Part shown: positions 1 to 34,318 of the stretch, piece after piece | Layout: each line of letters starts with the position of its first letter | Numbering within the stretch: the first letter of the stretch is position 1 | Source: an uncultured delta proteobacterium | GTDB lineage: Bacteria > Myxococcota_A > Polyangia > Polyangiales > Polyangiaceae | NCBI GenBank assembly: GCA_903906315.1 | Contig: CAIVJW010000038.1 | Span: 1-34,318, forward strand | Direction: 5' to 3' | Length of the DNA: 34,318 nucleotides | Notes under the pieces: generated by a model | Database searches by the model: none | What the model was told of the DNA's origin: nothing | Seen by the model: only the letters and a program-made list of their open reading frames with translations | Position numbers and translations under genes: made by a program

Positions 1-286
1 CGCCCGCGCCGCCCGCGCCCCCGGCGCCGCCCGCGCCGCCGCTGCCCCCGGTGCCGGTGGAGGTCGTGCCGGTCGTCGTCGGGGTCGTCGAGGTCGACGT
101 CGTGGCGCCGCCCGCGCCGCCCGCGCCGCCCGCGCCGCCTTCGCCGCTCGTCCCGTTTCCGGTCCCGTTGCCTCCGGTGGGCGACGTGACGGCGTCGCTC
201 GAGGCGCAGCCGGTACCGAGGCCGAGGAGCGCGATCGCGGCGAAGAGGCTCGATCCAAGAACAAGCGGGTGACGCATACCTTCCAT
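1..286 (-). CDS. Lipoprotein with Gly/Thr-rich linker, C-terminus cut by window edge
   Basis: This minus-strand frame is open from an ATG at 286 (or 277, nine bases in) to the left edge with no stop. Read from 277, the first 24 residues are a signal peptide with two basic/His residues, a hydrophobic core and a lipobox ending Leu-Gly-Thr-Gly-Cys, with the lipidated Cys at 24. The visible remainder is a low-complexity linker of Gly-Gly-Ala and Thr/Ser/Gly blocks, which creates GC-rich triplet repeats in the DNA. Linkers of this kind join the lipid anchor to an outer folded domain in many Polyangia lipoproteins, such as the kelch protein at 28636-30285. The functional domain lies outside the window, so no role can be assigned. 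The ATG at 286 has no clear ribosome binding site, and the ATG at 277 has GGAAGG almost touching it. Confidence 0.72.
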   Translation of the reverse strand, partial: MEGMRHPLVLGSSLFAAIALLGLGTGCASSDAVTSPTGGNGTGNGTSGEGGAGGAGGAGGATTSTSTTPTTTGTTSTGTGGSGGAGGAGGAGGAG

Positions 287-432
287 TGTCGACGGCGGGG
301 CGGGCCACTTACAAGACTGAACGCACCGCGCGCGATCTCGCGGCGCGCCTCTGATAGCGTGGAAGGTCTACGCTGGTCGCGATCGTCACCCGCCGGAGGG
401 GCGGGGCGAAGCGCGCCGCGTCGAGGACGCCC

Positions 433-1596
433 ATGCGCCGCACGCTCCCCACGACTCTGCTCCTCGGCGCCGCGATCGGGCTCGGCGTGGCCGGCCTCGG
501 CGTCGCGTGCGCGCCCGGGAGCAACGCCGCGGTCGGCTCGAGCGCGGGAGGCGGCGGCCAGGGCGGGTCCGGCGGATCGACCGGGTCGACGACGGCGGGC
601 TTCGATGACGGCGGGGGGTTCGCCGACGTGAGCACCGCCGACGCGCTGCCGAGCGCGGACGCGGCGTGCGCGGTGATCACCGAGCAGGCGCAGGCGATCC
701 CGCTGAACCTGTACGTGATGCTCGACAAGTCGCAGTCGATGGCGGGCGACAAGTGGGAGGGCGCGAAGGCGGGCCTCGGCGCGTTCGTGGGCGACGCGAC
801 GTTCGACGGGGTGAAGGTCGCGCTGCGGTTCTTTCCCCGCGATCCGGACGACAAGCCCGGCTGCGATCAGACGCTCTACAAGCAGCCCACGGTGCCGTAC
901 GGCGAGCTGCCCGGCAACGCCAAGGCCATCACCGACGCGCTCGCGGCCGAGGCGCCGAACGGCTTCACCACGCCGACCTACGTCGCGCTCGGCGGTGCGA
1001 TCCTCGAGAGCCTCGACGTGCAGGCGCAGCACCCGGGCGAGGCCGCGGCCGTGCTGCTCGTCACCGACGGCCTGCCCGACGGGCCCGCGCCGCTCTGCTC
1101 GGGCGTCGACCCCGAGGACCCGGCCGTCATCGCCGCCCTCGCCGCAACCGGCTTCTCGAAGGGCGTGCACACGTACGTCATCGGCCTCAAAGGGGTTACC
1201 AAGGGGTTCGCCGATCCGATCGCCAAGGCGGGCGGGTCGGAGGGCGCCATCCTGGTCGGCGACGTGAACGTCGCGGCCGAGTTCCAGAAGGCGCTGGCGA
1301 AGATCGGCAGTCAGGCGCTGCCGTGCGAGTACAAGATCCCGGCGGCAGTCGGCAAGGACGCGGAGATCTCGTTCGGCGACGTCAACGTGCTGTTCACGCC
1401 GGGCGTCGACGGCGGCGTCGGCGTGACCGAGCTCGTCGCGCAAGACCCGGACTGCGGCGGCAAGGGCTGGCGCTACGACGACCCTGCGAAGCCGACGCGC
1501 ATCCTGCTCTGCCCCGCGTTCTGCAGCGCGCTGAAGGAGGACTTCGGCGCCGCGATCCAGATCCAGCTCGGCTGCGCGACCCTCGTCGCCAAGTAG
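433..1596 (+). CDS. VWA-domain lipoprotein
   Basis: A 387-residue predicted lipoprotein with a von Willebrand factor A domain. The signal peptide ends at a Gly-Val-Ala-Cys lipobox (Cys26), and a Gly/Ser-rich linker follows to about residue 57. The VWA fold spans about 90-295 and keeps the metal-ion-dependent adhesion site: Asp98-x-Ser100-x-Ser102 in the VMLDKSQSM strand, Thr180/181 in the TTPT loop and Asp212 in the TDG motif. VWA domains with an intact site bind protein partners through a divalent cation, so an envelope adhesion or scaffold role is likely; the partner is unknown. The C-terminal 90 residues contain several Cys (298, 341, 360, 364, 381) that could form disulfides. GAGGA at 423-427 supports this start. 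The gene converges on the S41 protease gene with a 39-nt gap. Confidence 0.9.
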   Translation: MRRTLPTTLLLGAAIGLGVAGLGVACAPGSNAAVGSSAGGGGQGGSGGSTGSTTAGFDDGGGFADVSTADALPSADAACAVITEQAQAIPLNLYVMLDKSQSMAGDKWEGAKAGLGAFVGDATFDGVKVALRFFPRDPDDKPGCDQTLYKQPTVPYGELPGNAKAITDALAAEAPNGFTTPTYVALGGAILESLDVQAQHPGEAAAVLLVTDGLPDGPAPLCSGVDPEDPAVIAALAATGFSKGVHTYVIGLKGVTKGFADPIAKAGGSEGAILVGDVNVAAEFQKALAKIGSQALPCEYKIPAAVGKDAEISFGDVNVLFTPGVDGGVGVTELVAQDPDCGGKGWRYDDPAKPTRILLCPAFCSALKEDFGAAIQIQLGCATLVAK

Positions 1597-1635
1597 CGAT
1601 CGGCGACCTCGATCCGGGCGCGATCTGCCGGGCGA

Positions 1636-2979
1636 TCAGCGCGGTGGCGCCATTTCCTTGAGGAGCAGGCCCCAGGCAATGGCGAGCGTCCCGTCGCGGC
1701 TCTTCGACGGGTCGGCGGGCACCTCGCGTCCCGGCAGCACCTGCGGATCGCCCGGGCTCGGCGCGGCGGCGGCGACGACGACCGAACGGCCGCGCGAGGC
1801 GACAGCTTCCCCCTCGTTCGGCAGGTGCCCGTCGAGATCGCGCTCGCGGACGACCGGGGCCTGCGCGGCGCCGGCGGCCGGCGGCGGCTCGACGGTCACG
1901 TCGGGGTGGATGCCCTCGGCCTGGATCGATCGACCGCTCGGCGTGTAGTAGCGCATCGTCGTGAGGCGTATCCCCGCGCCACCGGGCAGGTCGAAGATGG
2001 TCTGCACGAGCCCCTTGCCGAAGGTCGGCGCGCCGACGAGCTTCGCGCGGTGGTTGTCCTGCAGCGCGCCGGCGAGCAGCTCGGCCGCGCTCGCGGAGTA
2101 CTCGTTCACGAGGACGACGACCGGCATCGCGACGAACGCCCCGCCCGCGTGAGCGCGCACCTCCTCGACGACCTTGCCGCGGTGCCGGGTCGAGTCGATG
2201 ACGCCGCCGTCGAGCAGCTCGTCGGCCACGGCCTCGGCCTCGTCGACGAGGCCGCCCGGGTCGTTGCGCAGGTCGAGCAGGAGCCCCGCGATCGGCGGCT
2301 TGCCGGGCTCGCGAAGCGCGGCGGCGGCGCGCAGGAGCTCGTCGTGCGTGCCGGCCTGAAACTGCTTGATTCGCACGTAGCCGACGTCGTGATCGAGGCG
2401 CTTCGAGTCGACGCTCTTGACGCGGATCTCCTCGCGGACGAGCTCGAGCGCGATCGGCTCGGCGACGCCGGGCCTGCGGAGGGTGATCCGCACGCGCGAC
2501 CCCTTCGGGCCGCGCAGCACGGTGACCACCTTGTCGAGGCGGTCGCCGCGCAGGGCGCGTCCGTCGACCGAGATCACCTGATCGCCGGGGCGAATCCCCG
2601 CCTTCTCGGCGGGCGATCCCTCCATCGGCGCGACCACGGTGAGCAGGTCGTTCTTGAAGTCGACCTCGACGCCGATGCCGCCGAAGTGCCCCTCGGTGTC
2701 GCTCTGGAACGCCGCGAACTCGGCCGGCGTCATGTAGGACGAGTGCGGATCGAGCTCCGCGACCATGCCCTTGATGGCGCCCTCGACGAGCTTGTTCCTC
2801 GACGTCGGGTCGACGTACTCGTTCTCGGTCAGCGCGAGCACGCGCGCGAGCTGGTCGATCAGCGCGTAGGGGCTGGAGGCCTCGGTCGTCGCGTGGGCGA
2901 GGTGCGAGGTGACGGCGCCGCCGGCGAAGGCGGCGAGCACGAGCGCGGCCGTCCGCAGGGCCCCGGTTCGAGGACGCAT
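1636..2979 (-). CDS. S41 family C-terminal processing protease (CtpA/Prc-like)
   Basis: A 447-residue exported serine protease. A signal peptide or N-terminal anchor covers about 1-30. An N-terminal helical region with the family motif ELDPHSSYM (about 75-83) is followed by a PDZ domain (about 97-180, with GIGVEV and GIRPGDQVISVDG) and the S41 catalytic core. The Ser-Lys dyad is visible: Ser297 in EYSASAAE and Lys322 in PTFGKGLVQ. In this family the PDZ domain binds C-terminal tails of substrates and gates cleavage in the periplasm. The C-terminal tail from about 365 is Pro/Ala-rich. The start at 2979 fits the signal peptide; longer upstream reading is possible but is Arg-rich and unlike coding sequence. 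No Shine-Dalgarno is seen, and a -10-like box lies six bases before the ATG, so the message may be leaderless. Confidence 0.95.
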   Translation of the reverse strand: MRPRTGALRTAALVLAAFAGGAVTSHLAHATTEASSPYALIDQLARVLALTENEYVDPTSRNKLVEGAIKGMVAELDPHSSYMTPAEFAAFQSDTEGHFGGIGVEVDFKNDLLTVVAPMEGSPAEKAGIRPGDQVISVDGRALRGDRLDKVVTVLRGPKGSRVRITLRRPGVAEPIALELVREEIRVKSVDSKRLDHDVGYVRIKQFQAGTHDELLRAAAALREPGKPPIAGLLLDLRNDPGGLVDEAEAVADELLDGGVIDSTRHRGKVVEEVRAHAGGAFVAMPVVVLVNEYSASAAELLAGALQDNHRAKLVGAPTFGKGLVQTIFDLPGGAGIRLTTMRYYTPSGRSIQAEGIHPDVTVEPPPAAGAAQAPVVRERDLDGHLPNEGEAVASRGRSVVVAAAAPSPGDPQVLPGREVPADPSKSRDGTLAIAWGLLLKEMAPPR

Positions 2980-2985
2980 GCCCGG

Positions 2986-2994
2986 ACCATAGCA
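2986..2994 (-). promoter_or_regulatory. Extended -10-like box of the S41 protease gene
   Basis: On the minus strand this reads TGCTATGGT, an extended -10 (TGn) followed by TATGGT, which matches four of six positions of TATAAT. Only six bases separate it from the ATG at 2979, so transcription would start at or next to the start codon. No convincing -35 is seen. It belongs to the repeated layout described in the findings. Confidence 0.5.
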
Positions 2995-3028
2995 GGCGCG
3001 GGGCGTCCGCCCCGGGCAGGGCGGGCGG

Positions 3029-3208
3029 TCAGCCGAACGGCCAGGGCAGCTTCTTCGCGGGCGGCGCCTGGGCGCCCGCCATCGCGCCGGCCTGGCGGCA
3101 CGCGCAGCGATCCGCCTTGGGCACACGCCCGAGCACCTGCTCGACGTGCGCGCCGCAGCCCCGCCAATCCGCCTTCCCACACGTGGGGCACTTCACCATC
3201 TGACACAT
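3029..3208 (-). CDS. Small Cys-rich (zinc-ribbon-like) conserved protein
   Basis: A 59-residue soluble protein. Residues 1-38 hold the pattern VKCPTCGKxxWxGCGxHVEQVL followed by DRCACR: Cys7, Cys10, Cys18, His21, Cys35 and Cys37 could bind one zinc ion. The remainder is a short Ala/Pro/Lys tail. I recall similar small proteins, with Cys-Pro-x-Cys, Trp-x-Gly-Cys-Gly-x-His-Val and a final Cys-x-Cys, as uncharacterised and widespread in actinobacteria and other bacteria; the exact function is unknown. The start at 3208 is supported by GAGGAG about eight bases upstream, one of the clearest ribosome binding sites in the window, and a longer frame to 3307 lacks such support. It stands alone between the S41 gene and the sigma-factor promoter region, and the protein has no signal peptide. 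Confidence 0.8.
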   Translation of the reverse strand: MCQMVKCPTCGKADWRGCGAHVEQVLGRVPKADRCACRQAGAMAGAQAPPAKKLPWPFG

Positions 3209-3566
3209 CGTGAGCTCTCCTCGGCGGTCTCCGGCCCGACCCCGCACCTCGCGGGGAGCCGGACGAAGAGAGCCCCGCCTCACACAAAGGATTCGCCCTC
3301 GCGCCAAGCGCCCGATCGCCGACGATGCCTCCCAAGGATCCCCGTGGGTCGTTTGTCCAAACCGGGGTGTTCAGGTATCGTCGCGCGCTCGAACGTGGGC
3401 CTCGGGCCAGCCTCTGCCGCATCGGCTTCGAGCCGCGCGGAGGGGTCGGCCGGCGCGCTCGCGCGAGGCGGGGCCCCGCGTGGCCACGAACCCTCCCTGG
3501 ATGGGGCGGCGCGCGGCCCCGGACCCCGGCCGAGCTCCCCCTCCCCGACACCACGAGCCGTAGAGG
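3209..3566. other. 358-bp divergent intergenic region before the sigma factor
   Basis: No convincing gene is seen here. It separates the small Cys-rich protein (minus strand) from the ECF sigma factor (plus strand). It holds a GC hairpin at 3240-3256 (CCCCGC, five-base loop, GCGGGG) in what would be the leader of the 3208 gene, and a sigma-70-like promoter at 3353-3381. About 180 nt between that promoter and the sigma start at 3567 would be a long untranslated leader, and I see no known riboswitch in it. Several short open frames on both strands are Arg/Ala/Pro-rich and look like GC-driven noise. Confidence 0.6.
3353..3381 (+). promoter_or_regulatory. Sigma-70-like promoter candidate for the ECF sigma operon
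   Basis: TTGTCC (3353-3358) and TATCGT (3376-3381) are separated by exactly 17 bases, each matching four of six consensus positions. Transcription would begin near 3388. No GGAAC/CGTC-type ECF promoter was recognised upstream of the sigma gene, so autoregulation is not evident from sequence. Confidence 0.4.
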
Positions 3567-4151
3567 ATGCCCAAACCCACTGACCGCGAGCTCGTCGAGG
3601 CGGCGAAGGGCGGCGACGCCGAGGCGTTCGGCGTCCTGGTGCGGCGCTACCAGCGGCGCATCTTCCGGCTCGCAGTCCACATGGTGCGCAACGGCGCGGA
3701 GGCCGAGGACGTGACGCAGGAGACGTTCGTCCGAGCCTACCAGGCGCTCGACCGCTTCGACGGCCGCAGCGAGCCATTCACGTGGATCTACCGGATCGCC
3801 GTGAACCTCTCGCTCAACACCCTCCGCGCGCGCCGCCCGACGAGGGACAGCGCGCCGGCCGACGATCCGCGGGTCGAGGCGCTCCTGACGGAGCTGCACC
3901 GCACCTCGCGTGACGACCCGGCGGAGGCGTCGCAGCAGAAGCAGCTGGTCGCCGCCCTCTGCGACGGCATCGACGCGCTGTCGGAGACGCTGCGGACGAC
4001 GCTCGTGCTCGTGTGCATCGACGGCGTCGCCCACGACGAGGCGTCGCGCGTGCTCGGTTGCCCGGAGGGGACCGTCGCGTGGCGCGTGCACGAGGCGAGG
4101 CGCAAGCTCCGCGAGTACCTCGCGGGGCGCGGCTTCGGGGGGGAATCGTGA
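3567..4151 (+). CDS. ECF (RpoE-type) RNA polymerase sigma factor
   Basis: A 194-residue extracytoplasmic-function sigma factor that would direct RNA polymerase to a specific regulon. Region 2 lies at about 20-90: AFGVLVRRYQRRIFRLA, then the core-binding/-10 element EAEDVTQETFVRAYQ and WIYRIAVNLSLNTLR. A 40-residue polar linker follows. Region 4 lies at about 126-185, with the helix-turn-helix GVAHDEASRVLGCPEGTVAWRVHEARRKLREYL that reads the -35 element. Regions 1.1 and 3 are absent, as expected for the class. A GAGG lies directly before the ATG. The stop overlaps the next start by one base (TGATG), so it is translationally coupled to the membrane protein at 4151, the normal arrangement for a sigma/anti-sigma pair. 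Confidence 0.95.
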   Translation: MPKPTDRELVEAAKGGDAEAFGVLVRRYQRRIFRLAVHMVRNGAEAEDVTQETFVRAYQALDRFDGRSEPFTWIYRIAVNLSLNTLRARRPTRDSAPADDPRVEALLTELHRTSRDDPAEASQQKQLVAALCDGIDALSETLRTTLVLVCIDGVAHDEASRVLGCPEGTVAWRVHEARRKLREYLAGRGFGGES

Positions 4152-5608
4152 TGAATCGCGAGCTGGATGTGGACGCGCTGCTCGCGCGGTGGCCCGCGCC
4201 GGGGCGCGACGACGACGCCTGGGACGGGCGAGCGGACGAGATCCTCGCCGCCGCGATCGCCGCCGGTCGGGCCGGCGGCGACGTCGCGGCGCTGATCGCG
4301 GCGCCCGCCCTCGAGGCGGAAGGCGGCGAGCCGACCGCGGTGGTCGTCGCGAAGAGCGGGGAACGGATGGGCGGGTCAGGAGAAAGCAAGATGGCTGAGG
4401 AGCACGGGTCGAAGGCGAGCGAGGACAAGGGCGGCGCGGACGAGGTCAAGGGGTCCGACACGACCACCTCGGGGGCGCCTCCGGCGTCGACGGCGAGCTC
4501 CGCGCCGAAGCGGCCCTCACTGCGCGAGATGGCGGCGCGGGCGAGCCAGGCCGGCGGGCGCGCGAGCATCCCCGGAGCGGCGCCCTCGGTGAAGCTTTCC
4601 TCGCGGGCGAGCTCGCCGGGCATCGCGACGCCCGCTCCGATGGCCTCGCGGCCGGCGCCGAAGCCCGAAAAGAGCGACGACGACTCGGGGATGGTAAACC
4701 TCGCGATCGTGGCCGAGCCCGCCAAGGCGCCGGAGCCCCAGGAGAAGCCGGCGGCGGCCGCGGTGCCTCCGGCCGCGAAGAGCGAGCCGGGCACGGAGCC
4801 CGCGAAGGCCGCGCCCGGCGCGAAGCCGGTTGCCGCGAAGGCCGCGCCCGCGCCCGAGGCGAAGAGCTCGAACGGCGCGTTCGCCGGGGTCGCGATCGCC
4901 GTCCTCGGCCTCGCGGCCGCGTTCTTCATCGTGCAGCGCGGCAAGGAGGCGCCGCCCCCGGTGGTGGCTCACGGAGCCGGCATGGAGACCGCTCCCGTGC
5001 AGGCCGTCGCGGCCTCCCCGCACGCCGCCGAGCCCGCGGCGACGGTCGCGGCGGCGAGCCCCCCGGCCGGGACGGCCGCGGCCGAGACGAGCTCCGCGCC
5101 GAAGGTCGCGACGGGCCCGCTGCCGAGCGGCGCGGCCGCCGCAGGCAAGGGCGCGGCGAGCGGCGTCGCGGCGGCCACGCCCGCTTCGCCGGCCGGTGCC
5201 GCGCCGGCCCTCCCGCCGGCGGGCAGCGCGAAGCCGGGCGACCTGGCCGGCGCGATGGCGCAGGCCGTCGGCGGCGGGCAAGCCGCGAAGAGCGAGGGCG
5301 GCGGGCAGACCCCGGAGCCTGCCGCCGGCAACAAGAACCAGAACATCCCCGAGCAGCCGTCGCAGGGCAAGGTGCAGGCGGCGGTCGGGTCGGTGATGGG
5401 CGGCGCGAAGGGCTGCGTCGCGGGCGCCGACGACGTGTCGCGCGCGAACATCACGTTCGGCTCCAGCGGCTCGGTGACGAGCGTGAGCGTGACGGGCTGG
5501 GCGGCCGGTCACGGCCAGACGAGCTGCGTCAAGAGCGCGCTCTCCGGCGCGAGCGTCGGCGCGTTCGCCAAGCCGTCCTACACGGTCGGCGTGACGATCC
5601 GGCCGTAG
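4151..5608 (+). CDS. Single-pass membrane protein with AgmX/TonB-like C-terminal domain; candidate anti-sigma factor
   Basis: A 485-residue protein. Residues 1-60 are an acidic, helical, probably cytoplasmic N-terminus (ELDVDALLARWPAPGRDDDAWD). Residues 60-240 are low complexity and carry the short motif DDDSGMVNLAIV at 176-187. One transmembrane helix lies at 243-262. A 140-residue Ala/Pro/Gly linker precedes a folded C-terminal domain (about 405-485) with two Cys (422, 459) and the pattern GSSGSVTSVSVTGW, which resembles the AgmX/PglI and TonB C-terminal domains of myxobacterial motility and transport proteins. No HxxxCxxC anti-sigma zinc finger is present. Overlap with the ECF sigma gene and the topology suggest a membrane-bound anti-sigma or sensor; this is inference. 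The linker region has extreme GC bias, which gives long false frames on the opposite strand. Confidence 0.85.
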   Translation: MNRELDVDALLARWPAPGRDDDAWDGRADEILAAAIAAGRAGGDVAALIAAPALEAEGGEPTAVVVAKSGERMGGSGESKMAEEHGSKASEDKGGADEVKGSDTTTSGAPPASTASSAPKRPSLREMAARASQAGGRASIPGAAPSVKLSSRASSPGIATPAPMASRPAPKPEKSDDDSGMVNLAIVAEPAKAPEPQEKPAAAAVPPAAKSEPGTEPAKAAPGAKPVAAKAAPAPEAKSSNGAFAGVAIAVLGLAAAFFIVQRGKEAPPPVVAHGAGMETAPVQAVAASPHAAEPAATVAAASPPAGTAAAETSSAPKVATGPLPSGAAAAGKGAASGVAAATPASPAGAAPALPPAGSAKPGDLAGAMAQAVGGGQAAKSEGGGQTPEPAAGNKNQNIPEQPSQGKVQAAVGSVMGGAKGCVAGADDVSRANITFGSSGSVTSVSVTGWAAGHGQTSCVKSALSGASVGAFAKPSYTVGVTIRP

Positions 5609-5630
5609 CCCCGCCGGACCGACGGCAGAG

Positions 5631-5663
5631 CGGCCCGCGACGCCCTGACAGGCCCGCGGGCCG
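5631..5663. terminator. Hairpin between convergent genes
   Basis: CGGCCCGCG (5631-5639) and CGCGGGCCG (5655-5663) form a perfect 9-bp stem with a 15-base loop. The sequence after it on the plus strand (TGATCGTTT) has only a short T run. Its position between the convergent ends at 5608 and 5700 fits a terminator. The inner GGCCCGCGGGCC could fold on itself instead. Confidence 0.45.
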
Positions 5664-5699
5664 TGATCGTTTCGGCGGCGCGACGCCCGTGGCTGCCCC

Positions 5700-6506
5700 C
5701 TACGCCTCCGGCCACCACGGCACGAGGCGCGACACGCGGCGCCGATAGTCGGCGTACGCGGGGTACTTTCGCGCGGTGAGGCTCTCGGTGAAGCTCGCCG
5801 AGCCGTGGAACAGCAGCGTGAGCAGCAGCGCTCCGATCGCGGCCGGCCCGACCAGCGGCGCGCCGGCGGCCACCGCGAGCAGCGCGAACACCCACCACTG
5901 CGAGATCTCGCAGAAGAAGTTCGGGTGCCGCGAGTACCGAAAGAGGCCCGTCGAAAGGAACCCCTCGGGCTCCGGCTCGCCGCGCGCGGCGCGCGCCGCC
6001 TTGGCCCGGTGGAAGCGCCACTGTTGCTGGTCGGCGACCGTCTCGCCGGCGAGCAGGGCGAGGAACAGGACCGCGAGGGCGCCGTCGACCGGGCCGATCG
6101 GCGCGCCGCCACGCTCGGCCGCAACCCACGCCGGGAGCGTGAACAGAAAGATCAGCGCGTGCTGGTAGCCCGCGATGAAGAGCAGGTTGAAGACCTGGTA
6201 GGCCCACGGCGGCATGCGTCGCCGGAGCTCGGCCCAGCGGTAGTCCTCGCCCCCCTTCGCGTAGCCGCCCTTGCGCGCGTAGTTGAAGGTCAACCGCGCC
6301 CCCCAGGCCGTCGCGAGCGCGGCCATCAGGACGACGCGACCCGGAAAGCCGCTCTGCCACGCGAAGATCCACGCGTAGACGGGGGGCATCACCGACCAGA
6401 GGCGGTCGACCCACGAGTACTCGCGCGTGACGACCGACAGGACCCAGCAGAGCGCGGCGGCGACGGCGCACACCTCGATCGGCAGCACGAGCAGAGGCGG
6501 CAGCAT
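5700..6506 (-). CDS. DUF1295 / steroid 5-alpha-reductase-like membrane protein
   Basis: A 268-residue polytopic membrane protein with about six or seven predicted helices. It carries the family signatures: TREYSWVDRLWSV at 27-39, GARLTFNYARKGG about 69-81, GLFRYSRHPNFFCEISQWW at 187-205, and a C-terminal ARKYPAYADYRRRVSRLVPW at 245-264. The Arg-His-Pro-Asn-Phe element and the Tyr/Arg-rich tail are shared with steroid 5-alpha-reductases and isoprenylcysteine methyltransferases, where they contact NADPH or SAM. The family is usually annotated as DUF1295, a putative NAD(P)H-dependent lipid reductase; its substrate is unknown. The start at 6506 immediately precedes the first helix, and a longer frame to 6647 is Arg/Pro-rich and less likely. 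The gene stands alone, divergent from the rpsT unit. Confidence 0.9.
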   Translation of the reverse strand: MLPPLLVLPIEVCAVAAALCWVLSVVTREYSWVDRLWSVMPPVYAWIFAWQSGFPGRVVLMAALATAWGARLTFNYARKGGYAKGGEDYRWAELRRRMPPWAYQVFNLLFIAGYQHALIFLFTLPAWVAAERGGAPIGPVDGALAVLFLALLAGETVADQQQWRFHRAKAARAARGEPEPEGFLSTGLFRYSRHPNFFCEISQWWVFALLAVAAGAPLVGPAAIGALLLTLLFHGSASFTESLTARKYPAYADYRRRVSRLVPWWPEA

Positions 6507-6690
6507 CGCGCGCAAAGCTGGTCGAGGCCGCGCGCTTTGCAAGCGCCGAGCACGCGCGCAGGCCGGAGGCGTCGGACGCGCCGGGCGGGCTCCCCGGGCG
6601 ATCCGGCGAAATTCCCGCTGAAATCGCCGGATCGGACCGCCGGGCACGCGCTGATCGCCTGTTTAGCCCCGCCTTTGCGCCGAGAGATGG

Positions 6691-6718
6691 TTGACATGCG
6701 CGACTTCGCAGATAGACT
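6691..6718 (+). promoter_or_regulatory. Strong sigma-70 promoter of the rpsT unit
   Basis: A perfect TTGACA at 6691-6696 and TAGACT at 6713-6718 (four of six to TATAAT) are spaced by 16 bases. This is the best -35/-10 pair in the window, as expected for ribosomal protein expression. Transcription should begin near 6725, a few bases before the ATG at 6729, so the first gene would have almost no leader. Confidence 0.75.
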
Positions 6719-6728
6719 TCCGCACCCC

Positions 6729-6899
6729 ATGGTTTCCGCAACGCAGCAGACGCAACGAATTCGTCGGCGCAAGGCGCGCAGCGCCGGCACGGTCCGCAAG
6801 CGCGAGGGTCGCGCGCACGGCACCCCGGCTTTCCCGGTGCACCCCGCCGGCTACGACACGACCGCGGCCGACGCCAAGCCCGTCGCCGTGAAGAAGTAG
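6729..6899 (+). CDS. Small basic protein upstream of rpsT
   Basis: A 56-residue, Arg/Lys-rich protein starting MVSATQQTQRIRRRKARS, followed by a second basic stretch (TVRKREGRAHG), a hydrophobic AFPVHP element and an Ala/Asp tail ending in two Lys. It has no membrane segment or signal peptide. Its composition and its place 12 nt before rpsT under a strong promoter suggest a ribosome- or RNA-associated protein, but I do not recognise a named family. No Shine-Dalgarno precedes the ATG, and the promoter at 6691-6718 places the transcript start about four bases upstream, so translation is probably leaderless. In-frame ATGs at 6687 and 6696 would overlap the promoter and are less likely. It could also act as a leader peptide, but it is long and basic for that. 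Confidence 0.7.
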   Translation: MVSATQQTQRIRRRKARSAGTVRKREGRAHGTPAFPVHPAGYDTTAADAKPVAVKK

Positions 6900-6911
6900 C
6901 AGGAGTCTCTC

Positions 6912-7181
6912 ATGGCCAATCATGCATCCGCCGAGAAGCGTAACCGCCAGCGTCTGAACAGGACCGCGCGGAACCGCTCCACCAAGTCGGCGCTCCGGAC
7001 CGAGCTCAAGTCGGCGCGCGGCGTCATCACCGCCACGCCGGCCACGGCGCAGACGGCCGTCGTCGGGGCGCAGAGCGCGCTCGATCGCGCCGCCTCGAAG
7101 GGCACCATCCCGACCCGCCGCGCGAATCGCCTCAAGGGGCGTATCGCCGCCGCGCTCGCTCGCGCGCTCAGGCCGGCCTGA
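6912..7181 (+). CDS. rpsT: 30S ribosomal protein S20
   Basis: An 89-residue protein that binds 16S rRNA early in 30S subunit assembly. The start MANHASAEKRNRQRLNRTARNRS is the typical S20 N-terminal basic helix, followed by STKSALRTELKSAR and the closing helices with GTIPTRRANRLKGRIAAALA, including the conserved Arg-Arg-Ala-Asn/Asp-Arg-Leu-Lys-x-Arg pattern. Length matches the family (about 85-95). AGGAG at 6901-6905 lies six bases before the ATG, an optimal Shine-Dalgarno sequence, in contrast to the leaderless-looking gene just upstream. It is the second gene of a two-gene unit and is followed directly by a strong hairpin at 7188-7216. In enterobacteria S20 is autoregulated and its gene stands alone; nothing here shows whether that applies. 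Confidence 0.97.
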   Translation: MANHASAEKRNRQRLNRTARNRSTKSALRTELKSARGVITATPATAQTAVVGAQSALDRAASKGTIPTRRANRLKGRIAAALARALRPA

Positions 7182-7187
7182 CCGCGC

Positions 7188-7216
7188 TCTCCGCCCCGAT
7201 TCGTTCGGGGTGGAGA
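7188..7216 (+). terminator. Hairpin after rpsT
   Basis: A 12-bp stem (7188-7199 with 7205-7216, one G-T pair) closed by the loop TTCGT lies seven bases after the rpsT stop. No T tract follows, so termination would depend on stem strength or Rho, as is common in GC-rich genomes. Confidence 0.7.
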
Positions 7217-7290
7217 CCTACGACGAGGTTCGCCGCCCCGCGAAAGCGGGTGCGGCATTTCTCGTTTTGTTCGCGCGTGACCGGGGCGAG

Positions 7291-8100
7291 CTAGGCGCGC
7301 TGCTTCCGGCGCGGCGCCTCCGTCAACCAGCGGTCGACCCGCACGCCGCGCAGATCCTTGCGGTCCATCGCGGCGAGGATGCGCGGCAGCGCCTGGAGCG
7401 TCGCGGGCACGTGCGTGTCGCGCTCGGCCGCGTCGTGCAAGAGCACGATCGCGCCGTCCGAGAGGCCTCGCACGACGCGCGCGACGACGCGGTCGGGCCT
7501 GGACCGCGCGAGGCCGTCGACGCCGCGCGCGGACCAGCCGATGACCTCGAGATCGAGCTCCTCGACGGCGCGCGCGATGCGCAGGCTCGTGTGCCCGACC
7601 GGCGGCCGAAAGAGCCACGGGCGCTCGCCGGTGATGGCCTCGATCGCGGCGACGGCGCGGCGCAGATCGTCGCGCACGAACCGGAGCGATCGGAGCGAAA
7701 ACAGGCGGTCGTGCGCGTACGAGTGGACGCCGACCGCGTGGCCGCGGCGGACGATCTCCCGCACGACCTCGGGGTGCGCCTCGGCCTTGTGGCCGATGAC
7801 GAAGAACGTCGCCTTGGCGCCGGCTCGGTCGAGCAGATCGAGCACGCGCGGCGTGTGCTCGGGGTGCGGGCCGTCGTCGAACGTGAGCGCGACGCCGCGC
7901 GCCCGGCGCGGGCCGCGCACGACGACGTCGACGAACATGGCGAGGCGCAGCACGAGGTGGCCGAGCGTGACCCACGCGACGTAGCCCGTGAGCGCGGCCG
8001 CCGAGAGCCACAGCGGCAGCGGCCCGAGGATCAGGCTGCGCGCGACGAGCGCGATGGCGCCGGCCGTCGCGAGGTAGAAGAGCCCGCGAGCGAGGGGCAC
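7291..8100 (-). CDS. Membrane-anchored polysaccharide deacetylase (NodB domain)
   Basis: A 269-residue protein with two hydrophobic segments (about 8-26 and 30-60) followed by a CE4/NodB deacetylase domain at about 65-260. All metal and catalytic motifs are visible: TFDDGPH with Asp75 and Asp76, HSYAH with His126 and His130 (zinc or cobalt ligands), RPPVGH at 165-170, and LLHD with His222. Enzymes of this class remove N- or O-acetyl groups from chitin, peptidoglycan or exopolysaccharide. The membrane anchor suggests it acts on envelope glycans. The gene starts with GTG at 8100, eight bases after the stop of the small membrane protein at 8109, so the two form an operon. Conservation of all motifs predicts an active enzyme; the substrate cannot be read from sequence. 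Confidence 0.93.
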   Translation of the reverse strand: MPLARGLFYLATAGAIALVARSLILGPLPLWLSAAALTGYVAWVTLGHLVLRLAMFVDVVVRGPRRARGVALTFDDGPHPEHTPRVLDLLDRAGAKATFFVIGHKAEAHPEVVREIVRRGHAVGVHSYAHDRLFSLRSLRFVRDDLRRAVAAIEAITGERPWLFRPPVGHTSLRIARAVEELDLEVIGWSARGVDGLARSRPDRVVARVVRGLSDGAIVLLHDAAERDTHVPATLQALPRILAAMDRKDLRGVRVDRWLTEAPRRKQRA

Positions 8101-8108
8101 GAGCGGCC

Positions 8109-8663
8109 CTACTTGCGGGCGCGCGGCTTCTCGGCCTCGGCGTCGAGATCCTCGCCGAGATCGTCACCGCCAGCGGGGGCGGCGATGCGCTTGCCGGGCG
8201 GGGCCGCCGCGACGCGCTTCGGCCCCGCGCCCGATTCGCCGCCGGGCGTGTTGTCGACGTCGTAGAAGCCGCCGAGGAGCGCGGCGATGGCCGCGAGCGA
8301 GGTGATCGCGAGGCCGCCGAGCGTGCCGTTCGACGTCGCGAGCTCGCCGAGCGAGCCGTTCGCGCCGCCGAGCTCGCCGAGCGAAAACGGAAGCGGCAGC
8401 GTGAGCCACGTGCGCGCCGCCCACATCAGGCCCGCGCCGAGGAGGGCGCCGACGAAGGCCTTCATCCCGGCCTCGATCTTGGCGTCCTTGGCCCAGATCG
8501 GCTTGCCCGCGATGAGCCCCACGACGACGCCCGTGAGCGCGGCCGCGAGGTACGCGACGATGGCGCCGGGCGCGGCGAAGCCGAGCTTGGCGAGGCCGAA
8601 GCCGACGAGGGCCCCGACGACGAGGCCCTTGATGATTCCAGCGAGCAGCCGCACGGGGAGCAC
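8109..8663 (-). CDS. Small polytopic membrane protein with decapeptide repeats
   Basis: A 184-residue protein with four predicted hydrophobic segments (about 7-29, 33-54, 68-86, 115-133), rich in Gly and Ala. A loop at about 93-120 carries three near-repeats of ten residues built on S/T-L-G-E/G-L with Asn-Gly between units: SLGELGGANG, SLGELATSNG and TLGGLAITSL. The C-terminal 50 residues are charged and disordered, with Lys/Arg/Pro at the end. I do not recognise the family. The chosen start is a GTG at 8663 with AAGGA six bases upstream; a second GTG at 8654 is possible. It is the first gene of an operon with the deacetylase, so it may scaffold or help export the same glycan; this is inference. 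Confidence 0.75.
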   Translation of the reverse strand: MLPVRLLAGIIKGLVVGALVGFGLAKLGFAAPGAIVAYLAAALTGVVVGLIAGKPIWAKDAKIEAGMKAFVGALLGAGLMWAARTWLTLPLPFSLGELGGANGSLGELATSNGTLGGLAITSLAAIAALLGGFYDVDNTPGGESGAGPKRVAAAPPGKRIAAPAGGDDLGEDLDAEAEKPRARK

Positions 8664-8819
8664 GCTCCATCCTTGGCACGGGCGCGCGCCTCGTTCAACA
8701 TGCGTGCACCGCGTCGCCCGCAACGGCGCTCTGCGTCGTGGCCGGCCTGCCGCGCGTGACCTCGTCGAGGCGCGCGCGGACGGCGAGGCGACGGCCGGCG
8801 CGGGGCCCGACCCTCCGCC

Positions 8820-10268
8820 GTGCTGTTCAACACCCTCGAGTACGCAGCCTTCTTCGCCGCGGCCTTCACGATCTCGTGGGGCCTCGCGCGCCTGCGGAGC
8901 CCCTGGCTGCGCGTCGTGTTCCTGCTGTGCGCGAGCTACGGCTTCTACGCGGCGTGGAACTGGCGCTACCTGCCGCTCATCTTCGCGTCCTCGACGGTGG
9001 ACTTCTTCCTCGCGCGCTGGATCGCGCGCGAGACGGACGCGCGCCGTCGCAAGGCCGCGCTCGTCGTGACGGTGGTCTTGAACCTCTCGTTCCTGGGGTT
9101 CTTCAAGTACTGGAACTTCACGGTCGAGAACGTGCGCCTCCTCGAGGCGTGGGTCACGGGCGCCGCGCCCGTCGCGCCGAGCGACGCGCTGCGCGTGCTC
9201 CTGCCGCCGGTCGGCATCTCGTTCTTCACGTTCGAATCGATGAGCTACGTCATCGACGTCTACCGCGGCGACCTCGCGCCCCACGCGAGCTACCTGCGCT
9301 ACCTGCTCTTCGTCTCGTTCTTCCCGCACCTGGTCGCGGGGCCCATCGTGCGCCCGCGCGACCTGCTCCCGCAGCTCGAGCGCCCGCCGGTGCTGACGCG
9401 CGAGGTCGCCGGCGAGGCGATGTTCCTCATCGCGATCGGGCTGATGAAGAAGATCGTGATCAGCGATCAGCTCGCGCTAAACCTCGTCGACCGCGTCTTC
9501 GAGCGGCCGTCGAGCTTCTCCGCGATCGAGACGCTGGCCGGGGTCTATGGCTACGCGGTGCAGATCTACTGCGATTTCTCGGGCTACACCGACATCGCGA
9601 TCGGATCGGCGCTGCTGCTCGGCGTGCGGTTCCCCAAGAACTTCGACCAGCCGTACCAGGCGACCAACATGGCCGACTTCTGGCACCGCTGGCACATCTC
9701 GCTGTCGACGTGGCTGCGCGACTACCTCTACATCCCGCTCGGCGGCAGCCGCGGGAAGGGGTGGCTCACCTACCGCAACCTGATGCTCACGATGCTCCTC
9801 GGCGGGCTGTGGCACGGGGCGAGCTGGACGTTCGTGTTCTGGGGCTTCTTGCAGGGGCTGGGGCTCGGGGTGACGCGCGCGTGGCAGCGCTGGCGCAAGG
9901 ACCGGCGCGGCGGCGCGCCGGCACCCGCGTCGTTCGCGCACGACGTCGTCGCGAGCGTGCTCACCTTCCACTACGTGTGCCTGTGCTGGATCTTCTTCCG
10001 CTCGCCGACCTTCGGGCAAGCGCTGGCGGTGATGCGCCAGATCGCGACGCTCACGACGTTCCACCCGAACCTGCCGACGGTCGTGCTCGCCGTGCTCGGG
10101 CTCGGGGTCGCGGCGCTGCTCGTGCCGCGCAAGGCGCACGACGTCGCGCTCCGCCGGTTCGCCGCGCTGCCCGCGGTCGCGCAGGGCGTGCTCTTGTTCG
10201 TGGTGGCGATCGTGCTGCACGAGGCCGCGAGCGTGGCGGCCGTGCCGTTCGTCTACTTCCAGTTCTGA
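8820..10268 (+). CDS. MBOAT family membrane O-acyltransferase (AlgI-like)
   Basis: A 482-residue polytopic membrane enzyme of the MBOAT family, close in layout to alginate O-acetyltransferase AlgI. Recognisable elements are the N-terminal MLFNTLEYAAFF and FLLCASYGFYAAWNWRY, the reentrant-loop motif SFFPHLVAGPIVRP at about 166-179, YCDFSGYTDIAIG (250-262), DFWHRWHISLSTWLRDYLYIPLGG with His289 and His292, and the invariant LLGGLWHGASW with the catalytic His332. These enzymes pass acetyl groups across the membrane to exported polysaccharide or secondary wall polymer. AlgI-type proteins usually work with an SGNH-type periplasmic partner; none is adjacent. It is divergent from the deacetylase operon, which suggests opposed acetylation and deacetylation of one glycan. 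The start is GTG at 8820, with no clear ribosome binding site. Confidence 0.95.
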   Translation: MLFNTLEYAAFFAAAFTISWGLARLRSPWLRVVFLLCASYGFYAAWNWRYLPLIFASSTVDFFLARWIARETDARRRKAALVVTVVLNLSFLGFFKYWNFTVENVRLLEAWVTGAAPVAPSDALRVLLPPVGISFFTFESMSYVIDVYRGDLAPHASYLRYLLFVSFFPHLVAGPIVRPRDLLPQLERPPVLTREVAGEAMFLIAIGLMKKIVISDQLALNLVDRVFERPSSFSAIETLAGVYGYAVQIYCDFSGYTDIAIGSALLLGVRFPKNFDQPYQATNMADFWHRWHISLSTWLRDYLYIPLGGSRGKGWLTYRNLMLTMLLGGLWHGASWTFVFWGFLQGLGLGVTRAWQRWRKDRRGGAPAPASFAHDVVASVLTFHYVCLCWIFFRSPTFGQALAVMRQIATLTTFHPNLPTVVLAVLGLGVAALLVPRKAHDVALRRFAALPAVAQGVLLFVVAIVLHEAASVAAVPFVYFQF

Positions 10269-10557
10269 GGCGCGATCCGCGGGGATGGTGTGCGCGTCGG
10301 CCGGTCACGCGCCAGCTCGACGGCCGGCGCGGCCTCACCGGGCAGGCGGTCGGAGGCAGCTCTCGTGGGGCGATCGGAGGGGCGGCCGGTCGCCGGAGGT
10401 CGGGCCTCGCACCCCGGCGCGCGAGCCCCGGGTCGCGCTCCGGTCGCGGTGGTCGTTCGCGCCGACCTGGCCGATCGAGCGCCCGCGCTCCGCTTGGCCC
10501 GCCGCGAGGGGGCATGCTAGCCGGAGGGTCGAGCGACCGGAGCGAACACCCCGACCC

Positions 10558-11574
10558 ATGAAGCGGCGCGACTTCCTGCGATGGATCGGCCTCGGCGCCC
10601 TCGGCGCCGCGTCCGCTGGCGCCCTGTCGGCGAGCCGCGAGGCGTTCGCGGCGCCGCCGCGCAAGAAGGTGCGCGAGATCCAGACCGGCGACCTCGGGAC
10701 GACGCTCCTGCTCGACCTCGACGCGGCGCCGTTTCCGAGCCCGGGCGCGCCGTACGAGGACGCGACGGTGCTCGTGTTCGTGCCGGCGCATTACCGGGCG
10801 CCCGCGGACGGCGCGATCGACCTGGTCGTCCACTTCCACGGCCACAACAGCACCACCGAGGCGACGGTCAAGGCGCACGCGCTCCGCGAGCAGCTCTTCG
10901 AGAGCAAGCAGAACGCGCTGCTCGTCGCGCCGCAGGGGCCGGTGAACGCCACCGACGGCGCGGGCGGCAAGCTCGAAAAGCCGGGCGGGCTCGCGCGCCT
11001 CTGCGCCGAGGTCGCCCTGGTGCTCAAGACGCCCGCCGTCCGCGAGGCGATCGGGCCGTCGGCGGTCGGGAAGAAGCAGAAGGCGAAGCCCGGGATGGTG
11101 TGCCTCTCGGCGCACTCGGGCGGCTACCGCGTCGCCGCGAGCTGCCTGCGCGACGGGGGCCTCGACGTGAGCGAGGTGTACCTGTTCGACGCGCTCTACG
11201 GCGAGATCGACGCGTACCGCGACTGGGTCGTCGCCGGCGGCGGCAAGCGCCGGCACAAGCTCGTGTCGCACTACGTCGGTGGGAAGGTCCGCGAGCGGAA
11301 CCTCGAGCTGCTCGCCGAGCTCGAGCGGCGCGGCGTGCGCTGCGACCACGAGACGCGGCCCGGCCAGCTGACGCGCGCCGAGCTCGCGAAGGGGCGCGCG
11401 GTCTTCCTCGCGACGGCGCTCACGCACACCGGCATCACGCACGAGCTCAACGCGCTGCGCGACTGCCTGTTCGCGTCCGGGCTGCGACGCAACCTCGGGA
11501 CGGACTGGTTCGAGAAGAAGGACGAGCCGCGGCCTCTCGACGCGCGGGCGCCGGCAGCCGAGCCGCCTTCGTGA
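10558..11574 (+). CDS. Tat-exported alpha/beta-hydrolase-like protein
   Basis: A 338-residue secreted protein. The N-terminus MKRRDFLRWIGLGALGA carries the twin-arginine export motif (RRDFLR), with a probable cleavage site after Ala-Phe-Ala-Ala near residue 32, so it is exported folded. The mature part looks like an alpha/beta hydrolase: VVHFHGHNSTT (91-100) as the oxyanion strand-turn, CLSAHSGGY (182-190) with Ser187 as probable nucleophile in a modified elbow, and FDALYG with Asp211. A late His (GITHELNA) could complete the triad. The substrate is unknown. The stop overlaps the start of the next gene (GTGA), so it is coupled to the GT-C/TPR membrane protein. A TA-box (10515-10520) lies 37-42 bases upstream, and 289 bp of apparently non-coding DNA separate it from the MBOAT gene. 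Confidence 0.85.
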   Translation: MKRRDFLRWIGLGALGAASAGALSASREAFAAPPRKKVREIQTGDLGTTLLLDLDAAPFPSPGAPYEDATVLVFVPAHYRAPADGAIDLVVHFHGHNSTTEATVKAHALREQLFESKQNALLVAPQGPVNATDGAGGKLEKPGGLARLCAEVALVLKTPAVREAIGPSAVGKKQKAKPGMVCLSAHSGGYRVAASCLRDGGLDVSEVYLFDALYGEIDAYRDWVVAGGGKRRHKLVSHYVGGKVRERNLELLAELERRGVRCDHETRPGQLTRAELAKGRAVFLATALTHTGITHELNALRDCLFASGLRRNLGTDWFEKKDEPRPLDARAPAAEPPS

Positions 11575-13172
11575 CGGCGGGACCGGGCGCCTCGGCAGGA
11601 CGCCGCGCGGCCTGGATGACGGCCCTGTTCGCGCTCGTGATCGTGGGGGCCTACGCGGGATCGATCCGGGGCGGGTTCCTGAACTACGACGATCCGTGGC
11701 TCATCCGGGACAACCCGGTGCTCGCGCGCGCGGATCGCGGCGCGCTGAAGACGATCTGGCTCGACCTCTCGGAGGACGGGCGGATGTCGCTCGGCGCCGA
11801 GTATCTGCCGGTGCGCGACACCGTCGAGTGGGTCGAGGCGCGGGTCCACGGGCTCGATCCGCACGCGATGCGCGCGCTGAACCTGGCGATCTACGTGGCC
11901 GGGGCGCTGCTCCTCCGCGCGTGGCTGATCGGCGCGATCGGGGCGGGGGTCGCGGCCGAGGTCGCAGCGTGGGCGTTCGCGCTGCACCCGGCGCACGCGG
12001 AGTCGGTCGCGTGGCTCGCGGGGCGCAAGGACGTGCTGGCGCTCCTCCTCGTCGGCGCGGCGCTCGTCGCGTACGCGCGCGAGGAGCGCCGGTGGCGCCT
12101 GATCGCGCCGGCCCTGATCGCGCTCGCGTGCCTCTCGAAGGGCGTGGCGGTGGCGGCGCCGCTGATCTTGCCGATGCACGATCTGCTGCGTAAGCGGCGC
12201 GTCGACTGGCCGGTGGTCGCGGCATCGATCACCTTCGCGATCGGGGTGACGGCGGTGCACGTGCACGTCGGCCACACGGTCCACATGACGACCGCGCCGC
12301 TCGGTGGGTCGCGGATCGCGGCGGCGGCGACCATGGGGCCGGTGTTCGCGCGCTACCTCGCCCACGCGGCGTGGCCCGCGAATCTGAGCATCATCCAGGA
12401 GGTGCGCGCGCGCGAGGCGACCGACCTGCTGGCCTGGCTCGCGTACGCGCCGCTCCTCGCGTGGGCGGTCGTCGCCGCGCGCCTCTGGCGACGGGACCGA
12501 CGCCCCGCGATCGCGCTCGGGCTGTTCCTCGTGCCGATGGCGCCGACGAGCCAGGTGATCGTGTCCCTCCAGAACGTGATGGCGGATCGGTACCTGCTCC
12601 TGCCGCTCCTCGGGCCGGCCCTCGCCGCCGGCGTGCTCGCCGATCGCCTCGTCGCGTGGGATCGACGCGCGATCGCCGCCCCAGCCCTCGGCCTCGCGGC
12701 GCTCTTCGCGGTGACGGTCGCGCGGGCCGAAGCGTTCGCCGACAGCGCGCGCGTGTTCGGCGACGCGACGGAGAAGACGCTGACGCTCGCGGCGCCGCCC
12801 TTCCAGCTCGGCGCGGCGCTCGAGGAGCGCGGCGACCTCGCCGGCGCCGAGGCCGCGTACCGCGAGGCGATCGCGCGCGACCCACGCACCGAGCCCGCCC
12901 GGCGCGCGGCGAACAAGCTCGCCGATCTGTGCCTGCGGCAGGGGCGCACCGCCGAGGCGATGGCCATCCTCGCCACCGCGGTCGATCGCTTCCCCGACGA
13001 TCCGAAGGTGCTCGGCAACCTGGCCGAGATCACCGCGCGCCACGGCCGTCGCGAGGTCGCGCTGCAGCTGTTCCAGCTCCTGATGGCGCGCTTCCCCGGC
13101 TACGAGGTCGGTCGCCGCAACTTCGAGCGCCACTTCGGCGACGCGGCGCCGCAGCGCGCGCCGGCGCCGTGA
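11571..13172 (+). CDS. GT-C-like membrane protein (TMTC/O-mannosyltransferase type) with C-terminal TPRs
   Basis: A 533-residue polytopic membrane protein. After the first helix (about 15-32) comes the loop FLNYDDPWLIRDNP, with Asp40-Asp41 in the place of the catalytic acidic pair of GT-C enzymes; the TMTC and related O-mannosyltransferase-like proteins have the same Asp-Asp-x-x-x-x-x-x-Asn-Pro arrangement. ALHPAHAESVAWLAGRKDVLA and YLLLPLLGPALAAG are further family elements. The last 130 residues contain tetratricopeptide repeats (GDLAGAEAAYREAIARDP, GRTAEAMAILATAVDRFPDD, REVALQLFQLLMARFP). A lipid-linked sugar transferase acting on exported proteins is plausible, with the TPRs holding a partner. 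GTG at 11571 overlaps the upstream stop; ATG at 11616 is an alternative start. No further gene follows in the operon. Confidence 0.88.
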   Translation: MTAGPGASAGRRAAWMTALFALVIVGAYAGSIRGGFLNYDDPWLIRDNPVLARADRGALKTIWLDLSEDGRMSLGAEYLPVRDTVEWVEARVHGLDPHAMRALNLAIYVAGALLLRAWLIGAIGAGVAAEVAAWAFALHPAHAESVAWLAGRKDVLALLLVGAALVAYAREERRWRLIAPALIALACLSKGVAVAAPLILPMHDLLRKRRVDWPVVAASITFAIGVTAVHVHVGHTVHMTTAPLGGSRIAAAATMGPVFARYLAHAAWPANLSIIQEVRAREATDLLAWLAYAPLLAWAVVAARLWRRDRRPAIALGLFLVPMAPTSQVIVSLQNVMADRYLLLPLLGPALAAGVLADRLVAWDRRAIAAPALGLAALFAVTVARAEAFADSARVFGDATEKTLTLAAPPFQLGAALEERGDLAGAEAAYREAIARDPRTEPARRAANKLADLCLRQGRTAEAMAILATAVDRFPDDPKVLGNLAEITARHGRREVALQLFQLLMARFPGYEVGRRNFERHFGDAAPQRAPAP

Positions 13173-13210
13173 TCGGGCGGCTCGGCCGGTGACCTCGCCG
13201 ACGGGAGGTG

Positions 13211-13219
13211 TGCTATCCC
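13211..13219 (+). promoter_or_regulatory. -10-like TA box before the Cys-rich lipoprotein
   Basis: TGCTATCCC has an extended TGC and a TA core, with seven bases between the box and the ATG at 13227. No Shine-Dalgarno follows. Same layout as at 2986 and 27317. Confidence 0.4.
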
Positions 13220-13226
13220 GGTCCGC

Positions 13227-13766
13227 ATGCGCTTCGACTCACGTCGCCGCGGAGGTTCCGCACGCGATCTGCCCCTTCGGGCCGGGGGGGCCGTCTCCGC
13301 CGGGCTGCTGATCGCCGCCGTCGGGATCGGCGCGTGCGGCTCCAGCACGACCGTCGAGGGAGCCACCACCACCGGGTCGACCACGAGCAGCGCGTCGACG
13401 ACGACGACCGGGTCGACCACGAGCACCACGACCGGCGCGCCCGTCGCGTGCGGCCCGACGCTCACGTGCAAGGACGGCGAGGCGTGCGTCGCCGACGAGA
13501 AGGCTCCGGCGTGCGGGACCGCGCCGGAGGACGGCGGCACCTGCCCGGACGGCACCGCGCTGAGCGAGTGCGCGAGCGGCGTCGGTGTGTTTCCGTGCTG
13601 CTGCGCACCGACCCCCGCGCCCGACCACCGCTGCGTGCCCGCCCCCGAGTGCGGCCCGGAGCCCTCCTGCCAGTGCGCCGACGCGCGGTGCCCCGGGGAC
13701 ATGACGTGCGAAAGGCGCATCGGCGACCCGACCACGTTGCACTGCGTCGAGCCGCCGATGGCCTGA
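13227..13766 (+). CDS. Cys-rich lipoprotein
   Basis: A 179-residue predicted lipoprotein. An Arg-rich N-region (RRR at 6-8) and hydrophobic segment end at a lipobox Ile-Gly-Ala-Cys (Cys37). A Thr/Ser linker (about 40-72) separates the anchor from a compact domain (about 73-179) with about 15 Cys spaced like a secreted disulfide-rich module, including a Cys-Cys-Cys triplet (FPCCCAPTP) and CxCxxxxCPxxxxC near the end. No known domain is recognised; the Cys pattern loosely resembles the EGF-like and Cys-knot regions seen in myxobacterial surface proteins such as the N-terminal part of the kelch lipoprotein at 28636. It is probably monocistronic. The protein likely sits on the periplasmic or outer face of a membrane; its role is unknown. 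Confidence 0.8.
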   Translation: MRFDSRRRGGSARDLPLRAGGAVSAGLLIAAVGIGACGSSTTVEGATTTGSTTSSASTTTTGSTTSTTTGAPVACGPTLTCKDGEACVADEKAPACGTAPEDGGTCPDGTALSECASGVGVFPCCCAPTPAPDHRCVPAPECGPEPSCQCADARCPGDMTCERRIGDPTTLHCVEPPMA

Positions 13767-13875
13767 ACGAAGGCCGATTGCGACGGTCCCGGCGTCCCCC
13801 TCCCCCGCGTCCGATCGCTTCGCGCGCCCGGCGACACGCTCCCCGCCCGGACGGCACGCCCCGCGCCCGCGAGTC

Positions 13876-13884
13876 GGCTAGGCT
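13876..13884 (+). promoter_or_regulatory. -10-like TA box before the hydrolase-HD fusion gene
   Basis: GGCTAGGCT contains TAGGCT, a TAnnnT box, six bases before the GTG start at 13891. This spacing puts the transcript start at the start codon. Confidence 0.45.
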
Positions 13885-13890
13885 CTTGCC

Positions 13891-14976
13891 GTGACCCCTC
13901 CCCGCCTCCGCGTGCAGTTCATTCACGGCCTCGAGGGCAGCCCGCAGGGCGCCAAGGCGCGCTTCCTCGCCGGTCCCTTCGACGTGATCGCGCCCGCGAT
14001 GGACACGTCCGACTTCGCCGGGGCGATCGAGGCGCAGGCCCGCGCGCTCGCCGAGCGGCAGCCGGACGTCGTGGTCGGGTCGTCCTTCGGCGGCGCGATC
14101 GCGGTCGAGCTCATCGACCGCGGCCTCTGGCGGGGGCCGACGCTCCTGCTCGCGCAGGCGGCGCTGAAGCTCGGCCAGGCGCGCCGGATCGCTCCGGGCG
14201 TGCCCGTGCTGCTGGTCCACGGCCTGCGCGACGACGTGGTGCCGATCGAGGACAGCCGCGCGCTCGCGGCGACGGGCACGCCGTCGCTCGTGCGGCTCGT
14301 CGAGGTCGACGACGATCACCGCCTGCAGACGCTCGTCGACTCGGGGCGGCTTTCCGACCTCGTGCGGACCGTGGCCGCGCTCGGGCGGCACGAGGACGCG
14401 CGGCCGGCCGCCGCGGCGCCGTGGTCGCAGGACCTCTACCAGCGCGCGCTCGCGTTCGCCGCCCGCGCGCACGGCGACCAGAAGGTCCCGGGATCCACGA
14501 TGCCGTACGTCGTGCACGTCGCCCTGGTGGCGATGGAGGTGCTGGCGGCCGCGCGGGTCGACCCGTTCGACGCCGACCTCGCGATCGCCTGCGCGCTCCT
14601 GCACGACACGCTCGAGGACACGCAGGTGGAGGCCGCCGCCATCGACCGCGAGTTCGGCCCGCGCGTGCTCGCCGGCGTCCGGGCGCTGACCAAGGACGAG
14701 GCGAGGCCCAAGCCGCAGCGCATGGCCGACTCCCTCGCGCGCATCGCCCGCGAGCCGCGCGAGGTCGGCGCGGTCAAGCTCGCCGATCGCATCACCAACC
14801 TGCAGGAGCCGCCCCGCGACTGGACCCCGGCCAAGCGGGCCGCGTACCGCGAGGAGGCCCGCGCGATCCTCGCCGCGGTCGGCGGCGCGTCGGCGCCCCT
14901 CGCCGCGCGCCTCGCGGCGAAGATCGAGGCGTACGGCGCGTTCGTCGACGACGGTCCGCTCGAGCCCTCGCCCTAG
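13891..14976 (+). CDS. Alpha/beta-hydrolase fused to a RelA/SpoT-type HD hydrolase domain
   Basis: A 361-residue two-domain cytoplasmic protein. Residues 1-165 are a small alpha/beta hydrolase: QFIHGLEGSPQG, nucleophile elbow Gly63-Ser-Ser65-Phe-Gly67, acid in GLRDDVVP (Asp114/115) and His143, similar in size and layout to YqiA-type esterases. Residues 178-350 are an HD hydrolase of the SpoT/MESH1 kind: ARAHGDQ with His194, YVVHVALVA with His209, LLHDTLEDT with His238, Asp239, Glu242 and Asp243, and KLADRITNL with Asp299 and Asn303. All metal and catalytic positions are kept, so pyrophosphohydrolase activity on (p)ppGpp or a related nucleotide is likely. No synthetase, TGS or ACT domain is present. 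It starts with GTG and is followed after two bases by the phosphotransferase gene. Confidence 0.88.
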   Translation: MTPPRLRVQFIHGLEGSPQGAKARFLAGPFDVIAPAMDTSDFAGAIEAQARALAERQPDVVVGSSFGGAIAVELIDRGLWRGPTLLLAQAALKLGQARRIAPGVPVLLVHGLRDDVVPIEDSRALAATGTPSLVRLVEVDDDHRLQTLVDSGRLSDLVRTVAALGRHEDARPAAAAPWSQDLYQRALAFAARAHGDQKVPGSTMPYVVHVALVAMEVLAAARVDPFDADLAIACALLHDTLEDTQVEAAAIDREFGPRVLAGVRALTKDEARPKPQRMADSLARIAREPREVGAVKLADRITNLQEPPRDWTPAKRAAYREEARAILAAVGGASAPLAARLAAKIEAYGAFVDDGPLEPSP

Positions 14977-14978
14977 GC

Positions 14979-16898
14979 ATGCGGGCCGGGGGGCACGCGA
15001 TCACCCGCCGCCGGAGTCGCCTCCGGTCGGTCCGTCGCCGCCTCGCGGCGCTGGCGCTGCTCGCGCCGTCGCTCGTCCTCCTCGCCGCGGACCTCGCGAG
15101 GCGCCCGCGGCAGATCGCCGGCTTCGACGCCCCGCACGCGCTCGGCTACCTCGGGTCGCTTCTCGGATCCGCGCTGATCTGGGCGGTGATCCTCGCGGCC
15201 TCGTCGCGGCGGCGCGGCCTCCTGCGCTGGGTCTTCGGCGCGATCTTCGTCGCGACGTTCACGCTCGTGCTCGGCGTGCAGGGCGCATTTCACCAGCTCT
15301 ACAACACGTACCTGTCGATGGACAGCGTGCTCACGTCCGACTCGTTCGCGTGGGCGATGATGGGCACTCTGCCGCTCGGCCGCGCGTTCGTCTGGGCGCA
15401 CCTCGGGACCGCGATCGCGGTCGCGGCGGGCGTGCTCGCCTTCGCCCAGAAGGTCGTGCGGCCCGGGCGCGCCGCGCGGATCCTGGCGCCGATCCTCGTA
15501 CCCGCCGTCGCCTACGGCGCGGCGACCACGCCGGTGAGCTTCCGCGCCGTGCAGTCGACGAGCGCCGATCTCATCTACTTCCACGGCCTCGCCACGCTCG
15601 GGCGCGAGCTCACGGGGCTCGACTCCATCTCGGCGTTCACGCGCCCGCAGCGCCACGTCGGCGAGCCGGTGCCGAAGGTCGAGGCGCGCCCGGCCCGGCC
15701 GCGCAACGTCGTCTTCATCCTGCAAGAGAGCCTGCGCGCCGACGTCACGTGCTCGGCGTACGACCCGGCGTGCGACCTGCCCGCGCGCGCCGTGAACCCG
15801 CTCCTGCCCGGCCGGATGCCCTTCCTCCAGATGCGATCGAACGCAGGCGTCACGGCCGTCTCCGTCGCGGTGCTCTGGTCGGGCGTCACGCCGACCGCGC
15901 CGCGCGAGACGCTGCTGACCGCGCCGCTCCTCTGGGAGTACGCGCGCGCGGCCGGCTACGACACGGGCTACTTCACGAACCAGGACCTCACGTCGTACGG
16001 ATCGCGCCTGTTCGTGCAGGACGCGGGCATCGCGCACCGGACCTCGGGCACCGAGCTCGACCCGACGATGCCCGAGCACACGGGCCCGCGCGACCTGCGG
16101 CTCGCCGATCATGTCCTCGCGCGTTGGGGTGAGCTGCGCGAGCCGTTCTTCGTCGTCGTGCAGCTCTGCAACGTGCACAGCCCCTACCTCATCGACGAGG
16201 ACGACGCGCCGTATCAGCCCCAGGCCGCCCACTACGACGCCGCGCACGGCGCGCTCATGCGCAACCGCTATCGCAACGCGGCGTACGCCTCCGACAAGGC
16301 CGTCGCGCGCCTCGTCGCGGGCCTGCGGGCCACCGAGTCGGGGCGCCGCAGCGTGATCCTCTTCACGTCGGATCACGGCGAGATGTTCCACGACGATCCC
16401 GGCGGCTACTACGGCCACTCGTGGACGGTGCGCGACGAGGAGGTGCACGTGCCCGGGTGGATCGACGCGCCCGCGGGCACCGTCACCGAGGCCGAGGCGC
16501 AGAGCCTGCGGGCCGCGCGCGAGGAGCTCGTCTATCACCTCGACGTCGCGCCCACGGTCCTCGACCTGCTCGGCCTGTGGGACGCGCCGGCGATCGCGCC
16601 CCAGCGCGGCCGCATGGTAGGCCACCCGCTCACGCGCCCCGGTCGCACGACGGACGCCGTGCCGATGACGAGCCAGACGTGGATCTGGGACGCCTGGGAG
16701 CCGAATTTCGGCATGATGCACGGCACGAAGAAGGTGTTCGCGCAGAAGCGCGACGACGCCTTCCACTGCTTCGACCTCGCCGCCGATCCGGGCGAGGAAC
16801 GCGACCTCGGCGAGGAGGGCTGCCCGGACCTCGTCGCCGCCGCGCGCCGCGAGTACGGCGGCCTGCCGAGCGAGGTGCCGGCGGGGCGGTTCCGCTGA
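14979..16898 (+). CDS. Membrane sulfatase-fold protein, EptA/LtaS-like
   Basis: A 639-residue protein with about four or five N-terminal membrane helices (about 20-185) and a C-terminal alkaline-phosphatase-superfamily domain (about 240-625). Metal-site motifs are visible: VFILQESLRAD with Glu250, the nucleophile loop GVTAVSVAVLWSG with Thr292 aligned to the phosphoethanolamine-transferase Thr, FTSDHGEMF with Asp465 and His466, and GHSW with His480. The usual formylglycine Cys/Ser-x-Pro-x-Arg of sulfatases is lacking, so transfer or hydrolysis of phosphoethanolamine or phosphoglycerol head groups is more likely than sulfate ester cleavage. The active domain would face the periplasm. It begins two bases after the hydrolase-HD gene, with which it is probably co-transcribed. 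No clear Shine-Dalgarno is visible. Confidence 0.9.
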   Translation: MRAGGHAITRRRSRLRSVRRRLAALALLAPSLVLLAADLARRPRQIAGFDAPHALGYLGSLLGSALIWAVILAASSRRRGLLRWVFGAIFVATFTLVLGVQGAFHQLYNTYLSMDSVLTSDSFAWAMMGTLPLGRAFVWAHLGTAIAVAAGVLAFAQKVVRPGRAARILAPILVPAVAYGAATTPVSFRAVQSTSADLIYFHGLATLGRELTGLDSISAFTRPQRHVGEPVPKVEARPARPRNVVFILQESLRADVTCSAYDPACDLPARAVNPLLPGRMPFLQMRSNAGVTAVSVAVLWSGVTPTAPRETLLTAPLLWEYARAAGYDTGYFTNQDLTSYGSRLFVQDAGIAHRTSGTELDPTMPEHTGPRDLRLADHVLARWGELREPFFVVVQLCNVHSPYLIDEDDAPYQPQAAHYDAAHGALMRNRYRNAAYASDKAVARLVAGLRATESGRRSVILFTSDHGEMFHDDPGGYYGHSWTVRDEEVHVPGWIDAPAGTVTEAEAQSLRAAREELVYHLDVAPTVLDLLGLWDAPAIAPQRGRMVGHPLTRPGRTTDAVPMTSQTWIWDAWEPNFGMMHGTKKVFAQKRDDAFHCFDLAADPGEERDLGEEGCPDLVAAARREYGGLPSEVPAGRFR

Positions 16899-16910
16899 CG
16901 GAGGCGCCGG

Positions 16911-17828
16911 CTACCTCGCCGCGCGATCGACGTCGCGCAGGTGAGAGGCGAGCTTGGCGCGCCAGGGATCCGGCAGCGACGGCGCGGCGACGAGGCGGGC
17001 GAGGATCGCCGCGAGCGCGTCGGTCTCGCCGGCGGCGTCGAAGATCGCGGCCTCGACGATCAGCGCCCTGCGGCCGTCGATCGTGCCGGCGTCGAGGCCC
17101 TTCGGGTCGCGGAAGTAGAGCGCGTGCCCCCACGCGAGCCGGCCTCCGCCCGCGCGGAACTCGGCGCTGACGCCGTCGAAGACCGCGACGTCGGATCGGT
17201 GGAGCGCCTCCGAGTGGCGCTCCGAGTAGTGTACGAGGTTCGACAGCCGCCAGAGCGCGAAGCCGCGCGTTCGCAGGTACGCGTCGACGTCGCCGAAGAG
17301 CGGCTGGCCCTCGTAGAGCGGGAAGAACTCGACCTCGATCTCGAGCGCGAGGCACCCGTCGAGGAGCGCGCCGGCGCCGCGCAGGATGTCGAGCTCCGTG
17401 CCCTGCGTGTCGAGCTTGATGAACGAGACGTCGCCCTGGCCCGTCTCCTTCGCCCAGGTGTCGAGGCGTGTCAGCGTCACGGGGACGTCGCGCACCGGCT
17501 TCATCACCTCGAGCAGCGGATAGCGCGCGATCGCGTCGGCGCTCGGCGGCAGGAGCGACGAGCAGCCCGGCTCTCGCGTCACGTGCAGCGTCGCCGGGCC
17601 GTCGACGGCGCCGAGCGCGGCGGGATAGAAGCGCTCGCCCTCGCCGGCGCTCTTCGCGAGGCGCGCGTGCTCCTCGGCGTCCGGCTCGAAGCCGACGAGG
17701 GCCGCGAGCGGCGCGATGCGGTACCAGGCCCCGGCGGCGCCCCAGCGCGCGCCGACGTCGAGCACGGTCGCCGATCGCGCGCCGAGCAGCTCGGCGGCAA
17801 GATCGGCCGTGGGCCTCCGGGGCTTCAC
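16911..17828 (-). CDS. FkbM family methyltransferase (second copy, last in operon)
   Basis: A 305-residue SAM-dependent methyltransferase of the FkbM family. It has a Rossmann-type motif I (TVLDVGARWGAAG, about 21-33), GFEPDAEEHARL with the acidic ribose-binding residue, and the FkbM signature DVSFIKLDTQGTELDILRGAG in the middle. The C-terminal part (from about 200) is unlike the neighbour and may contact the sugar or peptide substrate. FkbM enzymes O-methylate sugars or polyketides, so here a glycan substrate is likely. The GTG start at 17828 overlaps the stop of the upstream FkbM gene by four bases (GTGA). It is the last gene of the four-gene glycan operon and its end lies 12 bases from the end of the convergent phosphotransferase gene. 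Confidence 0.9.
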   Translation of the reverse strand: MKPRRPTADLAAELLGARSATVLDVGARWGAAGAWYRIAPLAALVGFEPDAEEHARLAKSAGEGERFYPAALGAVDGPATLHVTREPGCSSLLPPSADAIARYPLLEVMKPVRDVPVTLTRLDTWAKETGQGDVSFIKLDTQGTELDILRGAGALLDGCLALEIEVEFFPLYEGQPLFGDVDAYLRTRGFALWRLSNLVHYSERHSEALHRSDVAVFDGVSAEFRAGGGRLAWGHALYFRDPKGLDAGTIDGRRALIVEAAIFDAAGETDALAAILARLVAAPSLPDPWRAKLASHLRDVDRAAR

Positions 17829-18646
17829 GACAGCCGTGATCGGACGCGCCGACCGACGCTCCGGACGGCCTTCTCGAGCCCGCGGGCGAGGCGGACGAAC
17901 CCGGTCTCGGAGGTGTCGTACTCGACCACCTTCGCTCGGAGCTCCTCGATCTCGCGGTGGTAGCCGTACGGGATGTGCTCGTCGAAGGTCGAGATCGGCC
18001 GCGCGAGGATCGGCGCGAGCTCGGCGAGGAGCTCGACCGGCACGTAGTACCGGTTGAGGCCGTCGAATGCGGCGAACTCGTAGCGCGCCGCCGTGAGCAG
18101 GTGCTCCCACTTGCCCTGCGAGGCGACGGTCGTCTTGGGCTCGGTCGCCTCGATCACGAGCACGCGCGGGCGGAAGCGATCGAAGTCGGCGCCGCCGAGG
18201 ACGTGGTCCTCGTAGCCCTCGACGTCGATCGACATGAAGTCGATGGGGCCCTTCACGTGCTCCTCGCAGATCGACGCGAGCGTGCGGACGGGGACCTTGC
18301 GCTCGACGAAGGTGTAGCCGGCGACGCGGTGGCGCTCGGCGACCTCGCGCGAGAACGTGGAGAGGCCCGCGTGCTCGGGCGGGAAGTCGAAGAACGCGAG
18401 CTCGCCCGGGGCGTCGGACACGCCGGCGTTGAGGTTGACGTCGCGCGGGCGCGCGCCCGAGACGCGCGCGTACGAGGTCGGCGAGGGCTCGACGTTGATG
18501 CCGCTCCAGCCGCGGTCGTAGAAGTGCTTCGTCATCGAGCACGACACCGGGTCGTACGCGCCGACGTCGATATAAAAGCCGCGTAGCACCCCGTGAAAGA
18601 CGCGCGCGAGCCGCACGTCCTCGGCGTTCTGGGCGTAGGAGATCAT
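17825..18646 (-). CDS. FkbM family methyltransferase (first copy)
   Basis: A 273-residue FkbM methyltransferase. The N-terminus MISYAQNAEDVRLARVF, with GFYIDVGAYDPVSCSMTKHFYDRGWSGINVEPSP, is the standard start of the sugar-modifying FkbM subgroup, and IDFMSIDVEGYEDHVLGG (about 134-151) is its second signature. Its C-terminal basic helix ends Arg-Arg-Val-Arg-Ser-Arg-Leu-Ser. Probable role: O-methylation of a sugar in a lipopolysaccharide O-chain or exopolysaccharide. It starts two bases after the glycosyltransferase stop and overlaps the next FkbM gene, so both are made from one message. It shares only the catalytic framework with the second copy, so the two may methylate different positions. 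Confidence 0.93.
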   Translation of the reverse strand: MISYAQNAEDVRLARVFHGVLRGFYIDVGAYDPVSCSMTKHFYDRGWSGINVEPSPTSYARVSGARPRDVNLNAGVSDAPGELAFFDFPPEHAGLSTFSREVAERHRVAGYTFVERKVPVRTLASICEEHVKGPIDFMSIDVEGYEDHVLGGADFDRFRPRVLVIEATEPKTTVASQGKWEHLLTAARYEFAAFDGLNRYYVPVELLAELAPILARPISTFDEHIPYGYHREIEELRAKVVEYDTSETGFVRLARGLEKAVRSVGRRVRSRLS

Positions 18647-18648
18647 CG

Positions 18649-19860
18649 TCACGACAGGACCACCGTTCGTTCTGCCCGGGCCGCCGGGCGGTAGGCCGCG
18701 ACGCTCCGGTACGCCTCGAGGGTCGCCCGGGCGCAGCGATCCCAGGTGAAGGGGCGGGCGTGGGCGATCCCGCGCTCGCGCATCCGGTCGCGCAGTGTCC
18801 CGTCGCCGAGGATCGACAGCACCGCGGACTCGAGCTCGGTGAGGTCGTCCTCGCGCACGTAGAGCGCGGCGTCGCCGCCGGCCTCGGGCAGCGAGCCGCC
18901 CCGCGTGGTGACGACGGGGCAACCGGACGCCATGGCCTCGAGCACCGTCAGGCCGAAGCCCTCGTAGATCGAGGGCAGCGGGTGAACGAGCGCGTGGCGA
19001 TAGAGCGCGGGGACGTCGCCGGCCTCGACCTCGCCGACGCGCATCACGGCGCCGGCCGGCAGGTCGCGCAGCGCCGCCGTGAGCTCGTCCGGGGTCGGGC
19101 CGTGCCACGCGCCCGCGAGGACGAGCGGCACGCCGGTGGCCCGGAAGACCGTGCGCCAGGCCGTGACGAGCAGCTCGACGCGCTTGCGCGGGTCGTGCGC
19201 GCCCAGGTAGAGCGCGTAGCGCGCCGGGAGCCCGTAGCGGGCGCGGAGGCGATCGACCTCGCCCGGAGCCTCGTTCGGGTGGAAGGCCTCGTGGTCGACG
19301 CCCTCGTGGATGACCGAGATGCGCCCAGCGGGCACGCCGAGGCCGCGCGAGAGGTCGCGCGCCGTCGCGTGGGAGACGGCGATGACCCGCTGCGCGAGCT
19401 GGTAGCGGAGGTAGTCCTTGGCGCGGCGGAGCGGCTCTTCGCGGAGGAGCTTGGGCAGGTAGAGCGCCGGCATCAGCAGCGGGATGATGTCGTGGCACGT
19501 GACGATCGACCGGTACTCGATGGCGGGCAGCGCCGCCGGCCCCTCGATGAAGTGCACGACCTCGGGCGCGGCCCGGCGCAGCTCGCCCCGCAGGTGGAGC
19601 CAGCGCTGGCGCCAGTACCGATCGTAGGCGGCGCTCTGATCGCCGAGCGCCGGCAGCGGGCGGAGGTGCGACTCCGGGCGAAGGTCGTCGCTGAAGGCCT
19701 CCTTGCCGCGCAGACCGACGATCGCGACGAGGCGCTCGTCGGCGCCGAGCTCGGGCTTCAGGCGGTGCAGGCCGTGCGCGAGATAGTGCGCGTAGCGTCC
19801 CACGCCTCGGCTGCGCGCGAGCGTGTCGAGGGCGGTGAGGTCGACGTAGTAGTTCGGCAC
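18649..19860 (-). CDS. GT4 family glycosyltransferase
   Basis: A 403-residue GT-B fold glycosyltransferase that would transfer a sugar from a nucleotide donor to a growing glycan on the cytoplasmic side. Visible elements: RGVGRYAHYLAHGL (18-31, acceptor-side glycine loop), VTCHDIIPLLMP, VIAVSHATARDL, the mid-domain YLGAHDPRKRVELLVTAW, and the donor-binding PLPSIYEGFGLTVLEAMASGCPVV, with the Glu-x7-Glu motif, followed by GGSLPEAGGDAALYV. This is the typical GT4 (GT1_WbdM-like) layout. GTG start at 19860, three bases after the methyltransferase stop. It is the second gene in the operon of four that runs leftward to 16911. Confidence 0.95.
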   Translation of the reverse strand: MPNYYVDLTALDTLARSRGVGRYAHYLAHGLHRLKPELGADERLVAIVGLRGKEAFSDDLRPESHLRPLPALGDQSAAYDRYWRQRWLHLRGELRRAAPEVVHFIEGPAALPAIEYRSIVTCHDIIPLLMPALYLPKLLREEPLRRAKDYLRYQLAQRVIAVSHATARDLSRGLGVPAGRISVIHEGVDHEAFHPNEAPGEVDRLRARYGLPARYALYLGAHDPRKRVELLVTAWRTVFRATGVPLVLAGAWHGPTPDELTAALRDLPAGAVMRVGEVEAGDVPALYRHALVHPLPSIYEGFGLTVLEAMASGCPVVTTRGGSLPEAGGDAALYVREDDLTELESAVLSILGDGTLRDRMRERGIAHARPFTWDRCARATLEAYRSVAAYRPAARAERTVVLS

Positions 19861-19863
19861 GGG

Positions 19864-20784
19864 CTACGCGGGCTTGCGGCCCGCGGCGAAGATGCACGAG
19901 GCCGAGGTGAAGCCCGTCACCCGATGGAAGAGGGCGTGGGCGTGGTGCTCGACGCGGTGGCGGAGGCTCGCGTCGGCGGAGAAATCGTCGACGCCCCGCT
20001 CGCACAGCGAGAGGCCCGACGCGCGCAGCAGCCACGTGAGCGTGCCGAGCGTGAAGTGGGTGAGGTGGATCTCCTCGGTCGACGACTCGAGGAGCAAGCG
20101 CGGCATCCAGATGCCGCGGCGGGGCGGGCGCTTCACCGCGACGTCGTAGGCGGCGCCGAGCTCGGTCCGCGACAGGATGAACTTGGTGTCGGTGTTCGGG
20201 ACGGCCACCGCGAGGACGCCACCGGGCTTGAGCAGATCGAAGCAGCGGGCGACGGTCGCGCGCGGCTCGGCGACGTGCTCGAGCACGTGCCACATCGTGA
20301 TGGCGTCGTAGCGGCCCCGAGGCAGATCGAGGCCGAGCAGATCGCCCTCGTGGACGGTCAGGCCGTGCCGTTCGCGCGCCAGCCGCGCGCCCTCGCTCGA
20401 GACCTCCGTGCCCTCGAAGCGGAAGAGCTCCTTCGCGGCGGCGCCGAAGTCGCCCTGGCCCGTGCCGACGTCGAGCAAGAGGCCACCGGGGGGCACGAGC
20501 TTCGCGATGCGGCGCGTGCGGCGCTGCCACATCGCGGCGCGACCCGGCTCACGGTCCCAGTGATCGTAGTGGCCCAGGCGCGAGTAGAACTCGCCGATGG
20601 CCGCGGGCGTCGGCCGCGGCGACACGTAGAGCGCGCCGCAGGCCATGCACTCGACGACGTCGGCCATCGGCTGGAAGGTCGCGCGCTCCCTCGCGCCGCA
20701 GACGCCGCACGCCTCGACGTGCTCGCGGGGCAGGCCGTTCGAGGGCGTTTCGGCCGCCTTCGCGCTGTCCGGCGTGGCCTGCAT
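19864..20784 (-). CDS. SAM-dependent methyltransferase with N-terminal zinc ribbon
   Basis: A 306-residue class I methyltransferase. Two Cys pairs at 26/29 and 46/49 (ACGVCG and ECMACG) form a probable zinc ribbon, followed by YVSPRPTPAAIGEFY, a layout common in methyltransferases of surface-glycan and nucleotide-sugar clusters. Motif I is LLLDVGTGQGDFG (about 102-114), with GTEVS as the acidic strand and DAITMWHVLEHV as the post-motif typical of Methyltransf_11/23 enzymes. The exact acceptor is unknown; sugar or lipid C/O-methylation is likely. It is the first gene of the glycan operon and is divergent from the flippase. No Shine-Dalgarno is seen, and a TACGAC box lies seven bases before the ATG, suggesting a leaderless message. 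Confidence 0.92.
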   Translation of the reverse strand: MQATPDSAKAAETPSNGLPREHVEACGVCGARERATFQPMADVVECMACGALYVSPRPTPAAIGEFYSRLGHYDHWDREPGRAAMWQRRTRRIAKLVPPGGLLLDVGTGQGDFGAAAKELFRFEGTEVSSEGARLARERHGLTVHEGDLLGLDLPRGRYDAITMWHVLEHVAEPRATVARCFDLLKPGGVLAVAVPNTDTKFILSRTELGAAYDVAVKRPPRRGIWMPRLLLESSTEEIHLTHFTLGTLTWLLRASGLSLCERGVDDFSADASLRHRVEHHAHALFHRVTGFTSASCIFAAGRKPA

Positions 20785-20885
20785 CTGCGGGGTCGTAGCA
20801 CACGGCTCGGAAGCGCGCCTACAGCAAAACGCGGCGCGGTCGGCGCCTGGTCAAGGCCCGAGGGGCGGGCTATCTTCGGCCGGTC
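20785..20885. promoter_or_regulatory. 101-bp divergent promoter of the glycan locus
   Basis: Leftward, TGCTACGAC (20792-20800, minus strand) lies seven bases before the ATG at 20784. Rightward, TATCTT (20871-20876) follows TGGTCA (20848-20853) with exactly 17 bases between, each matching four of six consensus positions, and ends nine bases before the TTG at 20886. Both sides therefore predict transcripts with almost no leader. A shared regulator could act here, but I see no clear operator. Confidence 0.5.
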
Positions 20886-22388
20886 TTGGACGCTTCGCCG
20901 CACGAGGTCCCGCCGCCCGAAGCCGAGGGCGCGCCACCCGCCGGCGCGGATCACGCGGCCGGCGGCGTCGAGGCCGAGAGCGACGAAAAGCCCGCCGGCG
21001 CGGGGATCGGCGTCCTCTTCCGCCTGCGCCCGTACGACACGTCGACCGACCGCGGCCGCGCGCTCGAGCGCTACCGACGCGCCACGCTGATCACGGCGAC
21101 GGGCTTTCTCGCGCGCGCGCTCACGGCGGCCGCGAGCGTGATCTCGCTGCCGCTCACGATGGGCTACCTCGGCAAGGAGCGCTACGGCATGTGGGCGGCG
21201 ATCAGCGCGCTGCTCACGTGGGCGGTGCTCGCCGATTTCGGCGTCGCGCGCGGCCTGCAGAACCACCTGAGCGAGGCCTACGGCAAGAACGACCCGCAGG
21301 CCGCGTCCGAGTACATGTCGACCGCGTTCTACACGCTGCTCTTCATCTCGCTCGGGCTCGGCGTGGTCTTCGGCGTGGGCCTCTTCGCCGTGCCGTGGCA
21401 CCGCGTGCTCAACGTCGACGACCCGAAGCTCGTCGCGGAGCTGCGTCCGACGCTCGCGGCCGTCGTCTTCATCTTCCTCGCCGGCTTCCCGCTGAACGTC
21501 GTCGGCCAGGCGTACGCCGCCTACCAGCGCGCGCACGTCGCCAACCTGTTCTCGATCGGCGGCAGCGTCGTCTCGCTCGGCCTGCTCGTGATCGTGATCA
21601 AGCTGAAGCTCGGCCTGCCGTGGCTGATCCTCGCGACGGGCGGCTTCGGCGTGTCGATGACGGTCGTGAACCTCGCGTACATCGCCCACGACATGCCGTG
21701 GCTGTGGCCGCGCTACGCCCACGCCTCGAAGGCGACCCTGCGGACGCTGATGAAGATCTCGGGGCCGATGCTGCTCATCCAGCTCGGCGGCATGCTGATC
21801 AGCGAGGTGCAGATCCTCATCATCGCGCAGACGCTCGGCGTCTCGCTCGTGGCCGACTACACGATCTTCCTGCGCGTCTTCTCGGTGCCGGTGCTCATCG
21901 TCGCGATGATCGAGGCGCCGTACCCGGCGATGTACCGCGAGTCGTACGCGCGCGGCGACGTCGACTGGTGCAAGACGGCGTTCCGGCGGCTGCAGCGGAT
22001 CAAGCTCGGGCTGTCGACGCTCGGCCTCCTCGTGCTGCTCCTGCTCGGGGACCTCGCCGCGCGGCTGCTCTCCGGCGCGACCGTGCGCTTCGGCCTCGAG
22101 GTGTGGGCGGCGGCCGGCGCGATGCTCATCGTCGGCAACTGGAACGGCGGGTACACGCACCTCTTCATGTCGGTCGACCGGCTCTGGACGCTGGTCGTCA
22201 CGATGGCGCTGAACGCGTTCGTGACCTTCCCGCTCACGTACTACTTCGCCAAGAGCTACGGCATCTTCGGGGTCATCACGGCGACGACCGCGTTCTCGCT
22301 CTTCATCACCGCGTGGCTCATGCCGGTGCTCGCGCGCGACCTCTTCCGCGCCGCGCCGCCCGCGACGATCGAGCCCGCGAGAGGCTGA
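20886..22388 (+). CDS. Polysaccharide/lipid-linked glycan flippase (Wzx/MVF-type)
   Basis: A 500-residue polytopic membrane protein, about 12 predicted helices after a 60-residue Pro/Ala/Glu-rich cytoplasmic N-terminus. Elements typical of the polysaccharide biosynthesis/MOP superfamily are LITATGFLARALTAAASVISLPLTMGYLGKERYGMWAAISALLTWAVLADFGVARGLQN, with the glycine-rich loop before helix 2, and the mid-protein LRTLMKISGPMLLIQLGG. It would move lipid-linked oligosaccharide units made by the divergent operon to the periplasmic side. The start TTG at 20886 is the first in frame after the promoter and has no Shine-Dalgarno; the N-terminal extension is unusual for Wzx and may be regulatory or an annotation artefact if translation starts later. 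Confidence 0.9.
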   Translation: MDASPHEVPPPEAEGAPPAGADHAAGGVEAESDEKPAGAGIGVLFRLRPYDTSTDRGRALERYRRATLITATGFLARALTAAASVISLPLTMGYLGKERYGMWAAISALLTWAVLADFGVARGLQNHLSEAYGKNDPQAASEYMSTAFYTLLFISLGLGVVFGVGLFAVPWHRVLNVDDPKLVAELRPTLAAVVFIFLAGFPLNVVGQAYAAYQRAHVANLFSIGGSVVSLGLLVIVIKLKLGLPWLILATGGFGVSMTVVNLAYIAHDMPWLWPRYAHASKATLRTLMKISGPMLLIQLGGMLISEVQILIIAQTLGVSLVADYTIFLRVFSVPVLIVAMIEAPYPAMYRESYARGDVDWCKTAFRRLQRIKLGLSTLGLLVLLLLGDLAARLLSGATVRFGLEVWAAAGAMLIVGNWNGGYTHLFMSVDRLWTLVVTMALNAFVTFPLTYYFAKSYGIFGVITATTAFSLFITAWLMPVLARDLFRAAPPATIEPARG

Positions 22389-22450
22389 TCCGTGTCGTCC
22401 ACGGGGCCGCGCTCACCGCTGCGCTTGCGACGGCGCGCGTCGGGCCTGCC

Positions 22451-22467
22451 GCGAGGCCCCGCCTCGC
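22451..22467 (+). terminator. Short hairpin after the flippase gene
   Basis: GCGAGGC and GCCTCGC form a perfect 7-bp stem with a three-base loop, about 60 bases after the flippase stop. No T tract follows, so a terminator role is tentative. The rest of 22389-22632 shows no gene. Confidence 0.3.
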
Positions 22468-22615
22468 CCGAGCCTGGCTGATCGCGGCGGGCTGCGGGCC
22501 TGGCTCCGCTCGGCGGGCCAGCGGCACGGTCCCCGCCGGCGGGCGCGACGAGGTCACGGTTCCGAAGCGGGGCGGCACGACCTCGCCGACGCAGCTCACG
22601 CTCGAGCGGACCTGG

Positions 22616-22621
22616 TAGCCT
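22616..22621 (+). promoter_or_regulatory. -10-like TA box before the small lipoprotein
   Basis: TAGCCT (TAnnnT) preceded by TGG, 11 bases before the ATG at 22633; no Shine-Dalgarno in between. The same hexamer occurs at 31812 before the subtilisin gene. Confidence 0.35.
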
Positions 22622-22632
22622 CGCGCCACGCC

Positions 22633-22947
22633 ATGGCCTCTCCCCACGCCCCGCGCCTCCTCCTCGCCCTGATCGTCGCCCTGCCCGCCTGCGCCGGGCT
22701 CGGGCTCGGGCGCGACGCCGCGCTGCCGCTCGTGCGCGAGCACGCCGCGAAGGACCTCGACTGCTCCGAGAAGGACCTCCGCGTGAGCGAGGAGCTCGGG
22801 GGCCGGTACAAGGTCGTCGGTTGCGGGCGCAAGGCGATCTACCGCACCGCGTGCGTCGCGCTCACGTGCGAGGTCCACCCCGACGACGGACCCCCCATCC
22901 CGCTGCGCGACCGCCCCGACCCGACCGGCGAGCCGTCGCCGCGTTGA
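22633..22947 (+). CDS. Small lipoprotein, function unknown
   Basis: A 104-residue predicted lipoprotein: hydrophobic signal peptide with lipobox Ala-Leu-Pro-Ala-Cys (Cys20), then a small domain (about 28-85) with four Cys (44, 64, 74, 79) and the run LGGRYKVVGCGRKAIYRTAC, and a Pro/Asp-rich tail. Small lipoproteins with a KVxGCGRxxxYxC pattern are frequent in Polyangia; I can name no function. The start ATG at 22633 fits the signal peptide. It is separated by 64 bases from the next gene, which has its own TA box, so it is probably transcribed alone. Confidence 0.75.
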   Translation: MASPHAPRLLLALIVALPACAGLGLGRDAALPLVREHAAKDLDCSEKDLRVSEELGGRYKVVGCGRKAIYRTACVALTCEVHPDDGPPIPLRDRPDPTGEPSPR

Positions 22948-22991
22948 TCGCCGCGGCGCGCGTCGACCGAGCGCGCCCGCCGGGCACGGGG

Positions 22992-22997
22992 TAAGCT
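22992..22997 (+). promoter_or_regulatory. -10-like TA box before the tail-anchored protein gene
   Basis: TAAGCT (TAnnnT), 14 bases before the ATG at 23012. A weak CAGG lies close to the start. No -35 at a good distance. Confidence 0.3.
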
Positions 22998-23011
22998 CCG
23001 CGCCCTCAGGC

Positions 23012-23386
23012 ATGACCGAACCCGATCCCAGCCCGGCGAGCGCGGGCGAGCGCGACGACGACGCCCCGGCGCGCCCCGCGCAGGCCGCCACGAAGCCGCC
23101 CGGCCCGGGCACGCCTCGCCCCGCGTTCGCGGCCGCATTTCCGGGGGATCCGGAGCTCGACCGGCTGGTCGGCCTGTTCGAGGCGGGCGACTACGCCTCC
23201 GTACGCGAGGGCGCGCCCCGGCTGGCGAAGGCCACGGACCGCGACGACGTGCGCCGCGCGGCCCGCCTGCTCGCCGCGCGGCTCGACCCCGATCCCGTCG
23301 CCAAGCTGCTGCTCGGCATCGCGGCGCTGCTGCTCGCGGTGCTCTCCGGCTGGTACTGGACCCACTCGCACACCCCGCCCCCGTGA
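23012..23386 (+). CDS. Tail-anchored small membrane protein
   Basis: A 124-residue protein. Residues 1-40 are Pro/Ala/Asp-rich and disordered. Residues 43-94 form a helical module (FPGDPELDRLVGLFEAGDYASVREGAPRLAKATDRDDVRRAARLLAARLDPDP) that resembles a single TPR-like helix pair. One transmembrane helix lies at 97-114, with a short polar end (YWTHSHTPPP). There is no signal peptide, so the helical part should stay in the cytoplasm with the C-terminus across the membrane. I recall similar proteins with FP-x-D-P-x-L-D and a C-terminal anchor as common in this bacterial group, always uncharacterised. Its stop overlaps the start of the lipoprotein gene at 23383 (GTGA), so the two are made together. 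Confidence 0.8.
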   Translation: MTEPDPSPASAGERDDDAPARPAQAATKPPGPGTPRPAFAAAFPGDPELDRLVGLFEAGDYASVREGAPRLAKATDRDDVRRAARLLAARLDPDPVAKLLLGIAALLLAVLSGWYWTHSHTPPP

Positions 23387-24012
23387 AGCCCTTCGCCGCC
23401 CCGCTCGCCCTCGCCCCCTTTCTCGCCCTGGCCGCGTGCGGCCCGCCCACGCCCGCGGGCCTGCACGTCGCGCCCGCCTCGCCGTCCGCGAGCCTGTCGA
23501 GCGGCACGGCGGTCGAGCGGTATTTCCCCCTCGTCGACGGGCGCGTCTACCACTACGCGACCTCGAACGATCGCGGCGACCCGGGCGTGCTCGTCGCGCA
23601 CGTCCGCCGCACCGAGGCCGCCTCCGGCGAGCTGCGCTTCCCCGCGAGCGCGCGGCGCTTCCGCTACGAGGCCGACGGCGTCGTCACGTTCTCGAAGATC
23701 GGCGCCGCCGCGTACGTGCTGAAGGAGCCCCTCGCGCAGGGCACGACCTGGGTCGGCGAGCACGGCGGCACGACCACGATCTCGGCCGTCGGCGCGCGCC
23801 TCGACACGCCCGCGGGCCACTTCGACGCGTGCGTCGTCACGACCGAGCGCACCTCGGGCCCGGCTCCGGTGCGCTACGAGACGACCCTGTGTCCCGGCAC
23901 GGGGATCGTCGTGCTCGAGGTGCAGAGCGGTCAGAGCCTCGAACGCGCGACGCTGCAGGGCTACGGCGAGCCCGTGTCGATCGGCGCCGAGGGCCTCCAG
24001 CGCCTTCCCTGA
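23383..24012 (+). CDS. Lipoprotein, function unknown
   Basis: A 209-residue predicted lipoprotein with lipobox Leu-Ala-Ala-Cys (Cys19). The mature part starts with a short Ser/Ala/Pro linker, then AVERYFPLVDGRVYHYATSNDRG (about 43-65) and beta-rich sequence with KIGAAAYVLKEPLAQGTTWVGEHGGTTTIS and DTPAGHFDACVVTTER. The pattern 'YFPLxxGxxYxY ... PLxxGTxW ... TPAGxFxxCxxxxE ... GxGxV' is that of secreted beta-barrel-like lipoproteins seen in many bacteria, with no defined activity. The GTG start overlaps the upstream stop. Being coupled to a tail-anchored protein, it could act with it across the membrane; this is inference. Confidence 0.82.
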   Translation: MKPFAAPLALAPFLALAACGPPTPAGLHVAPASPSASLSSGTAVERYFPLVDGRVYHYATSNDRGDPGVLVAHVRRTEAASGELRFPASARRFRYEADGVVTFSKIGAAAYVLKEPLAQGTTWVGEHGGTTTISAVGARLDTPAGHFDACVVTTERTSGPAPVRYETTLCPGTGIVVLEVQSGQSLERATLQGYGEPVSIGAEGLQRLP

Positions 24013-24036
24013 TCGCGGCGCCCCTCGGCGCGCCGT

Positions 24037-24044
24037 GATACGCC
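24037..24044 (+). promoter_or_regulatory. -10-like TA box before the amylase gene
   Basis: GATACGCC, within TGATACGCC, six bases before the ATG at 24051, with no Shine-Dalgarno. It fits the leaderless layout but is a weak match to TATAAT. Confidence 0.3.
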
Positions 24045-24050
24045 TCGGCC

Positions 24051-25847
24051 ATGCGCGGGCGCGACGTACGGGCCGAGACTCTCTACTTCATCGTCACCGA
24101 CCGGTTCGCGAACGGCGATCCGGACAACGACTTCGGCGACACCCCCGAGGGCACCGACCCGACGCGGACGAACTGGCTGCGCTACTGGGGCGGCGATCTC
24201 GCCGGCATCGAGGCGAAGCTCGACTACCTCGCGGCGATCGGCGTCTCGGCGATCTGGATCACCCCGATCTTCAACCAGATCGACGCGATCTGCGACGACG
24301 AGGGGCGCCTCACCGCGCCCTACCACGGCTACTGGACCAAGGACTTCAAGCGCATCGACGAGCACCTCCTGCCGCGCGGCGAGTGGCACCGGCCGTTCAG
24401 CGATCGCGACACGCTCTTCGACCGCATGCTCGCGAAGGCGCACGACCGCGGCATCAAGGTGCTGCTCGACGTCACCTGCAACCACACGAGCGCGGGCGCG
24501 CCCGGGGCGCCCAAGGGCGAGCTCTACGACGACGGCGAGTACCTGCTCTCGTACGACGACGACAAGCTCGGCTGGTACAACCGACACGGGCCGATCCGCG
24601 ACTGGAACAACCCGAGCGAGGTGATGAAGGGCGAGCTCCGCGGCCTCGCGGACCTGAACGAGGACGTCTACAGCTTCCGCGCGTACATCCTCGAGACGAT
24701 GGCGGCGTGGCTCGATCGCGGCATCGACGGCTTCCGCGTCGACGCGGTCAAGCACATGAGCCTGTCGTTCTGGCAGGAGTTCACCGCCACCATGAGGAAG
24801 CGCCGCCCCGACGTGATCCTCTTCGGCGAGTGGGCCGGCATCGGGCACTGGGACACCCACGGCGTGCACTTCGCGAACGCGTCGGGGATGAGCCTGCTCG
24901 ACTTCGACTTCCAGTACGCCGTCGCCGACGTGCTCTGCCGCGGCGAGCCCTGGCGCCGCCTCGCGGAGGTGTTCCACCACGACCACGTGTACGACGACGC
25001 GACCGAGCTCGTGACGTTCCTCGACAACCACGACATGCCGCGGCTCTTGTCGACCGGCCTGCACCCGGCGCTCCTGCCGCTCGCCGTCGCGCTGCTCATG
25101 ACCTCGCGCGGCGTGCCCTGCCTCTTCTACGGCACCGAGCAGTACCTGCACGACGACACGGCCGGCGGCGGCGATCCGTACAACCGCCCGATGATGACCG
25201 CGTGGGATCTCGGCACGCCCGTGGCGGTCGCGCTGCCGCGGCTCGCGGCGCTGCGCCGGCAGAACCTGGCCGTGCAGCGCGGGTTCATGCGCGAGCTGCT
25301 CGTCGACCGCGACGTGTTCGCGTACGCGCGCGGCTACAACGGGGCGGCGGTGGTCGTGGTGCTCAACCGCGGCGCCGAACGGACGATCGACCTCCACGAC
25401 GTGCTCCTGCCCGACGGCGAGTACGTCGACGTGCTCGGGGCGCTGCCGGGGCCGGTGCGCGTGCGCAGCGAGCGCATCGAGGGGCTCACGGTCCCCGCCG
25501 GCGCGGCCGTGGTGATCGAGCGATCCGTCCCGCTACCCGCGGCGCGATCGCTCGCCGTCACGCGCCTGAACGGCTACACGTCGCGCTACGGCGACCGCGT
25601 CGTCGTGGTCGGCGACGCGCCGGAGCTCGGGGCGTGGAACCCGGAGAAGGGCATTCCGCTCCAGTACGTCAATGGCAATCTGTGGATGGGCGATCTGACC
25701 TTCGACGCCTCGGCCGGGACGGACGTGCTCTATCGCTACGTGGCCTTCGACCGGGCGGGCCAGGTCCACTACGAGGACCGCACTCCGCGCCAGCGGCGCG
25801 TCGAGGCGGAGGGCGTCGTGGAGTGGCGGGACCGCTGGGAGGCGTGA
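24051..25847 (+). CDS. GH13 alpha-amylase-like enzyme with C-terminal starch-binding domain (CBM20)
   Basis: A 598-residue glycoside hydrolase 13 enzyme, closest in motifs to the cyclodextrin glucanotransferase and maltogenic amylase group. Conserved regions: LYFIVTDRFANGDPDND (11-27), LLDVTCNHTS (His145), GFRVDAVKH with the nucleophile Asp231, FGEW with the acid/base Glu260, and FLDNHDMPR with the stabiliser Asp328. A beta-sandwich domain C follows. Residues from about 504 form a CBM20 starch-binding domain (VVVVGDAPELGAWNPEKGIPL, then NLWMGDL and YRYV). The IPT-like domain D of true CGTases seems absent. No signal peptide is present at this start, so the enzyme may act on cytoplasmic storage glucan or leave by another route. 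The TGA stop is followed by C, and 157 coding-like bases follow. Confidence 0.93.
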   Translation: MRGRDVRAETLYFIVTDRFANGDPDNDFGDTPEGTDPTRTNWLRYWGGDLAGIEAKLDYLAAIGVSAIWITPIFNQIDAICDDEGRLTAPYHGYWTKDFKRIDEHLLPRGEWHRPFSDRDTLFDRMLAKAHDRGIKVLLDVTCNHTSAGAPGAPKGELYDDGEYLLSYDDDKLGWYNRHGPIRDWNNPSEVMKGELRGLADLNEDVYSFRAYILETMAAWLDRGIDGFRVDAVKHMSLSFWQEFTATMRKRRPDVILFGEWAGIGHWDTHGVHFANASGMSLLDFDFQYAVADVLCRGEPWRRLAEVFHHDHVYDDATELVTFLDNHDMPRLLSTGLHPALLPLAVALLMTSRGVPCLFYGTEQYLHDDTAGGGDPYNRPMMTAWDLGTPVAVALPRLAALRRQNLAVQRGFMRELLVDRDVFAYARGYNGAAVVVVLNRGAERTIDLHDVLLPDGEYVDVLGALPGPVRVRSERIEGLTVPAGAAVVIERSVPLPAARSLAVTRLNGYTSRYGDRVVVVGDAPELGAWNPEKGIPLQYVNGNLWMGDLTFDASAGTDVLYRYVAFDRAGQVHYEDRTPRQRRVEAEGVVEWRDRWEA

Positions 25848-26004
25848 CGGCGGGCCGCGGACGTCGACCACCTCGACCAGACCGCGCCCGCGTACCGCGT
25901 ATTCGGCGACCTGGGGGCCGTGCGGACGTTGCTCCCGCGGCAAGGCCGCGTGCCGGCGATCGAGCACGCGGACGACTACCGGTTCCGCGTCGAGGACGGA
26001 CGGG
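25848..26004 (+). pseudogene. Coding-like remnant after the amylase gene
   Basis: The 157 bases between two convergent genes continue the amylase reading frame after its TGA without a further stop, with almost every third codon position G or C and ordinary protein composition (for example HLDQTAPAYRVFGDLGAV and EHADDYRFRVEDG). No start codon with a binding site is seen. Beyond 26004 the same frame runs antisense to the MarR-hydrolase gene and becomes Arg/Pro-rich. It may be a broken gene fragment or chance coding bias; no family is recognised. Confidence 0.3.
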
Positions 26005-27309
26005 CTACTCGGCGGCGGCGACCGCCTGCGAGGCCACGAACGCGTCGATCGCCTCGACGAACGCGGCGGGCTGCTCGAGCTGCGGCAGGTGGCCGGCGCG
26101 CGCGAGGCGGACGAGGGTCGCGCCCGGCCACGAGGCGGCGAGCTTTCTCGCCGCCGACAGCTCGGTGCCCGGGAGGCGGTCGTCCTCGCCCCAGAGGATC
26201 AGCGGCGCGACCGGGTAGTGCGCGGGCGCGCCGCCCTCGATCAGCACGTCGACGAGGGCGTCGAGCGCGGCGGGCGCGGGCTGGGCGAAGAGGCGCGCGA
26301 GGTCGGCGGGCGCGCGGCCGGGATCGGCGAACGCGCGGTCGAGCGTGCGGGGGCCGAAGGCGTCCTTCCTGAGCCTGCCGCGCAGGAGGCCGCGGCCCAT
26401 CGAACGCTCGCCGACCCACTTGAGCGGCCGGGAGGTGGGCGCGAGCGGGGCGCCGTTCACGAGCACGAGCCCGGCGCAGAGGTCGGGCCGGTCGGCCGCC
26501 AGGCGCGCCGCGATCGAGGCGCCGAACGAGCTGCCGGCGAGCCAGGCCGCGGGCACGTCGAGCGCGCCGAGCAGCGCGGTGAGCCAGCGCGCGTAGCCGT
26601 CGACCGAGGCGAGCGGCGCGCGGCGGAGGTCGCCGAAGCCCGGCAGATCCGGGGCGATCACGCGGAAGCGGTCCGCGAGGCGGTCCCACACGGGCTGAAA
26701 GTGCAGGGCCGCGCCGCCCCACGCGCCGTGCACCAGGAGCAGCGGCGGGCCGTGGCCGCCGACGAAGACCCTCGCGGCGCTCCCCTCGACGGTCACGACG
26801 CGCTCGGCCACCCGCTCGCGCACGTCGCCGACCTGGTCGCCGCGATCGCCGTCGCGGTGCGAGGCGGGGAAGCGCTCGGTGAGGTGGGTGAGCACGCGCA
26901 GGCACGCCTCGAGGTCGTCGGGGTGGAGCTCGGCGGCGACGCCGCGCAGGGCGCGCTGCTCGCGGTCGAGGAGCCCCGCGACGGCCGCGCGCCCGAGCGG
27001 CGTGAGCGCCACCAGCGAGGATCGGCGGTGCGCCGGGTTCGCCTGCATCTCGACCAGGCCCTCGGCGAGCGCGGCGTTGACCAGGCGCTGCACGAACTGT
27101 CGCCCGAGCCCGTGGGCGCGCGCGATCTGGGGCACCGACTGCAGCCCCGCGTGGTGCAGGCGCTCGAGGACGGTGCGCCGGCCCTGGGTCATCCGGGCGC
27201 CGGCCGCAGGCGCCGCGAGGGCGCGGCCGAGCCTGCGACCGAGGGGCCGGAGCCGCCGGATCACGTCGAACAGCAACAGGTCGTTCGGAGCCCTCCGTCG
27301 CGCCGCCAT
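26005..27309 (-). CDS. MarR-type HTH fused to an alpha/beta hydrolase
   Basis: A 434-residue two-part protein. Residues 1-148 are a MarR-like winged helix-turn-helix: RMTQGRRTVLERLHHAGLQSVPQIARAHGLGRQFVQRLVNAALAEGLV (HTH about 55-87), and the wing and signature NPAHRRSSLVALTPLGRAAV (91-110), followed by a dimerisation helix. Residues 170-425 are an alpha/beta hydrolase: LLLVHGAWGG (oxyanion), nucleophile elbow Gly259-Ser-Ser261-Phe-Gly263, ILWGEDDRLPG with Asp376/377, and AGHLPQLEQP with His407. The triad looks intact. It may sense or degrade a small ester or lactone ligand while repressing its own gene. A perfect inverted repeat at 27347-27373 lies 37 bases upstream. Start ATG 27309 has no Shine-Dalgarno. 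Such a fusion is unusual; MarR proteins are normally about 150 residues. Confidence 0.9.
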   Translation of the reverse strand: MAARRRAPNDLLLFDVIRRLRPLGRRLGRALAAPAAGARMTQGRRTVLERLHHAGLQSVPQIARAHGLGRQFVQRLVNAALAEGLVEMQANPAHRRSSLVALTPLGRAAVAGLLDREQRALRGVAAELHPDDLEACLRVLTHLTERFPASHRDGDRGDQVGDVRERVAERVVTVEGSAARVFVGGHGPPLLLVHGAWGGAALHFQPVWDRLADRFRVIAPDLPGFGDLRRAPLASVDGYARWLTALLGALDVPAAWLAGSSFGASIAARLAADRPDLCAGLVLVNGAPLAPTSRPLKWVGERSMGRGLLRGRLRKDAFGPRTLDRAFADPGRAPADLARLFAQPAPAALDALVDVLIEGGAPAHYPVAPLILWGEDDRLPGTELSAARKLAASWPGATLVRLARAGHLPQLEQPAAFVEAIDAFVASQAVAAAE

Positions 27310-27316
27310 GAAGCGA

Positions 27317-27325
27317 CACCTAGCA
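27317..27325 (-). promoter_or_regulatory. Extended -10-like box of the MarR-hydrolase gene
   Basis: On the minus strand this reads TGCTAGGTG. Seven bases separate it from the ATG at 27309. It lies directly downstream of the operator, so a bound regulator would block polymerase at this promoter. Confidence 0.5.
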
Positions 27326-27346
27326 CGTCATCGCGACGCCGGAAGC

Positions 27347-27373
27347 GTCTTGTTCAGCGGACCTGAACAAGAC
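27347..27373. promoter_or_regulatory. Palindromic operator of the MarR-hydrolase fusion
   Basis: Two 11-nt arms, GTCTTGTTCAG at 27347-27357 and its exact reverse complement at 27363-27373, flank a 5-base centre (CGGAC). It is notably AT-rich for this genome and is the best inverted repeat I found in an intergenic region. Position and symmetry fit a dimeric winged-helix (MarR) repressor acting on the gene at 27309. The amidohydrolase gene on its other side is transcribed toward it and ends 60 bases away. Confidence 0.7.
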
Positions 27374-27432
27374 CGCATGCGTGGCCGTAAGATGTCGTGA
27401 TCACGCACGAATGTGCCCTCGACGACGAGCGG

Positions 27433-28623
27433 CTAATCGAGCGCGAGGCCGATCACCCGCTGCGCGTTCTTCCAGTACACGTCGTCCAGCACCTCCGGCG
27501 GCAAGTCGACGCCGTCGATGGGCCACGATCCCTGGATCGGCGTCGGGTGCGGGAAGGCCCGGTCGGCGGTCTCGAGCCACCGCGCGGTGGCGCCGAAGAA
27601 GAGGTCGCGGTCGGCGTCCGTCGGCGGCGTCGCGCCGGTCGATCCGAGCATGAGCGGCTCGCCGGGCGGCCCGATGCCGAGGTCGGTCCCGTAGAGGATG
27701 CGGTCGTGCCACCGCACGAGGAGCGCCCGCATGCGCGCCGGCGGGTGGCGCCCGAGCTCCGGGATGCGCGCCGCGAGGTCGACGTAGAGGTTCGGGTGGT
27801 CGCGCAGCATGCGGTCGACGCGATCGGGGTCCTCGGCGTCGTTGCCGAAGTGCACGCCGATGAACGTGGTGCGCGGGTGGCGCGCGACGCGCCGCTCGAA
27901 CGCCGCGAGGAGCTCGTCGAAGCGGGGGACGGGCGCATCGTGGAACGCCCAGCCCGGGTGCACCGAGAGCTCGGCGAAGCGCTCGTTCGACGGGCTCACG
28001 GGCTGCCAGAAGGCCCGCGGGTCGGCCGTGTGGATGGCGACGGGCAGGCCGAGGCGGCCGGCGGTCTCGAACACGACGTCGAGCTCCGGGTCGTCGACGG
28101 CGACGAGCGATCCGTCGAAGCGGCGCATGCCGAGGCCGAGGGCCTTGGCGATCTTCAGGCCCTTCGCGCCCGCGGCGTGGGCCTTCTCGACCAGCGCGGC
28201 CAGGCGGGGCCCGTAGCCGGGCTCCTGCGCGAGGCCGTACGCGAGGGTCGTGAACACCGTGATGCGCCCCGGCATCGCCGCCGCCTGCGCGAGGTGCGCG
28301 GCGAGGACGCGCCCGCCGGCTCCGCCCGAGAGGTCGACGACGTGGTCGAAGCCGTAGCGGTCCATCAGCGCGCGGAGCTCGGGGAGCGAGCCGAGCGAGA
28401 GGTGGACGTGCGCGTCGACGACGTGGCGCGACCGGCGGCCCGGCCGCGACGGAGGCCCGCCGGCGTCGGGCGCGCGATCGGTCGTGGACGCGACGGCGCG
28501 CGCGATCGAGCTGGCGGGCGGCGCGGGACCGTCGCCCCCGCCACCCAGCACGGCCCAGCCGACCGCGCCCGCGATCGCGGCGAGGATCGCGACCGCGCGC
28601 GCGAGGCCGGGGCGCGTCGCCAC
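27433..28623 (-). CDS. Membrane-anchored amidohydrolase (TIM-barrel, amidohydrolase_2 type)
   Basis: A 396-residue protein with an N-terminal hydrophobic segment (about 8-27, signal anchor), a disordered Pro/Ala/Ser linker to about 65, and a metal-dependent TIM-barrel hydrolase. Metal ligands are visible: VVDAHVHL with His72 and His74, Lys157 (GLKIAK), AIHTADP with His198, GVHFGN with His258 and YGTDLG with Asp314. Families with this layout (amidohydrolase_2 and PHP-like lactonases) cleave or decarboxylate cyclic amides, lactones or aromatic acids; the substrate is unknown. The exported location suggests an extracellular substrate. The GTG start is 12 bases after the kelch lipoprotein stop, so it is in one operon with it. 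The MarR-hydrolase gene and its operator lie downstream. Confidence 0.88.
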   Translation of the reverse strand: MATRPGLARAVAILAAIAGAVGWAVLGGGGDGPAPPASSIARAVASTTDRAPDAGGPPSRPGRRSRHVVDAHVHLSLGSLPELRALMDRYGFDHVVDLSGGAGGRVLAAHLAQAAAMPGRITVFTTLAYGLAQEPGYGPRLAALVEKAHAAGAKGLKIAKALGLGMRRFDGSLVAVDDPELDVVFETAGRLGLPVAIHTADPRAFWQPVSPSNERFAELSVHPGWAFHDAPVPRFDELLAAFERRVARHPRTTFIGVHFGNDAEDPDRVDRMLRDHPNLYVDLAARIPELGRHPPARMRALLVRWHDRILYGTDLGIGPPGEPLMLGSTGATPPTDADRDLFFGATARWLETADRAFPHPTPIQGSWPIDGVDLPPEVLDDVYWKNAQRVIGLALD

Positions 28624-28635
28624 GGTGGGCGGCGG

Positions 28636-30285
28636 CTACGGCGTGAAGACGCCGCCGGTGCTGGTGACGCCGGAGTTCGTCTCGCCGCCCCAGATGATCA
28701 TCTTCTTGTCGGTCGCGACCGCGGTGTGGTGTGCGCGCGCGGAAGGCGCCGTCGCGAGCGGCTTGGAGTCCCACTTGTTGGTGACCGGATCGAACATCGC
28801 GCCGCTGTCGAGGCGGACGCCGTTCGTCGAGGTGCCGCCCCAGACGATCATCTTGCTGGAGAGCCAGACGGCCGTGTGGAACTGCCGCGGCGAGGGCGAC
28901 GGCTCGTTCATCGGCGTCCACGAGGTCTCCTGGACCTTGAACTTGGAGCCGTTGCCGAGGACCGTGTTGTTGGCGCCGATGCCGCCCCAGATCAGCAGCT
29001 CCGTGCCCGTCCACGCGGCCGTGTGGCGGCTGCGCGCGAGCGGCTCGCCGGAGACGCCGTTCGGCTGGAGCGGGCTCCAGGCGTCGGCGCTCGGGTCGTA
29101 CTGGAACGAGTCGGTCAGGAAGCCGTCGATGGTCGACCCGCCGAAGACCACCATGCGGCCGTTGTTGCCGGTCCAGGTCGCGGAGTGGTCGTGACGACCG
29201 ACGCCGCTCGCCATCGCGAGCCAGGTGTCGGTGGTCGTGTCGTAGCGCGCGCCGTCGGCGAGGTCGTTCGTGCCGTCGGTGCCGCCCCAGGCGATGACGT
29301 ACTTGGGCTCTGCCCACACGAGCGAGTGCAGGTAGCGAGCGGAGGGCGCGCCGTCGGTCGCGAGCGAGGACCACGTGTTGGTCGCGGGATCGAACGACCC
29401 GCCCGATCCGACCGGCGCGTTGCCCGAGAGGCCGCCCCACACGATCATGCGGGTGCCGGTCCAGACGGCGCGGGCCATCGACCGCGGCGAGGGGGCGTTG
29501 ACGGTGCTCGTCGACGTCCAGCTGCCCTTGGCGAGGTCATAGATGCCGCCGGTGCTGGTCGCGCCGCCGGCGGCCAGGCCGCCCCACACGATGAGGTGCG
29601 TGCCGGTCCAGACGGCGGCGTGGTCGGTGCGCGCCGAGGGGGCGCCGACGGAGGCGGTCGGCTCCCACTTGTCGGCGCACGCGCTGGCGGCGCAGGCGCC
29701 GAAGCAGGCGTGGTTGCACGAGCCGCAGTCCCCGGAGGTCGTCTCGAGGTCGACGCAGCGAGCGGGCTGGTTGCCGAAGGCGTCGCAGTACGTGTCGCCC
29801 GGGGTCGGGCACGCGCAGGCGCCCATCGAGCACACGGTGCCGGGCCGGAACGCGCAGTCCGACAGGACGAGGCACTCGACGCAGTCGTGCTTGACGACGT
29901 CGCAGATCGCCGTCGGCGCGGGGCAGTCCGAGCTCGACTGACACCCGATCGGCGGGGCGCCGCCCTGTCCGCTGCCGCCCGTGCCCGTCGAACCGCCCGA
30001 CCCACCCGTGCCCGTCGACGTCGTCGCGCCGCCCGTGCCCGTCGACGTCGTCGCGCCGCCGTGGCCGCCCGCGCCGGTCGTCGTCGTGGTGCCCGTCCCC
30101 GTGGCGGCGCCGCCGCTCCCGCCCGCCGCAGTGTCGGTCGTGGTCGAGGCGCCGGTCGCGGGCGCGCTCGTCGCCGGGTCGAGGTGCAACGAATCGGCGC
30201 ACGCCGCCGCGGCCAGCGCCGCACCGGCCACGCCCGCGATCGCCACCCAGCGCTCAGCCGCCCACGTCCCGTTCGGTCGCCGCAT
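28636..30285 (-). CDS. Kelch-repeat lipoprotein with Cys-rich segment
   Basis: A 549-residue predicted lipoprotein. The signal peptide ends in Ala-Ala-Ala-Cys (Cys29). A Thr/Gly/Ser-rich linker (about 45-110) contains an exact nine-residue repeat in tandem. A Cys-rich region (about 113-210; CxxxxxCPxxxxxCD, then CVECxxxxDC and a CGSCNHAC run) precedes seven kelch repeats to the end, each with the pattern APSARxxHxAVWTGxxxIVWGG. Seven blades could close a beta-propeller, a common scaffold for protein or sugar binding. Myxobacteria carry many such Cys-rich kelch lipoproteins; the ligand is unknown. GAGG lies nine bases before the ATG at 30285; an in-frame GTG at 30306 is an alternative. It is the first gene of an operon with the amidohydrolase. 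Confidence 0.9.
   Translation of the reverse strand: MRRPNGTWAAERWVAIAGVAGAALAAAACADSLHLDPATSAPATGASTTTDTAAGGSGGAATGTGTTTTTGAGGHGGATTSTGTGGATTSTGTGGSGGSTGTGGSGQGGAPPIGCQSSSDCPAPTAICDVVKHDCVECLVLSDCAFRPGTVCSMGACACPTPGDTYCDAFGNQPARCVDLETTSGDCGSCNHACFGACAASACADKWEPTASVGAPSARTDHAAVWTGTHLIVWGGLAAGGATSTGGIYDLAKGSWTSTSTVNAPSPRSMARAVWTGTRMIVWGGLSGNAPVGSGGSFDPATNTWSSLATDGAPSARYLHSLVWAEPKYVIAWGGTDGTNDLADGARYDTTTDTWLAMASGVGRHDHSATWTGNNGRMVVFGGSTIDGFLTDSFQYDPSADAWSPLQPNGVSGEPLARSRHTAAWTGTELLIWGGIGANNTVLGNGSKFKVQETSWTPMNEPSPSPRQFHTAVWLSSKMIVWGGTSTNGVRLDSGAMFDPVTNKWDSKPLATAPSARAHHTAVATDKKMIIWGGETNSGVTSTGGVFTP
30005..30058. repeat. Tandem 27-bp coding repeat in the kelch lipoprotein linker
   Basis: Two perfect copies of a 27-bp unit, 30005-30031 and 30032-30058, encode a nine-residue Gly/Thr/Ser repeat in the linker of the kelch lipoprotein on the minus strand. 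The perfect DNA identity suggests recent slippage, so the linker length may vary between strains. Confidence 0.85.
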
Positions 30286-30474
30286 AGTCGAAGCCCTCGG
30301 AATCACCCGGCGCGAACGCTCGGCCGGCGTACTCGTGGAATACCAGATCGGCCGACGCGCATACAGCCGCCTCGGAAGGGCCTCCGCGCGGCCACGGAGC
30401 GCAGCATCAGCCGCCGGACGAGGCCCGCGCCTGCGCGGTGCCGCAGGCCACCTCCGCGAGCGCGAGCCGGGGGA

Positions 30475-31689
30475 TCAGACGCGGGTCGCGCCGACGATGG
30501 CGGCGACGAGGCGGGGGACGTCCCGCTCGGCGACCGAGCAGAGCGCGACGCGGAGGGCGCCGGCCTGCGGGACCACGAACAGGCCCGCCTCCTGGAGGCG
30601 CAGCGCGGCCGGGAACGGGTCGTCGCAGAAGACGGTCGTGAAGAAGCCGCCGTCGTAGCGCGGGTAGCGGAGCCCGGCGGCGCCCGCGAGCTCGTTCCAG
30701 CGGGCGACGCGGCGATCGAGCAGGGCCTTGAGGACGGCGCGCTCGCCGTCGACGCGGGCGCGGAGGTCGGCGTCGCCGAGGATGCGCGCGATGGCGGACT
30801 GACCGGCCGAGTTGACGTTCGACCAGGTGCCGCGGCACGAGAAGCTGAGCGCGTTCTGCACGCGGCGCCGCTCGGCCTCGTCGGGCGTGACGGCGACGAG
30901 CGCGCCGACACGCAGGCCGTACTGGGTGAAGGTCTTCGACGCGGACCAGGCGAAGGTGATCATGGCCTTGCCCGAGAGGCGCAGGACCTGGTCGACGCAC
31001 GTGGCGAGGTCGGACGCCCCGTAGCGCGCGTAGGCGACGTCGAGGACGAGCGAGATGGGGCCGCGCTTGGCCTCGGACTCGACGACCCCGACGAGATCGG
31101 ACCACTCGGAGGCGTCGAACGAGTAGCCCGTCGGGTTGTGGCAGGGCGAGTTCAGGAACACGAGCGCGCGGCCCTGGCCCTCGAGCTGACCGTGGAGGGC
31201 GCGAGCGAAGTCGGTGACGTCGAGGCGGCCCTTCGCGTCGAACATGCGGAACGTCGAGAGCGACCGGTCGGACTCGTCGGCGAGCGTCTTGTACGGGCCC
31301 CAGTAGAACGAGCTCGTCAGGAGCGACTGGCCGGGCTCGAGGAAGTTCGCGATCGCGAGGCGGAGGGCGCCGGTGCCGCCGGGCGTGGAGACGGCGGCCG
31401 TCATGGCCGCGGCCGGGCGCGTGCCGAGCAGGTCGGCGACGACGAGGCGCAGGAACTCCGCGTTGCCGGCGAGCGGCGCGTAGCCCGCGCCGACCTCGGC
31501 CGGCACCTCGCGCAGGGTCTGGGTGACGCCGCCGAGCACGGCGAGCTTGCCGTCGTCGTCGAGCAGGGCGCCGACGGTCGCGTTGACGATGGACTCGCCG
31601 GCGGCCGCGCGCGCACGGGCCGCGGCGTTGAGGGCGAAGATCGGGTCGTCACCAGGGCGCGAAGTCCGCGACGGGATCAAAAACTCCAT
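30475..31689 (-). CDS. Class I/II pyridoxal-phosphate aminotransferase
   Basis: A 404-residue aminotransferase of fold type I, subgroup with aspartate/aromatic enzymes. Motifs: VGAGYAPLAGNAEFLRLVV (66-84), STPGGTGALRLAI with the cofactor phosphate loop, NSPCHNPTGYSFD with Asn185, VLDVAYARYG with Asp217 and Tyr220, the Schiff-base SASKTFTQYGLRVG with Lys252, and the C-terminal RVALCS with the substrate-carboxylate Arg. The Cys-rich NALSFSCRGTWSNVNSAG region matches tyrosine-type enzymes that act on aromatic or branched substrates. It is cytoplasmic, with a normal family length (about 400). No partner gene is adjacent, so the substrate cannot be inferred from context. A TA box lies six bases before the ATG at 31689 and no Shine-Dalgarno is seen. 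Confidence 0.95.
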   Translation of the reverse strand: MEFLIPSRTSRPGDDPIFALNAAARARAAAGESIVNATVGALLDDDGKLAVLGGVTQTLREVPAEVGAGYAPLAGNAEFLRLVVADLLGTRPAAAMTAAVSTPGGTGALRLAIANFLEPGQSLLTSSFYWGPYKTLADESDRSLSTFRMFDAKGRLDVTDFARALHGQLEGQGRALVFLNSPCHNPTGYSFDASEWSDLVGVVESEAKRGPISLVLDVAYARYGASDLATCVDQVLRLSGKAMITFAWSASKTFTQYGLRVGALVAVTPDEAERRRVQNALSFSCRGTWSNVNSAGQSAIARILGDADLRARVDGERAVLKALLDRRVARWNELAGAAGLRYPRYDGGFFTTVFCDDPFPAALRLQEAGLFVVPQAGALRVALCSVAERDVPRLVAAIVGATRV

Positions 31690-31695
31690 GGATCG

Positions 31696-31704
31696 CCGCT
31701 ATCA
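31696..31704 (-). promoter_or_regulatory. -10-like TA box before the aminotransferase gene
   Basis: On the minus strand this reads TGATAGCGG, six bases before the ATG at 31689. It keeps the extended TG and the TA core; the rest of the hexamer is a poor match. The opposite strand carries TATCAT at 31700-31705, which has no -35 at the proper distance. Confidence 0.4.
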
Positions 31705-31811
31705 TGTCTCCGCGCCGGTCGCCACGGCCCCACCGTGCCGCAGCGCGGCAACCGGGGCCGGATCCGCGGCCCGGATCGGCCCCCCGGGGTGCTTCGGGCA
31801 GATCGACGCGC

Positions 31812-31830
31812 TAGCCTCTGCGTCTGGAGG
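31812..31830 (+). promoter_or_regulatory. TA box and Shine-Dalgarno of the subtilisin gene
   Basis: TAGCCT at 31812-31817 is the -10-like box. GGAGG at 31826-31830 is a strong Shine-Dalgarno lying four bases before the ATG at 31835 and ten before the ATG at 31841. This gene therefore has the TA box but a short leader with its own binding site, unlike the leaderless ones. Confidence 0.5.
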
Positions 31831-31834
31831 ACGC

Positions 31835-33646
31835 ATGGACATGACCCGGTCTCGATGGGCGGCCCTGGCCGCCGGCTTGCTGGGGTGGGCCTCCTCGGGG
31901 GGCGTGGCGATCGCTCAGCCCACGTCGGTCCCGCAGACGCCGGGCGACCGACCCGAGCCGAAGCGTGCCAACGAGCCCGTCTCGCCCGGCGCCGGCGTGC
32001 CGCTCGGCGCCGAGGCGGCGGACCTCGACGAGGCGGCGTACGACGTGCCGGGCGCGATCGTCGTCGACGCCCGGGACGACCTCGACGAGCCGGGCGTGCG
32101 CGGCCTCGCGGCGGCCTTCGGCCTGACGTTCGTGCCGACGTCGCTCGAGGCGTCGACGCGCATCGAGCTGGCGAGCGTGGCCGGCGGCGCCGTGCGCGAC
32201 GTGCTGGCCAAGCTCCGGGCCGACCCGCGCGTCGAGTACGCCGAGCCGCTCGCGCGCGTCCGGGCCTTCTACGCGGCGAACGACCCGCTCCTGTCCGAGC
32301 AGTGGCACCTCGCGCGCATCGGCGCGCCGCGCGCCTGGGACTTCGCGAGCGGGCGTGGCGTGACGGTCGCGGTCGTCGACACGGGCATCGCCTGCGAGGA
32401 CCACGGCCCGTTCACGAAGGGCACCGATCTCTCGGCGACGCCGTGCGTGCCGGGGTGGAACTTCGCCGCGAACAGCGAGCACGCGAACGACGACCACGGG
32501 CACGGTACGCACGTCGCGGGCACGATCGCGCAGTCGACGAACAACGGCCTCGGCGCGGCGGGCGTCGCGTTCCACGCGCGGCTGATGCCGGTGAAGGTGC
32601 TGAGCGAGTCGGGCTGGGGCACGACCGCGGACGTGGCCGACGGCATCCGCTGGGCCGCCGATCACGGGGCGCACGTCATCAACCTGAGCCTCGGCGGGCC
32701 GCGCAACGCGCAGGTCCTGCAGAAGGCGATCGACCACGCGATCGCGCGCGGCGCGGTCGTCGTCGCGGCGGCCGGCAACACGGGCGGGCGCGTGCAGTAC
32801 CCGGGCGCGTCGGACGGCGTGATCGGCGTCTCCGCGACCGACGCGAACGACAAGCTCGCGCCGTTCTCGTCGCGCGGCGACGGGGTCGACCTCGCGGCGC
32901 CCGGCGTCAACGTCACGCAGCAGACCGTGTGCAACCACGGTCGCGACAAATGCGAGCAGTTCCCCGCGTGGAACGGGACGTCCATGGCCTCGCCGCACGT
33001 CGCGGGCGCCGCGGCGCTCGTCGTCAGCCTCGGCGTGTCCGACCCGGCCGCCGTCGAGCGCGCGCTGCGCGACGGCGCCCGCAAGGTGGACGACTCCGAC
33101 GCCGGGCGCAAACAGTACGGCGCGGGGGTCCTCCAGGCCGCGAACGCGGTCGGGCAGATCACGCTGCGCCACGGGCTCGCGCGGCTCGCCGCGCTCTTCG
33201 CGGTGATGGTGCTGCTGGCCCGCGCGATCGCGCGAAAGGGCGCGGGCAGCTCGCCGTGGCGGCTCTCGTTCCTCGTCCCGGCGCTCTTCGCCGGGCCCGG
33301 GCTCGTCTTCTTCGCGCCGTGGCTGCTGCCGCGCGCCGACCTCGCGGTGGACCTGCTCGCGCGGCCCTTGCCCGACCTCGACCTCTTCGTGGGCGCGTCG
33401 CTGCACCGGTGGCTGCCGCTCGCGAACGCCGTCGTGCCCTTTGCGCTGACGGCCGTGTTCTACGGGGTGAAGCGCCTCCGGCCGGTGGTCGCGGGCTTCG
33501 CGGCCGGCACGGCGGCGTACCTCGTGTCGATCGCGGCGCTCGGCGAGCACGCGGGGCCGTTCGGGCGCGCGCTGCTGGTGGGCTGGTGCGCGATCAACGC
33601 GGCGCTCTGCGTGTGGATCGCGAAGGCGAACCTCGAAGAGGCGTGA
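31835..33646 (+). CDS. S8 subtilisin-like protease with C-terminal membrane domain
   Basis: A 603-residue exported serine protease. A signal peptide covers about 1-28. A propeptide of the I9 kind follows (about 70-145, VPGAIVVDARDDL ... VEYAEPLARV). The catalytic domain (about 150-440) holds Asp182 in VAVVDTGI, His223 in HGHGTHVAGT, the oxyanion Asn315 in AAAGN, and Ser383 in NGTSMASPHVAG. A Cys204/Cys187 pair and Cys366/Cys373 could form disulfides outside the cell. Residues 445-600 add about four or five membrane helices, which is unusual since most S8 enzymes end at the catalytic or a beta domain. The enzyme would stay attached to the membrane and cleave periplasmic or surface proteins. 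Start and binding site are described in the preceding entry. Confidence 0.94.
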   Translation: MDMTRSRWAALAAGLLGWASSGGVAIAQPTSVPQTPGDRPEPKRANEPVSPGAGVPLGAEAADLDEAAYDVPGAIVVDARDDLDEPGVRGLAAAFGLTFVPTSLEASTRIELASVAGGAVRDVLAKLRADPRVEYAEPLARVRAFYAANDPLLSEQWHLARIGAPRAWDFASGRGVTVAVVDTGIACEDHGPFTKGTDLSATPCVPGWNFAANSEHANDDHGHGTHVAGTIAQSTNNGLGAAGVAFHARLMPVKVLSESGWGTTADVADGIRWAADHGAHVINLSLGGPRNAQVLQKAIDHAIARGAVVVAAAGNTGGRVQYPGASDGVIGVSATDANDKLAPFSSRGDGVDLAAPGVNVTQQTVCNHGRDKCEQFPAWNGTSMASPHVAGAAALVVSLGVSDPAAVERALRDGARKVDDSDAGRKQYGAGVLQAANAVGQITLRHGLARLAALFAVMVLLARAIARKGAGSSPWRLSFLVPALFAGPGLVFFAPWLLPRADLAVDLLARPLPDLDLFVGASLHRWLPLANAVVPFALTAVFYGVKRLRPVVAGFAAGTAAYLVSIAALGEHAGPFGRALLVGWCAINAALCVWIAKANLEEA

Positions 33647-33752
33647 AGCGGGGCCGGGCCGCACCGCGATCGGGCTGCCTCGCGCGCTGCTGGCCGCGCC
33701 CCTCCTGCGGGCAGCCTCGGCGGCCGTGGTTCCGCGCGGCGGGGTCCTGTGG

Positions 33753-33760
33753 CATAGCGG
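33753..33760 (+). promoter_or_regulatory. -10-like TA box before the last complete lipoprotein gene
   Basis: CATAGCGG contains the TA core (TAGCGG at 33755-33760), and four bases separate it from the GTG at 33765. The same TAGCGG core occurs before the aminotransferase gene on the other strand. Confidence 0.3.
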
Positions 33761-33764
33761 CGGG

Positions 33765-34019
33765 GTGATCGACCTCCGCGCCCGCCGTCTCGTCGTCGCT
33801 CCGATCGCGTGGGCCGCGCTGGCCGCCCTGGCTCTCCCGACCGTCGGCTGCGGCGGGTCGTCGAGCGAGACGCCCTGGCCGGTCGAGCCGGTGAACGCCG
33901 AGATGGGGCCGGCCGGTGAGTCGAGCGCGCGCGCCGCGGCGAACGAGGCCGAACCCGCGGCCACCGCGACGCCTCAGGCCGCGCCGCGCCGCGTGCCCTC
34001 GAGCAAGCCGAAGCGCTGA
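33765..34019 (+). CDS. Small lipoprotein, function unknown
   Basis: An 84-residue predicted lipoprotein from GTG 33765. The signal peptide MIDLRARRLVVAPIAWAALAALAL ends in Pro-Thr-Val-Gly-Cys (Cys29). The mature part is only about 55 residues, rich in Ser, Ala, Glu and Pro (WPVEPVNAEMGPAGESS), with a basic end (PRRVPSSKPKR), so it looks largely disordered. A frame from 33726 would add 13 residues that do not suit a signal peptide. It could be a cell-wall spacer or linker protein. It follows the protease by 118 bases and may be transcribed alone. The next gene starts 66 bases later. Confidence 0.65.
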   Translation: MIDLRARRLVVAPIAWAALAALALPTVGCGGSSSETPWPVEPVNAEMGPAGESSARAAANEAEPAATATPQAAPRRVPSSKPKR

Positions 34020-34085
34020 CCGCGACGGATCGCCGGGGCCCGCTGCGCTTGGTGCGCGGCGCGCGGCGGTCCATCCTTCCCGCCC

Positions 34086-34318
34086 ATGAGCCTCGGAGCC
34101 GGCGCGGGAGGGAGGGCGGACGGCGGCCCGCGCGCGCGCCGCTGGCTCGCGGTCGCGCTCGCGTGCCTCGCGATGCTGGTGCTGCCCATCGTGGGGTGGC
34201 TGATCCTGCCCGTGCACCGCGTCGCCCCGGCGGCCGCGTCGACGGCGCGCCCGACCGCGGCACCGATCGCGCCCCGCGGTCCGTCACCGCTGCCGCCGGC
34301 GCCGCGCCCCACGCCGGC
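34086..34318 (+). CDS. Membrane protein, C-terminus cut by window edge
   Basis: This frame opens at the ATG at 34086 and continues to the right edge without a stop, giving 77 visible residues. A Gly/Ala/Arg-rich N-terminus (residues 1-19) with cytoplasmic character is followed by one strong hydrophobic segment (about 20-42, with WLAVALACLAMLVLPIVGWLIL) and then a Pro/Ala/Thr-rich linker typical of a spacer to an outer domain. The overall design, a short basic tail, one helix and a Pro/Ala linker, resembles the N-terminus of the AgmX-type proteins of this group, but the functional part is outside the window. No clear ribosome binding site is seen. Confidence 0.6.
   Translation, partial: MSLGAGAGGRADGGPRARRWLAVALACLAMLVLPIVGWLILPVHRVAPAAASTARPTAAPIAPRGPSPLPPAPRPTP

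Follow-up and report, generated by a model that had tools for sequence, protein, structure and literature searches.

A reverse-strand gene that appears to join a MarR-type DNA-binding domain to an α/β hydrolase lies next to a perfect palindrome, and the locus raises the questions of whether both domains truly belong to one protein, at which site such a protein would bind, and which gene it would regulate. Positions are given for the whole stretch of DNA that was analysed (34,318 bases), referred to below as the window.

The reading frame of the fusion gene

The coding sequence was an uninterrupted frame of 434 aa starting with ATG (26005..27309, reverse strand), and it contained two Pfam domains, each scoring above its cut-off, in agreement with the sequence-only reading that had proposed both activities in one chain. 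MarR_2 matched residues 47-97 with 28.3 bits, a narrow margin over the cut-off of 27, and Abhydrolase_6 matched residues 190-420 with 89.3 bits (cut-off 26.3) and was covered end to end (profile positions 1-217 of 217). Together with the alignment of relatives and the catalytic triad, these matches divided the gene into a MarR domain with its N-terminal region (residues 1-147, 26869..27309, reverse strand), a coding-like linker in the frame common to both domains (residues 148-170, 26800..26868, reverse strand) and the hydrolase domain (residues 171-434, 26008..26799, reverse strand). A score of 156 bits was obtained for the fusion protein with a MarR profile of 26 rows, from which the relative L089 was omitted and of which the fusion protein was itself one row. 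The best solved relatives were a MarR protein (3bj6, E 4.1e-11) for the N-terminal part and an α/β hydrolase (6i8w, E 2.8e-17) for the C-terminal part.

The recognition helix (RQFVQRLVN) and the wing (NPAHRRSS), followed by the C-terminal region, were placed by established MarR anatomy and alignment with standalone relatives rather than from a solved structure. The winged helix was flanked by sequence at either end, where the MarR dimer helices sit; the structure predicted from the single sequence was a poor model (mean pLDDT 37.7). The LTPLGR signature was located at residue 102, and the hydrolase carried the nucleophile Ser261 within GSSFG, with Asp377 and His407 completing the triad; these residues, including the alternative acid Asp376, were all where the earlier reading had put them. 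Alignment revealed that Ser261, Asp377 and His407 were conserved without exception in the 12 hydrolase relatives and that Asp376 varied among them, so that Asp377 is the likely acid of the triad. It was also noticed that residue 260 (26530-26532), which precedes the nucleophile, was Ser in the fusion protein and Asn in all 12 relatives.

The earlier reading had named a frameshift near residues 150-170 as the event that would make two genes look like one, and this was disfavoured by the codon usage of the linker. A frame test for which seven other genes within the window supplied the codon usage gave residues 147-170 scores of +8.7, -0.8 and -26.2 in forward frames 0, 1 and 2, respectively; as a control, frame 0 was the top frame in 218 of 221 windows from six genes of the test's own training set. 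On the reverse strand, one frame scored 8.6 against 8.7 for the true frame over the same residues, and over residues 157-180 a reverse frame reached 10.0 against 5.0 for frame 0; the margin over all six frames is therefore nil, and the linker argument concerns the three forward frames only. Third-position GC was 0.97 in the two 30-codon windows spanning residues 136-180. In frame +1, the next stop codon, TGA at residue 172, shared bases with an in-frame GTG at the same residue; such a layout would result if a one-base slip had joined two overlapping genes. With linker codons that agree with the forward frame of both domains, an origin from two genes by frameshift was judged unlikely. The gene is known from one draft genome of 455 contigs, and we consider it probably a genuine fusion, so far found in one genome.

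The upstream neighbour, which had been described as an amidohydrolase, indeed matched Amidohydro_2 and possessed a hydrophobic N-terminal stretch (27433..28623, reverse strand); it lay 123 bases before the fusion gene. A Kelch-repeat protein gene on the same strand was separated from the amidohydrolase gene by a 12-base gap (28624-28635), suggesting that these two genes are carried in one transcript upstream of the fusion gene. On the other side, convergent to the fusion gene, an alpha-amylase with a C-terminal starch-binding CBM20 domain was found at 24051-25847. Farther away, the longest frame of a subtilase with a Fervidolysin-like prodomain (31523-33646) overlapped a divergent aminotransferase with its first codons, and its start is therefore probably further in.

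Relatives of the two halves in other genomes

Fused homologues were searched for in overlapping sets of 144 order, 108 family, 317 class and 377 phylum genomes, in which the genus was represented by this genome alone; scoring was confined to a few top candidates per genome, and a distant fusion might be missed. Other phyla were covered via plasmids and by a contig search sensitive to close relatives only. No two-domain match was present among the matches listed for the 144 order genomes, at E up to 1e-25 in the family, class and phylum sets, or in the 8 matching plasmid records, and the contig search returned one partial hydrolase relative. The fusion is thus a singleton in the sampled genomes at the thresholds used. 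Likewise, no published fusion of MarR and an α/β hydrolase was found in the literature among the best matches, which is not proof of absence.

The two halves were found separately. Hydrolase relatives (E up to 1e-25) occurred in 9 other genomes of the 317 in the class and in 5 of the 377 in the phylum, 3 of the latter being new; the 12 loci were 43-54% identical to the fusion protein and aligned only from residue 154-172 onward. Matches to the MarR part (E up to 1e-9) occurred in 28 other genomes of the class, and the MarR relatives were separate-protein frames in 25 of 28 loci placeable by simple alignment, with one long frame (L089). This 467-aa frame was examined as a second fusion and rejected; its extension had no Pfam domain and a declining third-position GC, and is therefore probably non-coding.

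Neither half was regularly accompanied by the other. With the MarR profile at E up to 1, no MarR gene was detected near the hydrolase relatives in 44 loci, the 12 closest included; these loci represent 39 places (L045-L049 are longer cuts of L005-L009) with flanks of about 1.5 kb or more where the contig allows. As a positive control, the same profile picked up three MarR proteins from this genome that were not among its rows. Conversely, a panel of 34 hydrolase sequences revealed an α/β hydrolase near the MarR relative in 3 of 41 loci (L088, L097 and L098, with L050-L059 repeating ten of L068-L078), in each case as a separate gene, that of L098 being about 3 kb away. Among the 28 class loci, only L088 had such a hydrolase in its flanks: a convergent gene (L088:1860-3227) whose called end was overlapped by the MarR relative (L088:1297-1863). 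The MarR match of this locus was slightly below the Pfam cut-off, and its upstream region lacked the motif described below (best 7/10).

The palindrome and a candidate operator

The perfect inverted repeat that had been reported 37 bases before the start codon was confirmed at 27347..27373, with 11-base arms and a 5-base spacer (GTCTTGTTCAG-N5-CTGAACAAGAC). Perfect repeats with arms of at least 11 bases numbered 1 in the real window compared with a mean of 1.8 per resampled window, indicating that repeats of such size are unexceptional for a GC-rich stretch this long; inside the 123-base gap, such a repeat arose in 16 of 20,000 resamplings. The -10 box said to lie beside the palindrome was not found in a scan of 27200-27600 for sigma-70-like promoters, other promoter types being outside the scan. 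A role of the palindrome as a terminator was also considered and dropped, as the scan revealed no terminator-like site there. The transcribed gap was predicted to fold with the palindrome as a stem at -50 kcal/mol (z -1.8), and 7 of 200 shuffled sequences folded just as stably. In three loci of genus g39, a similar long palindrome, of the CGCCGRGTGGAYC...GATCCACYCGGCG type, was observed (L050:4701-4730, L052:109-140 and L056:3994-4023), which is possibly a repeated element or a terminator.

Two expectations attached to the palindrome, that further operator copies would exist in the genome and that it would precede homologues, did not hold. At up to 2 mismatches, the genome contained no other copy of its inner 8+8 bases, and a regulon recognised through such copies was discarded. 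With up to 1 mismatch, the palindrome occurred in 2 of 317 class genomes (the own genome and G216; 1 for the reversed control), and with up to 3 mismatches no copy besides those of the window and G216 was present in 105 loci. The palindrome was not seen beside homologues, an outcome that the sequence-only reading had itself named as a refutation.

Examination of the regions upstream of the MarR relatives revealed a different palindrome, TGACAA-N5-TTGTCA, that recurred near the start codon of nine relatives and was present in further ones. In the form TGACA-N6/7-TGTCA, it was found with at least 9/10 matches in 24 of 31 upstream regions (0.24 expected from resampling), where the 31 regions were 28 class loci and three plasmid loci, ten of them belonging to genus g39. 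Nine of these regions had served to read the motif, and the count excluding them was 15 of 22; the N6 form was included once it had been seen in four relatives. Seven regions were without the motif, among them L078, whose contig ends 10 bases upstream; L078 was kept in the count of 31, as were L088, L092 and L095, which were too weak for simple alignment. The distance between motif and start varied among relatives, whose start codons are uncertain. The motif was also present in the Streptomyces and Phaeobacter plasmid relatives, and a Burkholderia plasmid had an N6 site with 9/10 matches. A spacer of 6 instead of 7 (TGACA-N6-TGTCA) was seen in the more distant relatives L089, L090, L093 and L094. 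Some relatives (L053/L072 and L097) had two copies upstream, in one case TGACATGTCACATGTCA (10/12) and TGACAATATACTTGTCA, and the Streptomyces upstream region contained two TGACAACC..TGTCA sites.

In the fusion gene, the candidate operator was TGACGTGCTAGGTGTCG (27314..27330, reverse strand), which matched TGACA-N7-TGTCA at 8/10, ended 4 bases before the ATG over a Shine-Dalgarno-like AGGTG, and sat where the relatives carry theirs. It was the only N7 site with at least 8/10 matches in the window, 16 more being present at 7/10. In 20,000 resampled gaps, a site of at least 8/10 appeared anywhere in 1,306 and ended no more than 15 bases from the ATG in 219. The N7 trimming was picked after the Streptomyces sites had been seen, and the original 12-position form also ranked the TGACGTGCTAGGTGTCG site best (8/12). 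The N6 form was rejected for the fusion gene, its sole 8/10 site in the window being at 9871, away from the gene. As a genome-wide motif, the candidate was not discriminating: the related pattern with up to 2 mismatches had 119 forward and 164 reverse matches in the whole genome compared with 56 and 53 for the control. Because degenerate copies are common in the genome, position and relatives, and not sequence alone, carry the argument for this operator.

The palindrome matched the relatives' TGACA-N7-TGTCA at 4/10 at most, in spite of a recognition helix in the fusion protein (RQFVQRLVN) nearly identical to that of the Streptomyces relative (RQFVQRMVN), whose upstream region has exact copies of the motif. 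Based on this comparison, the MarR domain probably does not use the palindrome as its operator, and the assignment of this role in the sequence-only reading was probably wrong: the motif shared by 24 of 31 relatives has an 8/10 copy elsewhere in the gap. With moderate confidence, we place the putative operator at 27314-27330 rather than at the palindrome.

Proposed working and known systems

The explanation that we prefer, tentatively and as somewhat short of an even chance, is a self-repressing regulator-enzyme acting through the TGACA-N7-TGTCA-type site before its own ATG. One protein would combine an N-terminal MarR repressor with a C-terminal serine α/β hydrolase, predicted to be active. 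The MarR part, presumably as a dimer, would bind the candidate site at 27314-27330 over the ribosome-binding sequence and repress its own gene, such that enzyme and repressor would be produced together. An inducer, possibly an acyl compound, would free the repressor, and the level of the fusion protein would rise. The gap before the fusion gene has no divergent neighbour, which leaves the gene's own transcript as the sole obvious target there.

The neighbours of the MarR relatives give a hint on the ligand. Fourteen neighbour genes, a subset of all neighbours, were scanned for domains: a divergent acyl-CoA dehydrogenase faced the MarR relative in three genomes (L069:2071-3246, L079:2054-3223 and L086:2076-3248), and a fatty acid hydroxylase followed that of L068 (genus g39), where it was the sole neighbour scanned. 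Eight more coded for a radical SAM protein, two methyltransferases, a PfkB kinase, a metallo-β-lactamase-fold protein and three products that matched nothing. An acyl-type ligand for the MarR part of the fusion, which is our guess, fits the acyl-CoA dehydrogenases, the fatty acid hydroxylase and the two α/β hydrolases among these neighbours, and the fusion perhaps has a role in acyl metabolism. A switch that resets itself, in which the MarR part would respond to an acyl compound or ester and the attached hydrolase would end induction by destroying that compound, is a doubtful extension of this guess.

DNA binding and catalysis also share a single chain in BirA, PutA, MarR-GNAT proteins and other trigger enzymes or regulator-enzyme fusions, for some of which a link between substrate and regulation is known; their enzyme domains are other than the α/β hydrolase of the present fusion. 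A closer parallel is found on a plasmid of Streptomyces sp. NBC_01558, where a divergent pair encodes a MarR protein (WP_164369893.1) and an α/β hydrolase (WP_326844310.1). The former is 45% identical over 126 aa to the MarR part of the fusion, with nearly the same recognition helix and wing, and the intergenic region contains the TGACA-N7-TGTCA sites TGACAACCCGAGTGTCA and TGACAACCAAGGTGTCA. This pair is an unfused version of the same pairing, differing in that the genes are separate and the hydrolase is no more than a distant relative (33% over 98 aa). In Agrobacterium tumefaciens, as outlined in excerpts of the EstR report, the MarR-family repressor EstR is likewise paired with an esterase, repressing EstC, the esterase gene, as well as its own gene by way of palindromic sites that cover the promoters; there the two genes are separate and divergent, and the EstR operator, GTTATCGCGATAAC, is unlike the candidate operator of the fusion (PMC5201249). 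According to the same excerpts, the EstR inducer works via Cys16 (PMC5201249); an N-terminal reactive cysteine of this OhrR/EstR type is absent from the fusion protein, the cysteines of which are at 136 and 278 only. Esterase substrates are listed in these excerpts among the compounds that do not induce, which calls for caution in assuming that ligand and substrate are the same (PMC5201249). The excerpted account of SCO3205, a MarR regulator of Streptomyces coelicolor, describes two operators located before its own gene and before a divergent enzyme-like gene; it differs from the fusion in its consensus, TTnAAnnnTCAA, in a divergent gene that resembles extradiol dioxygenases, and in having the genes separate (PMC3737563).

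Other explanations assign the palindrome differently. That it is the MarR operator after all, through changed specificity or as a second site, with the hydrolase destroying the inducer so that repression resets, would agree with a repeat that is perfect, A/T-rich for the genome, 37 bases from the ATG and rare by chance in the gap; its 5-base spacer is the same as in TGACAA-N5-TTGTCA, and one Streptomyces site extends to 11-base arms. We nevertheless hold this to be unlikely, given the poor motif match with a nearly unchanged recognition helix, the single genome copy at up to 2 mismatches and its absence beside the relatives. A considerably better case, and a serious possibility compatible with the preferred self-repressing regulator-enzyme, is that the palindrome has no relation to the MarR domain and is a site for another regulator or an RNA hairpin between the amidohydrolase and fusion genes, as suggested by its dissimilarity to the relatives' operator and by the predicted fold of the transcribed gap; however, that fold barely beats the shuffled sequences, there is no terminator-like site, and no similar site in the genome points to another regulator.

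Two further explanations concern the protein itself, and we regard both as improbable. The fusion could be an artefact or a very recent accident in which a stop codon was lost, or a sequencing or assembly error: it is a singleton within the sample, complete separate proteins for both halves exist in relatives, the TGA over the in-frame GTG at 172 is what a one-base slip would leave, and a single-base error deleting a stop is possible in one draft of 455 contigs. Against this stand residues 147-170, which among the forward frames look coding in frame 0 alone, and the third-position GC at the junction. Alternatively, the MarR part may no longer regulate and may serve the hydrolase as a dimerisation or stability module, in line with a degenerate copy of the operator and no evident second target in the genome; yet the residues of the recognition helix and wing are kept, and frame and codon usage are without decay.

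If the self-repressing regulator-enzyme is true, the combination of repressor and enzyme in a single protein would amount to a minimal feedback circuit, testable via one gene and one site. What may be the more useful result is that a MarR subfamily of the sampled class genomes, Streptomyces and Phaeobacter appears to share TGACA-N6/7-TGTCA; this shared motif, sometimes beside enzymes of acyl metabolism, could allow ligands and targets to be predicted together.
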